Source: Methanosarcina vacuolata Z-761 (GTDB lineage Archaea; Halobacteriota; Methanosarcinia; Methanosarcinales; Methanosarcinaceae). From it: 64,000 nt of DNA. Below are positions 1 to 64,000 of the stretch, piece by piece (position 1 is the first letter of the stretch; the number at the start of each line of letters is the position of its first letter). A program made the translations under genes and the position numbers. The notes beneath the pieces were generated by a model. The model worked only from the letters and a program-made list of their open reading frames with translations. It did not search any database and was not told the DNA's origin. Location of the stretch: assembly GCF_000969905.1 (NCBI RefSeq), contig NZ_CP009520.1:558001-622000 (forward strand). The letters run 5' to 3'.

Positions 1-571
1 CATATTTCTGAGATGTCCGTATAATAATCCTATAATCTTTTGTGTACTTGAATAATTTTCTTCTTGTTTCATCTAAAAGTGCAAGTGTTGGCTGAATAAC
101 TACTATGTTTTTGTACCTTTTAGATGCCACAATTTCTTCGATGAGTAGACTTTTTCCAAAACTTGTTGGTGCACTAACTATTACATTTTTGTCACTTCTT
201 AATAGTTCACTCAATGCTTTTTGTTGTTCATGGAAATATTTATCTAGATCATAACAAAAATGAAACTCTTTTCTTATTTTTTCTCCCGTGTTTTTAATTT
301 GTAAAATACATTTTTCTTTTTCTAAATAAGGATAAAATCCAGCCGCTTCTACTAAATCAGCCCAAATATCATACGTTGAACTCTCTAATTTTCCGCAGTT
401 ATCTAGAATATTTATAATTACTTTTCTGCCGTATTGTTGCTCAGATTCATTTCCTCTCAATAATTCGGAGCAATCTTTTGCAAACTGAAAACTTTCCTCT
501 AATCCTATACTTTCAGAGTTTCTTATCTGATCTATAATCTCGTCAATTAATTTAGGACTGGCTTCACTCAT
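1..571 (-). CDS. hamB: HamB-like DEAD/DEAH helicase of a Hachiman system, N-terminal 190 residues only
   Basis: The reading frame starts at the ATG complementary to 569-571 and runs off the left edge of the window, so only the N-terminal part is visible. It holds a helicase Walker A motif (APTSFGKS, about residue 135) followed by LLIEEIV and a motif Ia-like VVIQPTLALLDETRK stretch, as in superfamily 2 helicases. The start overlaps the end of the upstream gene (564-1514) by 8 bases, which indicates translational coupling. That neighbour has the features of HamA (DUF1837), and a helicase directly after HamA is the known layout of Hachiman anti-phage systems, where HamB is a DNA-sensing helicase that controls the HamA nuclease. 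The helicase motif is seen; the HamB assignment rests mainly on the neighbour. Another SF2 helicase family cannot be excluded without the C-terminal part. Confidence 0.75.
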   Translation of the reverse strand, partial: MSEASPKLIDEIIDQIRNSESIGLEESFQFAKDCSELLRGNESEQQYGRKVIINILDNCGKLESSTYDIWADLVEAAGFYPYLEKEKCILQIKNTGEKIRKEFHFCYDLDKYFHEQQKALSELLRSDKNVIVSAPTSFGKSLLIEEIVASKRYKNIVVIQPTLALLDETRRKLFKYTKDYRIIIRTSQKY

Positions 572-1514
572 CTTTTAATTCCTGTAAAGTGTACAATTTC
601 TTATGCAACCTTTTAATTAACTCATTTTTACATGGAACTGGAAAAAGTAGCAACACAATATTTAAATTACTCTTAAGAGGATGATCATTTATGTTATCAA
701 AATTATTTTTTAAGTTTCTAACCTCTTTTTCATAACTTTCTATAAATTCACTTTGATTTTCATCGTCATACTTTGTAAAATTATCACTTGAGTATGTACA
801 AAGCAACGGAATGGTTATAGAACTTAAAACATCTTTTAGCTTACTTTTTCCATCCATCAATTCTAGCCATTCTTCTTTTTCTGGAATGTTATCATAAGGC
901 TCAATCTTTTTTGATATGATTACAAACTCATTGTTAAGATAGTCACGCTGGAAATGTTCTTTTATGTCCTTAATTAAGGCTTCTACACCTTTTTTACCGT
1001 CCATATATAATTTTGATTCTCCTAACCACATAGTTTTATTTTCTGGCTGAATATGAACAGCGTCAAAGCCATGAACCGGAACCCCATATGAATCTTTAAA
1101 ATATATTTTTGATAAGAGAGGAACAGTGCTATGAAAATCACGTAATATAAGATGTAATATTAATTCTCCGAACTCTCCTCTTTTCAAAAAACTTTTTCTC
1201 TGTTCATCGCTGTCATCAATGAAACTGCAATTATCAACGTATATCTCTTTAGCTTTTTTGAATTCCTCAATTTTGTAAATAGATTTTGCGGCGTCAGATA
1301 ATTGATCTATAAGCTTAGTCTTATCTGGTTCTAAGTGATAACCAAATGCGAACTCAAATATTACATTTTGAAGCAAATTAACTAATTCCTTCCAACGATA
1401 TTTGCTTTCGTTATTATCATCAATATCAAATCCAACCAAATAAGTCTTAAGATTCGCTTCGGAAATTCTTTCTTCAATAATTTTTGCTGAATTAAATGGC
1501 TTTTTCTTTTCCAT
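564..1514 (-). CDS. hamA: HamA-like (DUF1837) nuclease of a Hachiman defence system
   Basis: A 316-residue soluble protein. The central part has the pattern of DUF1837/HamA: GEFGE at residues 113-117, then HGFDAVHI with Asp151, then WLGESKLY with Glu166 and Lys168. Together these look like a PD-(D/E)xK nuclease core (acidic helix, Asp, then ExK). In Hachiman systems HamA is the effector that degrades DNA when HamB senses invading or damaged DNA. The next gene on the same strand is a helicase overlapping by 8 bases, as expected for hamA-hamB. The base composition is AT-rich and the codon use looks different from the metabolic genes to the right, in line with acquired DNA. The family call is from motif recognition, not from a database search. 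Confidence 0.78.
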   Translation of the reverse strand: MEKKKPFNSAKIIEERISEANLKTYLVGFDIDDNNESKYRWKELVNLLQNVIFEFAFGYHLEPDKTKLIDQLSDAAKSIYKIEEFKKAKEIYVDNCSFIDDSDEQRKSFLKRGEFGELILHLILRDFHSTVPLLSKIYFKDSYGVPVHGFDAVHIQPENKTMWLGESKLYMDGKKGVEALIKDIKEHFQRDYLNNEFVIISKKIEPYDNIPEKEEWLELMDGKSKLKDVLSSITIPLLCTYSSDNFTKYDDENQSEFIESYEKEVRNLKNNFDNINDHPLKSNLNIVLLLFPVPCKNELIKRLHKKLYTLQELKDE

Positions 1515-1978
1515 ATTAGTCCTCAGGTTCTTGGAAGCAAATCTTAAAGCTTATAAAATAATTATTCGAAAGTAACTATTGAATAAATAACTTACTATAT
1601 TTTTCATAAATACAAAAATCAGAAAAGAGAGTATATGGATAAGGAGGATTACATTCAAAGACAAAAATAGATAGTTTTCAAAATATGTAAAAAATATTAC
1701 ATTTGAGCTCCGTAGAAACCCATCTAAGTAAGTTTCAATAGGCTGCAGATTAATCAAAAATAGATTAATCGGACAATTCAAACTAATCGAGACTTATCAT
1801 CTTAAATGATTTCTTCATAGCGAAATATAGTCTCAAAGAGTATAGGATTAAAGTAAAAATTAGATTGAGAGTAATAAATATTTGCACTGTTTTTCCTCGA
1901 TTCTAATATTATAATCGAAAGAATGGGAGGTTACATAAACATTTAGTAACCTTTTATTTGATATTATGAGGTAGAGAA
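1515..1978. other. AT-rich gap without a supported gene
   Basis: 464 bases between the divergent hamA and the small gene at 1979. A short open frame on the minus strand (1551-1781) has a low-complexity hydrophobic translation and no ribosome site, so I do not call it. The stretch should hold the promoters for both flanking genes. Confidence 0.5.
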
Positions 1979-2326
1979 ATGAAATTATTAGGAAAATATA
2001 AAGTCATGAAACATAAGGTAAAACCAGAGATTACATATCCTTTAGTGAGGCTTCCACGATCGGAAGTAAACCTTGCTGGAGAAACTGCTCATATTTTCAA
2101 AACAGAATATAATAGTAAACCTGTTTATTTAATTGCTTTTGAAGAAGAGATTAACTGTGAATTTAAAGTTGTGCAACCTGAAGGCAAATCTGACTTTGAA
2201 GCAAGAATAGAAGCATTCAAAAAGAAGGTTAATACGTTCTTAGAATCAGAAAATAAGGATATAAAAGAGAGTGGGCCCGCTGAGATTCGAACTCAGGACC
2301 TCCGCCGTGTGAAGGCGACGTCATAA
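1979..2326 (+). CDS. Small hypothetical protein whose C-terminus is read from the antisense strand of tRNA-Val
   Basis: 115 codons with a plausible ribosome site (GAGGT, 6 bases before the ATG). I do not recognise the family. The first about 97 residues look like a genuine basic, soluble protein (KPEITYPLVRLPRSEVN, later a charged helix). The last about 18 residues, GPAEIRTQDLRR and onward, are the antisense of the tRNA-Val gene at 2272-2345, a well known type of spurious sequence. The frame therefore has no stop of its own before the tRNA. Either the gene was cut when the element inserted at the tRNA, or the original stop has been lost. Its position right at the 3' end of the tRNA makes it the terminal gene of the presumed island. 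Confidence 0.5.
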   Translation: MKLLGKYKVMKHKVKPEITYPLVRLPRSEVNLAGETAHIFKTEYNSKPVYLIAFEEEINCEFKVVQPEGKSDFEARIEAFKKKVNTFLESENKDIKESGPAEIRTQDLRRVKATS

Positions 2327-2345
2327 CCGTCTAGACCACGAGCCC
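2272..2345 (-). tRNA. tRNA-Val (anticodon CAC)
   Basis: The minus strand folds as a complete 74-nt cloverleaf: acceptor GGGCTCG pairs with CGGGCCC (one T-G pair), anticodon stem TCGCC/GGCGG closes the loop TTCACAC giving anticodon CAC, and T stem CTGAG/CTCAG closes TTCGAAT. The discriminator is A and CCA is not encoded. The 3' end faces the Hachiman genes, so it is a likely integration site. Confidence 0.95.
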
Positions 2346-2661
2346 ATGTTGTTTTTGAAATTTAAAAAGGAATAAGCACCATAAAATAGAACTTCTTATG
2401 TATAAGCTTATCGCTTGTTAACGATGGTAGGGGCTGCCCCGCCGCGTTATGAAATTGTTATTCTATTTTGCTTGGTCTGGATTTCAGTTTTTTTCGATCT
2501 CTTTATCAAGCCCTTTTCAGCCTTTTTTCACTCTGCTAATACTTTATGTAGGGAGTGAAATCTTCAGTTTCTCTACAGGAAATTTTCGAACACACACCAC
2601 ACAAATTAAATAAGTTACAGATGTAAATAACTCTATAAACTAATTTAATTGTAGGGTTGAA
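2346..2661. other. Intergenic, upstream of prepilin peptidase
   Basis: 316 bases with no coding frame I can support. It should hold the promoter of tRNA-Val on the minus strand and of the prepilin peptidase gene on the plus strand. A small G/C-rich palindrome (GGGGCTGCCCC near 2431) stands out from the AT-rich surroundings but I cannot assign it. Confidence 0.4.
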
Positions 2662-3426
2662 ATGATAGAAATCCTCAAAATACTCTTCAGCATTCCCTTC
2701 TTACTGTACTCGTGTTATTCTGACCTTAATTCCCGCAGGGTCTCAAATAAGGTCTGGAAATATATGCTTGCATCGGGTTCGGGGTTCGTTTTTTATGAAA
2801 TTTTCACAGACGGACTTTCCTACCTTATGCCTCTTCTTTTATCAGGAGTTCTTGTTTTTACGGCCGTCTATCTCCTTTTCCAGTTTGGGGCTTTCGGAGG
2901 CGGGGATGCAAAGGGGTTGATCGTGCTTTCCATCCTTTTTCCTTCTTATCCGGTGTTTAGCTATTCAGGAAATACATATCCCCTGCTCGGGGTTCCACCA
3001 ATCGGGATTTTCGCCTTTACGGTACTGGGAAATGCTCTCCTGATGACAACGCTTGTCCCTCTCGGGATGTTCTGCCACAATCTCCTGCATTTCTCGCCTG
3101 AGATGATCAAAAATCCGCTTTACATGTTTATAGGATACCGGACAGAGATTTCTTCCCTGAAGTACAAGAAACACCTTGGCCTGCTTGAAAAATTTGAGCT
3201 TGACGAAAGTGGAAGCCTCAAAAAAACATTTGCCCGTGGAGGTCTCAACTTCGATGCGGACCAGAAACCGGAACTTGAGGAGTATCTGAAAAAAGGTTTG
3301 ATTGAGAAAGATATCTGGGTTACTCCCGGCCTGCCGTTCATGCTTTCAATTACAGCCGGGTTTATTACTGCTGTTTTTTTTGGAGATTTGATATTTTATA
3401 CGGTCATGCGCCTCATTGTAAGTTAA
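2662..3426 (+). CDS. Archaeal prepilin/preflagellin peptidase (A24 aspartic protease)
   Basis: 254 residues with several hydrophobic segments. The two catalytic aspartates of the A24 family are visible: Asp21 in CYSDLNSRRVSN and Asp82 in the GGGDAKG (GxGD) motif. Family members cleave the short positively charged leader of archaeal type IV pilins and archaellins at the membrane. The middle part, from about residue 140, is a soluble charged insertion followed by a C-terminal membrane segment (about 225-250). It stands alone here; candidate substrates are the pilin-like proteins at 58994-63449. Which of the PibD, FlaK or EppA subtypes it belongs to cannot be decided by eye. Confidence 0.88.
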   Translation: MIEILKILFSIPFLLYSCYSDLNSRRVSNKVWKYMLASGSGFVFYEIFTDGLSYLMPLLLSGVLVFTAVYLLFQFGAFGGGDAKGLIVLSILFPSYPVFSYSGNTYPLLGVPPIGIFAFTVLGNALLMTTLVPLGMFCHNLLHFSPEMIKNPLYMFIGYRTEISSLKYKKHLGLLEKFELDESGSLKKTFARGGLNFDADQKPELEEYLKKGLIEKDIWVTPGLPFMLSITAGFITAVFFGDLIFYTVMRLIVS

Positions 3427-3649
3427 ACTTCGTGGTGTGTTTTGATAAAATTGAAAACCTTGATGTTTTGAAAACACATCTTATTGAGTAAGTGGTAATC
3501 TGGTAGGCATTTCTATTCCGATTGGTTCTTTGTTTAATCGCGGTGGTAAAGAAAATAATCCCTTGAGAGAGGAATTATTTTTTACACCTGGATATCTAAC
3601 TCCTTACAAATCGTTTTATGATAAAGGATGGTCAGGCTTTGGAATAAAA

Positions 3650-4570
3650 CTAATCATCACCGCGCCCTTCTATGACATCAATGATACGCTGGCCGATCAG
3701 TGGAGCGGCGGTAGCGGCAAAAGTGGAATTAGGGTGAGAATTCGAAGTGGATACGGCATTTTCCGGCAAGAGGTATAGCCCGCCTCCGGTTTCCAGCTCG
3801 CGGAAATCCCAGATATAGATATTATCCCCGGGTTCATCCCAGGTCGTCTTGACCCAGTTTGCAAAGTCTCTTGCTCTCTTTGCTTCTTCGACATTGGTCT
3901 CACTTTCGACTAGAGCTGGACCGGTCCAAACGATAAAGCGGTTATTCGGAAACTCATGCATCTTTGCTTTCAGGGCGTTGTATTGCAGCTTATAATTCTC
4001 TTCACTTTTGACACTGGAAGTTATATCCGGAGAACCGGTATCGGCAACAACGCTGCTGACCGGGAAGCAGTGCTTCCAGACGATGACATCATAAGTCTGA
4101 GTCAGCATCTCCAGGGTCGGTTCTTTCTTATAGGCAGAAGCACCGGCATGGTTTACCCAGATGTTCCAATAATCGTAAGGATAGTTATTCCATCCATAAG
4201 GGCGTGATTTCGGGAATTCCATTTGTGTTATACTGTAGTTTGTGCCGTGATTGGTGTTGTAATTCGCAATCTTAGTGTCTACCCCACCGTCCCAGATGAC
4301 CCCGCCGGTGCTGTGATGGAGATAAATGACCTTTGCCGAGCTCGACATCGGTTCGTCATTTTCAATTTCCGCAGCTATAATATTGTTGTTTGGGCCAGTT
4401 ACGTTTGATTTTGTAGTCGCATTATTTGCAAATACTACTAACTGTGAATTTTCACTGGCGTTTGAATTATCCGCATCCGAGTTTGAACTACACCCCGATG
4501 TAGAGATAAATAAAATAGTGATTAGCAATCCAATAAATTTAATTCCAGAAATTTTACTGGCAAGGCTCAT
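3650..4570 (-). CDS. Secreted lipoprotein with SGNH-hydrolase-like fold
   Basis: 306 residues. It begins with a signal peptide and a lipobox-like STSGC at Cys27, followed by a Ser/Asn-rich linker to about residue 75. The domain that follows opens with VIYLHHSTGG (Ser87, in the place of the block I nucleophile of SGNH/GDSL esterases) and ends with SHPN (His279, in the place of the catalytic block V Asp-x-x-His region). The Ser and His positions and the alternating strands suggest an SGNH-like hydrolase acting outside the cell, perhaps on surface polysaccharide esters. The substrate is unknown and the classical GDS motif is absent, so the enzymatic role is an inference. It is transcribed away from its neighbours as a single gene. 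Confidence 0.65.
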   Translation of the reverse strand: MSLASKISGIKFIGLLITILFISTSGCSSNSDADNSNASENSQLVVFANNATTKSNVTGPNNNIIAAEIENDEPMSSSAKVIYLHHSTGGVIWDGGVDTKIANYNTNHGTNYSITQMEFPKSRPYGWNNYPYDYWNIWVNHAGASAYKKEPTLEMLTQTYDVIVWKHCFPVSSVVADTGSPDITSSVKSEENYKLQYNALKAKMHEFPNNRFIVWTGPALVESETNVEEAKRARDFANWVKTTWDEPGDNIYIWDFRELETGGGLYLLPENAVSTSNSHPNSTFAATAAPLIGQRIIDVIEGRGDD

Positions 4571-4737
4571 GATAATCCCCCAGGCATTACTTATTATTCT
4601 TTTGTAAGATGACGTTACTATCGGAAAAAGTGAATTTACTCAGCACTCACTAAAATTATTAATTATGTCTACTACAATATGAACATTGCCTTGCTATTTA
4701 ATTATACAAAAATAGTAAAGGAATTTATTGGTAATAA

Positions 4738-4798
4738 GTAATAATGTTTTTTAAAAAGTAATAATGTTTTTTAAAAAGTAATAATGTTTTTAAGAGTT
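4738..4798. repeat. Three tandem copies of a 20-bp AT-rich repeat
   Basis: The unit GTAATAATGTTTTTTAAAAA is repeated two and a half to three times between the lipoprotein start and the cbiE end. No function is apparent. Confidence 0.8.
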
Positions 4799-4849
4799 AA
4801 TCTCGACATTTTTTATACAACGCTGCGACGCTCTTTGCTCTTCAAAGAA

Positions 4850-5437
4850 TTACCTTTTTTGCACAACAAGCAGCCCGTAAAGAATCGTTTCCGGAAACGG
4901 CGGATTTTCAGGCGTGCCTTTTACAATTCTTTCTTCAGGATAGCCGAGGTTTTCGCAGGTATAAAGTTCAGCTTCAATACCCATCTCTTTAAGGATTTCT
5001 GCAACCTCAAGTGAGCCAAAGTTTTCTTCCGGCAGGAGGAAGATATTTCTTCCGTTCTTTAATTCCTGGATCAATTCGGCTTTTGCAGGCTCCGAGTCCC
5101 TGCCATGGGCTGTGATTGCGCAGAGGTTGGTCAGGTTCACTTTTGTACGCGCACAGGCCACCTGCATCGAGGAAATCCCGGGTATGACTGTGTCTTTCTC
5201 TCCTGCGAATTTTCCGAGCCCTGAAAACATAGGATCGCCTGTAGACAGGACGACTGCATCGGCTGGTAGGAGATGAAGCGACTTATAGTCCTTAATCGGT
5301 TTTGCTTCACATTCAATATACTCCCGGGCAATCTCAAGGGCTCTTTTCGCGCCATAAACCACAGAAGCTTTCCTTATAGCCTTTATTCCTTCTTCCGTAA
5401 GCATTCCGGGCCCTACTCCGACTCCTACGACAATCAT
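4850..5437 (-). CDS. cbiE: Cobalt-precorrin-7 (C5)-methyltransferase
   Basis: 195 residues of the tetrapyrrole methylase family. The N-terminus MIVVGVGVGPGMLTEEG is the family's SAM-binding start, and VVLSTGDPMFSGLG (about residue 63) is the second glycine-rich signature (GDPxF/YSG). The length matches stand-alone CbiE without a fused CbiT. The enzyme methylates C5 of the corrin ring in the anaerobic cobalamin pathway. It follows cbiD on the same strand after 28 bases, so the two are probably one operon. Corrinoid synthesis fits the methylamine corrinoid proteins encoded further right. Confidence 0.9.
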   Translation of the reverse strand: MIVVGVGVGPGMLTEEGIKAIRKASVVYGAKRALEIAREYIECEAKPIKDYKSLHLLPADAVVLSTGDPMFSGLGKFAGEKDTVIPGISSMQVACARTKVNLTNLCAITAHGRDSEPAKAELIQELKNGRNIFLLPEENFGSLEVAEILKEMGIEAELYTCENLGYPEERIVKGTPENPPFPETILYGLLVVQKR

Positions 5438-5465
5438 TATTTTTCTTCCCCTTTTCCTGTCTTAA

Positions 5466-6485
5466 TTAACTTTCATTCTTACTGTCCATCAGGACAGATC
5501 CATCCCTGTCGATTACCACGATTCTTGCGCCTTTTCCTTTCTCGATTGCCATCTCGAAGGCCTCTTTCAGGCGCATATGTTCAGGCGCTTTTTTAAGCAT
5601 CTCGACAACGGTTGCATATCCGCTGCCTTCAAGCATCTCAGGGTTTCCCCATTTAAGGACAAGGCCTGGAAGCCCGCAGATAATTATATCACCAGAAGCG
5701 TAATCAAGCCCTTCCGAAATCCTGCTTCCGATCATAACGACTGTATAATCAGGAAAAAGCATATGAGAGTAACGCATTCCTATCCGGCCTGTCGTCAGGA
5801 CCACTCTGTCCGTGCAGCGTATCAGGTCTCCTCTCATTTCTCCAAGGTGGTCATTCCAGGGCTCAACAAAGCCTGTACTTCCAAGTACGGAAATTCCGCC
5901 TTCAACCCCTATCCTGCTGTTCAGGGTTTCTTTTCCGGTTTTCTCTCCGTCCGGAATTGAGATTGTAACCTCGGCTCCTCTCAAGCCCAGTTCTTCTACG
6001 GCTTCCTGCACTGCGGCCTTTATCTGTTCCATTGGTTTTGGGTTAATAGCTGGCTGGCCTTTTGGAACCTGTAGCCCGTCCCTTCTGACAATTCCTATGC
6101 CTCTTCCTCCGAGAATTCGGATTCCTTCAGCTTCCCTGGCTTCTCCCACAAATTCAAGCCCCCGGGTAATATCGGATTCGTGGTCGTTTTGAATCTTTTT
6201 CACAACTGCACGCCCCTGAGAGGCTTCGCTGACCTCAAGCTGTGCTCTCAATCCCACAGGAGTCGGAACAGATACGCTATGAACCGTTTTCTTAAGGGAA
6301 AGGACCGCGGCTTTTGCAGCAGCACTTGCTGTGGTTCCTGTAGTGTATCCTCGTTTGAGGATAGACCCGTCACTCAGAACCACAATCATCCCGGATGCTA
6401 CTTTTGTTTCAAGTTCTTCCCTGGCAAGCCCGGTACGGACAATCCATTCTTCAGGGATCTTGAAATTGTTAACAGGATCTATCAT
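5466..6485 (-). CDS. cbiD: Cobalt-precorrin-5B (C1)-methyltransferase
   Basis: 339 residues. The signature [19 protein letters not shown] (about residues 42-60) is diagnostic for CbiD, followed by the typical [14 protein letters not shown] and [15 protein letters not shown] stretches. CbiD installs the C1 methyl group during ring contraction in anaerobic cobalamin synthesis. It is the first gene of a cbiD-cbiE pair; the 700 bases upstream hold its promoter and a structured element (6728-6858). No cobalamin riboswitch is recognisable. Confidence 0.93.
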
Positions 6486-7208
6486 GGAAGAATACTCGGA
6501 GGTTTTTTATTATAAATGTATTGACATCAATTACCAATGGCTAAAGCACTTTGGCTTTCGCTTCTATGCCTTAGTTACCTATATCGGAAAAACCCGATTG
6601 GTTTTTTGTATAAGCCTTGCCATATTTTCTGGTTTTACTGCACATGATAAAAGTAACTGACATCAAAGGTATAGATAAAAGATAGAAAAGAAGTAGAAAA
6701 AAAATCGAAAAAAGATAGAAAAGAGGTGGCATCATTCCAGGAGTGGGGATTTGTTTTTTGGAAATGGGGTTTTTCCTGGATTCTGGAACGATTGGGGAGT
6801 CGTTCTTCCTATGGGGTGTTGGGGTTGGTGTGTGAAAAATATTCTCGGGAATGATGCCTTTTCAGATGCCGGCACTTGCCTGGCACACTACTACATCTTA
6901 AGTTCTATTATATAAATATATAGGAAACTAAGGATGATCTTTCAATATAGAAATATATTGATTGATTACGAATATGCCAGTTATATATCTCTATAATATT
7001 TCCATAGAATCCTCATATTTTTGTCTCCCAACTGCATTTTCTAACTTCGCTGAAACAAATCTCTCTTTGGATTATATATTCACCACTCTAACACAATCAG
7101 GTTAAATGGAAAGGGCACTATCAGACTTAATTCTGAAAATCTAGGTAGAATTAAACTCCAATATATAAATAAAAACCGAAACACTGGTTTTTCAGGTTAC
7201 AGCCCTTT
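6486..7208. other. Gap between cbiD and mutL holding a structured element
   Basis: 723 bases without a supported gene. The only clear structure is the nested hairpin at 6728-6858 (separate entry). The rest is AT-rich and contains several TATA-like stretches (for example TATATAAATATATAGG near 6910). Confidence 0.5.
6728..6858. ncRNA. Candidate structured RNA closed by an 11-bp perfect stem
   Basis: GGCATCATTCC at 6728-6738 is the exact reverse complement of GGAATGATGCC at 6848-6858. Inside lies a second perfect stem, GAACGA (6786-6791) with TCGTTC (6800-6805) and an 8-nt G-rich loop, and a weaker GGAAA/TTTCC pair before it. The interior is markedly G-rich (several GGGG runs) compared with the AT-rich surroundings. 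The strand is unknown. It could be a small RNA or part of a long leader of cbiD. No known family is recognised. Confidence 0.4.
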
Positions 7209-9335
7209 TTACTGGATTCTTGCAAACATGCGGTCCAGTTCCCCTTTAGTAAATGTGATCACAGTGGGCCTGCCGTGTGGACAGGAGTAAGGATTTTCAG
7301 CTTTCTTAAGCTGTTCTATTAGCTCTTCCATCTGTCTGGTGCTGCAGGCAGCTCCACCTTTGATTGCAGCTCTGCATGCGAGGGTCTTGCAGATCTTTTC
7401 CGAAATTCCTGTATCTTTTTTAACTTTTCCTGAGGCTAAAAGGTCCGAAACTATGTCATGGATAACCTCAGGGTCTTCAAGCCGGCCGAAGACCTCGGGT
7501 ACGAAGGTGACTACGTATGTATTGTCCCCGAATTCTGAAATCCCGAAACCGTAATCTTCCAGATAAGGAATGTACTCTTCCATAAGCACTTTTTCTTTAG
7601 GTGTAAGGTCTATGGTTATAGGTGTGATCAACTCCTGCACCCTGGACTTTTTCATTTTCAAGACCTGTTCGTAAAGAATTCTCTCGTGAGCAGCATGCTG
7701 GTCGATAAGCACAAGGTCTTCTCCCCTTTCGGCAAGGATATACAGCTTAGATACCTGCCCTATAATCCTCAGGTTTTCAAAAGAATCCGTGTTCGGTTTT
7801 TGTATCGGCTTTTGCATCTTTTCGGCATTTATCCCCTCAAATTTCTTCTCTTCCGAACCTGTTTTTTCAATTTCATTTTCTTGAACATCTGTTACTTTTC
7901 TTTTAATATCTCCTTCTTTCTCCCTTTCCTTCTCTATTTTGTTATCCAGCTTTTTATCACCTGAGATTTCCTGTGTTCTTCCTTCTGCGGTAAAGTCCAG
8001 AAGGCGCTCGGAGCGTTTTAGCCTCCTCTCGGTATCTTTTACCGGATAAACATAGTTCTCAGCCTTATCTCTCATACTTTTGGCTCTTTCAGGAAGGCCA
8101 GTTTCCAGAATTCCGTTCTCCTGAATCCCTTTTTCCCGAATCCTGCTCTCCTGACTCCCGTTCTCCCGAATCCCGGTGGCCTTTCCAGCGTCCTTCCTTC
8201 CAAAAATTTCCGCAGCTTCGGAGACCTGCAATCTATCTGAAGAACCTGAAACATCGAAGGTTTTCTGAAAAGCCCTTTCTCTTTTTTCCCGAATTTCAGG
8301 AGCCAGAGCATTTTCGGAGAGTACTTTTTCGATTGCAAATGTGACCGCATCCCCAAGCTCTTTCTCCCGGCTGAAACGCACCTCGGCTTTTCGGGGGTGT
8401 ACATTAACGTCTACTTCCCCAGGATCAACAATAAGAGAGAGCACCGCCACAGGATAGCGCTCTTTTGGAATTTTGGTATAATATCCTTCTCGAATAGCTT
8501 TATTGACGGCTCTTGAGGTTACAGGGCGGGTATTTACGAACAGGAAAATCTGGTCGCTTTCTCTTCGAGTGTTTTCAGGCTTTGAAATGTACCCAAAGAT
8601 TTCAAAATCTTCTGTCCTGTACTCCAGGGGGAGCATTGAACGAGCAGTATCCGGGCCCAGAAGATTTACAATACTTTTGAAAGACTCACTTGAGCCCGCA
8701 TTTCTTATGACTGGCTTTTCTTCACTGAGCAGAGTAAAGGAAATATGCGGATTTGCCAGAGCAAGCTGCGTTACCGTCTCTGTAATATGGGCAAGCTCGG
8801 TACGGTCACTTTTGAGGTATTTCTGCCTTGCCGGAGTATTGTAAAACAGGTCTTTTACATGCACAGACGTACCTGGGGCCGTGCCTGCATCCGAAGTTTC
8901 CAGAACTTTTCCCCCATTGATTACTATTCTGGTACCTGTAATTTCTTCCGGAGGCCGGGTAAGTATCTCCACCTTTGCAACCGCTGTAATAGACGAAAGA
9001 GCCTCTCCCCTGAAGCCCATTGTAGAAATAGTATCGAGATCTTCAATCCGTGTGAGCTTGCTAGTTGCATGCTTTTTATATGCAAGCAAGGCATCTTCCC
9101 TGCCCATCCCGCACCCGTTGTCCCGGACAAGAATGGAGCGTTTTCCACCTTTTTCGACTTCGATGCGGATGTCCGTAGCTCCTGCATCGATTGAGTTGTC
9201 TATCAGCTCTTTTACTACGGATGCAGGTCGTTCAATTACCTCTCCGGCCGCGATTTTGTTTATCGTATCTTTATCAAGGAGCCGAATTTTATTTCCCTTA
9301 TCTTTTTTCTTCCCTTCAATATGTTCTTCCATCAT
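7209..9335 (-). CDS. mutL: DNA mismatch repair protein MutL
   Basis: 708 residues. The N-terminal GHKL ATPase is complete: IAAGEVIERPASVVKELIDNS, DAGATDI, DNGCGM and GFRGEAL. The C-terminal dimerisation domain carries the endonuclease motif DQHAAHERILYE (DQHA-x2-E-x4-E) and a CPHGRP stretch, so it is of the nicking type found in organisms without MutH. The linker between them (about residues 370-520) is long and highly charged. MutL couples mismatch recognition by MutS to strand removal. It follows mutS after 98 bases on the same strand, so both are probably co-transcribed. MutS1/MutL are uncommon in archaea and are generally regarded as acquired from bacteria in Methanosarcina. Confidence 0.96.
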   Translation of the reverse strand: MMEEHIEGKKKDKGNKIRLLDKDTINKIAAGEVIERPASVVKELIDNSIDAGATDIRIEVEKGGKRSILVRDNGCGMGREDALLAYKKHATSKLTRIEDLDTISTMGFRGEALSSITAVAKVEILTRPPEEITGTRIVINGGKVLETSDAGTAPGTSVHVKDLFYNTPARQKYLKSDRTELAHITETVTQLALANPHISFTLLSEEKPVIRNAGSSESFKSIVNLLGPDTARSMLPLEYRTEDFEIFGYISKPENTRRESDQIFLFVNTRPVTSRAVNKAIREGYYTKIPKERYPVAVLSLIVDPGEVDVNVHPRKAEVRFSREKELGDAVTFAIEKVLSENALAPEIREKRERAFQKTFDVSGSSDRLQVSEAAEIFGRKDAGKATGIRENGSQESRIREKGIQENGILETGLPERAKSMRDKAENYVYPVKDTERRLKRSERLLDFTAEGRTQEISGDKKLDNKIEKEREKEGDIKRKVTDVQENEIEKTGSEEKKFEGINAEKMQKPIQKPNTDSFENLRIIGQVSKLYILAERGEDLVLIDQHAAHERILYEQVLKMKKSRVQELITPITIDLTPKEKVLMEEYIPYLEDYGFGISEFGDNTYVVTFVPEVFGRLEDPEVIHDIVSDLLASGKVKKDTGISEKICKTLACRAAIKGGAACSTRQMEELIEQLKKAENPYSCPHGRPTVITFTKGELDRMFARIQ

Positions 9336-9433
9336 TCCTTTACTCCGTCCAGACCCGAAAAATATTCATTGGACATACTTTACTCGACCTTTAATCCAGC
9401 AATTAATTGATCCCTAATCGACCCTTAGCCCAG

Positions 9434-12136
9434 TCAATCCAGCAGCCTTTTGAGCTCATGAAGCTTGTTCAGGGCTTCTATTGGCGTCATTTCTTCCACA
9501 TTCAGTTTTCTAAGAGCTGTTTCTACAGGGCTGGGCCTGTCTACCTTTGCTGGATTTCCGCCGCTGTCTCCAGGGTCAAAAAGCATCATCTGGGTATAAC
9601 GCGCTGTAGCCTTGCTTTTTCTCTTTTTTCCGTTCTTGCCGTCTTCAACCTCTTCGAGCACGTTCTCTCTTTCGAGTTCTTTAAGAATTTCATTTGCCCT
9701 TTCTATTACCTTTTCCGGGACGCCTGCAAGTCTTGCAACCTGGATTCCATAACTCCTGTCTGTTGCACCCGGCACGATCTTTCGCAGGAAAACTAACTCA
9801 TGACCTTCTTCTTTTACTGCAACATGATAATTTTTGACCCTTTTTAATTTCTCTTCAAGGGCTGTGAGCTGGTGGTAATGAGTTGCAAATAGAGCCCTTA
9901 CTCCTACTTTTCCTCTGTTATGCAGGAATTCCACAACAGCTTTTGCAATGCTATACCCATCATAGGTACTCGTTCCCCTGCCGATCTCATCAAGAAGTAC
10001 AAGGCTTCTTGGGCTTGCATTATTCAGGATATTTGCAAGCTCAACCATTTCTACCATAAAGGTGCTCTGTCCACTTGCGAGGTCGTCAAATGCCCCAATT
10101 CTTGTAAAGACCTGGTCAATAATCCCTATTGAAGCATAGAATGCAGGAACAAAAGAACCGACCTGAGCCATAATAGCTATAAGCGCAGTCTGGCGCATGT
10201 AAGTGGACTTGCCTGCCATATTCGGTCCTGTTACCAGCAAAAACTGGTTTTCCTTGCAGTCAATTTCTGTATCGTTCGGGACAAAGCCGCCATGTACAGT
10301 GTTTTCAACTACCGGATGCCTCCCATCCCGGATAAGAATCTTGCAGTCATCCGTAAGCTGGGGCCTGATATAATTGTTATTTTCTGCGATTTCAGCGAGA
10401 TCTGCAAGGACATCAAGCGTGCCTATTCTTTCGGCTGTTTCCTGAAGTTCTCTTGAATGGGCTGAAAGTGTCCGCACAATTTCTGTAAAGATTTCATACT
10501 CGAGAGCTATAGCTTTTTCATTGGCTGTCAGGATAAGGCTCTCTTTTTCCTTGAGTTCAGGGGTAAAAAAGCGCTCGGCATTTGACATGGTTTGTTTTCT
10601 GATGTAATCGTCAGGAACCTGGCTACTGTTGGCATTGGTTACCTCTATATAATACCCAAAAACCTTATTATATCCCACTTTCAGGGACTTTATGCCACTT
10701 CTTTCTCTTTCCTTCTGCTGAAAATTTGCAATCCACTGCTTGCTGTTGCTCGCAATATCCTTGAGTTCAGCGAGTTCTGCACTATATTCCGACTTTATCA
10801 TGCCTCCTTCCCGAACTGAGATAGGCGGCTCGTCAACTATTGCTCTATCTATCATTTCAGCCAAATTTTCAAGCTCGGAAAACGATGCAAGCCCTACTGC
10901 AATATCATTTAAAATTGCGGATTCAATGTTTTCTATAAGGGAATCCCGGACAGGAGGCAGAGCTTCAAGGGATTTTTTCAGGGCTACAAGGTCCCTTGCG
11001 TTTGAGTTCCCATATACTACCCTGCCTACGAGGCGTTCTATATCCCTGACATCTGAAAGCCAGTTCCGGAGATCGTAGCGGAGCAGAGGCTTTGCTGTCA
11101 GTTCTTCAACAGCATCTAGACGATGGTTGATTTTTTCCACGGAAAGTAGGGGTTTCAAAAGCCACTTTTTCAGGGTACGGCTTCCCATCGGCGTTTTCGT
11201 GCTATTCAGAATGCGGTATAGGGAATTTTCGTCTCCTTCATCTCGCACGTTTTTAACAATTTCGAGATTCCGCAGGGTTACGGAATCAAGGATCATAAAT
11301 TCGGAATTTGAGTAGGTTCTCAGGGTATTGATATGGGTAAGCTCCCGCAGCTGTGTAGTCTGTGCATATTCCAGGGCGGCCCATGCCGAGTACACTGCAA
11401 AATCCAGGTTCTCACAACCCATGCCTTCAAGAGTTGCAACTCTAAAATGGGTTTTCAATTTTTCTCCGGCTTCCTTTGCTCCTGAAATATCGGGGGCAAA
11501 TTCCTGCACAATAGTTTGGGCTCTCAGCCGTTCAGTAAGGTCTGGATTTCTATACAGGGATGAAGGCAAAATACATTCGGACGGCCGCATGCGAGCAAGC
11601 TCGCTTAGAAGCTTTTCAAAATTTTCCGAGTCTCTGAACTGCGTTGTAAGGAATTCACCTGTGGAAATATCGAGAAACGACACTCCAATTTCAAATTCGG
11701 TTTCGGCATTCTTTCCGGAGTTTCCGATTTCTCGCCCAGCGACTGCCATGAGGTAATTGTTTGAGGCATCTGAAAACATGGACGAATCAATCGCCGTGCC
11801 GGGTGTGACTACCCTTACAACCCCTCGCTTTACAATTCCCTTCGCCTTTTTCGGGTCTTCAAGCTGTTCGCAAATTGCCACTTTATACCCTTTATTTATG
11901 AGCCTCGGCAGGTAAGTGTCAATTGCATGGTAGGGTATTCCTGCAAGCGGCATTCTCTCTCCTGCTTTGTCTTTGCCACGGGCTGTAAGCGTGATCTCCA
12001 GTTCTTTTGCAATAGTTTTTGCGTCTTCCCCAAAGGATTCATAGAAGTCTCCCATACGGAAGAAGATAAGTGTGTCAGGATATGCCTGCTTGGCTTCGTA
12101 GTACTGGCGCATTGCAGGGGTCATCATTTCAGTCAT
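9434..12136 (-). CDS. mutS: DNA mismatch repair protein MutS
   Basis: 900 residues with all parts of MutS1. The N-terminal mismatch-binding domain has FFRMGDFYESF with the Phe-x-Glu mismatch motif, the core includes the lever and clamp regions, and the ATPase has Walker A GPNMAGKSTYMRQ, LLDEIGRGTSTYDG and the FATHYHQL switch. The C-terminal tail (about residues 830-900) ends with LNVEEMTPIEALNKLHELKRLL, a typical MutS dimer/tetramer helix. It recognises base mismatches and recruits MutL from the next gene. The presence of the Phe-x-Glu motif argues for true mismatch repair rather than a MutS2-like role. First gene of the mutS-mutL operon. Confidence 0.97.
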   Translation of the reverse strand: MTEMMTPAMRQYYEAKQAYPDTLIFFRMGDFYESFGEDAKTIAKELEITLTARGKDKAGERMPLAGIPYHAIDTYLPRLINKGYKVAICEQLEDPKKAKGIVKRGVVRVVTPGTAIDSSMFSDASNNYLMAVAGREIGNSGKNAETEFEIGVSFLDISTGEFLTTQFRDSENFEKLLSELARMRPSECILPSSLYRNPDLTERLRAQTIVQEFAPDISGAKEAGEKLKTHFRVATLEGMGCENLDFAVYSAWAALEYAQTTQLRELTHINTLRTYSNSEFMILDSVTLRNLEIVKNVRDEGDENSLYRILNSTKTPMGSRTLKKWLLKPLLSVEKINHRLDAVEELTAKPLLRYDLRNWLSDVRDIERLVGRVVYGNSNARDLVALKKSLEALPPVRDSLIENIESAILNDIAVGLASFSELENLAEMIDRAIVDEPPISVREGGMIKSEYSAELAELKDIASNSKQWIANFQQKERERSGIKSLKVGYNKVFGYYIEVTNANSSQVPDDYIRKQTMSNAERFFTPELKEKESLILTANEKAIALEYEIFTEIVRTLSAHSRELQETAERIGTLDVLADLAEIAENNNYIRPQLTDDCKILIRDGRHPVVENTVHGGFVPNDTEIDCKENQFLLVTGPNMAGKSTYMRQTALIAIMAQVGSFVPAFYASIGIIDQVFTRIGAFDDLASGQSTFMVEMVELANILNNASPRSLVLLDEIGRGTSTYDGYSIAKAVVEFLHNRGKVGVRALFATHYHQLTALEEKLKRVKNYHVAVKEEGHELVFLRKIVPGATDRSYGIQVARLAGVPEKVIERANEILKELERENVLEEVEDGKNGKKRKSKATARYTQMMLFDPGDSGGNPAKVDRPSPVETALRKLNVEEMTPIEALNKLHELKRLLD

Positions 12137-12384
12137 TTTTTACTCACTGTAGGCCTTGAATTGTTCTGTTAATACAATTGAGAAAATAAAATTGAGATTT
12201 TTATTGGAAATTCCGGGTTTTTCAGGATTCCTCAGATACTGGGTAATGTCTATATCAGGATTCTCTAAATACTGGCTAATAACTTTAGATATTGATTAGT
12301 AGATACAACATCTTTATTAAAATCATCCTTCTTATATATATTTAACAATTCGATATTGAAAGCCATTTTAAAGGAGGAATTGGT

Positions 12385-12603
12385 CTGGGCCAGGAAAAAC
12401 TTATAGAAGTTTGTCCTGTCTGCGGAAACGCAGATTTATATTATGAAGTTGGCGGGTATGCAGGTTCGGTTTACCACTGCAAGGAATGTGGGTATATAGG
12501 TGCTTTTGTTATTGAAGCTAATGAGGAAATGATCGAGAAAATACGGGAAAATTACAGACGTGAAAGAATGAGTCAAAGTAATAAGGTAAGCGATGGTGAA
12601 TGA
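12385..12603 (+). CDS. Small zinc-ribbon protein with apparent CTG start
   Basis: 72 codons. The translation has CPVCGNADLYYEVGGYAGS and later YHCKECGYIGAF, giving two CxxC knuckles of a zinc ribbon, then a charged helix. No ATG, GTG or TTG exists in frame before the first cysteine knuckle; the in-frame CTG at 12385 lies 7 nt after a perfect GGAGG (12373-12377) and gives MGQEKLIEVCPVCG. The TTG at 12381 is in another frame and meets a stop after 8 codons. The function is unknown; small zinc ribbons of this kind occur widely in methanogens. The unusual start could mean low-level expression. Confidence 0.75.
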   Translation: MGQEKLIEVCPVCGNADLYYEVGGYAGSVYHCKECGYIGAFVIEANEEMIEKIRENYRRERMSQSNKVSDGE

Positions 12604-13576
12604 AAGTAAATGGGCCAATGAAAGTGAATGGGATAATGAATGCAAATGAGACAATGAAAGTAAATGAGACAATGAAATTCCAATGAAACTAATATATTTT
12701 TGCATATATCGTTTCGTGATTTCGTGACTCTTCAAAGATTTCTAGGGCACGCCTGTCCAGATCTGGAAGAAAAAAGTAAAGGATTAACAAGAGGAAAATA
12801 ACTCAAAGAGCGAAGCGTTGAAACATTTTCATCAAAGGCTTTTCCAGAAGTTGGGGGCCTATAATTACTGACATAAAATCATAGTAAAAATTCTGCATTT
12901 TTAAGCGCATAAATATCGCTTGGTCTCGATACATGCGCTTAAATTTAAGTATCAGACAAAAGCAATATTATTAAATTGCAATCGTCTGATCTCACAGAGA
13001 TACAGCATGGCATATATTTGCCTAAAAAGGTTGAAGTTTAAGATAGTAATCTAGGTGATTTTCCAGGTGCAAACTTTCACATATTAAACAAAATCGAATT
13101 TTATATAACTGCATATCACTTCCCTTTGTAATCTCTCTAAACAATTTTGATTTATAACGATACCGAACCCGCTAGTAAAAATACCCCGACACCCAGCGAA
13201 AACTTTTACGTATCGTAATTTTATTTGACACAGGTTTTCCATCAACGACTCAGGACGACTTTGTCAATTTTATCTCTAAGTATATATGAGTCGTATAATT
13301 GTATATTGGAAGTATAAGCATATATAACTTTTTATCGACTAGTTATTCTAAATATACAAACAGATTATTATTTTTTCTTTAACCTGATAGTTTAATATTA
13401 TATATGACAAGTAGAAACCAAACGTCCAAAATACAATAGATTATTTCCATTCTAATACAATGAAAAAACGACGAGAGAATCTAAATTGAACCAGAAAACA
13501 AAAACAAGTGAAGCCCTAGAGATAGATGCAACAACGTTTAAAGTCTATCAAAATTAGCATATAAATTAAATTTTGG
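12604..13576. other. Large gap with short repeats and one strong hairpin
   Basis: 973 bases with no supported gene. Right after the zinc-ribbon gene (12604-12690) are four degenerate copies of a short GA-rich repeat (AATGAAAGTAAATGAGAC and variants). A strong hairpin lies at 12900-12943 (separate entry). The remainder is very AT-rich with TATA-like sequences. Confidence 0.5.
12900..12943. ncRNA. Strong isolated hairpin, candidate small RNA or element end
   Basis: TTAAGCGCAT (12901-12910) pairs perfectly with ATGCGCTTAA (12933-12942), extended by one T-A pair; a second stem TATCG (12914-12918) with CGATA (12927-12931) closes the 8-nt loop CTTGGTCT. The two stems are separated by a small AAA/C internal loop. 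Neither strand has a following T-run, so it is not a simple terminator. Strand and function are unknown. Confidence 0.4.
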
Positions 13577-13651
13577 TGGGGCCGCTGAGATTTGGACTCA
13601 GGTCGCAAGACCCCCAGTCTTGCAGGATGGACCAGGCTACCCTACGGCCCC
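13577..13651 (-). tRNA. tRNA-Pro (anticodon GGG)
   Basis: The minus strand folds into a 75-nt cloverleaf: acceptor GGGGCCG pairs with CGGCCCC, anticodon stem CAAGA/TCTTG closes the loop CTGGGGG with anticodon GGG, and T stem CTGAG/CTCAG closes TCCAAAT. The discriminator is A and CCA is not encoded. Confidence 0.94.
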
Positions 13652-13843
13652 GCAGAGCAGATTGTACTTTCTCAATGGCAAATCTCCTTTTTGTTTACCA
13701 TCGTCAACTATTGTAATCAAATATGTAGTATAAATGAGTATCGGTAGAAGAGAGTAGGTGAATTCTTTTTATTATATTTTTTACAGTAGTTCATTACTCA
13801 TAGACGTCATCCTTATCTGGATTTCTTAGCAGGATCGGAACTA

Positions 13844-14479
13844 TTACGGTTTTTGGAGATCAGCTTCAGAAGGCGTACTCAATATGCTTTTTGCCCGAAG
13901 GACTCGCTGGATAATAGTGATGTGGGAAAACACAGCTACAAGTACCAGAGCCCAGCTTAGAAAACCTGAAATTCCGCCTAGGGCCAGGAGAACCATTCTT
14001 TCCGTACGTTCGGCAATTCCGACTGACAGTTTCCGGCAACCTGCGGATTCCGCACGGGCGCGGGTGTAGCTTACCAGGAAGGAGCCTATCAGGGCAAAGC
14101 CTGCCCAGAGCCAGCCTTCGATTTGCACAATCGGGGAAAGGACAAGCCTGCCGTTAACCGCGCCTGCTATTATTCCTAGGAACATCAGGCCATCAGAGTA
14201 CCGGTCGCAAACCGAATCGAGCACACCTCCAAAAGGCGTCATCCGGTCTTTTGCCCTTGCAACTCCTCCGTCAAGGATATCAAAGACCCCGCTAAACAGA
14301 ATAAGAAGACCGCCTGCAAAAGGTTTTCCCAGCGCAAATGCTGCCCCTGCAGCGATGCTTACGGCGAAACCCAGCAACGTGAGGGTATTCGGAGATAAGG
14401 GAATCAGGCGGGCAATGGGAATTATCAGCTTTCTTGCGCTGTTTTTGAGTTCGTCGAAGATATTTAACCCCTTCCATTT
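13844..14479 (-). CDS. CDP-alcohol phosphatidyltransferase family membrane protein
   Basis: Integral membrane enzyme with the family signature DILDGGVARAKDRMTPFGGVLDSVCDRYSD (D-G-x2-A-R-x8-G-x3-D-x3-D), which binds the metal ions and CDP-alcohol. It is followed by four hydrophobic segments. In archaea such enzymes make archaetidyl-inositol-phosphate, -serine or -glycerol lipids; which one cannot be told here. The N-terminal start is unclear: the frame is open upstream to about 14510 without a normal start codon, and residues KGLNIFDELKNSARKLIIPIARLIPLSPN are clearly coding. An ATG exists 10 bases before this in the neighbouring frame (ATGGAAGGGG); with one G fewer it would join the gene as MEGLNIF. 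I give the end at that ATG. Confidence 0.8.
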   Translation of the reverse strand, partial: KWKGLNIFDELKNSARKLIIPIARLIPLSPNTLTLLGFAVSIAAGAAFALGKPFAGGLLILFSGVFDILDGGVARAKDRMTPFGGVLDSVCDRYSDGLMFLGIIAGAVNGRLVLSPIVQIEGWLWAGFALIGSFLVSYTRARAESAGCRKLSVGIAERTERMVLLALGGISGFLSWALVLVAVFSHITIIQRVLRAKSILSTPSEADLQKP

Positions 14480-14991
14480 ACTGGCTGCGTGTATAGCTAC
14501 ATATAGATGATAGTATGGTTGAACATTAGCTTATCTTTTTTGGAAAAAAACCTGCCCATACTTTTAATCTGTTATTAAGGGCTTCCTGAAGTTTTGGGAT
14601 GTTTCTCCAGACAGAATGTAGGCAGGGACAATAAAAGAGTTTTTGTCAAAAAGGAAGTTTTTAAAGATTTTCTGGTGATTTTAAAGTATTTTTTAGTTAG
14701 TTACTAACTTGACAGTGACTTCTGAGTAGTTTTATGATATATCAGTGATTTATAAGTGATTTTCATGACTTTTATGGCTTCTGAGTGGCTTCTCATCAAG
14801 AACGAACTTATAAGAATTCACATCAAGGGGGAACTTTTAAGGATTTCCTGTCAAAAAGGAAGATTTATTGATCCCTATTAAAAATACCTGTTAAAAATAC
14901 CTGTAAAAATACCTGTTAAAAATACCTGTTAAAAAACACCTGTTAAAAAACGAATAAGTCGCATGAATTTAAAATGATATGGAGTTAAAAA
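14480..14991. other. Gap upstream of the HdrD-like gene with a 13-bp tandem repeat
   Basis: 512 bases with no supported gene. The last 115 bases (14877-14950) hold about six copies of a 13-bp unit (TTAAAAATACCTG and slight variants) that end just before the ribosome site of the next gene. TATA-like sequences occur near 14500 for the minus-strand gene. Confidence 0.6.
14877..14950. repeat. Tandem repeat of TTAAAAATACCTG, about six copies
   Basis: Direct repeats with small length differences (one copy lacks two T, the last two have extra A). They lie 40-110 bases upstream of the HdrD-like gene and could therefore be in its promoter or leader. Confidence 0.85.
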
Positions 14992-16140
14992 ATGGAAATC
15001 GTAGAAAAGCACAGATCAGAGTGTAAAGAATGTGGACAATGCCTTAAGGTTTGCCCTCGCTACAATGACCTGGGTTTGTTTAACCGGTTGTACGGATATC
15101 TGGAAGGAAATTCGGACATTGATGCCGGCTCTCTGCTGCGCTGCCTGACCTGTGGGCTCTGTACAAATGCATGTCCCGTGGGGCTGGGAATAAAAACACT
15201 TATTTCTCCTGCAAGGCAAAAGTGGGTCCGTGAACATGGCCTTACCGACAGGCAGACAATGGTAGACCCTGAAGCTGAGAATAATCTTTTTAAGAAGATT
15301 GCCGAGCTGGACGAAACTCCTGCGTACAAAGAAAGTTCAGGTTCAGTAGTTTATTTTCCTGGCTGCGCAGGAACATATATCAACAAAATCATGGCACAGT
15401 CTGCAATTGCACTGTTGGATAAAGCAGCAGTCGATTACACTGTCCTGAGTGGGGTCGAATACTGCTGCGGAGCCGTATCTGCGGGTGCTGGAGATCCAGG
15501 GCCTATCCACAGGAACGGACAGCGAAATATTGAAGAAATCCGAAAAAGGGGGGCTAAAACTCTTATTACAGCCTGTCCTGGCTGTTTTAAGGCATTTAAA
15601 GATATCTACCCTCGAATTTTTGGGAAACTTGATTTTCAGGTGTTGCACGTTTCCCAGTACCTTGAGCTTCTTATAAAGGAAGGAAAACTCACTCCTGAGG
15701 CTGTGCTCAAGCATAAAGTCTTTTATCATGACCCCTGTCATCTGACCAGGTCAATGGGAGTATATCAAGAAGCAAGAGACGTGCTTGAGCAAATTCCGGG
15801 CACCGAGCTTGCCAATGGAACTCCTAAAAACTCGGCTTGCTGTGGCTTTGGAGGTGGAGTAAGGGTCAATTACCCATCTGAGTCCCTGGATGTGGCCTCT
15901 GACCGCTACAGAGCTGCCGAAAAACTGGGCTGTGATATAATTATCACTAACTGCGGGGGCTGTATGCAGAATCTTATTGAAGCCGGGCAGGACGAAAAAA
16001 TAAAAGTTTTTGACCTTGCCGAATACCTGTCCCTCGCCTGCGGAATAAAAATCGAGAGGGAAGATTCCAGAATGCTGGAACTCGTCAACAGGGCTTATAG
16101 GCTCTGCATTTCGGGATATGGAGAATCCGAGGGCTTGTAA
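14992..16140 (+). CDS. HdrD-like iron-sulfur protein (heterodisulfide reductase subunit D family)
   Basis: 382 residues. The N-terminus has two 4Fe-4S binding motifs (CKECGQCLKVCP and CLTCGLCTNACP). Two cysteine-rich CCG domains follow (FPGCAGTY with EYCCGAV and ACPGC; then DPCHL with ACCGFGGG and NCGGC), the module that binds the special cluster for disulfide reduction in HdrD and HdrB. It is shorter than HdrD of the membrane HdrDE complex and has no HdrE beside it, so it is a paralogue (the group sometimes called HdrD2). Its partner and substrate are unknown. It sits upstream of the methylamine operon in the same direction but about 1 kb away, so a link in electron transfer during methylotrophic growth is an inference. 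The start has a GGAG ribosome site. Confidence 0.85.
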   Translation: MEIVEKHRSECKECGQCLKVCPRYNDLGLFNRLYGYLEGNSDIDAGSLLRCLTCGLCTNACPVGLGIKTLISPARQKWVREHGLTDRQTMVDPEAENNLFKKIAELDETPAYKESSGSVVYFPGCAGTYINKIMAQSAIALLDKAAVDYTVLSGVEYCCGAVSAGAGDPGPIHRNGQRNIEEIRKRGAKTLITACPGCFKAFKDIYPRIFGKLDFQVLHVSQYLELLIKEGKLTPEAVLKHKVFYHDPCHLTRSMGVYQEARDVLEQIPGTELANGTPKNSACCGFGGGVRVNYPSESLDVASDRYRAAEKLGCDIIITNCGGCMQNLIEAGQDEKIKVFDLAEYLSLACGIKIEREDSRMLELVNRAYRLCISGYGESEGL

Positions 16141-16511
16141 TCTTACCTTGTAATCCTCATATCCTTTTTGATTTCATTACCTTTTTTGTCAAAAGAAACT
16201 TCGTTATTTGCAACATACAGGATAGATGTGTAACTAGCAGGATCTGTAACTCGCTACGATTACATGATAAAAGGTCTCGTGGCTCATGAAAGGCTCTTTC
16301 TGTAGTTTATTTCAGCTTTGCAATTAAGGGCCTATTTTACTAATCCTTTCCCTTTACGAATCTTTTCCCGAAGCTTTCAAATAAAGGTAACTATGGGTGA
16401 CTTACTTTTTTAAGTAGTAATAAGGTATATATATTATCACATGGTACAACGGTTGCCGGTTCCATGGTTTGAAAGGACGCAAATAGAGAAAAAGGTAAAA
16501 AGCTGAGACAT

Positions 16512-16670
16512 ATGGCAATCTATGGAAAAGGTGGTTGGAAAATCCACTACAATGCAAAATCTTATCCCGGCTTTTTCGACCATGGGCAACAAAATTTTGC
16601 TTTTGGGGCGCAACCTGAAGGCAGACTCCCCAGAATGCTACTGGAAGTCTTAACCAGAAAAAACTTTCTA
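16512..16670 (+). pseudogene. NifH-family (nitrogenase iron protein-like) remnant
   Basis: The start MAIYGKGG is the N-terminus of NifH-type ATPases up to the P-loop. The next codons are out of frame: GGTGGTTGGAAAATCC has lost bases relative to GKGGIGKST. After the shift the other frame reads GKSTTMQNLIPAFSTMG, then NKILLLGRNLKADS, which corresponds to the NifH order GKSTT, then IL(I/V)GCDPKADS. A second frame change follows (PRMLLEVL). The rest of the gene is missing. It is therefore a broken and truncated nifH-like gene. Because the Cys-Asp-Pro-Lys of nitrogenase NifH is RNLK here, the parent may have been a NifH-like paralogue rather than true nitrogenase. Confidence 0.75.
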
Positions 16671-16764
16671 AAAATCCATTTTGAATATTTAATATTTATA
16701 TTTTTTGATATATGAATTTTATTTTCTTCCTCAATATACAAATAAAACTCAAAAAACCAAAAAC

Positions 16765-16772
16765 TATAAATA
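16765..16772 (+). promoter_or_regulatory. Candidate TATA box of the mtbC-mttB operon
   Basis: TATAAATA preceded by A-rich sequence that could serve as BRE. A second candidate, an ATATATATATG run at 16805-16814, is closer to the gene. Choice between them needs transcript start mapping. Confidence 0.35.
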
Positions 16773-17125
16773 CTACCCCTGAATTCACTACAGAATTTTT
16801 AGAAAAATATATATATGCGAATAACCAACAAAGTATTGGAGACATCTGAGAGATGAGTAATCAGACGGGATTAAAATGGCACGAAAAACACCCCATCTGC
16901 TAAAACACTCATGAACCCCAATCAGCGTAATCATGAACTCTTCATGGTTTCATTGTCTCGCTTGAGGTGATCATGGCTTCCCACCCATGGTGATCGTGAG
17001 TTTCTTCCTGTACATTCATCGCTTCATCCAGAAGCATGAGCTTACAGCCTGGATGTTCACGAATAATCGTGATAATTGCAGGATAGAAGTCTCTATAGTT
17101 CTAAAACTAAAACGGAGGATGCAAC

Positions 17126-17767
17126 ATTAGCAAAGAAGAATTGCTTCAGGAACTTGCAGATGCTATAATTTCCTGCAAGAAGGATACAGTACTCGCTGTA
17201 GTTGAAAAAGCGAAAGGAGAACTGGAACCTTCTGAAATAATTGATAAAGGGCTTGCAGCAGGCATGAACGAGGTTGGTGTCCGTTTCGAGAGAGGAAAAC
17301 TGTTTCTGCCACACGTAATGATGGCTGCCGATGCGATGACTGCAGGAGTTGCAGCGCTTAAGGATCTTATGCCTGAAGGAGCTTCCGGCTCAAAGCTCGG
17401 TGTTATTGTGAACGGTACCGTTGAAGGTGATGTTCATGATATCGGAAAGGCAATCGTGTCCACAATGCTTCAATCTGCCGGCTTTGAAGTCCATGACATC
17501 GGTCGTGATGTTCCAATCAGGAACTTTATTGAGAAGGCAAAGGAAGTCAATGCCAATATGATTGGAATTTCCGCCCTTATGACCACAACTCTCCAGGGAC
17601 AGAAAGGTGTAATTGAGCTCCTCAAAGAAGAAGGGCTCAGAGACAAAGTAAAAGTCATGGTAGGCGGTGCGCCTGCAACCCAGGCCTGGGCTGACAAAAT
17701 CGGTGCAGATTGCTATGCTGAAAACGCAACTGAGGCTGTTGCAAAAGCAAAAGAACTGCTGGCTTAA
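17126..17767 (+). CDS. mtbC: Dimethylamine corrinoid protein MtbC, apparent ATT start
   Basis: 213 residues. An N-terminal helical cap domain (about 1-90) precedes a B12-binding domain with GDVHDIGK; His104 should be the lower axial cobalt ligand. Then come GRDVPI, the SALMTTT stretch and [16 protein letters not shown]. The protein carries the methyl group from dimethylamine after transfer by MtbB. The start: the expected N-terminus [10 protein letters not shown] needs initiation at the ATT at 17126, which is 7 nt after a perfect GGAGG (17114-17118). The next possible start is a TTG at 17141 that would be 22 nt from the ribosome site. First gene of the operon mtbC-mttB-mttC-mttP-small genes-mtbB. 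Assignment to MtbC rather than another corrinoid paralogue follows from order and sequence. Confidence 0.92.
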
Positions 17768-17793
17768 ATCATTCTTATTCGGAGGTTATAAAA

Positions 17794-19281
17794 ATGGCAA
17801 AAAATAATGCAGTTGCTGGATTTAATGCACTTAATGGCGTAGAATTAAACCTTTTTACTAATGATGAACTTAAGGCAATTCACTATGCAACCATGGAAGT
17901 TCTGATGGAACCAGGAATTCAGGTTTCTGATCCAGAGGCAAGGCAGATCTTCAAGGAAAATGGCTGCGAAGTTAACGAAAAGACCAACGTCGTAAAGATC
18001 CCTGAATATCTTGTAAGAAAAGCTCTTCAGCTAGCCCCATCCAGATTTGTACTCTGGGGCCGTGACAAAAAGTTTAATACCGTTCAGGAATGCGGTGGCA
18101 AAGTTCACTGGACCTGCTTCGGTACCGGTGTTAAGGTCTGCAGATACCAGGACGGCAAGTATGTAACAGTCGATTCCGTCGAAAAAGACATTGCAGACAT
18201 TGCAAAACTCTGTGACTGGGCAGAAAACATTGACTATTTCTCTCTGCCAGTCTCTGCAAGGGACATTGCAGGTCAGGGCGCTCAGGATGTTCACGAAACA
18301 CTTACCCCTCTTGCAAACACCGCAAAACACTACCACCACATTGACCCTGTTGGCGAAAATGTCGAGTACTACCGGGACATTGTAAAGGCCTACTACGGCG
18401 GCGACGAAGAAGAAGCAAGAAAGAAACCTATTTTCTCCATGCTACTCTGCCCTACCAGTCCGCTTGAGCTCAGTGTAAATGCCTGTCAGGTCATCATCAA
18501 GGGTGCTCGCTTTGGAATTCCTGTAAATGTCCTGAGTATGGCAATGTCAGGTGGTTCTTCTCCTGTATATCTTGCAGGCACTCTTGTAACCCACAATGCC
18601 GAAGTTCTTTCAGGAATCGTACTTGCTCAGTTGACAGTGCCTGGATCTAAGGTCTGGTATGGAAGTTCCACAACCACCTTCGACCTCAAGAAAGGTACAG
18701 CACCTGTAGGATCTCCTGAACTCGGTCTTATCAGTGCTGCAGTCGCAAAGCTTGCCCAGTTCTACGGCCTTCCCTCCTATGTGGCAGGTTCCTAGTCTGA
18801 TTCCAAGGTTCCGGACAACCAGGCAGGCCACGAAAAAACCATGACCACCCTTCTGCCTGCCCTTGCTGGTGCCAACACCATCTACGGAGCCGGAATGCTT
18901 GAGCTCGGAATGACATTCTCAATGGAACAGCTTGTTATTGACAATGATATCTTCAGTATGGTTAAGAAAGCCATGCAGGGAATTCCTGTCTCGGAAGAAA
19001 CCCTTGCAGTCGAATCTATCCAGAAAGTAGGCATCGGAAACAATTTCCTGGCCCTTAAACAGACCAGACAGCTTGTGGATTACCCGTCCAACCCAATGCT
19101 CATTGACAGACACATGTTTGGAGATTGGGCTGCAGCAGGCTCAAAAGACCTTGCAACAGTTGCACACGAAAAGGTAGAGGACGTTCTTAAAAACCACCAG
19201 GTAACCCCAATCGATGCAGACATTCTCAAGGACATGCAGGCAATCGTGGACAAGGCTGACAAAGCCTTCAGAGGCATGTAA
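17794..19281 (+). CDS. mttB: Trimethylamine:corrinoid methyltransferase with in-frame pyrrolysine codon
   Basis: 495 residues when the amber codon TAG at 18793-18795 (codon 334) is read as pyrrolysine. The frame continues without a shift after the TAG ([14 protein letters not shown]) to a TAA at 19279, and both halves match MttB. Codon 334 is the known pyrrolysine position of MttB. The residue is thought to bind and orient trimethylamine for methyl transfer to MttC. The gene starts with ATG after AGGTTAT and follows mtbC after 26 bases; mttC follows after 30 bases. Readers that treat TAG as stop would split it in two (333 and about 146 residues). Pyrrolysine genes pylTSBCD are not in the window. 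Confidence 0.97.
18793..18795 (+). other. In-frame UAG decoded as pyrrolysine in MttB
   Basis: TAG codon 334 of mttB, with no frame change on either side and coding conserved after it. This is an established pyrrolysine site in this enzyme family. Confidence 0.95.
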
Positions 19282-19311
19282 TTAATATCCAGATATTCAG
19301 GAGATCTAAAA

Positions 19312-19965
19312 ATGGCAAACAAAGAAGAAATCATTGCAAAAGCAAAAGAAGCAATCACTGACTTTGACGACGAACTTGCAGAAGAAGTAGCAAATGAAGC
19401 CCTTGCCGCAGGAGTTGACCCTGTAGAGCTTATTGAGAAAGGCTTTACCGCAGGCATGGAAGAAGTAGGAGAAAAATTCGGTCAGGGTGAACTTTTCCTG
19501 CCCCACGTACTTGCAGCTGCCGAGGCAATGAATGCCGGTATAAAAGTTATCACCCCTGAAATGGAAAGGCGCAAGTCTCAGACCAAGAGCCTCGGAACCG
19601 TTGCTATCGGGACCATCGAAGGCGACATCCATTCCATCGGAAAGGACATTGTAGCTTCCATGCTTAACATTGCAGGTTTCAAAGTAGTGGACCTCGGAAG
19701 AGATGTCCCAATTAAGACTTTTGTAGAAAAAGTGAAAGAACTTAAACCCCAGGTTGTTGCATCCTCCGCACTTATGACAACCACGATGGTCAACCAGATC
19801 CAGATTGAGGAACAGCTGAAAGAAGCAGGTGTCCGTGACCAGGTAAAGACTATGGTCGGTGGCGCTCCTGTTACCCAGGACTGGGCAGACAAGATCGGCG
19901 CAGATATCTACGGCGAAAGCGCTAATGACGCAGTTGCCAAAGTAAAAGCAGCCCTGAGCGTCTGA
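19312..19965 (+). CDS. mttC: Trimethylamine corrinoid protein MttC
   Basis: 217 residues, paralogous to MtbC. The N-terminal helical domain (about 1-95) is followed by the B12-binding domain with GDIHSIGK; His107 should coordinate cobalt from below. Downstream are LGRDVPIKTF, SALMTTT and [16 protein letters not shown]. It receives the methyl group from trimethylamine via MttB and passes it to MtbA for coenzyme M methylation. It has a clear ATG with GGAG 8 bases before. The operon continues, but a strong hairpin (19994-20027) follows the stop within 30 bases and may reduce or stabilise transcripts at this point. Confidence 0.96.
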   Translation: MANKEEIIAKAKEAITDFDDELAEEVANEALAAGVDPVELIEKGFTAGMEEVGEKFGQGELFLPHVLAAAEAMNAGIKVITPEMERRKSQTKSLGTVAIGTIEGDIHSIGKDIVASMLNIAGFKVVDLGRDVPIKTFVEKVKELKPQVVASSALMTTTMVNQIQIEEQLKEAGVRDQVKTMVGGAPVTQDWADKIGADIYGESANDAVAKVKAALSV

Positions 19966-19993
19966 TAAAGCAGCCTTATAAAACGGTTTAAAC

Positions 19994-20027
19994 TGCAGAA
20001 AATGTATTCAAGCGTACATTTTCTGCA
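19994..20027 (+). terminator. 13-bp perfect hairpin after mttC
   Basis: TGCAGAAAATGTA (19994-20006) pairs fully with TACATTTTCTGC plus A (20015-20027) around the 8-nt loop TTCAAGCG. It is not directly followed by a T-run, though T-rich sequence begins at 20034. It may mark a processing site, a partial terminator or a 3' stabiliser between mttC and mttP. Confidence 0.55.
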
Positions 20028-20120
20028 ACACTCTATTTTGTGCATTTTTGTGAGAATGTATCCCAGGATATAGCTGGAACAGTTCTTGCAAGTCATATCA
20101 CTCAAGGGAATATTACAAAA

Positions 20121-20189
20121 ATGGCTGAAACGATTGTAAAAACGGAAAACTTAGATGCAGTCTCAAAAACAGCTAAAAACAGCAGTTGA
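20121..20189 (+). CDS. Possible 22-codon open frame ending in the repeat block
   Basis: ATG at 20121 gives MAETIVKTENLDAVSKTAKN and then stops in the first repeat copy. The ribosome site is weak (AAGGGA, 12 bases before). Composition is lysine/alanine-rich. It may be a degenerate gene remnant or chance. Confidence 0.2.
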   Translation: MAETIVKTENLDAVSKTAKNSS

Positions 20190-20348
20190 AAGCAGCTAAA
20201 AACAAGCAGCTAAAGCAGCTAAAAACAGCAGTTGAAAGCAGCTAAAAACAAGCAGCTAAAGCAGCTAAAAACAGCAGTTGAAAGCAGCTAAAAACAAGCA
20301 GCTAAAGCAGCTAAAGCAGCTAAAAACAAGCAGCTAAAAACAGCAGTT
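20166..20348. repeat. 46-bp tandem repeat, three full copies plus fragments
   Basis: The unit is built from sub-units with the common core AGCAGCTAAA or AGCAGTTGAAAG. Three near-perfect 46-bp copies run from about 20175 to 20315, then partial copies. It fills most of the mttC-mttP gap and would be part of the operon transcript. Confidence 0.9.
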
Positions 20349-20505
20349 GAAAAGAAGTTTGAATCTAAAAAGAACTTGAAACATATTCCCAGGGTGTGAA
20401 AGCCGCAAAAGGAGTTTTTGGGCTGCACTTTCAGGTTGTGGAGATGGACTGGAGATTACGTCCTGAGGGAACTCCACAGCGTTCTGAAAAATGGAGGGAT
20501 TTTCC

Positions 20506-21552
20506 GTGGATTTAAAAGCTTTAAAAAAACAGGAAAGCAAAAGAAAAATCAGTAAAGGGTATATGTGGGCCCTTTTCTGTGCTGTGTTCTGGGGTATCTG
20601 GTATCTTCCAGGGACTGTTGTGTGGGTGCTGAACCCCTTTGATGAAATGTATAATACTGTTGCGAAAACCGGCGGTGACGGCACAGCTCTTGTTGTAACG
20701 GCTATTCTGATTACGGCCTTCAACGCTCTTACTGTCATGCTGGCGCTTATGCTCTGGAATGGAGTGCTTGGCAAATACGGGGAACTTGTCCGGACAATGA
20801 AGGAATTCCACCCATGTTCCAAGTGGTTCTTCCTTGCCTCTATCTTCGGAGGACCGATGGCAATTCTCGGTTCTTTCATTGCTATGGGCTTTATTGGTGG
20901 AGCATTCGCAGCTGTTGCAGCTCTTCTTTACCCTGTGGTGGGCTCGATTCTTGCTTACTACTGGTATGGAGAAAAGATCTCTAAAAGAGCGGCAATGGGT
21001 ATAGGAGTCATCATTTTAGGGGGCATTACGATCTTCGGTGGCGGGCTTCTGACCGAGCTTTCTTCAGGAAACGTCCAGTGGATCGGATATCTCGGTGGCT
21101 TGATGGCCGCTGCCGGCTGGGGTATTGAAGGTGCAATCGCAGGTAAGGGACTTGACATTTCAGAGCCGGACGTAGGGCTGACCCTCAGGTTCGTAGGTGA
21201 AAACCTGATCTGGTGGGTTATTATTGTTCCGATACTCGCAATTTTCGGCTACCCGATGTATTCCTTTGCACTTCAGGCCTTTGAACCCCTGACCCTGCTT
21301 GTCCTTATCTTTGCAGGGATTACGTTTGGTTTCTGTTATGTCTGCTGGTACAAGTCCTTCCCGCTGATCGGGGTTGGAAGAGGCCAGGGTATAGGAAACC
21401 TCTACGGGCTATTTGCTATCATTTTCATTTTCCTCTTCTTCGGGGATGTCCCACAGTGGACCATCCTTGTCGGAGGCACTCTCTGTGTTATTGGTAGTTT
21501 CGTTATGTTTACAGAAGACACAAGTGCACTTGAAACTCTGAGAGGTGAGTGA
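20506..21552 (+). CDS. mttP: Putative trimethylamine permease
   Basis: 348 residues with about ten hydrophobic membrane segments and short loops, including GGPMAILGSFIAMGFIGGAF and a repeated pattern that resembles the drug/metabolite transporter fold. In Methanosarcina methylamine operons this position is occupied by MttP, thought to import trimethylamine; transport has not been shown from the sequence. The start: GTG at 20506 is 8 nt after a GGAGG (20493-20497), whereas the upstream ATG at 20491 contains that ribosome site itself and has none of its own. It follows mttC after a 540-base gap with a hairpin and repeats, so expression may be set separately from mttC. Confidence 0.88.
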   Translation: MDLKALKKQESKRKISKGYMWALFCAVFWGIWYLPGTVVWVLNPFDEMYNTVAKTGGDGTALVVTAILITAFNALTVMLALMLWNGVLGKYGELVRTMKEFHPCSKWFFLASIFGGPMAILGSFIAMGFIGGAFAAVAALLYPVVGSILAYYWYGEKISKRAAMGIGVIILGGITIFGGGLLTELSSGNVQWIGYLGGLMAAAGWGIEGAIAGKGLDISEPDVGLTLRFVGENLIWWVIIVPILAIFGYPMYSFALQAFEPLTLLVLIFAGITFGFCYVCWYKSFPLIGVGRGQGIGNLYGLFAIIFIFLFFGDVPQWTILVGGTLCVIGSFVMFTEDTSALETLRGE

Positions 21553-21553
21553 A

Positions 21554-21850
21554 ATGAGCGGAAATCGTCCTATTAAATTCAGGATTCTGGAAATCTTGCT
21601 GGATGGAAAAGAACATTGGAATTATGAGATAGTTCCTCAGATCCAGGAAGAATATGGCATGAAGAGTGATTTCTATAGGGACAGCATCAACTTTGACATC
21701 CTGGAACTGGCTTCCGGAGGAATGCTGAAGGATGTGGAGCAAAAAGTCGACGAAGAGGGAATCTATAAAAAAGGCTTCCTTCTGCACAGGTACGTGATCA
21801 CAGACTTCGGCAGAGTTCGAGGTTCTGATGCCTGCCTCAGATATGTTTGA
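21554..21850 (+). CDS. Small winged-helix-like protein in the methylamine operon
   Basis: 98 residues starting at the ATG one base after the mttP stop, with GAGGTG inside the end of mttP as ribosome site. The sequence IKFRILEILLDGKEHWNYEIVPQIQEEYG followed by DILELASGGMLKDVEQ and LLHRYVITDFGR reads like a winged-helix DNA-binding domain (helix, recognition helix, wing). I do not know a described function. Its tight coupling to mttP suggests a role in regulating or assisting methylamine use. Confidence 0.75.
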   Translation: MSGNRPIKFRILEILLDGKEHWNYEIVPQIQEEYGMKSDFYRDSINFDILELASGGMLKDVEQKVDEEGIYKKGFLLHRYVITDFGRVRGSDACLRYV

Positions 21851-21870
21851 TTCAATGGAGGATAGAAAAT

Positions 21871-22020
21871 ATGACGCAAACAGCAGTGGCTCTAGCAGCT
21901 TATAATGCATATTGGGCAGATTCCTTCATACCGGAAGCAAAGATACTGTGGATGGTTTTGGTCCTTATTCTGGCGATAATAGCTCTCTGGCAAGCCAGAA
22001 ACTTTGTATCCCAATTTTGA
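21871..22020 (+). CDS. 49-residue single-pass membrane protein in the methylamine operon
   Basis: ATG 6-7 bases after a GGAGG (21857-21861). The translation MTQTAVALAAYNAYWADSF is followed by one hydrophobic segment ILWMVLVLILAIIALW and the tail ARNFVSQF. It lies 20 bases after the wHTH gene and 58 bases before mtbB, so it is in the operon. Its length and single membrane span suggest an accessory subunit of the MttP transporter, but that is only an inference from position. Confidence 0.75.
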   Translation: MTQTAVALAAYNAYWADSFIPEAKILWMVLVLILAIIALWQARNFVSQF

Positions 22021-22078
22021 ACCCCAGAATATAGTTTTTCGAAATCTGAATTAAAGACAAATAGAACGGAGGATAAAA

Positions 22079-23482
22079 ATGGCAACTGAATACGCTTTGC
22101 GTATGGGAGACGGTAAACGTGTCTACCTTACCAAAGAAAAGATAATTGCAGAGATCGAAGCCGGAACTGCAAATGCTGCCGATCTTGGTGAAATTTCTGC
22201 TCTGAATGGCAATGAAATGGACAAGCTTGCAGAGATCCTTATGATGCCAGGCAAGGCTGTTAGTGTCGAACAGGGCATGGAAATTCCTGTAACACACGAC
22301 ATCGGCACAATCAGACTTGACGGTGACCAGGGCAACAGTGGTGTCGGTATTCCTTCCAGTCGCCTTGTAGGCTGCATGACTCACGAGCGTGCTTTTGGTG
22401 CTGACACAATGGAACTCGGGCATATTGATTACAGTTTCAAGCCTGTCAAGCCTGTCGTATCAAATGAATGTCAGGCAATGGAAGTCTGTCAGCAGAACAT
22501 GATTGTTCCACTGTTTTACGGCGCAATGCCAAACATGGGACTGTATTATACTCCTGATGGGCCTTTCGAGAATCCTGGTGACCTTATGAAGGCTTTTAAG
22601 ATTCAGGAAGCCTGGGAATCAATGGAACATGCTGCCGAACACCTTACAAGAGACACGGTCTGGGTCATGCAGAAACTCTTTGCCTCCGGTGCCGATGGGG
22701 TCAACTTCGACACAACCGGTGCAGCAGGCGACGGTGACATGTATGGTACACTCCATGCAATCGAGGCTCTTAGGAAAGAGTTCCCTGATATGTATATTGA
22801 AGCAGGCATGGCAGGAGAATGTGTCCTTGGTATGCACGGAAACCTTCAGTATGATGGCGTTACCCTTGCAGGTCTCTGGCCTCACCAGCAGGCTCCTCTT
22901 ATTGCAAAGGCAGGAGCAAATGTTTTCGGGCCAGTATGCAACACTAATACCAGCAAGACCTCAGCCTGGAACCTTGCCCGTGCAGTTACTTTCATGAAAG
23001 CAGCTGTCGAAGCGTCTCCAATCCCCTGTCACGTTGACATGGGAATGGGTGTGGGCGGAATCCCGATGCTTGAAACTCCTCCTATTGATGCCGTTACAAG
23101 GGCAAGCAAAGCAATGGTAGAAATTGCAGGCGTAGACGGCATATAGGTCGGGGTCGGCGACCCTCTGGGTATGCCGATCGCACACATAATGGCTTCAGGT
23201 ATGACAGGAATGAGAGCTGCAGGAGACCTTGTTGCAAGGATGGAGTTCTCTAAGAATATGCGCATAGGAGAAGCAAAAGAATACGTTGCAAAGAAACTCG
23301 GGGTCGACAAGATGGACCTCGCAGACGAGCACGTTATGCGTGAGCTGCGTGAAGAACTCGACATCGGAGTTATAACGTCAGTACCAGGCGCTGCAAAAGG
23401 TATTGCTGCAAAAATGAACATTGAAAAGTTGCTCGATATTAAGATTAATTCCTGCAATCTCTTCAGAAAGCAGATAGCTTAA
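22079..23482 (+). CDS. mtbB: Dimethylamine:corrinoid methyltransferase with in-frame pyrrolysine codon
   Basis: 467 residues when TAG at 23144-23146 (codon 356) is read as pyrrolysine. The frame stays open on both sides (VDGI, then [18 protein letters not shown]). Codon 356 is the known pyrrolysine position in MtbB. The enzyme moves one methyl group of dimethylamine to the corrinoid protein MtbC encoded at the head of the operon. The start is an ATG with GGAGG 7 bases before. It ends with a TAA and appears to be the last gene of the operon. Confidence 0.97.
23144..23146 (+). other. In-frame UAG decoded as pyrrolysine in MtbB
   Basis: TAG codon 356 with continuous coding on both sides; an established pyrrolysine site of this family. 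Confidence 0.95.
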
Positions 23483-23661
23483 GGAAATAATTCAGGTAGA
23501 ATCCTGAATGTTCCTCCACAGCAGGGATAAACAAGATCCAGACTGGACTGCTCCGGGCCTGCCAAAAAACAGCAGTAAAATAACTATAAATCCTTCAGCA
23601 GGTCTGAAAAGTTCTTCCTTGGAAAATAGCGACCACCTTCTCTGCTGTCTTTTTTCTTTTT

Positions 23662-24210
23662 TTGAGAGCTTACTTCTATCCTGATACAATCATTGGATCC
23701 TCAACTATAACCTGCTTCCCTGTAGCCATTGCTATATCTAGCGAAGTATCTTCATCTTTTGAGGTCTCTTCATCTGGTAAGATATCTTCATCTGGCGAGG
23801 TATTTGCGCCTGGAGAAAAAGTAGCATTTACAATGTTAATGGTCAGCCTATTGGCAATCAGCGTTGCTGGCTGTAAGTCTGCAGAGGATGCGCCACTCAG
23901 TAACACCAATGAAGCAGTATCCTTTTTTCCTGCAATTTCTGGAACCTCGTCGGTGAATAAAACTGCCACCAGAACGGGTAATATTACCACGGATAATGTT
24001 ACTGCAGACCGAACAACAGAAATTGCTCTTGCTCATTCTGGACTTACAAAAATCGAGGTTACTTTGTTAAAGCAAAACTTGACACAGATGATAGTGGACA
24101 AGAATATTGTTAATCCGTACTATCTTGTTAATCCATACTATCTTGTTAATCCGTACTATCTTGTTAATCCATACTATCTTGTTAATCCGTACTATCTTGT
24201 TAATCAGTAA
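23662..24210 (+). CDS. Putative lipoprotein with C-terminal NPYYLV repeats
   Basis: An open frame of 182 codons. The part from about codon 56 looks real: FTMLMVSLLAISVAGC is a signal peptide with a lipobox cysteine, so the true start may be the ATG at 23839 (or the ATG at 23845), which would leave about 120 residues. The mature part is Thr/Asn-rich, then LAHSGLTKIEVTLLKQNLTQ, then five copies of the six-residue unit NPYYLV encoded by 18-bp DNA repeats. The codons before 23839 are Ser/Val-rich and repetitive (SSSGE units) and may not be translated. The function is unknown. It could be a degenerate cell-surface protein gene. Confidence 0.5.
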   Translation: MRAYFYPDTIIGSSTITCFPVAIAISSEVSSSFEVSSSGKISSSGEVFAPGEKVAFTMLMVSLLAISVAGCKSAEDAPLSNTNEAVSFFPAISGTSSVNKTATRTGNITTDNVTADRTTEIALAHSGLTKIEVTLLKQNLTQMIVDKNIVNPYYLVNPYYLVNPYYLVNPYYLVNPYYLVNQ

Positions 24211-24225
24211 TATCTTATTAATCAG
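24108..24225. repeat. 18-bp tandem repeat inside and just after the lipoprotein frame
   Basis: The unit GTTAATCCGTACTATCTT alternates with a variant having CATACT. Five copies keep the reading frame; two further degenerate copies follow after the stop. Confidence 0.9.
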
Positions 24226-24815
24226 TACTATCCTATTTTTCAGAGTTTCGCATCTATTCCTTTCTTTCTTAATATTTTTCGTATAGGTTTATAAGTTTAC
24301 ATTGTTTTCACTCCACTTGTCTTGATATTCTTATTATTTATTCCCCAATTCGTCCCATTCCGAAATATTTATATATTTTTACGTGCTTTTATTTATTGGC
24401 AAATAAAGTTTACTTGATTTGTTTACTAGAGTGCCATATTAAATCTCCGTAAATCTGCAGACTCCTGAATTAATTTGCCTTTGAACCTCCATTAATTTTT
24501 CTCCTTTTTTATTTTTTACATCTGGGCTCTCTTTTCGGTTTCATTTCCATCTTTTATTGCCAAAAACGCAAAATAGAAACAGACTCTGGTTCCTTGCCTT
24601 CTAGCCCAAGGTTTATTAGTTGAAACGATAATTATGCAGGGAATTCAAAGTTTTTCGTTCAAACCTTTTTTGAAAAGGCTTGCAATAACTACCCAGGGAT
24701 TCAATAGTTTTCCAGAGGTTTTCGATCAAACCTTTTTGAAAAGGGTTGTTACCATGCTTTTTAGAGGGGTTTTCGCTCAAGCCTTTACAAAAAAGGCTTG
24801 ATTCTGGTGAGAAAT
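24211..24815. other. Gap upstream of lysyl-tRNA synthetase with three palindromic repeats
   Basis: 605 bases without a gene. The right third holds three copies of a hairpin-forming repeat (separate entry). A TATA-like element lies near 24368-24380. Confidence 0.5.
24650..24800. repeat. Three dispersed palindromic repeats (CAAACCTTTTTGAAAAGGGTTG type)
   Basis: Copies at 24652-24682, 24720-24748 and 24770-24800 each read TTTTCG(N)TCAA(A/G)CCTTT followed by AAAAGG(N)TTG, so each forms a 9-10 bp hairpin. The last copy ends 16 bases before the start codon of lysyl-tRNA synthetase. A similar copy is at 58113-58138. Confidence 0.75.
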
Positions 24816-26429
24816 ATGGCTGACACAATTCAATGGGCAGACGTCATAGCTGAAGACGTGTTAAAAAAGAATGGCAAACATCTTGTTGCTACAGGCATCA
24901 CTCCGTCGGGGAGCATCCATATAGGCAACATGAGAGAAGTCGTGACTGCCGATGCTGTTTACAGGGCTCTGGTTGATAAAAGAGCAAATGCTGACTTTAT
25001 CTATATTGCTGACAATTATGATCCCCTGCGCAAGGTTTACCCATTCCTTCCCGAGAGTTACGTCGAACATGTGGGGAAGCCCATCTCCGAAATCCCCTGT
25101 CCCTGTGGAAACTGCGCAAACTATGCCGAGCATTTCTTGAAACCTTTCATGGAAGCCCTCAGGCGACTGGGCATTAATCCTCAGGTTTACAGGGCAGATG
25201 AGATGTATAAGACAGGCAAATACACCGAAGCAATAAAAACTGCCCTTGTTAAAAGAGATGCCATTGCAAAAATCCTGGAAGAAATCTCGGGGAAAACCGT
25301 AGCTCCGGATTGGAGCCCTTTCAATCCCAGATGCAATCAATGCGGAAGGATCACAACAACGAAGGTAACGGGTTTTGATCTGGAAGCCGAAACCGTGGAC
25401 TATGTATGTGAATGCGGGCACTCCGGGACCGTACCCATGGCAGGGGGAGGAAAACTTACCTGGCGCGTTGACTGGCCTGCCCGCTGGTCAGTTTTAGGAG
25501 TGACTGTCGAACCTTTCGGAAAAGACCATGCTTCGAAAGGTGGTTCTTACGATACCGGAAAGAGAATAGTAAGAGAAATTTTCGGGCACGAACCTCCATA
25601 TCCAATTGTCTATGAGTGGATAATGCTTGGTAAACAGGGAGCGATGTCTTCTTCTACAGGGGTCGTTGTCTCGATTTCGGACATGCTGGAAATCGTACCA
25701 CCCGAAGTTCTTCGCTATCTGATCATCCGCACAAAACCTGAAAAACACATTCAATTCGATCCTGGACAGCCTCTCCTCTCCCTTGTGGACGAATACGAAC
25801 GACTCCGGACGCAGTTCAGGGAAAATGATCCTTCACTTGGAGCTTTTCAGAGAAGAGTGTATGAACTTTCTAGGGCAACCGGTATTTGTCAGTCTGAAAT
25901 TCCCTTCAAGCAGATGGTGACTATCTATCAGGTAGCAAGGGGAGATTTTGACCAGATCCTGAAAATAGTAAAACGTTCAGGTTTTTCAACTGAAGATAAA
26001 AAGTGTATAAAAGAACTGGCAGACAACGTGTCTAAATGGCTAAAGCTCTATGCCCCACCCTTTGCCAGGTTTAAAGTGAAAGAAAAGGTGCCTGTACAGG
26101 CAGCAACTCTATCCGAGCTTCAAAGAGCCTTTCTTTCAGCCTTTGCAGCCCTTATTGAGTCCAGAGGCAAAATCAGTGGAGAAGAATACCATATGCTGGT
26201 CTATTCTGCAAAGGACAAGGGTTCCGAACTGAACAGAAAGATTGCAGAAAAGCTGAATACTCCTGTTTCTCAGGTGGACCCCAGGGAGCTTTTCAAGGCG
26301 ATCTATATTTCATTACTTGGGCAGAGTTCAGGCCCCAAAGCCGGTTGGTTCTTATCTTCGTTTGAGAAGGAATTTCTGGTAGAAAGGTTTGAAGAAGCTT
26401 CAAACTACAGCCCTGAAAAACAGGCATAA
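24816..26429 (+). CDS. lysK: Class I lysyl-tRNA synthetase
   Basis: 537 residues from the ATG at 24816 (GGTGAG 5 bases before); an upstream TTG at 24798 has no ribosome site. The class I catalytic fold shows HIGN at residues 35-38 and MSSSTG as the KMSKS equivalent near residue 278. Two zinc-knuckle groups (CPCGNC; CNQCG with CECG) are typical of archaeal LysRS1, followed by a helical anticodon domain. It charges tRNA-Lys with lysine. Methanosarcina has both class I and class II lysyl-tRNA synthetases, and the class I gene is found beside methylamine methyltransferase genes, as here. A joint role of the two synthetases in charging the pyrrolysine tRNA with lysine was once proposed; PylS is now known to do this job. 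Confidence 0.95.
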
Positions 26430-26464
26430 ACACTGTAAGTCACATAAGTGGATAAATTGCAAAA

Positions 26465-27145
26465 ATGGATAAATCGGATACTTTTAAGCTTGCAAATTCA
26501 CAGGCAAATTTCACGAAAAATCATTTCTTGGCCTGGGATAAAGAATACACCCACCTGAAATGGGGTGGGCCTGCCCCTGTTCGGGATATACAGGCTTATC
26601 TGCTGCCCGGGTCTACGGTTCTTGATGCAGGTTCGGGAAATGGTAGATACCTTGGGGAACTTTCAAGGCATTACAGTGCAGTAGGAATTGATATTTCTTT
26701 AACGGCTCTGAATGGTTCCAGAGCTCAGCTTGCAAGGAGCGGCAGGTTTGCCGAACACCTTGGTGCAAGTATCTCGGACCTGCCATTCAAAGGCCAGGTT
26801 TTTGACGGAATTCTCTGTTACGGGGTACTTCAGCATCTCTTTATAAAAGAAAGGGAATCCGCTGTAAAAGAGTTCAGTTATATACTCAGGAAGGGTGGTT
26901 TTTTCTTTTTCGAGGCCTTCGGCTATAAGGATATGCGCTGTGGAGGAGAAGCTTCAATCCCTTTTGAAGAGAAGACTTTTGCCCGGCAAAACGGAATAAT
27001 CTACCACTATTTTACTATAGAAGAGGTTAGGGCACTTTTCAAAGGATTTGGGATTCTAACGCTGGAAGATGTAATAAAAGAAAAAGTTTTCAAAGGGAAT
27101 GTTTACAGAAGGCATTTGATAAAAGGCGTCTTTCGAAAAACTTGA
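26465..27145 (+). CDS. SAM-dependent class I methyltransferase
   Basis: 226 residues. Motif I is VLDAGSGNGRYLG (about residue 55), then VGIDIS at the second strand, GILCYGVLQHL at motif II and RKGGFFFFEAF at motif III, as in type 11 methyltransferases. The C-terminal part ends with YRRHLIKGVFRKT. It follows lysK by 35 bases in the same direction and may be co-transcribed. The substrate is unknown; the family includes enzymes acting on tRNA, lipids and cofactors. Confidence 0.85.
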   Translation: MDKSDTFKLANSQANFTKNHFLAWDKEYTHLKWGGPAPVRDIQAYLLPGSTVLDAGSGNGRYLGELSRHYSAVGIDISLTALNGSRAQLARSGRFAEHLGASISDLPFKGQVFDGILCYGVLQHLFIKERESAVKEFSYILRKGGFFFFEAFGYKDMRCGGEASIPFEEKTFARQNGIIYHYFTIEEVRALFKGFGILTLEDVIKEKVFKGNVYRRHLIKGVFRKT

Positions 27146-27286
27146 ATTTCGTCTCTCAAACTTTTAAAAAAATATTATCAAAAAACAATTTAGGGAAAAA
27201 CTTCATCCAAAACTTTTAAAAAAATTTTGTTGAAAATTCTCCATGTAGCTTTCAATCTTCCGTATAGTTTTTTTGTCTATTTACTT

Positions 27287-27544
27287 TTATATGAAAGCTA
27301 TTTTCAAATAATTCAGTACAATTATAACAAGCGCTCCAAAAATACCCCCTATTGCGCAGATAAGAACTGCTACCCAGGTAATTGCGATTTCAAGTCCGAA
27401 CAAAAGTTTTGCCGCCATAAGGACTAAGACCCCAAGTACTGCATTTATTGCAAGGCTGGTTGCGGTCTTCAGGGCTTTATACAGGAGAAAGGCCACTACG
27501 ATTGCCAGAATCAGTACTAAAACTTCTATAATTCCAACTACCAT
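27287..27544 (-). CDS. BofA-like small membrane protein
   Basis: 85 residues, almost entirely hydrophobic: three segments, IIEVLVLILAIVVAFLLYKAL, AINAVLGVLVLMAAKLLFG and VAVLICAIGGIFGALVIIVL. The order of segments with NAVLG in the middle resembles the BofA (sigma-K processing regulator) family, which is widespread in methanogens without sporulation. The role in archaea is unknown. The neighbours are convergent or divergent genes, so it is transcribed alone. Confidence 0.65.
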   Translation of the reverse strand: MVVGIIEVLVLILAIVVAFLLYKALKTATSLAINAVLGVLVLMAAKLLFGLEIAITWVAVLICAIGGIFGALVIIVLNYLKIAFI

Positions 27545-27688
27545 GAATCATACATAGTTATTCAACTTATTTATAATTATCACCGAGTTTTATAATAAGG
27601 TCATGAGCCATAATGATTACAGTCCTGACTTGTCCAGGCTTACAATGACGTTTTTTTCAAAAATAAGGATTACACAAGGCTTTTATTT

Positions 27689-28159
27689 TCAGAAAGCCCG
27701 GATAAACTCAGTAATAATTTTTTTGAGCGAGGTTTTGTCCGTATACGCTCTTGCCTCAAGTAAATGGTCGGAATTTCCCAGTACCATTGCCGAGACTGCG
27801 GCATCAGGGCTGTAAAGACAGAGCACGGGAATTCCCTGTACAAGCGCCCTGCAGATTTCGTAACCCACACCTGTGGAAGGTACTGTTACTTCTGCAATCA
27901 AAGCATCACTTTTTACAAGCAAACCCATATCCCTGGCATAGATCTCTTCTTCTGTCATTTTCATTTCGGTTTTTTCCAGCTCAGGATCTGCAACATGCCA
28001 GCTCAACACTTCAGCCCCAGCTTCTTCGAGAGTATCAAACATAAACCTGTACGTCTCAAGCAGTTGCCTCCCTCCACGGATCGAACCCGACAAAAAGATT
28101 TTTGGGCTTCTTTTTTCCGAAATCTCCATTTTCTCCAGTTTTTCCATAGTTTTTTCCAC
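27689..28159 (-). CDS. Nucleoside 2-deoxyribosyltransferase / DNPH1-like N-glycosidase
   Basis: 156 residues. The core has [12 protein letters not shown] (substrate-binding loop), [19 protein letters not shown] and [13 protein letters not shown] with the conserved Asp and Glu of the family. Such enzymes cleave the N-glycosidic bond of deoxynucleoside 5'-monophosphates and may sanitise the nucleotide pool. The first about 17 residues ([17 protein letters not shown]) are repetitive and the true start may be one of the inner ATG codons. Immediately upstream lies a block of 31-bp repeats. Confidence 0.8.
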
Positions 28160-28167
28160 CCTTTAGT

Positions 28168-28265
28168 CCATTTTTCCGTCAATTCCGTCTTTTACTGTAC
28201 ACTTTTTCCAGTAATTCCGTCTTTTACGTACACTTTTTTCGGCAATTCCGACTTTTACTGTACAC
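28168..28265. repeat. 31-bp direct repeat, three copies
   Basis: The unit AATTCCGTCTTTTACTGTAC plus about 11 further bases (CACTTTTTCCG...) occurs three times with small changes, from the start of the 27689-28159 gene to the stop of the U32 gene. Confidence 0.85.
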
Positions 28266-30876
28266 CTCTGAAATAATGCCCTGTAGTAAAACCCTTCCCA
28301 AGTTTTTCGCAGTTTTCCGGCCCCTGTTTCCCGGTTTCAAGATAAGTATCAATTGCTTTTCTGTAGGCTCTGGTCACTTTTTGGATTTCGTCCGGATTAT
28401 CCATTCCGAGGGTTTCTACCCTGAGGCTTGAAACTCCGTTTTCGAGAATTTCAGGAACGTATTCAAGCATGCAGAGTGATCTTGAGTTAAGGAGGTGCAT
28501 TCTGCATTCATAGTCCATGAGCAAGGGAAACTCATAGTTTTTCTCATCTACCAGTGTAAACTTTCCTGACCTGCATGGAGCGCTACACTGCCCTTTGTTG
28601 TTCCCGAGAAGCCCGCCTGTAAGGCAATGTTCGGATTCCATCAGTTCAAGCCTGCCGTAAACAATACACTCTGCAGGCCCACGAGACGCAATGCTTTTTA
28701 ATTCCTCAAGGGTTAGCTCCGGAGAAATCACAGCCATCTGAGCCCCTTCCTGCAATATAAAAGCGAAGGTACGGCTGTTAAAGATGTTCAGAGGACTGTC
28801 CGCAATAAAAGGGATTTTCTCAGCTTTTGCGAGGCCAAGGGTTCCCAGGTTTGAAACAAGGACCCCGTTAGCCCCCAGTTCCCTTACACGAGAAAATATT
28901 TTTTCTATAGACTCCATTCTGGGATCTTTAACAAGCTTTGGAGTAATGAAATAGATATTCTTGCCTGCCTTTTGAGTCTCAGAGACAGCTTTTTCAAAAA
29001 CTGCGCCAGATCCTTTTCCCTTTTCCGAGCCCTTTTCTTGCCCTGTAGTTACCGGTCTTCTGAAAAGCCCTTCGCCGAAATAAATCCTATCTGCTCCGCC
29101 TGCAAGTGCCCCTTCGAGCCCTTCAAGAGAATACACCGAAACCGAGAGCATCGGATGTATAGGAAGGCACTCTTGAACAGTTTTTTCGGCTTCTTGGCCT
29201 ACCTTTTCTACTGATTCTCTTGTTGTTGATTCATTTTCGACTTGTGCTCTGTCTACTGGTACTCTATCTACTGATCCCTTTTCTCCAGATTCGTAGGACT
29301 GTAGAGTATCAAGAGGTTTTCGTTTCCACCTGGAAATCCGCAGATTTTCAAGCTGTTCTATTGCTTTTGTCCTCAGCTCGTTCAACTGCCCTACAGGAAT
29401 GAAAATATCTTCTTCCACAGTGACATGGAGTTCAGCAGCCTCAAAAATCGTGTTTCCGAGTTTTGAAAGTTGTTTTTCGATGCGGGCCTTTGAAGTTGGT
29501 TGCTTTTTGGCGTTCTCAACCAGATATTCAGACTCAATTGTTACTGCATTTGAGTCTCTGTCTTTTACCTCAAGCCTGATAGTTTTCCCTGATGCAACGG
29601 CTGCCGTGATAGATACAGGAATTTTAGGCCTCAGGCTCCCGGATTCGCTTTCTTTTTTTAGGGAATCCATAAGCATTTTGTCATGTGTCCTGTATACTGT
29701 GCTTCCTGAGGGTGCCCTTGAATCAAAAGGAATTTCTACCGTATCTCCGACTCCTGCACTGTATACTGGGCCTTTTCCGGCATACATTGAGGATATGATT
29801 TTTCCTTTATCTTCGGGCCTGGTCTCTGCATTTTCAACCATTATCCCGTCTCCGAGACGAAGATGTCGGGAAAGTTTTACCCGGATACGGTTTAAACGCC
29901 TGTCATACCCTGTAACCGTACCCATCGGAACTCCACGGTTGTGTGGGTTCTCACGGCTCATGAGCTCCTGGCGTGGTTTTTCAAAAAAGTAACCCTGAGT
30001 AAAACCCCTGTTAAATAGCTGGGTTAGTATTTCCTGCTCTTCTTCGGAAACGTAATACTCTGCAGGGTTTGCAATATACCTGTCAATCAGGCGGCGGTAA
30101 ATCCTGACGACCCCTGCAACATATTCCGGCCTTTTCATCCGGCCTTCGATTTTGAAAGATTCAATCCCGGCTTCTATAAGAGCTCCCAGGCCTGAGGTTG
30201 TGTTAAGGTCTTTTGGGCTTAAGAGGTAACTGCCTGTTGTTTTGATTTGTTTCCCTTCGCAATACAGCCTGTATTTTTTACGGCACGGCTGGGCACAGAA
30301 ACCCCGGTTTCCGCTTCTTCCCCCTATAAGGCTGCTCAGGAGACACTGGCCGGAATAGGAAATACAGAGAGCCCCATGTATGAAAACCTCTATTTCAGTC
30401 CCAGTTTTCTCTTTAATCATTTTTATTTCTTCAAGTGAACATTCCCTTGAGAGCACGACCCTCTCTATTCCCATTTTTTTTGCGAATTCAGCCCCTTCGC
30501 TATTATGTAAAGTCATTTGGGTGCTCGCATGCAGCGGAAGGTCAGGCAGATATTGTCTTGAAAGCGAGATAAGTCCAAGATCTTGAATTATGATTGCATC
30601 GGTCCCTATTTCTCTCAGCCAGGAAAGCAGCTTGAGGGCGTTTTCTACTTCTTCTTCCTTGAGTAGCGTATTTACGGTTACGTATACTTTCACGCCTCTC
30701 AGGTGAGCATAATCGATGGCTTCTTCAAGCTCTTTCTCTGAAAAGTTTGAGGCATACCCCCGAGCACTGAAAGCCCGAGCTCCGAGGTATACGGCATCCG
30801 CTCCATTTTCGACGGCTGCAATAAAAGCTTCCATGCTTCCTGCCGGGGCAAGCAGTTCCGGTTTTTCAGGCTTCAT
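28255..30876 (-). CDS. Peptidase U32 family protein with duplicated U32 domain
   Basis: 873 residues. The first domain (about 1-290) starts with PELLAPAGSMEAFIAAVENGADAVYLG and has the U32 signature EVFIHGALCISYSGQCLLSS plus GNRGFCAQPCR. A beta-rich DUF3656-like middle follows (about 300-480), with a linker, and then a second divergent U32-like domain (from about 580) with ECIVYGRLELMESEHCL and GQCSAPCR. Recent work links U32 proteins of this architecture to hydroxylation of RNA bases (RlhA acts on 23S rRNA; TrhP on tRNA) rather than to proteolysis; the four cysteines may hold an iron-sulfur cluster. RNA hydroxylation here is an inference from family knowledge. The gene stands alone on the minus strand. 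Confidence 0.88.
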   Translation of the reverse strand: MKPEKPELLAPAGSMEAFIAAVENGADAVYLGARAFSARGYASNFSEKELEEAIDYAHLRGVKVYVTVNTLLKEEEVENALKLLSWLREIGTDAIIIQDLGLISLSRQYLPDLPLHASTQMTLHNSEGAEFAKKMGIERVVLSRECSLEEIKMIKEKTGTEIEVFIHGALCISYSGQCLLSSLIGGRSGNRGFCAQPCRKKYRLYCEGKQIKTTGSYLLSPKDLNTTSGLGALIEAGIESFKIEGRMKRPEYVAGVVRIYRRLIDRYIANPAEYYVSEEEQEILTQLFNRGFTQGYFFEKPRQELMSRENPHNRGVPMGTVTGYDRRLNRIRVKLSRHLRLGDGIMVENAETRPEDKGKIISSMYAGKGPVYSAGVGDTVEIPFDSRAPSGSTVYRTHDKMLMDSLKKESESGSLRPKIPVSITAAVASGKTIRLEVKDRDSNAVTIESEYLVENAKKQPTSKARIEKQLSKLGNTIFEAAELHVTVEEDIFIPVGQLNELRTKAIEQLENLRISRWKRKPLDTLQSYESGEKGSVDRVPVDRAQVENESTTRESVEKVGQEAEKTVQECLPIHPMLSVSVYSLEGLEGALAGGADRIYFGEGLFRRPVTTGQEKGSEKGKGSGAVFEKAVSETQKAGKNIYFITPKLVKDPRMESIEKIFSRVRELGANGVLVSNLGTLGLAKAEKIPFIADSPLNIFNSRTFAFILQEGAQMAVISPELTLEELKSIASRGPAECIVYGRLELMESEHCLTGGLLGNNKGQCSAPCRSGKFTLVDEKNYEFPLLMDYECRMHLLNSRSLCMLEYVPEILENGVSSLRVETLGMDNPDEIQKVTRAYRKAIDTYLETGKQGPENCEKLGKGFTTGHYFRGVQ

Positions 30877-31065
30877 CAGATGGGATTAGAGATCCTGTCC
30901 TTAATTAAACTTTGGCATACTTTTCTTGCCTGCAGGACCAATAGTTAAAGGATTCAATAGTTAAAATTCATGAAAAAATAATATTAAAAAGGATAAAAAT
31001 AGATAAGAATGAATGAGGTCCAGCCTGAGGGACACTTGCCGGACAGGCCGGTGATATACTCTGTA

Positions 31066-31467
31066 TTATGCTTTCGGCCCTATTATAAAGCTCACAGTTC
31101 TCCCGGCTTTCTCATCTTTTGAAGCCTCGCAGAGCATCTTTCCATCGTGCATGTGACATTCACAGGAGTAATCGAGTTTATCTGTTTTTTCCACATATCT
31201 GAAGTGTATTTTGCAGTACCCTTCCGCACACCCCAGCCCATATTTAACCCAGCCTTCAATGTTCGCTCCACCTTCGCAGCTCCCTTCGCATGCAATGAGC
31301 TCAAAGCTCTTTTCCTCATAAGATTCAATTTTAGCTGGAGCCTGGTGACCTTTTTTGAATTTCCCTTTCTCAATTCTCTCAGCTTGGAGCACAAGATCCT
31401 CGCCAGTGTTGTTAAGAATCTTCAACTGCAAACCCTCAAGAAGTTCCATGGTTTCGGCTTCTGACAT
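31066..31467 (-). CDS. Hypothetical cysteine-containing small protein
   Basis: 133 residues from the ATG complementary to 31465-31467, with GGGGGAT 4-5 bases before; an upstream ATG (31509) lacks a ribosome site. I do not recognise the family. The translation is rich in beta-strand patterns (LKILNNTGEDLVLQAERIEKG, SFELIACEGSCEGG, CKIHFRYVEKTDKLDYSCECHMHDGK) and has six cysteines without a signal peptide. The order of strands and the WVKYGL and CKIHF elements vaguely recall small beta-sandwich proteins, but no function can be given. Confidence 0.6.
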   Translation of the reverse strand: MSEAETMELLEGLQLKILNNTGEDLVLQAERIEKGKFKKGHQAPAKIESYEEKSFELIACEGSCEGGANIEGWVKYGLGCAEGYCKIHFRYVEKTDKLDYSCECHMHDGKMLCEASKDEKAGRTVSFIIGPKA

Positions 31468-31676
31468 ATATATCCCCCGATAAATGGAGAATCCAAATAA
31501 GAATTCCACATAAGAGATTGCCTCTAAGAAATAAAAAAGTATCTCAAAATATATATGAAAGCAAATATGAAAAAAGTCTCCAAAAGGACGAAAACCAGAT
31601 AATCAAGATCCAGAGAACAAATTCTGAAAATCAGCCTTTTGAAAATCAGTCTCTACAAACAAGATACTTAACATAC

Positions 31677-31964
31677 TCAGTCCGTACAGATACAGGGCTT
31701 CCGTTTGCAGGTAGGGCACATACCAGAATACTTCTTAAGGAAGGCTTCCTCGAGATTCACACCGTAAAGATTGGCAAGCGCCCCTATCCAGGCGAAGCAA
31801 TCTGCAAGTTCCTCTTCTATATTTTCTGGCTCTTCCCTGCGTATGGCTTCGGCAAGTTCTCCAATTTCCTCAACCAGCCAGAGCATGGTAGCCTTACCTT
31901 CCCTCTTCCTGTCATTATGTGCATACATTTCAGACATTAGCTTCTGGAATTCTGAGATCTCCAT
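31677..31964 (-). CDS. MazG-like nucleotide pyrophosphohydrolase
   Basis: 95 residues. The all-alpha NTP-pyrophosphatase motif is visible: LVEEIGELAEAIRR (EExxE) then EELADCFAWIGALAN (E-x2-D), the four acidic residues that bind magnesium. Such proteins hydrolyse NTPs or dNTPs to monophosphates. The C-terminus has a compact cysteine motif CPTCKRKPCIC, which suggests an added zinc knuckle. It follows hisF by 41 bases on the same strand and may be co-transcribed with it. A role as phosphoribosyl-ATP pyrophosphohydrolase cannot be excluded, but the small size and the zinc tail favour the MazG group. Confidence 0.85.
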   Translation of the reverse strand: MEISEFQKLMSEMYAHNDRKREGKATMLWLVEEIGELAEAIRREEPENIEEELADCFAWIGALANLYGVNLEEAFLKKYSGMCPTCKRKPCICTD

Positions 31965-32005
31965 TGTTTTTCCCCACTCCCATCTGTTTCTGTTTTTTCC
32001 TGAAT

Positions 32006-32827
32006 TTAAAGCCTTACAGGAATTTCCCTTTCCCTAAGGTATTCTTTGACTTCCTTGATTGAGTACTCTCTGAAGTGGAAGATACTTGCTGCAAGTGCGG
32101 CATCAGCTTTTCCAATTGAAAAACCTTCGTAGATGTGCTGAGGGTTTCCTACTCCTCCAGAAGCTATGATCGGAACATCGAGCTCTTCTGAGAGCTTTTT
32201 CGTAATTGGAAGGTCATAACCTGCACACGTACCGTCCCGGTCCATGCTTGTGAGCAGGATTTCTCCGGAACCCAATTCTTCTGCTTTTCTTGCCCATTGC
32301 ACAGCATCGATTCCTGTAGCTTCCCTGCCTCCGTAAATTACAACCTCATACCAGGCAGGTGTTCCGTCTTCGAGCTCCAGAATCGTTTTGTCGGGATTAT
32401 TCTTTATGTCGGTATTTCGCCTGCAATCAATGGCAGTGACGATACACTGGGCTCCAAATATATCTGAGGACTCTTTTATGAAGTCAGGATTCTTGACCGC
32501 AGAAGTGTTAACTGAGACTTTATCTGCCCCAGCTCTGAGGATCTGGCGAATTGCATTAATGGAGTTTATTCCTCCTCCAATCGTAAGAGGAATGAAAACC
32601 TCGTCTGCAGTTCTTTCGATCACATCGATCATAGTTTTCCTGCCGTGAGCCGAAGCTGTAATGTCCAGAAAAACAAGTTCGTCTGCGCCCTCTTCATTGT
32701 AGCGCTTGGCGAGTTCCACAGGGTCTCCGGCCTCTTTCAGGTCCACAAACTCAACCCCCTTAACAACACAGCCGCCTGCTCTGTCAAGGGTCACATCAAG
32801 GCATGGTATTATTCTTTTGGTGAGCAT
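32006..32827 (-). CDS. hisF: Imidazole glycerol phosphate synthase, cyclase subunit
   Basis: 273 residues forming the TIM barrel of His[13 protein letters not shown] with the catalytic Asp11, [35 protein letters not shown] with the second catalytic Asp, [14 protein letters not shown] and [10 protein letters not shown]. With HisH it makes IGP and AICAR in histidine synthesis. HisH is not in the window, so the histidine genes are scattered. MazG-like gene follows after 41 bases. Confidence 0.97.
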
Positions 32828-33165
32828 CTATGGGATAATAAATTTAACTTTTATTAAAAGCTTGTTGAAATTAAGCCAATGCCAATCTTAGTGCCAGTCC
32901 CGGATTAACGGCAGTCTTAGATCAATGGTAGTCTTAGACAGTAGTCTCCAGCAAAAATAGTCCTGTTTTATCGACCGAAAATTACAGATAATAATAACCC
33001 TGGATAGTATTCGCTAAAGAATATTTTTATTTAAGTTTTTTAAAGGAAAGAGAGATGCCGAAAAATCGTTAAAGATAAAATTCTAAACTCATTTTTTCGC
33101 AGACTTAAAAAGCAGGATTAAGAGAAGTAAGATCTGAACACGAAGTCTGCCTGTTCCAGTAGAAT
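32828..33165. other. Gap between hisF and the DUF151 gene
   Basis: 338 bases without a supported gene. It should hold the hisF promoter. A short repeated motif (AGTCTTAGA and relatives) occurs near 32888-32945 but the region shows nothing else. Confidence 0.45.
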
Positions 33166-33630
33166 CTAGCCGAAAATATTTATCACTCGGGCACCTTCAA
33201 GCCTTGACATCTCGACTTCAGAATTTTCAAGCACATTTTTTCTGACTCTTATCGGGGCTCCAACGCGCAGGGCAAGGGCAATGCAGTCGCTTGGTCTTGC
33301 GTCAAACTGCATGATTGCGTTGTCTTTTTTTATCAGGAGCCGGGCATAATAGATTTTATCCACTTTTTCGTCAATCAAAACACCCTCGATTTTTACGTCG
33401 AGCCTCTCAAAAATAGTGAGCATAAGGTCATGAGCCAGAGGCCTGGGAGGAGAAATATTTTTAATTACATTTCCTATTGAGAGAGCTTCGAGATGCCCTA
33501 TGTATATAGGTAGCATATTCCCCTGCAGATCTTCAAGAAGCACTACAGGAGTTGGGTCTGTAAAAACATCGACTATATAAACATCCCTGACTCGAATTTC
33601 CTTAAAATCTTCATAAGTGTCGATGTCCAT
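33166..33630 (-). CDS. DUF151 (bifunctional nuclease family) protein
   Basis: 154 residues of the BFN/DUF151 domain: VVLLEDLQGNMLPIYIGHLEALSIGNVI, RPLAHDLMLTIFERLDVKIEGVLI, and DARPSDCIALALRVGAPIRV, which is the family's most conserved stretch. The plant member was reported to have RNase and DNase activity; in prokaryotes the role is unknown. The protein is about the length of the domain alone (without the UVR tail found in some bacteria). It is a single gene with nothing known around it. Confidence 0.9.
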   Translation of the reverse strand: MDIDTYEDFKEIRVRDVYIVDVFTDPTPVVLLEDLQGNMLPIYIGHLEALSIGNVIKNISPPRPLAHDLMLTIFERLDVKIEGVLIDEKVDKIYYARLLIKKDNAIMQFDARPSDCIALALRVGAPIRVRKNVLENSEVEMSRLEGARVINIFG

Positions 33631-33767
33631 ATTTAATGAATGATTTTAAACTTATTAATACCTAATTTAATTTTTATAAATATATTAAAAATGCTACCTA
33701 AAGATCGGATTCAACTTCTTTTGTCAGAACTTTCAGCCTGATTTTGTTTTCGAGGCAGCAATCAGGA

Positions 33768-33822
33768 ATTCAATTTAGACCTAATTCAATTTAGACTTAA
33801 TTCAATTTAGACCTTATTCTTA
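33768..33822. repeat. 17-bp tandem repeat after pcm
   Basis: Three copies of TTCAATTTAGAC(C/T)TAA lie between the DUF151 start and the pcm stop. Confidence 0.75.
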
Positions 33823-33831
33823 CAAGAACCT

Positions 33832-34581
<750 letters not shown>

Positions 34582-35351
34582 AAATCCGTTTTACGTATTT
34601 TGCAAGCACAACATCGCCTTTTCTGGATCGGAATGCTCCATCCCTCACCTTGATTTTATTGATGAAAAGGCTTTTATTTCCCACTCTTTCTTCGGCTCCT
34701 ACGACAAATTCATACTCGCCAGGCACACGTTTTTCAAGGACTTCGGTTTTTTCAGTCCCTGCCTGTGCGGAAAATTTTACAGTTATCTCATCAATAGCTC
34801 TGCCCCAGATTGTCTCGGTATCTTCTGCCCGAGCAATATGAACTCGTTTTCCTCCTGCATCAAGAGCAGTAATCAGAATAGGCACTACCATCCCTGTTTC
34901 CTCGTCATCTACAACCAGCTCATCGTCCACCTGAAGGACAGTCTCGGAATCCAGTTCAGTTTTGTAAGTGTTTGAAATGTCCATCTTACTGACTATCACT
35001 TTCAATCTGGCGGATTTGGGGGTTTTAAGCTTCACTGCATGCACCTGACCGCACTCCAGACAGCGGACAAGCGGACTCTGCCCCTCTTTCAGAACCTCGT
35101 GCCCTACCTCTTCTTCAGGGGAGCATGAAGGGCACTTAACTTCAATTTCTCTTATCATGGTATAATCACTAGATGGATTCAAGATACTAAATACTTAACT
35201 TCTCCGGCGACGTTTTCCCTGGAGGTAAGTCTTTTTAATATTTTTCAGGCTCATTTTGAAAGGTCACTAAAATACACAAACAAAAATTTGATACAAAATT
35301 ATGACGCTTAACTATATTAATATATACTACAATCATTTTGGTTGTGATATT

Positions 35352-35756
35352 ATGGTAAAATTAGATGAAAAGATGAAAACCGCCTTTTCAAAGGTGAAGA
35401 TCTTTCCTGTAGCTACGGCCTCAAAGGATGGAGTTCCAAACGTAGTACCTATAGGATTCTGCCAGCTTGTGGATGATGAAACAATCTGGATTGCAGATAA
35501 TTTCATGCTTAAGTCCCTGGCAAACCTGAAAGAGAATCCGAATGTTGCAGTTTACGTTTGGGGTCCTGATACAGGTGGCTGCTTCCAGATAAAAGGTAAA
35601 GCGGATATTATTGATTCTGGGGAAAAGTTTGAAAAAATGCAGTCGATTGTGCATGCAGCAAAACCCGGGCTTCCTGCAAAAACTCTCATAGAAGTCGAGA
35701 TTACCGAGGCATTCCAGTGTGCTCCTGGCCCGGATGCAGGAAAGAAATTGCTCTGA
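35352..35756 (+). CDS. Pyridoxamine 5'-phosphate oxidase-like FMN-binding protein
   Basis: 134 residues from the ATG at 35352. The split-barrel pattern of the PNPOx-like family is visible: KVKIFPVATASKDGVPNVVPIGF, then WIADNFMLKSLANLKENPNVAVYVW and GCFQIKGKADII. Members bind FMN or F420 and act as small oxidoreductases. The substrate is unknown. A longer frame from 35301 exists, but the extra 17 residues are of AT-rich leader type. Confidence 0.85.
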   Translation: MVKLDEKMKTAFSKVKIFPVATASKDGVPNVVPIGFCQLVDDETIWIADNFMLKSLANLKENPNVAVYVWGPDTGGCFQIKGKADIIDSGEKFEKMQSIVHAAKPGLPAKTLIEVEITEAFQCAPGPDAGKKLL

Positions 35757-35874
35757 TCGAAACTCAAATTATGCTCTGTAGAAATCCTGATTTGAGATTA
35801 CTATAAGGTTTTGTATAGTCTTCGGGAAATGAATATTTTATAGGCACTTCACTGACTAAAAATATTTTAAGTTC

Positions 35875-36022
35875 TCGAATACTTTACATTTACCGAATGC
35901 TTTACAACTACCGAATACTTTACAACTACCGAATACTTTGCATCTACCAAATACTTTACGTCTACCAAATACTTTACATCTACCAAATACTTTACATCTA
36001 CCGAATACTTTACATCTACCAA
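35875..36022. repeat. 18-bp tandem repeat, about eight copies
   Basis: The unit CTACCGAATACTTTACAT and the variant CTACCAAATACTTTACAT run head to tail. They are open in one frame as a (I-Y-Q-I-L-Y) repeat, which is why a long frame appears here; I take this as chance. Confidence 0.9.
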
Positions 36023-36052
36023 TATATTGTCAGGCGATTCGAGTTACTGGTG

Positions 36053-36250
36053 ATGGAAGAAAAACGGACAAAGAAACCCATGTGCTCGTCTCAAGTACAT
36101 CGGCTGAAACTTATTACGGATAAGCTTACTAATGGCTATGAAATCATCAAGACAGTATCTTTTCACCCAAATGTGCATTCTTTTAAAAATTTGTTTCTGC
36201 AGAGAATTCGGAAATATGAAAAGAATGGCATAAATTTTGAGCTGCTTTAA
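36053..36250 (+). CDS. Small hypothetical protein after the repeat block
   Basis: 65 codons from the ATG at 36053: MEEKRTKKPMCSSQVHRLKL, then ITDKLTNGYEIIKTVSFHPN and a basic C-terminus (FLQRIRKYEKNGINFELL). There is only a weak ribosome site (GGTG directly before). The sequence is basic and of normal complexity, so it may be a short real gene or the remnant of one. I do not recognise it. Confidence 0.4.
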   Translation: MEEKRTKKPMCSSQVHRLKLITDKLTNGYEIIKTVSFHPNVHSFKNLFLQRIRKYEKNGINFELL

Positions 36251-36415
36251 CTCGATATGGTTGAAACTATATGATACGGGTAACCTCCAATTTTCAGACA
36301 AAAAGGACTTTAAGAGAGTAAAAAAGAATTTCTCTTTAAATTCTCCCTTTGGTTCTTTTTATATATTTCTGTATTGCGTTCCTGTAATTACTGAAAATAT
36401 GAGGAGTTAAAAAGA

Positions 36416-36685
36416 ATGGTAGATAACAAATTTGAACATTCTAGACCTCTAGATCCCAATACTCTCAACTATCTAAGAATAAAAATGTTAGAACGAATCA
36501 GGCATGCAGTTGATGAAGGACTCGCAAATACTTCTGATTCTGATTTAACCGAAGTTATGATTGATCTCAAAACCTTGCTCAAAGATGTAGAAACCGAAAT
36601 GACTAATAGAGGCATGAAGTTAACAAAAATGAGTTCAAAACCTTCATCTGGGCCAGGCAAAATGCAGAAACCTATGCATCAATAA
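36416..36685 (+). CDS. Small hypothetical helical protein
   Basis: 89 residues with GGAG 8 bases before the ATG. The central part (LNYLRIKMLERIRHAVDEGL and EVMIDLKTLLKDVETEMTNRG) is predicted helical; the tail is rich in Lys, Met, Ser and Pro. I do not recognise a family. It is a single gene upstream of the riboflavin genes and separated from them by 270 bases. Confidence 0.6.
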   Translation: MVDNKFEHSRPLDPNTLNYLRIKMLERIRHAVDEGLANTSDSDLTEVMIDLKTLLKDVETEMTNRGMKLTKMSSKPSSGPGKMQKPMHQ

Positions 36686-36918
36686 AAACGATAAATCTGG
36701 TTTTTGTGTTAAAAAGAATAGAAAGTCAATTTGAATTTGTGTAGTTTTCGGGACACACTATTTTCCAAGTTTTTGATTTATTGCTATTAGTTGCCAGTGA
36801 AATTGATTGTAAACTTTGACAATTTCAGAAAATACTAAAAAGTTTCCTGGAAAGGCATCAGGTGGAATTTGCTATCAAAAGTTTTATTATAACGGAACGC
36901 ATTGTATAACATCTCATA

Positions 36919-36936
36919 ATTGAGATGCATCTCAAT
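36919..36936 (+). promoter_or_regulatory. 18-bp perfect palindrome, operator candidate of rbkR-ribB
   Basis: ATTGAGATGCATCTCAAT is a perfect inverted repeat located 20 bases before the likely GTG start of rbkR and about 30 bases after a TATA-like ATTATAAC (near 36884). Since RbkR proteins bind DNA and regulate riboflavin genes, autoregulation at this site is likely. Confidence 0.6.
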
Positions 36937-36955
36937 ATTAGGGTAGGTGCCGAAA

Positions 36956-37633
36956 GTGCCTGATATTGAATACCTTAAAAAACTCGCACTTATAGGAGCA
37001 ATAAATAAAATCATCAAGGTCTCATCAAGCGAGTTTCAAAAGCATACTGGGGCAAGCTCCAAAACCGCAGCAAGAAAGCTAAAGCAGCTGGAAGAAGATG
37101 GGCTGATCGAAAGGAAGATTGTTCCCGGTGGCCAGTTGATAAAAATGACAGAAAAAGGAATTGAAGTTCTTAAAAACGAATACGTTGATTACAGCAGGAT
37201 TTTTTCTCCAGAACTCGATGTTCTCGAACTTGAAGGAAACGTGCTCAAAGGCCTCGGTGAAGGCCAGTATTATGTAAATATACCCGGATACCGGAAGCAA
37301 TTTGAAGAAAAGTTGCATTTTGTACCTTTTCCCGGGACTCTGAACGTGCAGCTTTCAGAAAGCAGTTCTCCTCTTCGAAACCTTTTACGTGAAACGCCGG
37401 CTATCCGGGTCGAAGGTTTCAATGACGGAGAACGTACATTCGGAGGCGGAAACTGCTATCCAGTTGTCATTGGCGGTATAGAAGCTGCTGTAGTCGTTCC
37501 TGAAAGAACACACTACCCCTCGAATTTGATTGAAATCATCGCGCCTGTAAAGTTAAGAGACGCCCTGGAATTGAACGATGGGGACAGAGTTGTGGTAAAG
37601 TTAAAAAAACAGGGTACGGAGAACCAGAAATGA
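36956..37633 (+). CDS. rbkR: CTP-dependent riboflavin kinase fused to a winged-helix regulator (RbkR)
   Basis: 225 residues. The N-terminal about 80 residues form a winged-helix domain (FQKHTGASSKTAARKLKQLEEDGLIERK). The C-terminal domain is the archaeal riboflavin kinase: GEGQYYVNIPGYRKQFEEKL, FPGTLNVQL, GFNDGERTFGGGNCYPV and LRDALELNDGDRVVVKL. It makes FMN from riboflavin using CTP and, as known for RbkR, regulates riboflavin genes. Start: GTG at 36956 with AGGTG 6 bases before fits better than the GTG at 36947. It overlaps ribB by 4 bases (ATGA) and both form one operon behind the palindrome at 36919-36936. Confidence 0.93.
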   Translation: MPDIEYLKKLALIGAINKIIKVSSSEFQKHTGASSKTAARKLKQLEEDGLIERKIVPGGQLIKMTEKGIEVLKNEYVDYSRIFSPELDVLELEGNVLKGLGEGQYYVNIPGYRKQFEEKLHFVPFPGTLNVQLSESSSPLRNLLRETPAIRVEGFNDGERTFGGGNCYPVVIGGIEAAVVVPERTHYPSNLIEIIAPVKLRDALELNDGDRVVVKLKKQGTENQK

Positions 37634-38370
37634 ACAGAAGTATGGTTTACGAATGTCTTACGTACAGAAATGAGAATATCAACCGGGCGCTGGAAGCCCT
37701 GAGAGCCGGAAAAATGATCCAGATTTACGATTCGGACTCAAGGGAAGGAGAAACTGATCTTGTAATTCCTGCAAAAGCGGTCACTTTCAAAGACGTAAAA
37801 TGGATGCGAAAAGATGCAGGCGGCCTTATCTGTGTGGCTGTAGACCCTGTAGCATCAAAACAGCTCAGGTTGCCTTTTATGGCTGAACTCGTCAGGGAAG
37901 CCAGTAAAACCAGTGATGTGCTTGGGGAAGTTGTAGAGAAAGAAGGTGACCTTAAATACGATTCTCATTCTTCCTTTTCTCTCTGGGTCAATCACAGGGA
38001 GACCAGAACCGGGATTCCTGATAATGAAAGAGCTCTTACTATCCGGAAAATCGGGGAGATTACGGAAAAAAAGTTGTCCGGGGATGTAATTCATTTTGGA
38101 GAAGAATTTAGAACCCCTGGGCATGTTGCACTGCTGAGGGCTGCCGAAGGGCTTCTGGATGACCGCAAAGGCCAGACCGAACTTTCAGTTGCTCTTGCCC
38201 GTATGGCAGGCATTACCCCTGCAATGGTAGTTTGCGAGATGCTTGATGATAATAATGGTAAAGCTCTTTCCAAAGAAGACTCAAAAGAGTATGGTAAAGA
38301 ACACGGGTTGGTGTTTCTGGAAGGGCAGGAAATAGTCGAAGCCTATATGACATGGGCAGGCTCGGAATAA
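37630..38370 (+). CDS. ribB: 3,4-dihydroxy-2-butanone 4-phosphate synthase
   Basis: 246 residues. The N-terminal acidic loop YDSDSREGETDLV binds the metal and substrate, and RKDAGGLICVAVD, SFSLWVNHRETRTGIPDNERALTI and FRTPGHVALLRAAEGLLDDRKGQTELSVALARMAG are family signatures. It makes the four-carbon precursor of riboflavin from ribulose 5-phosphate. The start ATG overlaps the stop of rbkR, so expression is coupled. Confidence 0.96.
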   Translation: MNRSMVYECLTYRNENINRALEALRAGKMIQIYDSDSREGETDLVIPAKAVTFKDVKWMRKDAGGLICVAVDPVASKQLRLPFMAELVREASKTSDVLGEVVEKEGDLKYDSHSSFSLWVNHRETRTGIPDNERALTIRKIGEITEKKLSGDVIHFGEEFRTPGHVALLRAAEGLLDDRKGQTELSVALARMAGITPAMVVCEMLDDNNGKALSKEDSKEYGKEHGLVFLEGQEIVEAYMTWAGSE

Positions 38371-39876
38371 GAATTCTTGTATCTTTTTCAAATTAAATGG
38401 GTTTCCAACCTAACTTTTGCTTTTTTAGGTGCATATATGCTATTTCGTATATATGTAAGGTTAGATGATTGCGATTTACAAATTTTACCTTGAATCTGAT
38501 TGCCTAAGCTTAAACTATGTATAGGTATCAAGCGACAGTTATATGCCTAAAAATGCGGAACTAAGGTTTAAATCACAAAAAAAATATAATAATATTTTCC
38601 ATTTTTCCTTGTCACCTCTTTGAGTAAAAATAGAACTCGAAGCTTTAAAACAATCGCAGTCTTCACTGTACATCAATCCTTATGAAATTAAAGATAAAAT
38701 ATGTGCCAAAGCTTTTCGAATTTTGTATTCTATCATTGGCCACAATCTTTGTGATATACTCAGAGGTTGACGTCTTAAGATGTCGAATATTGATTTTAAT
38801 GAATTCCGGATTCTTCTTGTTAATTCAGATTTTCAATCAAGAAACGCAAAAATCCCTAGATTTTGGAACAGAGTCGCCTGAATTTGGATTTATAGTATAA
38901 ACTCGCATCACGCAACACATTGAACAGAACTTGAAACTGAAAGCGAAGTTTTTGGACAAGAATTAGAAATGTTTTAATATAAAAAATCCAAATATAGAGC
39001 GAATCAGTGATCATGGAATAAAAATAGCTGATTTCCCTCCTGAAGGATCTAACATATAATCGATACAACTGGTTCCTTTAATGGTTCTTATGAATAATGT
39101 GGAAATGATATAATTATCGACGGTGAACTAGGTCAAGATTAGATGGCGCTAATATTGAACTACATGGGTCAGGCACTTAATAAATTTTTATTATGCCTGC
39201 AGATTATTTATAATCTACATCCCGGTTTTCATGATTTTATAAACTCCGGTTCAATTTGTAATTAAAGAGCATGGTTATGTAGAAATCCTCTGAAATCAAG
39301 AATTTCCCATTGTTTAACCTGAATTACCTAATATACTTTTACATATTCATTTTCAGATCCAATGAAAGCTGATTTCGATAGGTTGTCTACAAAGCCAAAA
39401 ACGCAAAAACTACCTGGGTTTTGGAACTGAGTTTTAGAACAAGAAACCTGTATTCGGCAGATCAACATTAAATGTGGATATTTTTCAGGATAAGTATCTT
39501 CTTCAAACTGTATGGTAAAAGTAGGTCTCATATATGTACTGGAAGTTTAAAAATGTACTCAAGTTTAAAAATAAATTAAGACACTAATCCAACTTTCTAA
39601 ACATGTAATAAAATTATTCTGGATTTTTTGGTTATACCATATTCCCTTAAAATGAAGAGGATGATCAGGATAGCGCTTTTCAAACGCCCTATTAATTTGC
39701 CCGGTATTTAACATGTGTTAACATATGGCCAGGCGTCATCATAAAAAACATCAGGCCATTTTTACAGCAATTTAGTATGGGATATAATGCAAGTCCCCAC
39801 AAAAACGCCATAAGTGAAAATATTTGAAAAAACAATTTATCTGCCGAATGTAGGACGAAACATAAGGAGTAAGACA
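38371..39876. other. 1.5-kb gap; right part is duplicated upstream of the second surface gene
   Basis: No supported gene. An open frame at 38682-38900 has no convincing composition or ribosome site. From about 38930 to 39876 the sequence has a diverged copy at about 43256-44382 (shared stretches include GGACAAGAATTAGAAA, ATATAGAGCGAATCAGT and AATGAAGAGGAT). A palindrome at 39708-39721 lies about 156 bases before the surface gene start. Confidence 0.65.
39708..39721 (+). promoter_or_regulatory. Near-palindrome TTAACATGTGTTAA upstream of surface gene 1
   Basis: The copy upstream of the second gene (44214-44227) is a perfect palindrome TTAACACGTGTTAA. Conservation of the two half sites in both copies suggests a regulator binding site. 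Confidence 0.4.
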
Positions 39877-42689
39877 ATGAAAATGGACAAAAAATTCTGT
39901 TCAGTAGCTTTAGCTTCAACGGCCATTGTTTTATTTTTAATTTTAATGTTATCTACTACATCGACCGCTACTGCACAAAATACTTCAAGCACGGCTAAAT
40001 ACGCTTACATCACGAATAGCGGCAGCACCACTGTCTCTGTAATTGACATCACAACAAACAAAGTTACATCCACAATAAATGTAGGACAATATCCCTACGG
40101 GGTTGCAGTTAACCCCGATGGAACAAAAGTGTATGTGTCGAAAGAAAAAAGTGGAACTATTTCCGTAATTGACACTGCAAAAAATAAGGTTACAGCCACA
40201 GTGAGGGTAGGAAAAAACCCCTGGGGAGTTGCAGTTAATCCGACGGGAACAAAGGTATATGTGGCAAACGAAGGTAGTAAGACAGTCTCTGTAATTGATA
40301 CTGCTAGCAACAAGGTTACAGCTACAGTGTATGTAGGAAATTATCCTTGTGGAATTGCAGTTAACCCGGCAGGAACAAAGGTATATGTGGCGAATTCCCT
40401 TGATAACACTGTTTCTGTAATTGACACATCAACAAACAAGGCTATAGCCACAATAAAAGTAGGAAACCTCCCTACCGGAGTTGCAGTTAATCCGGCGGGA
40501 ACAAGGGTATATGTGACGAATGAGTACGATGTTTCTGTAATTGACACATCAAAAAATAAGGTTGCAGCAAGAGTAAAAGTGGGAAAGTACCCATGGGGAG
40601 TTGCGGTAAACCCGGCTGGAACAAAGGTATATGTGACAAACTATGGAGATGGTACTTTTTCTGTGATTAATACGGCCACAAACAAGGTTACAGCCACAGT
40701 GACGGTGGGAAGTTATCCATTAGGGATTGCTTTCAGTCCGGACGGGACTAAGGCATATGTGGCAAAAGAAACAAGCGGAGCTGTCTCTGTAATTAACACA
40801 GCCACAAACAAGGTTACAGCTACAGTGAGGGTGGGAAAAGACCCTGCTGCATTCGGGCAGTTTATAGGTTCTGTTTCTGTGCAAAATCCAGTAGTTCCTG
40901 ATGCAGATTTCATTGGTTCTCCAGTCTCAGGAAGTTCCCCATTAAAAGTGCAGTTTACCGACAAGAGTACAGGTTCCCCGACTGATTGGAAATGGAACTT
41001 CGGAGATGGATCGGATCTGGTAACTGAATATAATCCAACACATACATACTCAAAACCCGGAACGTATACTGTGAAAGAGACCGTGAGTAATGCAGCAGGT
41101 AAGGATACGGAAATAAAAACGGATTATATAACCGTGACAGAAGCTTCACAAACTCCTGATGCAGATTTCGTTGGTTCTCCAGTCTCAGGAAGTTCCCCAT
41201 TAAAAGTGCAGTTTACTGACAAGAGTACAGGGTCCCCAACTTATTGGAAATGGAACTTTGGAGATGGATCGGATCTGGTAACTGAATATAATCCAACACA
41301 TACATACTCAAAACCCGGAACGTATACTGTGAAAGAGACCGTGAGTAATGCAGCAGGTAAGGATACGGAAATAAAAACAGATTATATAACCGTGACAGAA
41401 ACTTCGCAAACTCCTGATGCAGATTTCGTTGGTTCTCCAGTCTCAGGAAGTTCCCCATAAAAGTGCAGTTTACCGACAAGAGTACAGGTTCCCCAACTTA
41501 TTGGAAATGGAACTTTGGAGATGGATCGGATCTGGTAACTGAATATAATCCAACACATACATACTCAAAACCCGGAACGTATACTGTGAAAGAGACCGTG
41601 AGTAATGCGGCAGGTAAGGATACGGAAATAAAAACAGATTATATAACCGTGACAGAAACTTCGCAAACTCCTGATGCAGATTTCGTTGGCTCTCCAGTCT
41701 CAGGAAGTTCCCCATTAAAAGTGCAGTTTACCGACAAGAGTACAGGTTCCCCAACTTATTGGAAATGGAACTTTGGAGATGGATCGGATCTGGTAACTGA
41801 ATATAATCCAACACATACATACTCAAAACCCGGAACGTATACTGTGAAAGAGACCGTGAGTAATGCAGCAGGTAAGGATACGGAAATAAAAACAGATTAT
41901 ATAACCGTGACAGAAACTTCGCAAACTCCTGATGCAGATTTCGTTGGTTCTCCAGTCTCAGGAAGTTCACCATTAAACGTGCAGTTTACTGACAAGAGTA
42001 CAGGGTCACCGACTTATTGGAAATGGAACTTCGGAGATGGATCGGATCTGGTGACTGAATATAATCCAACACATACATACTCAAAACCCGGAACGTATAC
42101 TGTGAAAGAGACCGTGAGTAATGCAGCAGGTAAGGATACGGAAATAAAAACGGATTATATAACCGTGACAGAAGCTTCACAAACTCCTGATGCAGATTTC
42201 GTTGGTTCTCCAGTCTCAGGAAGTTCACCATTAAACGTGCAGTTTACTGACAAGAGTACAGGGTCACCGACTTATTGGAAATGGAACTTCGGAGATGGAT
42301 CGGATCTGGTGACTGAATATAATCCAACACATACATACTCAAAACCCGGAACGTATACTGTGAAGGAGACCGTGAGTAATGCAGCAGGCAGGGATACGGA
42401 AATAAAAACGGATTATATAACCGTGACAGAAGCTTCACAAGCTCCTGTTGCAGATTTCTGGGGCTGGCCACTCTCAGGAAATGCTCCACTAAAGGTAACA
42501 TTTACTGAGACCAGTACCGGCTCCCCAACCTCATGGAAATGGGATTTCGGAGATGGTAAATCTTCAACAGAAAAGAGTCCAACACATACATATTCATCTG
42601 CAGGAACTTACACGGTTAAACTCACAGCAACAAATGAAGCAGGAAGTAGTACAAAATCAAAATGGAAATATATAAAAGTGTCAGAGTGA
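39877..42689 (+). pseudogene. YVTN beta-propeller / PKD surface protein with one-base frameshift
   Basis: Start at the ATG at 39877 (GGAG 8 bases before), giving MKMDKKFCSVALAS and a signal peptide ending near TATAQN. Residues about 35-330 are seven or eight YVTN/NHL-type beta-propeller repeats (VSVIDTATNKVTATVxVG). They are followed by six almost identical 86-residue PKD domains (258 bp each) and a seventh diverged one. In the third PKD copy CCCCATAAAAG stands where the other copies have CCCCATTAAAAG, so one T is missing at 41457-41459 and a TAA stop follows after 528 codons. Coding then continues in the new frame to 42689. Either the gene is truncated to propeller plus two PKD domains, or it is an inactivated copy, or the missing T is a sequencing error. 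PKD domains are known in methanosarcinal S-layer-associated proteins. Confidence 0.88.
40900..42445. repeat. 258-bp tandem repeat, six copies, encoding PKD domains
   Basis: The copies differ from each other by only a few bases, much less than expected for old protein repeats, so they have been homogenised by recombination or duplicated recently. Confidence 0.95.
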
Positions 42690-42789
42690 CTTCAACTTTG
42701 AAAACGGTTGTAAACCTTCTGGGATTCTTCAGTTTCAGGTAAAGATGCAAAAGGCAGTAATACAAAAGTTATTTGTGAATGTCATAGTA

Positions 42790-42945
42790 CATAAAATATG
42801 AAATCGCAAAACCAGTTGCTGCATCTTCTGCATCTCCGACTTCAGGAAAAACTCCTGCAACTGTTGTATTTATTGATACGAGTTTGAAAACCCACACTAA
42901 ATGAAAATGGAGTTTTGGAGACGAAATAATTTTGGGACAAAACAA
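42790..42945 (+). pseudogene. PKD-domain remnant downstream of surface gene 1
   Basis: The sequence reads SASPTSGKTPATVVFIDTSL with matches to PKD starts elsewhere in the window, then the expected TKWKWSFGDE is interrupted by TGA in place of TGG. Upstream pieces (AGKDAKGSNTKV-like at about 42740) also resemble the end of a PKD unit. The gene once extended further or another paralogue stood here. Confidence 0.55.
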
Positions 42946-43956
42946 ATTTTGTCTCCTCTTATTCTGTTTTTAGAGTTAACATCAGTTATTCTGAGTTCCA
43001 TGTACCTCGGTATATTTTTGAGTGATTAAACTTAACTTTCTGAATTAGGTTGAGATTAAAGACTGACTAAATCTAAATTTTTAGTTTGTTTTCTAAATTT
43101 AAACTGGATTCTTTTGAACATTGTGGGATTCAAGTTAAAATCATTGATTTTGTTGAGCATGTGCCCACCTTTGATTCAATAAGTTTGTTCAGTTGTTACA
43201 AAAATCGCCTTATTTTTGAGAGGGGGGCGAAATGTAAAATAAAACAGAAATTGTAACCAAAAAGAAAGTTTATGGACAAGAATTAGAAACACTTTAATAT
43301 AAAAAATCTAAATATAGAGCGAATCAGTAATCGTGGAAGAAAAATAGATAATCTACCGCCTGAAGTATCTAATATATAATCGATATAACAAGATCCCTAT
43401 AATGGTTCGTATAGACAATGTGGAAACGATATAATTACCGACAGTGGATCAGTTCAAGATAAATGACGCTAAAATTTAACTACACGGATAAGGTGCTTAA
43501 TAAATTTTGTTATTAAACCTGCAGATTATTTATAGCTACATCCCGATTTTCATGATTTTATAAACTCCGGTTCAATCTGTAATTAAAAAATCTGGTTATG
43601 TAGAAATCCTCATGGGCTTTTGGCAGATGCATAATTTATAAAAAATTTTATATCAACATTAAAGTTTTTCGTGAGAAATCATCGGAAAGAAAGAATTACC
43701 AATTGTTTAAACTGAACTACCTGATATACTTTTACACATTCATTTTCAGATCCAATTAAAGCTGATTTAGATAGGTTTTCTACAAATCCAAAAACGAAAA
43801 AAATACCTGGATTTTGGAACTGAGTTTTAGAAAAAAACCTGTATTCGGCAGATAGACATTAAAATTTGGATATTTTTCAGGATAAGTATCCTCTTCAAAC
43901 TGTACGGGAAAAAGTAGGTTTCATATCTTTGTTGAGAGTTGAAAAGTTTTCTCATG

Positions 43957-44090
43957 TCTAAAAAAGTATTGACTAAAAAAGTATTAAGACTAAAAAAGTA
44001 TTAAGACTAAAAAAGTATTAAGACTAAAAAAGTATTAAGACTAAAAAAGTATTAAGACTAAAAAAGTATTAAGACTAAAAAAGTATTAAA
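43957..44090. repeat. 17-bp tandem repeat, about eight copies
   Basis: The unit ACTAAAAAAGTATTAAG runs head to tail in the duplicated leader of surface gene 2. The corresponding place upstream of surface gene 1 has no such array, so it expanded after the duplication. Confidence 0.92.
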
Positions 44091-44213
44091 AGATCAGTTT
44101 AACTTCCAAAATATGTGATAAAATTATTTTAAGTTTTTTCGTTAAAATATTTTCCCTTGAAATGAAGAGGATGCCAGGATAGCGCTGTTCAACACCTATT
44201 AATTTGCCCTCAT

Positions 44214-44227
44214 TTAACACGTGTTAA
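44214..44227 (+). promoter_or_regulatory. Perfect palindrome TTAACACGTGTTAA upstream of surface gene 2
   Basis: 14-bp inverted repeat about 156 bases before the start codon, matched by a one-mismatch copy at the same distance upstream of surface gene 1. Confidence 0.45.
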
Positions 44228-44382
44228 CATATGTCCAAGCATCATATAAACAGAAGCAGCAGACAGGTTACAAATAAGGAATATAGGACTCATCTAAGTT
44301 CCCACAAAAACGCTATCAGTAAAAATATTTGAAACAACAATTTACCTGCTGGATGTAGGACGAAATATAACGGAGTAAGACA

Positions 44383-46659
44383 ATGAAAGTGAACAAAAAA
44401 TTGTGTTCAGTAGCTTTAGTTTCAACAGCCATTGTTTTATTTTTAATTTTGATATTCTCTACTACATCGGCAGCTACTGCACAAAATACTTCAAGTACGG
44501 CTAAATACGCCTACATTACTAATAGCGGCAGCACCACTGTCTCTGTAATTGACATCACAACAAACAAAGTTACAGCCACAATAAATGTAGGAAAATCTCC
44601 CTACGGGGTTGCAGTCAACCCCGCTGGAACAAAAGTGTATGTGTCGAAAGAAAAAAGTGGAACTATTTCCGTAATTGACACTGCAAAAAATGAGGTTACA
44701 GCCACAGTGAAGGTAGGAAAAAACCCCTGGGGAGTTGCAGTTAATCCGACGGGAACAAAGGTATATGTGGCAAACGAAGGTAGTAAGACAGTCTCTGTAA
44801 TTGATACTGCTAGCAACAAGGTTACAGCTACAGTGTATGTAGGAAATTATCCTTGTGGAATTGCAGTTAACCCGGCAGGAACAAAGGTATATGTGGCGAA
44901 TTCCCTTGATAACACTGTTTCTGTAATTGACACATCAACAAACAAGGCTATAGCCACAATAAAAGTAGGAAATCTCCCTACCGGAGTTGCAGTTAATCCG
45001 GCGGGAACAAGGGTATATGTGACGAATGAGTACGATGTTTCTGTAATTGACACATCAAAAAATAAGGTTACAGCAAGAGTAAAAGTAGGAAAGTACCCAT
45101 GGGGAGTTGCGGTAAACCCGGCTGGAACAAAGGTATATGTGACAAACTATGGAGATGGTACTTTTTCTGTGATTAATACGGCCACAAACAAGGTTACAGC
45201 CACAGTGCATGTAGGAAGTTCCCCCTTAGGGATTGCTTTCAGTCCGGACGGGACTAAGGCATATGTGGCAAAAGAAACAAGTGGTGTCGTCTCCGTAATT
45301 AACACAGCCACAAACAGGGTTACAGCTACAGTGAGGGTCAAAAAAGATCCCGTTGCATTCGGGCAGTTTATAGGTTCTGTCGAAGCACAAAACCCAAAGA
45401 CTCCAGTTGCTGTATTTTATGCATCTCCAAAATTAGGAAAAGCGCCTTTAAGCGTTAAATTTACTGACAAAAGTACCGGCTCCCCAACTAAATGGAAATG
45501 GAATTTTGGAGACGGAACGTCGTCAACAACCAGAAGTCCAACTCATGAGTATTCTAAAGCTGGAAAATATACTGTTAAACTTACAGTAACAAATGCTGCA
45601 GGCAGTAACACCGCAACAAAATCAAAATATATCATAGTGATAGTAAAACCGACTGCTGTATTTTATGCATCTCCAAAAGTAGGAAACGCACCTTTAAGCG
45701 TTAAATTTACTGACAAAAGTACCGGCTCCCCAACTAAATGGAAATGGGATTTTGGAGACGGAACGTCGTCAACAACCAGAAGTCCAACTCATGAGTATTC
45801 TAAAGCTGGAAAATATACTGTTAAACTTACAGTAACAAATATCGCAGGCAGTAACACCGCAACAAAATCAAAATATATCATAGTAAAAGCTACTTCGAAA
45901 GCTCCTGTTGCAGATTTCGTGGGGTTGCCACTCTCAGGAAAAGCTCCACTAAAGGTAACATTTACTGACAAAAGTACAGGTTCCCCAACTAAATGGAAAT
46001 GGGATTTTGGAGATGGTAAATCTTCAACAGAACAGAGTCCAACACACACATATTCATCTGCAGGAACTTATACTGTTAAACTTACAGCAACAAATGCAGC
46101 AGGAAGTAATACAAAAACAAAATCAAAATATATCACAGTAACAGCTACTTCACAGGCTCCTGTTGCAGATTTCTGGGGCTGGCCACTCTCAGGAAATGCT
46201 CCACTAAAGGTAACATTTACTGAGACCAGTACCGGCTCCCCAACTTCCTGGAAATGGGATTTTGGAGATGGTACCTCTTCAACAGAACAGAGTCCAACAC
46301 ACACATATTCATCTGCAGGAACTTATACTGTTAAACTTACAGCAACAAATGCAGCAGGAAGTAGTACAAAAACAAAATGGAATTATGTAAAAGTGTCTGG
46401 TGCTTCACAAGTTCCTGTTGCAGATTTCTGGGGCTGGCCACTCTCAGGAGAAGCTCCACTAAAGGTAACATTTACTGAGACCAGTACGGGCTCCCCAACT
46501 TCCTGGAAATGGGATTTTGGTGATGGTACATCTTCAACAGAACAGAGTCCAACACACACATATTCATCTGCAGGAACTTATACTGTTAAACTTACAGCAA
46601 CAAATGCAGCAGGAAGTAGTACAAAATCAAAATGGAATTATGTAAAAGTGGCAAGGTGA
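44383..46659 (+). CDS. Secreted YVTN beta-propeller and PKD surface protein
   Basis: 758 residues, intact paralogue of the gene at 39877. A signal peptide (MKVNKKLCSVALVSTAIVLF and onward) is followed by YVTN beta-propeller repeats (about 35-330) that are nearly identical to those of the first copy. Five PKD domains follow (starting near residues 345, 428, 508, 590 and 675), with the typical FGDG and YTVKLT(A/V)TN motifs. No C-terminal membrane anchor is seen. These proteins are probably part of the cell envelope or mediate adhesion, as inferred from the domain types. The PKD set differs from gene 1, which has the homogenised 86-residue type. The start ATG has a GGAG 9 bases before. Confidence 0.9.
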   Translation: MKVNKKLCSVALVSTAIVLFLILIFSTTSAATAQNTSSTAKYAYITNSGSTTVSVIDITTNKVTATINVGKSPYGVAVNPAGTKVYVSKEKSGTISVIDTAKNEVTATVKVGKNPWGVAVNPTGTKVYVANEGSKTVSVIDTASNKVTATVYVGNYPCGIAVNPAGTKVYVANSLDNTVSVIDTSTNKAIATIKVGNLPTGVAVNPAGTRVYVTNEYDVSVIDTSKNKVTARVKVGKYPWGVAVNPAGTKVYVTNYGDGTFSVINTATNKVTATVHVGSSPLGIAFSPDGTKAYVAKETSGVVSVINTATNRVTATVRVKKDPVAFGQFIGSVEAQNPKTPVAVFYASPKLGKAPLSVKFTDKSTGSPTKWKWNFGDGTSSTTRSPTHEYSKAGKYTVKLTVTNAAGSNTATKSKYIIVIVKPTAVFYASPKVGNAPLSVKFTDKSTGSPTKWKWDFGDGTSSTTRSPTHEYSKAGKYTVKLTVTNIAGSNTATKSKYIIVKATSKAPVADFVGLPLSGKAPLKVTFTDKSTGSPTKWKWDFGDGKSSTEQSPTHTYSSAGTYTVKLTATNAAGSNTKTKSKYITVTATSQAPVADFWGWPLSGNAPLKVTFTETSTGSPTSWKWDFGDGTSSTEQSPTHTYSSAGTYTVKLTATNAAGSSTKTKWNYVKVSGASQVPVADFWGWPLSGEAPLKVTFTETSTGSPTSWKWDFGDGTSSTEQSPTHTYSSAGTYTVKLTATNAAGSSTKSKWNYVKVAR

Positions 46660-46766
46660 CAAAGGGCTAAACGTGCTATAAAACTCAATTTTACTGGTTT
46701 AATAGCAGGTTCATCCAGCTCTGAAAAGTTAGCCACTTAGAAAAACGAATAAAAAATGAATATAGA

Positions 46767-46880
46767 GGACTTACGCAGTTGAACTAAAAATCAATAGCAT
46801 CAGACCATTAACTGTATAAAACGTGAGTGTAATCCACAGGCTTTGATGTAATTGATTTTGTTTCACAGGTGCGTAAGTCC
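46767..46880. mobile_element. MITE-like inverted-repeat element
   Basis: GGACTTACGCA (46767-46777) is exactly inverted at the other end as TGCGTAAGTCC (46870-46880). The interior continues as an imperfect long palindrome (TTGAACTAAAAATCAATAGC against the reverse complement of GTAATTGATTTTGTTTCAC), so the 114-bp element folds into one hairpin. It has no coding capacity. This is the look of a non-autonomous transposable element moved by an unidentified transposase. Confidence 0.65.
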
Positions 46881-47004
46881 TGAACTATTCAACCTGAATA
46901 AAACACATCAATAGCCATCTTTTATAGGATTACTAAAGATTTCGGCTCTTCATTATTTTGTGTGGCTACCCCATAATATCTTCATAAAAACCAATGCGGT
47001 CTTG

Positions 47005-47100
47005 ATTGAAAACGCACATGATTAAAAACGCACATGATTGAAAATGCACATGATTGAAAATGCACATGATTGAAAATGCACATGATTGAAAACGCACATG
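47005..47100. repeat. 16-bp tandem repeat, six copies
   Basis: ATTGAAAATGCACATG and variants with ACG or ATTAAA, head to tail. Confidence 0.9.
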
Positions 47101-47764
47101 ATATTCTTTGAATAACACGCGTAAACAATGAAAATGCTTGCAGATGGCAGTATTCTCATGCTAAATCATATGATCCATAGGGGATGGCGAGCCCAAATCT
47201 CTCAGAATTAGCTTCCATTAGTCACTGGCTATTGATTGCTTTTTTATTTTTATTTTATCGGGTATTATACCGAAAACAGTTACTAAACATTTTATCTCTT
47301 TGTATTAATTTTTATATCCAGTTTCTTCTCTTTTATTTTTTCCTATTTCTAATTCCAGATGATACCTTGAAATTAATGCTTGTTTTTGAGATTAACTTAC
47401 TATCCATCTTGTAAATTGATCTACAATTTCCAGGAAAAAAGTGCATGAATTAAACTAAAATTAAATATTTAATTGTACTATAGAGGCTGAAATAGGGTCT
47501 TAAATGTAAATTAAGGCTAATAAATTTTTTATCATAAGTAATTCATATAAAAAATAATATATAATGAGAATATTTATATTTATTTATATTCATTTTCTTC
47601 AAGCTAAAGTGATTTTATCTAAAAAATTTTGCCCCCAGTAGATCAGTTCTTTGAATAAGAGTATACGCTACAATCATGTATTCAAATGAACACTTCTACT
47701 AAATATCTATAAAGTTATCCTAAAAATCTCGTTCAAAACTGTTTTAACGGACGGAGGAATTGGA

Positions 47765-49699
47765 ATAAAAACATTAAACACTTTGTTAGTAACTTTTTTA
47801 ATTTTATTATTTTTATCTGGTCTTGGAGCTGCGGCTGAGATTATAGTGCAGCCAGGAAGTTCTATTCAAAAAGCTGTGAATAATTCATCTTCGGGCGATA
47901 TAATTACTGTAAAGCCCGGAACCTATATTGAAAATATCATAGTAACTAAAAACGATCTTACCATTCGGTCAGAATCAGGAAAACCTGATAACACAGTAAT
48001 TAAAGCCAAAAGTTCAGGGGCTAATGTGTTTCTCCTGCAGGGAGACAACATAAAGATATCTGGACTTAAGGCTATAGGAGCAACTCGATCCGGCTATTCA
48101 GGAATCTGTCTGTCTTCGTGCAGTAACTGCGTAATCGAGAATAACAAACTTTTGAGCAATTGTTATGGAATCTATCTCCTGCGTTCCAAAGGGGACAAGC
48201 TGTCAAAGAACACGGCTACAAATAATCTGCAATATGGAATTGTACTTGGGACTGCTACAGACAATACCATTTCAGGAAATACGGCCCTTAATAATGGCCG
48301 CGGTATTCATATTGGCAACTCTGATGGCAATACCCTCTCAGGCAATACTGTTCAAGACAATAGTGTTTATGGGCTTTATGTCTGTCCCAGAAGCGACACT
48401 AATCAGATTTACAACAATTACTTCAATGACACTAATATGACTATTAGAAATGGGATCGGAAATACCTATAATACCAAAAAAACCGCAGGCACTAATATTG
48501 TGGGCGGCCATTACATAGGAGGCAACTTCTGGGGAAAACCTGATGGTACAGGATTTTCCAATACTGCAGTAGATAGCGATGGAGACGGAATTTCCGATTC
48601 TGCATATAAGAATATAACAGGCAGCATCTATTCTGACAACCTTCCTCTAGTAACTTCTAAATCCGATACGTTAAAGCCAATTGCTGCGTTTTCGGCATCC
48701 CCTACATCAGGAAACGCGCCTTTGAGTGTAATATTTACTGACAGCAGTACAGGTTCGCCCACTTCATGGAAGTGGAGTTTCGGGGACGGAGCCACTTCAA
48801 CCGAACAGAACCCGGCACACACTTATTCTACTCAAGGGAACTATACGGTGGCACTTACAGTAAGCAACTCTGCAGGCAATAATACTGTAACAAAAACTGG
48901 GTATATAGCGGTAGGAACAACAGCGTCAAAGCCGGTTGTAAGTTTCTGGGGGTCTCCGAGAACAGGGAATGCGCCACTGAGCGTGACTTTTAAGGATAGT
49001 ACTTCAGGCTCCCCTACTGCCTGGAACTGGAGTTTCGGAGATGGGACCTTTTCAACAGTACAGAACCCGAAGCATACGTATTCGACAGCAGGAAATTACG
49101 TAGTAAAGCTGACAGCGACCAATGCTGCAGGAAATTCCACATTATCAAAATGGAATTATATAATAGTAACAGGAACGTCTTCGCAGGCCCCGATTGCTGC
49201 GTTTTCGGGATCTCCAACTTCTGGAAGTACGCCCCTGAGTGTAACATTTACTGACAGCAGTACAGGTTCGCCAACAGCATGGAACTGGAATTTTGGAGAC
49301 GGAACCAGTTCAACAGTCCAGAACCCTGTACATACATATTCGACAGCAGGAAGTTACGGTGTAACGCTTACAGTAAGCAACTCTGCAGGTAGTAATACGA
49401 CAACAAAATCCAGTTACATAAAAGTGACAGCAAACAGTACAACAAATGCAACAATACCTGTTGTAAGCTTCTGGGGATCACGAACTTCAGGAACAGCCCC
49501 TCTTACTATCACATTTACTGATGCAAGTACAAACACCCCTACTTCCTGGAACTGGAATTTTGGAGATGGAAACTATTCAACATTACAAAAACCAAGGCAC
49601 ACTTATTCAAAAGCAGGAAACTATTCATTAACACTTAAGGCAAGTAACGCAGCCGGCACTGGTACGAAGACCAGAGTCAATTATATAAAAGTAACATAA
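47765..49699 (+). CDS. Secreted beta-helix (NosD-like) and PKD protein with apparent ATA start
   Basis: 644 residues. The N-terminus MKTLNTLLVTFLILLFLSG (signal peptide) requires initiation at ATA 47765, 7 nt after a perfect GGAGG (47753-47757); the only other start nearby is a TTG six codons inside the signal peptide. Residues about 30-270 are a right-handed parallel beta-helix of the NosD/pectate lyase type (IENNKLLSNCYGIYLLRSKGDKLSKNTATNN and similar turns). Four PKD domains follow (from about residues 300, 385, 470 and 560). A role as surface-exposed or polysaccharide-associated protein is likely from the domains. It is the third PKD protein in a row here, but it does not share the duplicated leader of the other two. 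Confidence 0.88.
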   Translation: MKTLNTLLVTFLILLFLSGLGAAAEIIVQPGSSIQKAVNNSSSGDIITVKPGTYIENIIVTKNDLTIRSESGKPDNTVIKAKSSGANVFLLQGDNIKISGLKAIGATRSGYSGICLSSCSNCVIENNKLLSNCYGIYLLRSKGDKLSKNTATNNLQYGIVLGTATDNTISGNTALNNGRGIHIGNSDGNTLSGNTVQDNSVYGLYVCPRSDTNQIYNNYFNDTNMTIRNGIGNTYNTKKTAGTNIVGGHYIGGNFWGKPDGTGFSNTAVDSDGDGISDSAYKNITGSIYSDNLPLVTSKSDTLKPIAAFSASPTSGNAPLSVIFTDSSTGSPTSWKWSFGDGATSTEQNPAHTYSTQGNYTVALTVSNSAGNNTVTKTGYIAVGTTASKPVVSFWGSPRTGNAPLSVTFKDSTSGSPTAWNWSFGDGTFSTVQNPKHTYSTAGNYVVKLTATNAAGNSTLSKWNYIIVTGTSSQAPIAAFSGSPTSGSTPLSVTFTDSSTGSPTAWNWNFGDGTSSTVQNPVHTYSTAGSYGVTLTVSNSAGSNTTTKSSYIKVTANSTTNATIPVVSFWGSRTSGTAPLTITFTDASTNTPTSWNWNFGDGNYSTLQKPRHTYSKAGNYSLTLKASNAAGTGTKTRVNYIKVT

Positions 49700-50050
49700 T
49701 AAAAAATATCGTAAGTAAAAGTAGCATAGGTAAAAAGACCGTAAGTAAAAGTTTCATGAAAACAGGTTGGACGAAACCTGTTCACTAAGTAATTTAGTGC
49801 CTGAAGTTTTAATATAAACTACAGGCAACTCTTTTTTATTATATGGTAGGGTTGGGTTTCAAATAGGGTTAATATATTAAAAAGTTCAAACAGTTAATAA
49901 TTCAAACAGTTAATAATTCAAACAGTTAATAATTCAAACAGTTATCATTTCAAACAGTTAATAGTTCAAACAGTTAATAGTTCAAACAGTTAATAGTTCA
50001 AACAGTTAATAGTTCAAATAGTTTAACTTTTATTAATAACTCATCGGATC
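49700..50050. other. Gap with a 16-bp tandem repeat
   Basis: 351 bases between the convergent beta-helix gene and the helicase gene. A hairpin-like sequence (GAAACAGGTT region near 49760) may terminate the plus-strand transcript. The right half is the tandem repeat. Confidence 0.5.
49884..50024. repeat. 16-bp tandem repeat, about nine copies
   Basis: TTCAAACAGTTAATA(A/G) and close variants, head to tail, ending just after the stop of the XPD-like helicase. Confidence 0.92.
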
Positions 50051-52375
50051 TCAAAGCTTTTCAGCAAAGCTTCCAAAGTCCACACGATTTGAAGTCTGGG
50101 ACTCCGACTCATTTTTTGTGAGATTATTTGGCGTGACGTGTGCAAAAAATTCTTCCACAATACTTCCCACATCCCTGGGTGCAATGTCGATAAACTCTCT
50201 TTTTTCTTCAGGTGGGAAATAGTCAAAAACCGAAAATTTGCCGAGTTTACGTACCTGGGAGCCCTGGTAGCGGGAATCAAGGAGAATCCTTACTCCGTAG
50301 TCGTCTGGAGAACGTACTACTCTTCCCATTGCCTGTCTAACTTTCCTGATTGTAGGCACCTGGACTGCAAACTCCCAGCCTTCCCCACAGCCGAAAACCG
50401 CATCATAAGCAGACTCTACAGCCTTAATTCGGTCGTTTAGGGCCGGATATCCGATTCCCACTATAATCACGGTCCTGCCCCTGGAATCTCTGAAATCAAC
50501 ACCTTCACTCAATGTTCCCCAGAGATATGTTATAAGTAAGGCTTTTCCTCCCTGCTCTCCTATTTTGAAAAACTCCTTTCGGATTTCCTGGGCTGAAACC
50601 CCTGTTTCGTCAAGGAGAATAGGAATAGAAAGTTCAGGCTCAAGGAGTTTAGTATAGCGAAGTGCTTCAGCATAGCTCTGGAAGTAAATAATCACGTTCC
50701 CTGGCGATGCAACAGTAGCTGCAAGCAGGGCTTCTTTAATGTTTTCAAGCGTTTCCGGGCTGTCCCGATTCTTTGCAAAAAGCGGAGGGATGGAAACCGC
50801 AAGAGTAAGCCTCCTTTCTCTGGGAAATGTCGTGCCATAGGAAATTTCTTCCACTTCTCTTGAGATGCCAAGTGTGGATTTTATCATTTCGAAGGGCCGG
50901 AGTGTAGCCGACATGAGTACTGCCGCATAAATGGAATCAAATAGAGGCTGAGTCACATTTTTAGGGATACATGTGAAAAGCTCAATCCTGCCGGCGATTC
51001 TATCGCTTTTGAAATCCCTGCGCACGTTCAGAACTGGATAATAGTTTTGCCTATCCGAAAGCACGAGGTAAGAGGATAAAAAGTCTGCAACATATCTGAT
51101 CTGGGAACGTTTTGGAACTGTAAGGAGCCCTTTTTTGTAATTTTCCGCATAGACCTCTTCCAGCCTTCCTCCAAACTCGCCAATCTCCCGCAGCCGGGTC
51201 AGGACTTTTTCTTCATCCGAAAAACCTTCCTTTATCGCTTCCCGTAAAAAGCGAGCTTTCAGGATGTCAAAGCGTTCATAAGGGTCGCTGATCTGAATGT
51301 CCTGCCAGTGTTTTCCAAGCCTGTTCCTTTCCCCAAACTTCAATTTCGCATCATATGTGTCCCTGAGAGCGGCAAGGAGGCAGGTAAACAGCTTTTTCGC
51401 ATATAGTCGAGCTGCGTAGTCCTGGTCAAGGGGAATGCCGCCTCCCGAACCAGTTTCTTTACCTAACATAAAAGAATTGTCAGATTCGGGAGTCTCGCCT
51501 ACTTCCGAAAGGGCTTTTTCAATAGTCAATTCCGAGAGCATTGTTGAAGAATGGGAACGGGCAGATGCCTCAATATTATGCGCTTCATCAAAAATTAGGA
51601 TGATATCTTCAGGGTCGCGTTCAAGCCATTTAAGCAGCATCATGAAAATCTCAGCACTGAGGACGTGATGAAAATTGCAGATTAGAAGTTCGGCTTTTTT
51701 GAGTTCTTTTTTCAGCAGTTCATACCCGCACATGTCACGGTCTTCGGCATACTCCAGGACTTCTTCCGGGCTTCTTACATCGGAAAAAAGCCAGTTGGAA
51801 AATTCGCTACCTTCAAATTTCAGTACTTCATAAAGCTCCGGGCAGGAATTGCTCCTTAAAGCCCGAGTTTTTTTCTTAGTTTCTTCAAGTTCTTTTTCAA
51901 GCTCAGTTCTCAGGGAATAAAGAGCAGGGTCTTTTGTCCTTTTGTATTTCTCATAGGCATCCTTTAGTTCTTTTTCTTTTGAAGAAACTTCTCTTTCAAG
52001 GTCAAGGAGGTCATAGGTATTTTCCCCTTTGAGCCTGCATTCTTCGTAATCGAGATTTTCAGGGCACATTGAAGTCTTGCCCTTGAAAACGATTGTTTTT
52101 ATTTCGTTGCCCCGGGAAATCTCTCTTGCTTCATTTATAAATTGAACCATCTGCTGATGGACGTTGGTGACTATAATAACGACTTTATTGAGTTTTTTCC
52201 CCACACTCAATGCAGGGGCAAGTGCACTTAAAGTCTTGCCTGTCCCGCATGCCCCTTCAAAGAGTACGATTTTTTCGCTCAGGAGAGACGAGTGAATCTT
52301 TTCCATGGCTTCTGCCTGGTTAGGGTAGCAACTCTGTTTCGTAAAATACCGCATATATCCGTTCTTTTGCGTCAT
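50051..52375 (-). CDS. XPD/Rad3-type DNA helicase
   Basis: 774 residues. Walker A is GACGTGKT (41-48), the DEAH box is at 263-266, and the C-terminal helicase domain has SEGVDFRDSRGRTVIIVGIGYP and the QAMGRVVRSPDDYG motif VI. Four cysteines between Walker A and DEAH (Cys104, 113, 178 and 216) match the iron-sulfur cluster of the XPD/FANCJ/DinG group. The enzyme is a 5' to 3' DNA helicase; in archaea the cellular role (repair, or restart of replication) is not settled. It has no obvious partner gene. An upstream 14-bp repeat array lies directly beyond its promoter. Confidence 0.93.
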   Translation of the reverse strand: MTQKNGYMRYFTKQSCYPNQAEAMEKIHSSLLSEKIVLFEGACGTGKTLSALAPALSVGKKLNKVVIIVTNVHQQMVQFINEAREISRGNEIKTIVFKGKTSMCPENLDYEECRLKGENTYDLLDLEREVSSKEKELKDAYEKYKRTKDPALYSLRTELEKELEETKKKTRALRSNSCPELYEVLKFEGSEFSNWLFSDVRSPEEVLEYAEDRDMCGYELLKKELKKAELLICNFHHVLSAEIFMMLLKWLERDPEDIILIFDEAHNIEASARSHSSTMLSELTIEKALSEVGETPESDNSFMLGKETGSGGGIPLDQDYAARLYAKKLFTCLLAALRDTYDAKLKFGERNRLGKHWQDIQISDPYERFDILKARFLREAIKEGFSDEEKVLTRLREIGEFGGRLEEVYAENYKKGLLTVPKRSQIRYVADFLSSYLVLSDRQNYYPVLNVRRDFKSDRIAGRIELFTCIPKNVTQPLFDSIYAAVLMSATLRPFEMIKSTLGISREVEEISYGTTFPRERRLTLAVSIPPLFAKNRDSPETLENIKEALLAATVASPGNVIIYFQSYAEALRYTKLLEPELSIPILLDETGVSAQEIRKEFFKIGEQGGKALLITYLWGTLSEGVDFRDSRGRTVIIVGIGYPALNDRIKAVESAYDAVFGCGEGWEFAVQVPTIRKVRQAMGRVVRSPDDYGVRILLDSRYQGSQVRKLGKFSVFDYFPPEEKREFIDIAPRDVGSIVEEFFAHVTPNNLTKNESESQTSNRVDFGSFAEKL

Positions 52376-52436
52376 ACGTTTAACCTGGGATTTCCCGATT
52401 TACAATGATTCAGTGACTTTCTGATCTGCCGATGAT

Positions 52437-52622
52437 TAATAAATTAACTTTCATAAATTAACTTTCATAAATTAACTTTCATAAATTAACTTTCATAAAT
52501 TAACTTTCATAAATTAACTTTCATAAATTAACTTTCATAAATTAACTTTCATAAATTAACTTTCATAAATTAACTTTCATAAATTAACTTTCATAAATTA
52601 ACTTTCATAAATTAACTTTCAA
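52437..52622. repeat. 14-bp tandem repeat, about 13 copies
   Basis: ATAAATTAACTTTC repeated without interruption and almost without mismatches; the longest simple array of the window. No spacers, so not a CRISPR. Confidence 0.95.
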
Positions 52623-52699
52623 AAGTTTCAATGTTTCTGAAAATATTGTTAAAGGAATATTATTTCCGATTTTAAATTAACTCAGTGCCAGCTATTCTA

Positions 52700-52795
52700 G
52701 TGCTTTAGGTCTTCCTAATGCTTTAGGTCTTCCCTAATGCTTTAGATTTCCCCTAATACTTTAAGGTCTTCCTGATGCTTTAGATTTTCCGGATA
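52700..52795. repeat. Degenerate 18-21 bp repeat, about five copies
   Basis: Variants of GCTTTAGGTCTTCCCTAAT follow each other with differing lengths. Confidence 0.75.
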
Positions 52796-52917
52796 AAAGC
52801 AGAATTCAATACTAACATTTAAAATTCAATACTAACATTAAGATGCAGGAAGAGGATTTACTTTTATTTGTTGCGTGAGCGTTGTTTGTAGATCTTTATC
52901 TGAACTTATTCTCTATG

Positions 52918-53286
52918 TCACGATCTATCACTAAGCGATTGATCATTCAGTAAGCACTCTCTTCCAAGATACTCAATTCCCCATTTGCAGAGAGCGTCCA
53001 GGACCGGAAGCACAGTCTTTCCGAATTCGGTCAGTGAATACTCAACTCTAGGTGGGATTTCAGGATAAATTTCCCTGAGAATAAGCCCGTCTTCTTCGAG
53101 TTCCCTGAGCTGTTTCGTAAGCATCTTGGGTGAAATACCCTGCATACTTTGCTGGAGCCCTGAAAAACGCAGTTTTTCTGTCCTCAACTGCCAGAGGATA
53201 ATAGGCTTCCATTTGCCTCCAATTACCTCCAGAGTTGCTTCCACAGGACACTGGCAATGTTTGTTATTCCGGATTTGACTTACCAT
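52918..53286 (-). CDS. HxlR-family transcriptional regulator
   Basis: 122 residues of the HxlR winged-helix family: CPVEATLEVIGGKWKPIILWQL, RFSGLQQSMQGISPKMLTKQLRELEEDGLI and RVEYSLTEFGKTVLPVLDAL. Two cysteines near the N-terminus (HCQCP) match redox-sensing members of the family. It is divergent from an iron-sulfur flavoprotein and a nitroreductase, which are typical targets of HxlR regulators. Control of those genes is an inference from the arrangement. Confidence 0.92.
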   Translation of the reverse strand: MVSQIRNNKHCQCPVEATLEVIGGKWKPIILWQLRTEKLRFSGLQQSMQGISPKMLTKQLRELEEDGLILREIYPEIPPRVEYSLTEFGKTVLPVLDALCKWGIEYLGRECLLNDQSLSDRS

Positions 53287-53552
53287 ATACTCACATAGTA
53301 TACATTTTGTTAGTTAGTATCCGGATTGCATGTATAGTATATAAGTATAGTTATTGCAAATCAGATATCAATAAATACATTTTCTTAAAGAAAGAAAAAT
53401 CTGGCATCAATTGAAAAATTAATCCAGTATAAATTCAAAGAAAATGAAACTCAGATTAGACCTAATTCGGGTTAGACCTCAATTCAGGTTAGACCTAATT
53501 TCAGGTCATATCTAAGTTAAGCTTAGTTTAAAAAACAAGAGGAGTGAATAGA
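53287..53552. promoter_or_regulatory. Divergent promoter region between hxlR-type gene and flavoprotein
   Basis: 266 bases. Near the regulator start there are two TATAC-rich motifs (ATAGTATACA at 53295-53304 and GTATAGTATATAAG at 53333-53346), which could be operator or TATA elements. From 53455 to 53515 four degenerate copies of GGTTAGACCTAATTCA follow. Confidence 0.45.
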
Positions 53553-54110
53553 ATGAAAGTTATAGGTATTGTAGGAAGCCCCCGAAAGAACGGAAATACG
53601 AATATTCTTGTCCAGCAGGTCCTGGCAGGCGCAGCAGAAGCAGGTGCCGAGACCCGGACATTTATTCTCAATGAGATGAACTACAAAGGCTGCCAGGGCT
53701 GTGACTATTGTAAGGGCCATGACAAATGCAAACTTGAAGATGACCTTACGGAAGTATTCGAGGAGCTTGCATCAGCAGGTGGAGTCGTTTTTGGCTCTCC
53801 AATTTACTTTGGGCAGTTTACAGGCCAGATGAGGCTTTTCCTTGACCGCTGCTACTCCCTTATAAATGCAGACTTTTCTCCCCGTCTCCCTGTCGGGAAA
53901 AAAGCCGTGATTGTAGGAACTCAAGGTGCTCCTGACCCGGCAGCTTTTAAAGGCGTCTACGAGGAGTTCAAAGGACAAGTTTCTGGCTTCATGCAGGCAG
54001 AAGTAAAGGATGTCCTCGTAGGAGTTGGCTATCACGCTCCGGGAGAGGTTAAGGATAATATCGAGCTTATGGAAAAAGCGAAAAACGCAGGTCTTAACCT
54101 GTTCAAGTAA
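53553..54110 (+). CDS. Iron-sulfur flavoprotein, NADPH-dependent FMN reductase family
   Basis: 185 residues from the ATG at 53553 (GGAG 8 bases before). The flavodoxin-like FMN site is GIVGSPRKNGNTNIL, and the compact cysteine motif CQGCDYCKGHDKC (CX2CX2CX5C) matches the 4Fe-4S site of the methanosarcinal Isf proteins. GSPIYFGQFTGQMRLFLDR is the second FMN-contact element. Isf accepts electrons from ferredoxin and may remove oxygen or peroxide; the exact role here is unknown. It lies downstream of the divergent HxlR gene and upstream of a nitroreductase. Confidence 0.9.
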   Translation: MKVIGIVGSPRKNGNTNILVQQVLAGAAEAGAETRTFILNEMNYKGCQGCDYCKGHDKCKLEDDLTEVFEELASAGGVVFGSPIYFGQFTGQMRLFLDRCYSLINADFSPRLPVGKKAVIVGTQGAPDPAAFKGVYEEFKGQVSGFMQAEVKDVLVGVGYHAPGEVKDNIELMEKAKNAGLNLFK

Positions 54111-54274
54111 AAAGGTACAACGGAAAACAAAAACGAGAAATAAAGAAATAAGAAATAAAATTAAGCGGGAAGAAAAGTAAGATAAAGTGGGAAGAAAAAT
54201 AAAATGGGGAGGGAGAACTCTGGAGTGAGATTTTCTCGCCCAGATCTTTCAGGAATGAATAGGAGGGGTCTCAT

Positions 54275-54799
54275 ATGGAAACTCTTGAAGCAATCCACAC
54301 TCGTCAAAGCATTCGAAAATACACTGACAGGCCCGTTCCGAGGGAACTTGTTACCGAACTGCTAAGGGCCGCAATGAGTGCTCCATCTGCAGTCAATGCA
54401 CAGCCCTGGATCTTTATTGTTATTGATGACCGGAAGCTCCTTGACGAAATTCCCACTTTCAGCCCCTTTGCAGGTATGTGCAGGGAAGCTCCTCTTGCAA
54501 TTCTTGTCTGTGGGGATATAACGCTTGAAAAGGCTCCAGGATACTGGGTTCAGGACTGCTCGGCAGCTACCCAGAACCTCCTTCTTGCAGCTCACGACGC
54601 AGGGCTTGGAGCGGTCTGGACTGGAATCTATCCGATGAAGGATCGGATTGAAGGTTTCCGGAAAAATTTTGACCTGCCTGAAAATGTCATCCCTCTGGCT
54701 CTTGTGCCTGTAGGTTATCCTGACCAGAAACCAGGCTCTCAGGACAGGTTTGATAAAACAAAAATCTACCGCAATAAGTACGGTCAGAGAAGAGAATGA
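54275..54799 (+). CDS. Nitroreductase family protein
   Basis: 174 residues of the FMN-dependent nitroreductase family: ETLEAIHTRQSIRKYTDRPVPRELV, APSAVNAQPWIFIVI and the later DCSAATQNLLLAAHDAGLGAVWTG and PLALVPVGYP. Strong ribosome site (AGGAGG) before the ATG. Such enzymes reduce quinones, flavins or nitro compounds. It follows the flavoprotein by 164 bases and may share its control by the HxlR regulator. Confidence 0.92.
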   Translation: METLEAIHTRQSIRKYTDRPVPRELVTELLRAAMSAPSAVNAQPWIFIVIDDRKLLDEIPTFSPFAGMCREAPLAILVCGDITLEKAPGYWVQDCSAATQNLLLAAHDAGLGAVWTGIYPMKDRIEGFRKNFDLPENVIPLALVPVGYPDQKPGSQDRFDKTKIYRNKYGQRRE

Positions 54800-55169
54800 A
54801 GCTGTGAGGAAAGCAGAATAAAATTAGACTTTATTAAATGAATAATAGCAAGATAAAGCTATTCAAAGGTTTGAATCTTTGAAAAGACTTTTAATGAAGC
54901 TAAATTTGCCTGTTAATACCTTTTTGAAAAATAAATTGCGTTTCCGGATCTATTGGATGCGGAAAATACAAGATACTTTCCTAAACCAGGCCCCCAACAG
55001 AGATACTCAGGAAAGTACGAAAAGTATGGGAAGTACGAAAAGTATGGGAAGTACGGAAAGTACGAAATGTATGGGAAGTACGGAAAGTACGAAATGTATG
55101 GGAAGTACGGAAAGTATGAGAAGTTGAAACTTCAGGAAAAATAATTTTTGCTAAGAAGCTGGTGATTTA
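54800..55169. other. Gap with GA-rich tandem repeats
   Basis: 370 bases. 55010-55120 holds copies of GTACGGAAAGTACGAAATGTATGG-type repeats that are open in two frames (KYEKYGKYEMYG and STKSMGSTE), which I take as repeats, not proteins. Confidence 0.6.
55010..55122. repeat. GA-rich tandem repeat (GGAAGTACGAAAAGTAT type)
   Basis: Units of 15 or 24 bases built from GAAAGTACG and GTATGGGAAGTACG follow each other about seven times. Confidence 0.85.
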
Positions 55170-55460
55170 TTGACAATACGAGTGGTTGCAAAAAATTACG
55201 TCAAGCCTGAAAAGGTTCAGGAATTTCTGGGTTTGTGCAAAAGCCTTGTTGAAGCGTCATTAAAAGATGAAGGCTGCATAGATTATGGCCTGTATCAGGA
55301 ACTGGAGAGTTCAGGAGTCCTGACTTTCTTAGAGGAGTGGAAAGATGAAAAAAGCCTTGATCAACATTTAAATTCCAGTCATTTTAAAGAAATATTTCCA
55401 CTGCTTTCAGAATACCTTGAAAAAGAAACTGAGGTTAATGTATACAGAAAAACGTTGTAA
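55170..55460 (+). CDS. Antibiotic biosynthesis monooxygenase (ABM/YgiN) domain protein
   Basis: 96 residues with a TTG start 4-5 bases after GGTGAT. The ferredoxin-like ABM fold shows in VVAKNYVKPEKVQEFLGLCKSL, DEGCIDYGLYQELESSGVLTFLEEWKDEKSLDQHLNSSHFKEI and the final strand ETEVNVY. Members act as small oxygenases or quinol-related enzymes; the substrate is unknown. It stands next to redox genes (flavoprotein, nitroreductase), which fits oxidative-stress functions. Confidence 0.88.
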   Translation: MTIRVVAKNYVKPEKVQEFLGLCKSLVEASLKDEGCIDYGLYQELESSGVLTFLEEWKDEKSLDQHLNSSHFKEIFPLLSEYLEKETEVNVYRKTL

Positions 55461-55763
55461 TATCCAGGTGTGTTTTTACCGATTTAATTCTTAAAACTCT
55501 GTTCCTGGACACGTTTTGGAAAATCAGTATTAAACCTGGTTCAATAGTGAATAAAATTGAAAGGGAGACATTTTTATGGCAGAGAAAACCAAGATCAATA
55601 ATTTGGTCTTATATTCCATGCCAGTAACTCCTTTTTGAGCAAACCTTGGGAGATATATCTTGAAAGTGATTTTACCCCCAAAAAATAGCAGATTCATAAT
55701 ATAAATCAATAAAAGATACGTTTGCTACTTTAAAGCAGAGTTTTCACTTCTCCCCTTTTCATT
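55461..55763. other. Gap with a possible broken small frame
   Basis: 303 bases. ATG at 55576 with a GGGAG ribosome site gives MAEKTKINNLVLYSMPVTPF and then TGA; in the next frame, beyond a run of five T, the translation goes on as LSKPWEIYLESDFTPKK. This looks like a small gene with a frameshift, of unknown family. Confidence 0.35.
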
Positions 55764-56030
55764 TCACAGCTCTTCAATTACTATCTCTTCTTCAAGGCTT
55801 GCGTTCGTAAGCAAGTCCTCAAGGTCTTTTATCTCAGAATCAAGCTTCTGGATTTCAGCCTGTGTAGGCCCTATCTCAAGATCTTCAGCTGGTTCGCCAT
55901 TCTGCACCTCAGCAACTTCTGGATTTGCTTTTGATTCTTTTACTTCAGATGTACTGTCCCCGACACAACCGGATCCTGCAAGACAGGCAATTAAAGCTGA
56001 CAGTACGAGCAGGTGAACATATTTAACCAT
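55764..56030 (-). CDS. Small secreted lipoprotein
   Basis: 88 residues. A signal peptide with lipobox-like AGSGC (Cys22) is followed by an acidic stretch (KESKANPEVAEVQNGEPAEDLEIG) and a short coiled-coil-like helix (EIQKLDSEIKDLEDLL). It follows the coiled-coil protein gene after 17 bases on the same strand and is probably its operon partner. The function is unknown. Confidence 0.75.
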   Translation of the reverse strand: MVKYVHLLVLSALIACLAGSGCVGDSTSEVKESKANPEVAEVQNGEPAEDLEIGPTQAEIQKLDSEIKDLEDLLTNASLEEEIVIEEL

Positions 56031-56047
56031 CTTCTTCCTCCCAAGTT

Positions 56048-57211
56048 CTATAATTTTTTAGTAAAGGTTCCAGCGCCATTCCCTGAGCTATGACTTTTTC
56101 CATTTCCATAGGAAACATTCTTTCCGCTTTCAGGGCTGTCGGTAATAATACTCGAATTATTTGTGCCAGTTATATTTTCGGTATTATTAAGTGCAGTTTT
56201 CTGGTTGTCTTCGACTCCAGTTTCTTTACCATTTTCAGTCTCGTATTCTTTAAGCTCGTTGAGAATTTGTCTAATTATATTGTTTGCCGTATTGATATCA
56301 CTGAGAGATTGACGAAGATAACCGTTTGCCTTCTCCATATCTTTCCTGGTGACATTCTCACCACTATAGATGGCATCTGCAGCTTCTTTATTCTCTTTCG
56401 CAGACTTCATATAAAAATTGTAACTGGCGAGTTTAGTATCAAGGTCGGTTGTGTTAACACCTGTTTCATTCAGGTCATCTACTTCTGTTCTAAATTGTTT
56501 AGACAGATTTTCGGATTTTTCGATAAACTCTCCAATTCTCTCACTGACAGTCTGACCTGCACTCTCAATGCTGGTTTTCTCGGCATTATTCCATACTCCA
56601 CTAACAGACCTGATCACAACCAGAAGCTCTTCCTGGCTTGATGCATTTGCAATTTTAGCCTTCTCAGCTTCGAGCAATTTTATCTTTTCAGCGACAGCGA
56701 TAGCTTTTTCGTCGGTTCCATTTCCATTTGAGTAAGCCACATTGCTCTTTACGTTTGAAAGGTGAGCTATCATATAGTTAATGCTGGAGTTAAGGTAGAG
56801 TTTTGTGGCATTCAGAGTCTCTTTGGAATTAGGGTCCAGTTTTCCTGCACGAACAAGATTCCTGATTTTGAGAAACTCTCCTTTTGCTTCTTTGTATTCT
56901 TGCTGATTAACCTGGAGCTCTTCTCTTAATTGATTTTTTTCTTGTTTTTGTTCTGAGGTCCTGTTCCTATCTTTTATACTGAAATTGTTCTGAAGCCTTT
57001 CTTTATCCGCCGTAAAATTACCAGTGCCGCCTGTGTCACCAGTTTTATTATTAGATGAATTGCGGGCATCTTCGCGCATATATTTATTTTGATTACCTTT
57101 TCCGTCGTCAGAAGAATCTTTGGCAGCGAAAGAAACTTCCGGAATTATGCTAAGTAATATTAACATAATTGTAAGATAAACCAGAAATTGAATATTTTTT
57201 GATGTTTTCAT
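56048..57211 (-). CDS. Secreted coiled-coil protein
   Basis: 387 residues. A signal peptide (MKTSKNIQFLVYLTIMLILL and on to SFAAKDSS) precedes an Asn/Asp/Gly-rich linker, a long helical region (about 60-330) rich in Lys, Glu, Asn and Ala with heptad patterns, and a Gly/Asn/Ser-rich tail. No enzyme motif is visible. It is probably an extracellular, envelope-associated protein. The small lipoprotein gene follows after 17 bases. Confidence 0.75.
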   Translation of the reverse strand: MKTSKNIQFLVYLTIMLILLSIIPEVSFAAKDSSDDGKGNQNKYMREDARNSSNNKTGDTGGTGNFTADKERLQNNFSIKDRNRTSEQKQEKNQLREELQVNQQEYKEAKGEFLKIRNLVRAGKLDPNSKETLNATKLYLNSSINYMIAHLSNVKSNVAYSNGNGTDEKAIAVAEKIKLLEAEKAKIANASSQEELLVVIRSVSGVWNNAEKTSIESAGQTVSERIGEFIEKSENLSKQFRTEVDDLNETGVNTTDLDTKLASYNFYMKSAKENKEAADAIYSGENVTRKDMEKANGYLRQSLSDINTANNIIRQILNELKEYETENGKETGVEDNQKTALNNTENITGTNNSSIITDSPESGKNVSYGNGKSHSSGNGAGTFTKKL

Positions 57212-57511
57212 CTAACCACCCCCATTAAAAATTTATTATACTGTTTATTGACTAAGGTAAATATAAACATTGTTTTCAAAGAGTTTATTGGTCATGAATC
57301 TCTGACAATGAAACCGATGTTTCCTAAGAAAAGGAGTCAATTCTAGCGGATATTCATTAAAATATTTTTAGATGATATCTCTATTGCTGCAAGGAAGATA
57401 GGGAAAGGCCTGAAAGAGCATCAATTAGAAAAAGAGAGATGAGAAAATAGAGAGTAAAGAATAGAGAGTAAAGAATAGAGAATAGAGACAGTACACTGGA
57501 GGCATAAAGAA
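57212..57511. other. Divergent gap with a short AGAGAATAAAGAAT repeat
   Basis: 300 bases between the secreted protein gene and the second iron-sulfur flavoprotein. Near 57440-57487, TAGAGAGTAAAGAA-type units are repeated three to four times; otherwise nothing. Confidence 0.5.
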
Positions 57512-58087
57512 ATGAAAGTTGTCGCGTTTAACGGAAGCCCGAGAAAGGAAGGAAATACGTCTGCTCTTATAAAGCATGTCCTTGCAGAACTTGAAAACGA
57601 AGGAATAGAAACTGAAATTGTGCAGATCGGGGGAAAGAGTATCCACGGCTGCATAGCCTGCGGGAAATGTTATGAAAATGCAGACAGAAAATGCGTAATT
57701 GACAAAGATATGGTCAACGAATGTATTGAAAAGATGCTCGAAGCCGATGGAATAATTCTAGCTTCGCCTACTTATTTTGCAGACCTTACTCCCGAACTTA
57801 AAGCTCTGATTGATAGGGCAGGTTTTGTTGCTAAAGCCAACAACGAAATGTTCAGATATAAAGTAGGAGCAGCAGTTGTTGCAGTGAGAAGAGCAGGCTC
57901 AATTCACGTTTTTGACTCAATCAACCATTTCTTCACAATTTCCCAGATGATAATCCCGGGATCAAGTTACTGGAATATGGGAATGGGGCTTGCTGAAGGG
58001 GATGTTGAAAAAGACGAAGAAGGTATTCAAACCATGCGGACGCTGGGCCAGAATATGGCATGGCTTTTGAAGAAGCTAAATGTGTAA
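57512..58087 (+). CDS. Iron-sulfur flavoprotein, second paralogue
   Basis: 191 residues. FMN site [15 protein letters not shown]; cysteine motif [15 protein letters not shown] (CX2CX2CX7C); [20 protein letters not shown] as the second FMN contact. It is similar in build to the gene at 53553 but clearly diverged. A ribosome site GGAGG lies 9 bases before the ATG. The role (electron transfer from ferredoxin, oxygen or peroxide removal) is inferred from the family. Confidence 0.9.
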
Positions 58088-58112
58088 ATTATAGCCAGCT
58101 ATCCAGGTCCTA

Positions 58113-58138
58113 CAAGTCTTTTTTTGAAAAGGCTTGCA
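58113..58138. repeat. Copy of the palindromic repeat found upstream of lysK
   Basis: CAAGTCTTTTTTTGAAAAGGCTTG forms the same type of hairpin as the three copies at 24650-24800. Here it lies between two convergent genes and may act as a terminator. Confidence 0.65.
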
Positions 58139-58160
58139 GGCAGCAGTTTTTAGAAAATGA

Positions 58161-58925
58161 TTAGAGTTTTACCCGCCATTCGCCGGCAAACACGAGCATG
58201 GATTCTTTCCTGAGCTGGCCTATGAGGCATACGTTTGCCTTTTTTGCGGCTTCAACACCTGAGTCAAAGGGCATGGATTTGGTGGCGATAAGAGTGATTC
58301 CTGCCCGAGCTGCTTTTGTGACCATATAGGCGGGCTGCCGGCCTGTCGAGAGCATGTAATGTTGTGAGAGGTCGAGGCCTTTAAGAAAGGCAGCTCCTAC
58401 AGCTTTATCTACAGCGTTATGCCGGCCGACGTCTACGATTTGTACAGCAAGCTTGCCTCTTCGGTCTATAAGGGCTGCCAGATGGGTTCCCCGGGTAAGT
58501 TTGTATGTATCGGATTCCAGGTATTCTGTGCCTGCAAAGATGGCTTGCGGCTCAAAAACTGAGTCCGAATCTACAAAGATTTCTTTGCTGGTCTCTTCTT
58601 CTTTTTCAGCTTTTTCGGCTTTTCCGATTTTTCCGGCGGCTTCGGTACTGATTTCCTGATTTTCCTTTCGGATAAGGATGTGGACAGCCCTACCGTCCAC
58701 TTCTACGTTTTCAATTTCCCTGAAACTGATAACGCCTTCTGTGATCAGGTGGCCTACCGCAAGCTCTTTGAGTTCGAGCGGGGAGGCAAAAAGTGTTGTA
58801 AAGAGTTTTCCGTTGAGAAATAGTTTAACAGGGCATTCCTTTGCGAGCAGCACTTTAACATCTTCGGCTCTGCCGTCGGAATGGATTCTTTTCGCAGGAT
58901 AAGAAGTGGTATATTTTTCGGGCAT
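58161..58925 (-). CDS. FdhD-like protein without the CxxC motif
   Basis: 254 residues from the ATG complementary to 58923-58925. The FdhD fold shows in LFLNGKLFTTLFASPLELKELAVGHLITEGVI, DVGRHNAVDKAVGAAFLKG, LSTGRQPAYMVTKAARAGI and LIATKSMPFDSGVEAAKKANVCLIGQLR. FdhD proteins pass sulfur from a cysteine desulfurase to the molybdenum cofactor of formate dehydrogenase using a CxxC pair. In this protein the region that should hold it (after IFVDSDSVFEPQAIFAGTEYL) has no cysteines, so sulfur transfer by that route is unlikely. No formate dehydrogenase gene is in the window. It may serve a different molybdo- or tungsto-enzyme or have another function. Confidence 0.85.
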   Translation of the reverse strand: MPEKYTTSYPAKRIHSDGRAEDVKVLLAKECPVKLFLNGKLFTTLFASPLELKELAVGHLITEGVISFREIENVEVDGRAVHILIRKENQEISTEAAGKIGKAEKAEKEEETSKEIFVDSDSVFEPQAIFAGTEYLESDTYKLTRGTHLAALIDRRGKLAVQIVDVGRHNAVDKAVGAAFLKGLDLSQHYMLSTGRQPAYMVTKAARAGITLIATKSMPFDSGVEAAKKANVCLIGQLRKESMLVFAGEWRVKL

Positions 58926-58993
58926 ATGGATCAAGTTTCTCGCTATTTCAGTGTATGGTGAAGATATGTACCCATATGCCTTTTTCTTTTCCG

Positions 58994-60511
58994 TTAGCTC
59001 AGGTAGACTGCGAGGTAGTCAATGTTTATGGCTCTATCTTTATTTTCGGAGTTAATTTTCAGATTGAATGTAAGGTTCGATGGGCCACTTATTGATGATA
59101 TATTGGTGGTCTGGTTGTATAAATACCAAGTATTTTGACTATTACCTGTCATTGTTGGAAGTACTTTGCCTGCAATAGTCATACTCTGATATGAGGGATT
59201 CTTAAACGTAGGTTGGTAAATCATTATCAACGTGATTGAACTTGGAGAATTAGGCTCGAGCTTTGTAGAGTTATTAAATCCAAATGTTAAGTTGAGAGGA
59301 TTTCCATTAAGATTATGGGAATAATAGCTAGAGGAAGAATATGTACTCAAAATTTCTCCTGTGCTTTCTGTTGAAAAATCAACTCCTGAACTACTACTGT
59401 AATCCTTTAGATAGGATAGGTTTACTTCCGTGCTAGAAACTGTGTTAAAGTAATGCAATTTCTTTACTTTTTCAATCAAACCTGGAATGTGATTATAATC
59501 GAAACTGTCTCCTGATCCAAGCTCTACACCGATTATCGTTTTATTTACGCAGAGCCTTTCAAGGGTCTTGTTGCCATTAGGAAGGAAAGAGAAACGCACG
59601 TGACCGGATCCTCTCAGGTATTGAACGGTATAATCTGTTCCATTGAGCCCTTGATCTTGCGCAGTTTCTTTAAGATATGTAATCCAGGCATCTGGGTATC
59701 TTGTGGAAATTGTCATGTTGAAGGCGTTGATGCTTCTGCCTGTATTTTTATCATCATCGCTATCGTATACAGGTTCTGTTTTATATCCTGTTAATTGAAG
59801 TGGAATTACAGTATTTGAGGAGGTAGAATCTCGCTTGCCTAAAAGTTGAACCGCATGAATTCTGATTGTGCAGTTGCTTTCGTTAGTTTCATTTTTTTCT
59901 ATAATCAATACAGGCTGCTGCCTCATCACGGAACTTTTATCGTTTGCAAGAATTAAGGCTCCATTTTCATACCTGAATATTTGATTAGGATACTGCCTGT
60001 TTTCAGAATAGCAGGTGATTCCCCCACACTCTATAGTAAAGTTATCAGGCTCTATTTTTAGAGCAGGACGGTTTGGCACTATTGTCATTGCACACCTTTC
60101 GGTATTCACTGAAAGCTTTCCGTCCGATTTTGAAGGTTCCAAAAACGGTATTTGTCCTCCTCCCATATCAACTGGCACAGTTACCGAAATATTGTAGTTC
60201 GACGAATTGTTTAACTCCGTAAGTCTGGAAAGTATATCGATACTTGTCTTCACTCCCGCCATCTCGTCCAGTGTATTATACATATGATCCCTTTCAGCAT
60301 CATTTTTCCAATCAGGAACATATTCGAGCTTGACTACTGCAATCATTGTAAATGCAAGAGCTAAGAGCAATACTGCTATGATAACTGTTGCAGCAGCGGA
60401 CTCAGATTTTGAAAAACAGGATCGTGCACTTTTTTTCCTGTCTTCAGGCTCTTTCCTTTTCATAATAGTTTTCGGGAGCATTTTTCCAAATCCTTGAGTT
60501 GTGACTTCCAT
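58994..60511 (-). CDS. Archaeal pilin-like surface protein (DUF7289 type)
   Basis: 505 residues. After a basic N-terminal stretch (up to about residue 38) comes SESAAATVIIAVLLLALAFTMIAVV, a class III-like signal/pilin helix, then a conserved EYVPDWKNDAERDHMYNTLDEMAGVKTSIDIL and a large beta-rich extracellular part. This build is shared with the next gene upstream (60550-61593), so the two are paralogues. Probably a minor pilin or pilus-like surface component processed by a prepilin peptidase (as at 2662). Last gene of a three-gene minus-strand cluster. Confidence 0.75.
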   Translation of the reverse strand: MEVTTQGFGKMLPKTIMKRKEPEDRKKSARSCFSKSESAAATVIIAVLLLALAFTMIAVVKLEYVPDWKNDAERDHMYNTLDEMAGVKTSIDILSRLTELNNSSNYNISVTVPVDMGGGQIPFLEPSKSDGKLSVNTERCAMTIVPNRPALKIEPDNFTIECGGITCYSENRQYPNQIFRYENGALILANDKSSVMRQQPVLIIEKNETNESNCTIRIHAVQLLGKRDSTSSNTVIPLQLTGYKTEPVYDSDDDKNTGRSINAFNMTISTRYPDAWITYLKETAQDQGLNGTDYTVQYLRGSGHVRFSFLPNGNKTLERLCVNKTIIGVELGSGDSFDYNHIPGLIEKVKKLHYFNTVSSTEVNLSYLKDYSSSSGVDFSTESTGEILSTYSSSSYYSHNLNGNPLNLTFGFNNSTKLEPNSPSSITLIMIYQPTFKNPSYQSMTIAGKVLPTMTGNSQNTWYLYNQTTNISSISGPSNLTFNLKINSENKDRAINIDYLAVYLS

Positions 60512-60549
60512 TACTTACTTGAATTTTATCAATTTCACCTTCAATTTAG

Positions 60550-61593
60550 TTATTTTAAGCCTATTCCGGGTTCTGCTTTGATCTCTGTCTTACTTACATA
60601 CAGCTTTTTCAGGATGTCGGGCTTGATCTTTTTTGCGTTTCCATTGCTCGTCTCTGGTGTCATATAAAAGGTTAAACGAACATTATTGCCTAGCTTTTTA
60701 GTGTTATATTTATCAGAGCCTATTTTTGCATCTTCCATTGTTTTATTAAGATATGACTGCCAGGCTTCTGGATAGTTTGAATTAATTATTAATGTGAAAG
60801 TAGTTACATTCCCTGGACCCTGTTTACCACTATTCAAAACTTCTTTTTCACTATCATAGATGGAGATATAATCAATTCCTGTAAGGCGAAGGGAGCCTTC
60901 GCTATTTGAGGAAATAATTTCAGGTGGGGAGTAGAGTTTCTTACAGACACTTATCGTGTTTATTGAAACATTATAGTCATTAGATTCGCTGGTTGATACA
61001 TTGGAGAAGTGAATTGAAGGATAGAGCATCATGACTGGTTGCTCTGCTTGGTTAATAATCAGAGCTCCGTTTTCATAACTGAAAACCTGATCCACATAGT
61101 TATTATTTTTAGAGGTGTAAGTAACAGCGCCGCAAACTATAGATTTAATATAAGGATCGGCATTTTCGCGGTTTAATATTATGCTTATCACACACTTACC
61201 CTTGTTTACAGCAAGAGTTCCGCTGGACTTCATTGAACCTACGAATGGAATGTCTCCGCCACCCATATGGAAAGGCACACTTGTTACTAACTCAGGGGTT
61301 GAGGAATTTGAATACGAGGAATTAATATCTGAAGAATTATAATTTGAAGCCATGACAATTGACATCATATCTATTCTTGACTTAAGTTCTGCCATATTTT
61401 CCCATACACTATCCATGTGAGAATATTCGGCATCGTTTTTCCATTCTGGAACACATTCTACCCATGCGAAGGTTAGTACCGAAAATATTATTCCTAATAA
61501 CATTACTGCCCCAATAACAGTTGCTGTTCCAGACTCCGAATGGGGAAAATATTTTTTTTCTGATTTGGATCTATTTTCTTCGTGTTTTCTCAC
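60550..61593 (-). CDS. Archaeal pilin-like surface protein (DUF7289 type), paralogue
   Basis: 347 residues. SESGTATVIGAVMLLGIIFSVLTFAWVECVPEWKNDAEYSHMDSVWENMAELKS matches the pilin helix and following region of the gene at 58994 closely. The extracellular part is shorter. The gap to the neighbours on both sides is 36-38 bases, which fits an operon. Confidence 0.75.
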   Translation of the reverse strand: MRKHEENRSKSEKKYFPHSESGTATVIGAVMLLGIIFSVLTFAWVECVPEWKNDAEYSHMDSVWENMAELKSRIDMMSIVMASNYNSSDINSSYSNSSTPELVTSVPFHMGGGDIPFVGSMKSSGTLAVNKGKCVISIILNRENADPYIKSIVCGAVTYTSKNNNYVDQVFSYENGALIINQAEQPVMMLYPSIHFSNVSTSESNDYNVSINTISVCKKLYSPPEIISSNSEGSLRLTGIDYISIYDSEKEVLNSGKQGPGNVTTFTLIINSNYPEAWQSYLNKTMEDAKIGSDKYNTKKLGNNVRLTFYMTPETSNGNAKKIKPDILKKLYVSKTEIKAEPGIGLK

Positions 61594-61629
61594 TCATTTC
61601 AAACCCCCTAATTTTTATTCCTATTCAAT

Positions 61630-62700
61630 TTATAATTCTACATGAATTCCCACGAAGTCTACCCAGTCAACCTTACCACTTGTTTCAGATGCATGTCCTA
61701 TAGCTGAAAAACTCACGACCAAATTTTCAAGCTGTGTTGTATTTTTCACCAAGTCCGTTATATAATAGATTACCGGATCATCGTCTTCCCTTACTTTCTC
61801 TTCCATATTGTAAGCTATCATTGTCCAAGCAGATCCGTTATATATACTAAGTGTCATATTTTTTAAACTGTTGTCGTGCGAGTTGTATACTATCATCAAA
61901 CTGACGTTTGTTAATGAGTCTGAAGTGCCCAAATCATACTCAGATATTCCAAAAGTATAATTCTCAGAAATCCATCTATCTGGTTTAATCGAAGAGTTCG
62001 TAAAAAGCTCGTCATCGATCCCGTCAACCAGTTCAGTGGGAAGCCAATTATCTGTCTCTGAAGAGTTGTCATATACACTTCCGTAAGGATAAGGAGTAAT
62101 CCACTCAGGGAACTCCCCAGCACCTTTCTGGAGTACTGCTCGCTGGATGGCCTGCTGAGACGGTTTGTCGATAAAGAACATATCTATGTCGTCCCATCTC
62201 TTGAGATCTATTTCTTTTCCTTTAACAGTAATAGTGTCTTCAGTAGTGTAAATTACAATGCAGTCTCCAAGCGAGAAGTCATTGTTTATATAATCGGGAC
62301 CTTCCGAGTTATCGACTTTGAAAGTACCGTCAGAGTTTTTTATTCTGAAAGTACCATCCGGGTTTTGAACTTCAAAGTTAGACGTATTATACGGAAGAAG
62401 CTGTTCTCCATTGACGTTAAGTATAATCTCTATTGCTTTGAGATCAATATCTTCTCCTCCACTGTGGACAATCTGGACAGCGTAGACGTCGTTATCAACA
62501 TAATTTATATTTTCACGCAGGTCAGTATGCGGAATATGTTCCGGTTTCACAGCTCCTCCATCGGAAAATACAGTTATGGCTATTGTAGAAAAGGCTATAA
62601 CGACTATGCTTATCATGAGCAGTTGCCCATATACTTCTGAAACACCCCGACAGTCCTGGCAAAGTGGCCAACGCTTTTTACCCTCCACGATAAAAATCAC
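61630..62700 (-). CDS. Type IV pilin N-terminal domain protein
   Basis: 356 residues. The N-terminus KKRWPLCQDCRGVSEVYGQLLMISIVVIAFSTIAITVFSDGG has the archaeal pilin arrangement (short leader with positive charge, RGVSE, then a hydrophobic helix). Downstream: NYVDNDVYAVQIVHSGGEDIDLKAIEIIL, a pilin-type beta domain, then a second beta-rich part that may be a lectin-like fold (TDNWLPTELVDGIDDELFTN and onward). First gene of the minus-strand pilin cluster; divergent from the short pilin at 62988. The likely job is in an archaeal pilus or in surface adhesion. Confidence 0.8.
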   Translation of the reverse strand: MIFIVEGKKRWPLCQDCRGVSEVYGQLLMISIVVIAFSTIAITVFSDGGAVKPEHIPHTDLRENINYVDNDVYAVQIVHSGGEDIDLKAIEIILNVNGEQLLPYNTSNFEVQNPDGTFRIKNSDGTFKVDNSEGPDYINNDFSLGDCIVIYTTEDTITVKGKEIDLKRWDDIDMFFIDKPSQQAIQRAVLQKGAGEFPEWITPYPYGSVYDNSSETDNWLPTELVDGIDDELFTNSSIKPDRWISENYTFGISEYDLGTSDSLTNVSLMIVYNSHDNSLKNMTLSIYNGSAWTMIAYNMEEKVREDDDPVIYYITDLVKNTTQLENLVVSFSAIGHASETSGKVDWVDFVGIHVEL

Positions 62701-62987
62701 CTTCTAAAAATCTAATTATCAACTCTCTAAACTGTTTTTAATAGTTTATTAATTCGACTGTCTAAGAAAATTTATTAAACTAGAACTGCTAATAGATATC
62801 TTGCTGAACTAATTGGGTGGGTGGATCCAAATAACTCTTTATTACATTCAGCAAAAGTTTAAATATTTATGAAAAGTAAAACAGTATACAGTTAAAATAA
62901 ATATATATTGTCAACTCTATATTTCAGGTGTTAAAGGTATCTGGCGGGCTTTCCTGTCCGAATACGTTTAACCAGGAGGGAGAACAT
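62701..62987. promoter_or_regulatory. Divergent promoter region of the pilin cluster
   Basis: 287 AT-rich bases between divergent pilin genes. TATA-like AAATATATATTG (62899-62910) would fit the short pilin gene, whose ribosome site GGAGGG is at 62975-62980. Confidence 0.5.
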
Positions 62988-63449
62988 ATGGATTTCAAGA
63001 AATTGTTTAGAAAAGATGATAAAGCAGTTTCCCCAGTTATCGGTGTCATTTTGATGGTTGCAATAACCGTCATCCTCGCCGCCGCAATCGGATCTTCTGT
63101 ATTCAGTAAAGGAACTGCTGAATCTGCACCGCAGGCTAGTCTTGACATTAAGTCAGCTGGTAGCAATAATACTAATGCTTATCTAAAATTCGAACACCTT
63201 GGCGGAGAATCGATTAACTTTGAAGACAGCGCAGTAACAAAAGTTATGGCATCTGTTAATGGTACTGACGCTGTTGAGATTAAAGCTACAGATCTTGGTA
63301 CCTTCGATGTTGGTGACGTTCAGACAATCATGTTGAGTAATACTGGAGGGACGCCTATTATCAGTGATGTAAAAGGTAACACCGTCAACATCAAAATTAT
63401 CGATGCCCAGACCAATCAGCTTATCTGCGACAAGGATGTAAGGTTCTAA
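62988..63449 (+). CDS. Archaeal type IV pilin (short)
   Basis: 153 residues from the ATG at 62988, 7-8 bases after GGAGGG. The N-terminus MDFKKLFRKDDKAVSPVIGV is the archaeal class III leader with AVSPVIG (cleavage expected before AVSP), then the hydrophobic helix ILMVAITVILAAAIGSSVF. A small beta domain follows (LKFEHLGGESINFEDSAV and ILSNTGG-like). This is a typical main pilin of euryarchaea. It forms a divergent pair with the three-gene pilin cluster and ends with a clear terminator hairpin. Confidence 0.9.
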   Translation: MDFKKLFRKDDKAVSPVIGVILMVAITVILAAAIGSSVFSKGTAESAPQASLDIKSAGSNNTNAYLKFEHLGGESINFEDSAVTKVMASVNGTDAVEIKATDLGTFDVGDVQTIMLSNTGGTPIISDVKGNTVNIKIIDAQTNQLICDKDVRF

Positions 63450-63459
63450 ACACGAATTT

Positions 63460-63480
63460 AAGCACCTCAAACAGGTGCTT
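63460..63480 (+). terminator. Hairpin terminator after the pilin gene
   Basis: AAGCACCT pairs with AGGTGCTT (8 bp, loop CAAAC), followed directly by TTTTCTCTTTCTTTT, ten bases after the stop codon. Confidence 0.85.
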
Positions 63481-63670
63481 TTTTCTCTTTCTTTTACTCA
63501 ATTTTTATATTGAACTGATTTTTCGATTTTCGTCATGATTTCTCGTAAATTCTACGTATTTTTGAGAAAAGAAACACAGTAGGTAATGCACTTATCAAAC
63601 CGAAAACAAAAGAATTCAAGGACGTATATGCTGTGAATGAAGTAGAGTATTTTGTAACCAAAAAGCAAAG

Positions 63671-63742
63671 AGCCGCCGGGGGGACTTGAACCCTCGACCT
63701 GCTGATTACGAATCAGCCGCTATACCGCTAAGCCACGACGGC
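63671..63742 (-). tRNA. tRNA-Thr (anticodon CGT)
   Basis: 72-nt cloverleaf on the minus strand: acceptor GCCGTCG pairs with CGGCGGC, anticodon stem GCTGA/TCAGC closes the loop TTCGTAA (anticodon CGT), T stem and loop GAGGG-TTCAAGT-CCCCC. The discriminator is U, as in archaeal tRNA-Thr. CCA is not encoded. Confidence 0.94.
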
Positions 63743-64000
63743 AAATGCATAGAAAGAATAAGCAGACCTAATATATAGATCAAGAATTTAATTATTTCGC
63801 TCGGGTGGAGCTATTTGCTTTTGCAAAGCTTTGCAACGTCTGGATAACCCTGACATTATTTAAATAACGCGGCCACTTTTTTAAGGTTTTAACTTCCATA
63901 AAATAATTTTGTCATTTCTTCAAATAATCCTATCATCCTTTAAACAATCCTGGCTTCTATACAGATATTATACTGGTGAGGGGCATACGATCTGACTACT

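Follow-up and report, generated by a model that had tools for sequence, protein, structure and literature searches.

Putative near-cognate start codons in the window

The window analysed here, a stretch of 64,000 nucleotides from Methanosarcina vacuolata Z-761, carries a gene for a secreted beta-helix protein whose frame opens behind a perfect Shine-Dalgarno (SD) sequence with a codon that is neither ATG, GTG nor TTG. The features of this locus are as follows:

47708..47713, forward strand: TATAAA, possible TATA box, recognised by eye
47747..47749, forward strand: ACG; in many homologues this position 5' of GGAGG is occupied by an in-frame ATG or GTG; not accepted as start
47753..47757, forward strand: Shine-Dalgarno GGAGG, full complement of CCTCC at the 16S rRNA 3' end
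47758..47764, forward strand: 7-base spacer AATTGGA
47765..47767, forward strand: ATA, proposed start codon, proposed to be read as Met; ATA or ATT in SD-bearing homologues
47765..49699, forward strand: NosD beta-helix/four-PKD secreted protein, 644 codons, frame open to 49699
47783..47785, forward strand: TTG, earliest canonical codon of this frame, unconserved; rejected as start

The 16S rRNA of the same genome ends in GGATCACCTCCT (anti-SD located at C2:46009), and a spacing of 7 bases is also the commonest SD distance among the canonical starts of this genome, so that ATA 47765 is a codon one base from AUG at a normal SD distance. Translated from this codon the protein begins with IKTLNTLLVTFLILLFLSGLGAAAE, in which a signal peptide was called by eye, and it matches the Pfam families NosD, Beta_helix and PKD, the last four times. 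None of the 25 open codons upstream in this frame is ATG, GTG or TTG. By inference only, the TATAAA element would place the transcript start at about 47737 and would give a leadered mRNA including the GGAGG.

We searched the window for GGAGG followed after 7 bases by ATA, ATT, ATC or CTG, with an open reading frame of at least 60 codons and no canonical codon upstream, and obtained exactly three sites: CTG 12385, ATT 17126 and ATA 47765. The features of the first two are:

12373..12377, forward strand: GGAGG of the CTG case
12385..12603, forward strand: 72-codon zinc-ribbon-like protein from CTG 12385
17114..17118, forward strand: GGAGG of the ATT case
17126..17767, forward strand: methylamine corrinoid protein (B12-binding, MtbC/MttC type), 213 codons, from ATT 17126

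The preliminary description of this DNA had named three genes with GGAGG, 7 bases and an ATA, ATT or CTG start; all three sites, behind GGAGG 12373-12377, 17114-17118 and 47753-47757, were confirmed, and the three genes compare with about 0.04 expected by chance in 64 kb. Its dismissal of TTG 47783 as a poor alternative is likewise borne out by the position of this codon, 25 bases 3' of GGAGG, and by its replacement in relatives with TTA, CTG or ATA.

The 72-residue protein, which gave only weak Pfam matches under the cut-off, lacks any ATG, GTG or TTG over 48 codons. At its start column, 29 distinct homologues carry CTG (25), ATG (3) or TTG (1); the SD is disrupted (GGAGA or AGAGG) in two of the three homologues with ATG. 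The corrinoid gene adjoins mttB on the upstream side of the latter. Of its distinct orthologues, 21 have a readable start column, and ATT stands there in every one; the in-frame TTG 17141 is replaced by TTA or CTG in several of them, and three paralogous corrinoid copies have ATG at the start column. The corrinoid GGAGG (window 17114-17130) is also followed at once by ATG CAA CAT TAG, a three-codon reading frame; its stop overlaps the region of the ATT start. GGAGGATG is retained in every corrinoid orthologue that aligns, and the stop of the three-codon frame is lost at spacing 8. The neighbouring mttB (window 17794-19281) has an in-frame amber TAG as its codon 334, where trimethylamine methyltransferase usually carries pyrrolysine.

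Conservation of the ATA codon and alternative starts of the beta-helix gene

With a 601-base query, 28 of 31 Methanosarcina genomes yielded relatives, and extra loci were obtained by protein search. Homologues with a recognisable SD have ATA or ATT at the column of the proposed start, at spacing 7 or 8, with ATC and ATG occurring singly; among the distinct sequences with GGAGG there are 16 with ATA and 10 with ATT. ATG at this column was found in three copies, all with a weaker SD; L050 is a homologue with ATG at this place. Because ATA, ATT and ATC are synonymous, as are CTG and TTG, conservation of a column alone could merely reflect a conserved residue. As far as sequence comparison can tell, this reading is excluded solely by stop codons directly upstream and by the swaps to ATG. 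In two homologues, L045 (GGAGGAATTCTAA-ATT) and L053 (GGAGGGATTATAA-ATA), an in-frame TAA abuts the codon, so that an upstream start is excluded there.

Initiation upstream of GGAGG is the best surviving of the alternative start sites. According to this reading the protein would begin at an ATG or GTG (MDGGIKIKK...), perhaps on a leaderless mRNA, the GGAGG would be coding and ATA would be an ordinary isoleucine codon. Roughly half of the homologues do carry an in-frame ATG or GTG at this place, and one of them is L059 (C2:4003710-4004208), a paralogue from the genome of the window that is 93% identical at the gene start and has ATG there. Some in-frame canonical codon is present upstream in 13 of the 25 homologues having GGAGG. 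The window copy, however, has ACG at this place and no canonical codon in the 25 upstream codons, the homologues with spacing 8 put the ATG out of frame, and in L045 and L053 the TAA intervenes. The upstream triplet drifts between ATG, GTG, ACG, ATT and GTA while GGAGG-N7-ATH stays constant, no SD was found in front of the ATG/GTG triplet, and the other families would be left unexplained. We therefore regard an upstream start as improbable.

TTG 47783, the codon that a standard gene finder would annotate as the first canonical one in frame, is a still weaker candidate and a very unlikely start. Besides its distance from the SD and its lack of conservation, initiation there would remove the charged residues with which the signal peptide begins, and in the homologues the next canonical codon lies up to 27 or more codons downstream. 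Finally, that ATA, one base from ATG, is a mutation or sequencing error in a dying gene can practically be dismissed, given that ATA or ATT is the rule throughout the genus, in independently sequenced genomes with long intact frames.

Near-cognate codons are enriched exactly 7 bases behind GGAGG

The genome-wide count that the preliminary description had proposed as a check was run on 2.06 Mb of the genome of the window (45%; the remaining 55% was unread), in which a simple caller based on codon usage identified 1438 genes. In each of these genes the in-frame codons were read as far as the first canonical one and sorted by how far they lie from GGAGG. Without filtering, distance 7 held 37 canonical codons, 14 ATA, ATT, ATC or CTG codons and 13 others, as compared to 30 near-cognates among 340 non-canonical codons at the other distances, distance 1 being omitted (p = 1e-7). 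The excess persisted when the window was excluded: ATA, ATT, ATC and CTG then made up 11 of the 24 non-canonical codons with a spacing of 7 versus 28 of 312 elsewhere (p = 1e-5). Codons at spacing 7 directly before a canonical codon were then removed as ordinary starts with a spacing of 10; the rpl29-like gene at 1093262 (ATA ATG) was rejected in this way. After filtering, spacing 7 was left with 13 near-cognate, 6 other and 37 canonical codons, against 15 near-cognates out of 240 elsewhere (p = 2.6e-10), a result strongly above chance. About a quarter of the genes with a perfect GGAGG at spacing 7 thus have a near-cognate start. The chance level derives from 30 such codons over 23 spacings in 2.06 Mb, which corresponds to about 1.3 per spacing and to the 0.04 per 64 kb given above.

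The four-base SD words behaved differently in the same 2.06 Mb: GGAG gave no excess and GAGG a weak one. Distance 1 likewise showed an excess (15 of 50), which reflects the frequency of the word GGAGGAATT in this DNA; these codons were rejected as starts, being too near GGAGG. The raw motif GGAGGN7ATA, counted over the whole genome, was at chance level with 113 sites versus 109 for the reversed control, a count that is uninformative because it is not limited to gene starts. The near-cognate excess is found only at the 5' ends of genes. A different genus of the family (G097), sampled over 400 kb, had 9 canonical, 3 near-cognate and 1 other codon at distance 7 (p = 0.03), and no near-cognate codons were found at distance 7 in 400 kb of E. 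coli K-12. It is to be noted, as a post hoc observation, that the spacer begins as GGAGG-N-ATT in 7 of 13 near-cognate starts versus 4 of 37 canonical GGAGG-N7 starts (window 47753-47764 and 12373-12384 together with the genome sample).

Further families, including the initiation factor aIF1A

Eight further candidates, including aIF1A, were compared with their relatives, and most of these new near-cognate cases turned out to be conserved. A 149-residue protein (C2:807602) has ATA in 8, ATT in 1 and ATG in 1 of 10 distinct relatives at the same column. The solute-binding proteins at C2:283548 and 281368 have ATT or ATC in all relatives, and in four homologues (L358, L359, L362 and L363) a TAA lies directly 5' of the codon, the next canonical codon being at least 23 codons further on. 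For the DUF255 protein (C2:822122) the column is CTG in 10 of 12 and TTG in 2 of 12, and for the UppS-like protein (C2:820401) ATA in 8 and ATT in 2. Two candidates are conserved only in part. The kinase-like gene (C2:925471) has ATA behind GGAGG in one relative and ATG or TTG with a weak SD in two homologues, an exchange that looks like compensation between the start codon and the SD; the MFS gene (C2:2171969) has a mixed column, including in one homologue GTA, which is no usual near-cognate. The candidates at 2010227 and 3341918 may be ordinary, with an ATG 4 and 2 codons further on, respectively. Over ten families, the start columns of the homologues comprise 154 non-canonical and 21 canonical codons, and the canonical ones accompany weaker SDs (Fisher p = 0.03, indicative only since the sequences are related).

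The remaining candidate lies outside the window:

C2:881152-881502, reverse strand: translation initiation factor aIF1A with a CTG start (PF01176 eIF-1a, E 9e-19)

Among 36 copies, drawn from Methanosarcina and further genera of its family (including L299-L328 and L278), the aIF1A start column is CTG in 30, TTG in 5 and TTA, again no usual near-cognate, in one; ATG was never found. A canonical codon is next reached at codon 57, within the OB fold, and none of the 11 open codons upstream of the CTG is canonical. In L319 a stop codon lies four codons upstream, leaving just GGT GTT AAT CTG. The genome has four aIF1A genes, and at this column the other three have TTG in one case, CTG in another and a different upstream sequence in the third. 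In the other genera of the family the aIF1A SD is GAGG, and a perfect GGAGG is therefore not strictly required.

Proposed initiation at near-cognate codons

The site, its conservation, the enrichment at the exact distance and the lack of a usable canonical alternative are observations. We consider it very probable that ATA 47765 is the real start of the beta-helix gene, held in the P site by the SD and read by Met-tRNAi with one mismatch so that the protein begins with Met, and that this is a practice of the whole lineage. The incorporation of Met, the initiator tRNA as decoder and the SD as enabler are all inferred, with no proteomics, ribosome-profiling or reporter data.

The CAU anticodon of Met-tRNAi forms a third-base mismatch on AUA, AUU and AUC and a first-base mismatch on CUG; in E. 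coli measurements these single mismatches are the best tolerated after GUG and UUG. Start selection in archaea uses eukaryote-like factors. In the mechanism that we propose, full GGAGG-CCUCC pairing would hold the 30S subunit at the optimal 7-base distance, a distance that would set ATA exactly in the P site. The pairing would keep the codon there long enough for inspection by aIF1/aIF1A, an inference suggested by the strict need for an unbroken GGAGG at the best spacing, and the methionyl initiator tRNA (anticodon CAU) would be accepted with one mismatch, giving a protein that begins with Met. A minority of perfect-SD genes in Methanosarcina and related genera would use ATA, ATT, ATC or CTG in this manner.

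The preliminary description had read the three window genes as a relaxed start choice when the SD is perfect. The excess at GGAGG plus 7 and the conservation of ATA, ATT and CTG throughout the genus support this reading, although GAGG suffices for aIF1A in other genera of the family. "Relaxed" may be the wrong word, because the near-cognate codons are conserved without drifting back to ATG. This conservation suggests, on the basis of sequence alone, that the weak starts are maintained. The persistence of codons one base from ATG would mean either that the compensation is good enough or that weak starts are useful, and for the latter aIF1A would be the strongest case, by analogy: a stringency factor with a near-cognate start would limit its own synthesis. 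Autoregulation of aIF1A through its CTG is no more than possible.

A further reading is that near-cognate starts were selected as a regulon answering to the fidelity of initiation (the level of aIF1/aIF1A), with the CTG of aIF1A as a feedback loop. It is supported by the ATT of all 21 corrinoid orthologues and by the CTG or TTG, never ATG, of the 36 aIF1A copies, in both cases with ATG one base away, and it would parallel infC (AUU) in E. coli and eIF1 in eukaryotes. Against it, expression data are lacking, the genes share no evident theme, and drift compensated by a strong SD could also keep such codons for a while; we hold this reading as a tentative possibility only. The fuller proposal, that the Methanosarcinaceae near-cognate set is a translational regulon set by stringency, with aIF1A as its autoregulated controller and as an independently evolved counterpart of the infC/IF3 and eIF1 feedback, remains speculative and is at present doubtful.

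Relation to known systems

In E. coli, infC, encoding IF3, has an AUU start and is negatively autoregulated, and pcnB also starts with AUU; NCBI table 11 lists rare CTG, ATT, ATC and ATA starts. The likeness lies in the non-canonical AUN start and, for aIF1A as for infC, in a start-selection factor with a non-canonical codon. The E. coli cases, however, involve one or two genes, bacterial factors and no tie to GGAGG-N7, whereas in this archaeal family many unrelated genes are concerned; aIF1A, of the IF1/eIF1A family, is not homologous to IF3, and no autoregulation has been shown for it. Eukaryotic eIF1 (SUI1) has a start in poor context and is autoregulated. It resembles aIF1A as a fidelity factor with a weak start, deliberate in eIF1, but the eIF1 start is an AUG in poor Kozak context reached by scanning, that of aIF1A a CTG behind an SD.

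An archaeal review gives AUG, GUG and UUG as start codons (PMC7531240). Ribo-seq in M. mazei found CTG starts in 5% of unannotated small ORFs (PMC11456600), which is direct evidence of CTG translation in the genus with a codon shared with the present set; in the portion of that report available to us, there is no genus-wide conservation, no ATA, ATT or ATC and no link to a perfect SD. Belinky et al. (2017) found that non-AUG starts accompany stronger SDs, the same compensation between SD and start codon, but one that concerns GUG and UUG, with changes to CUG or AUU numbering just a few in over 60,000 starts (PMC5622118). We found no report of conserved ATA, ATT or CTG starts in Methanosarcina in the literature searched, subscription journals lying outside the search. 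Near-cognate starts as such are already known; their use on such a scale in an archaeon appears to be unreported.

Gene finders restricted to ATG, GTG and TTG shorten or miss such genes, as for the 72-residue protein and aIF1A, and the near-cognate genes are probably mis-annotated and perhaps regulated via their weak starts. The gene set constitutes a natural test of SD strength versus start-codon identity in archaea. Through its conserved CTG, aIF1A offers a direct test of whether an archaeal fidelity factor is autoregulated.

Repeats in the window

Two tandem repeats lie inside surface-protein genes, one with a unit of 258 bp in 6.4 copies that are 95% alike (window 40896-42556) and the other with a unit of 255 bp in 4.6 copies (window 45459-46633); in translation the unit resembles a PKD domain. 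A perfect 14-bp tandem array of ATAAATTAACTTTC, with 13.1 copies that are 100% identical, occupies the intergenic window positions 52439-52621.
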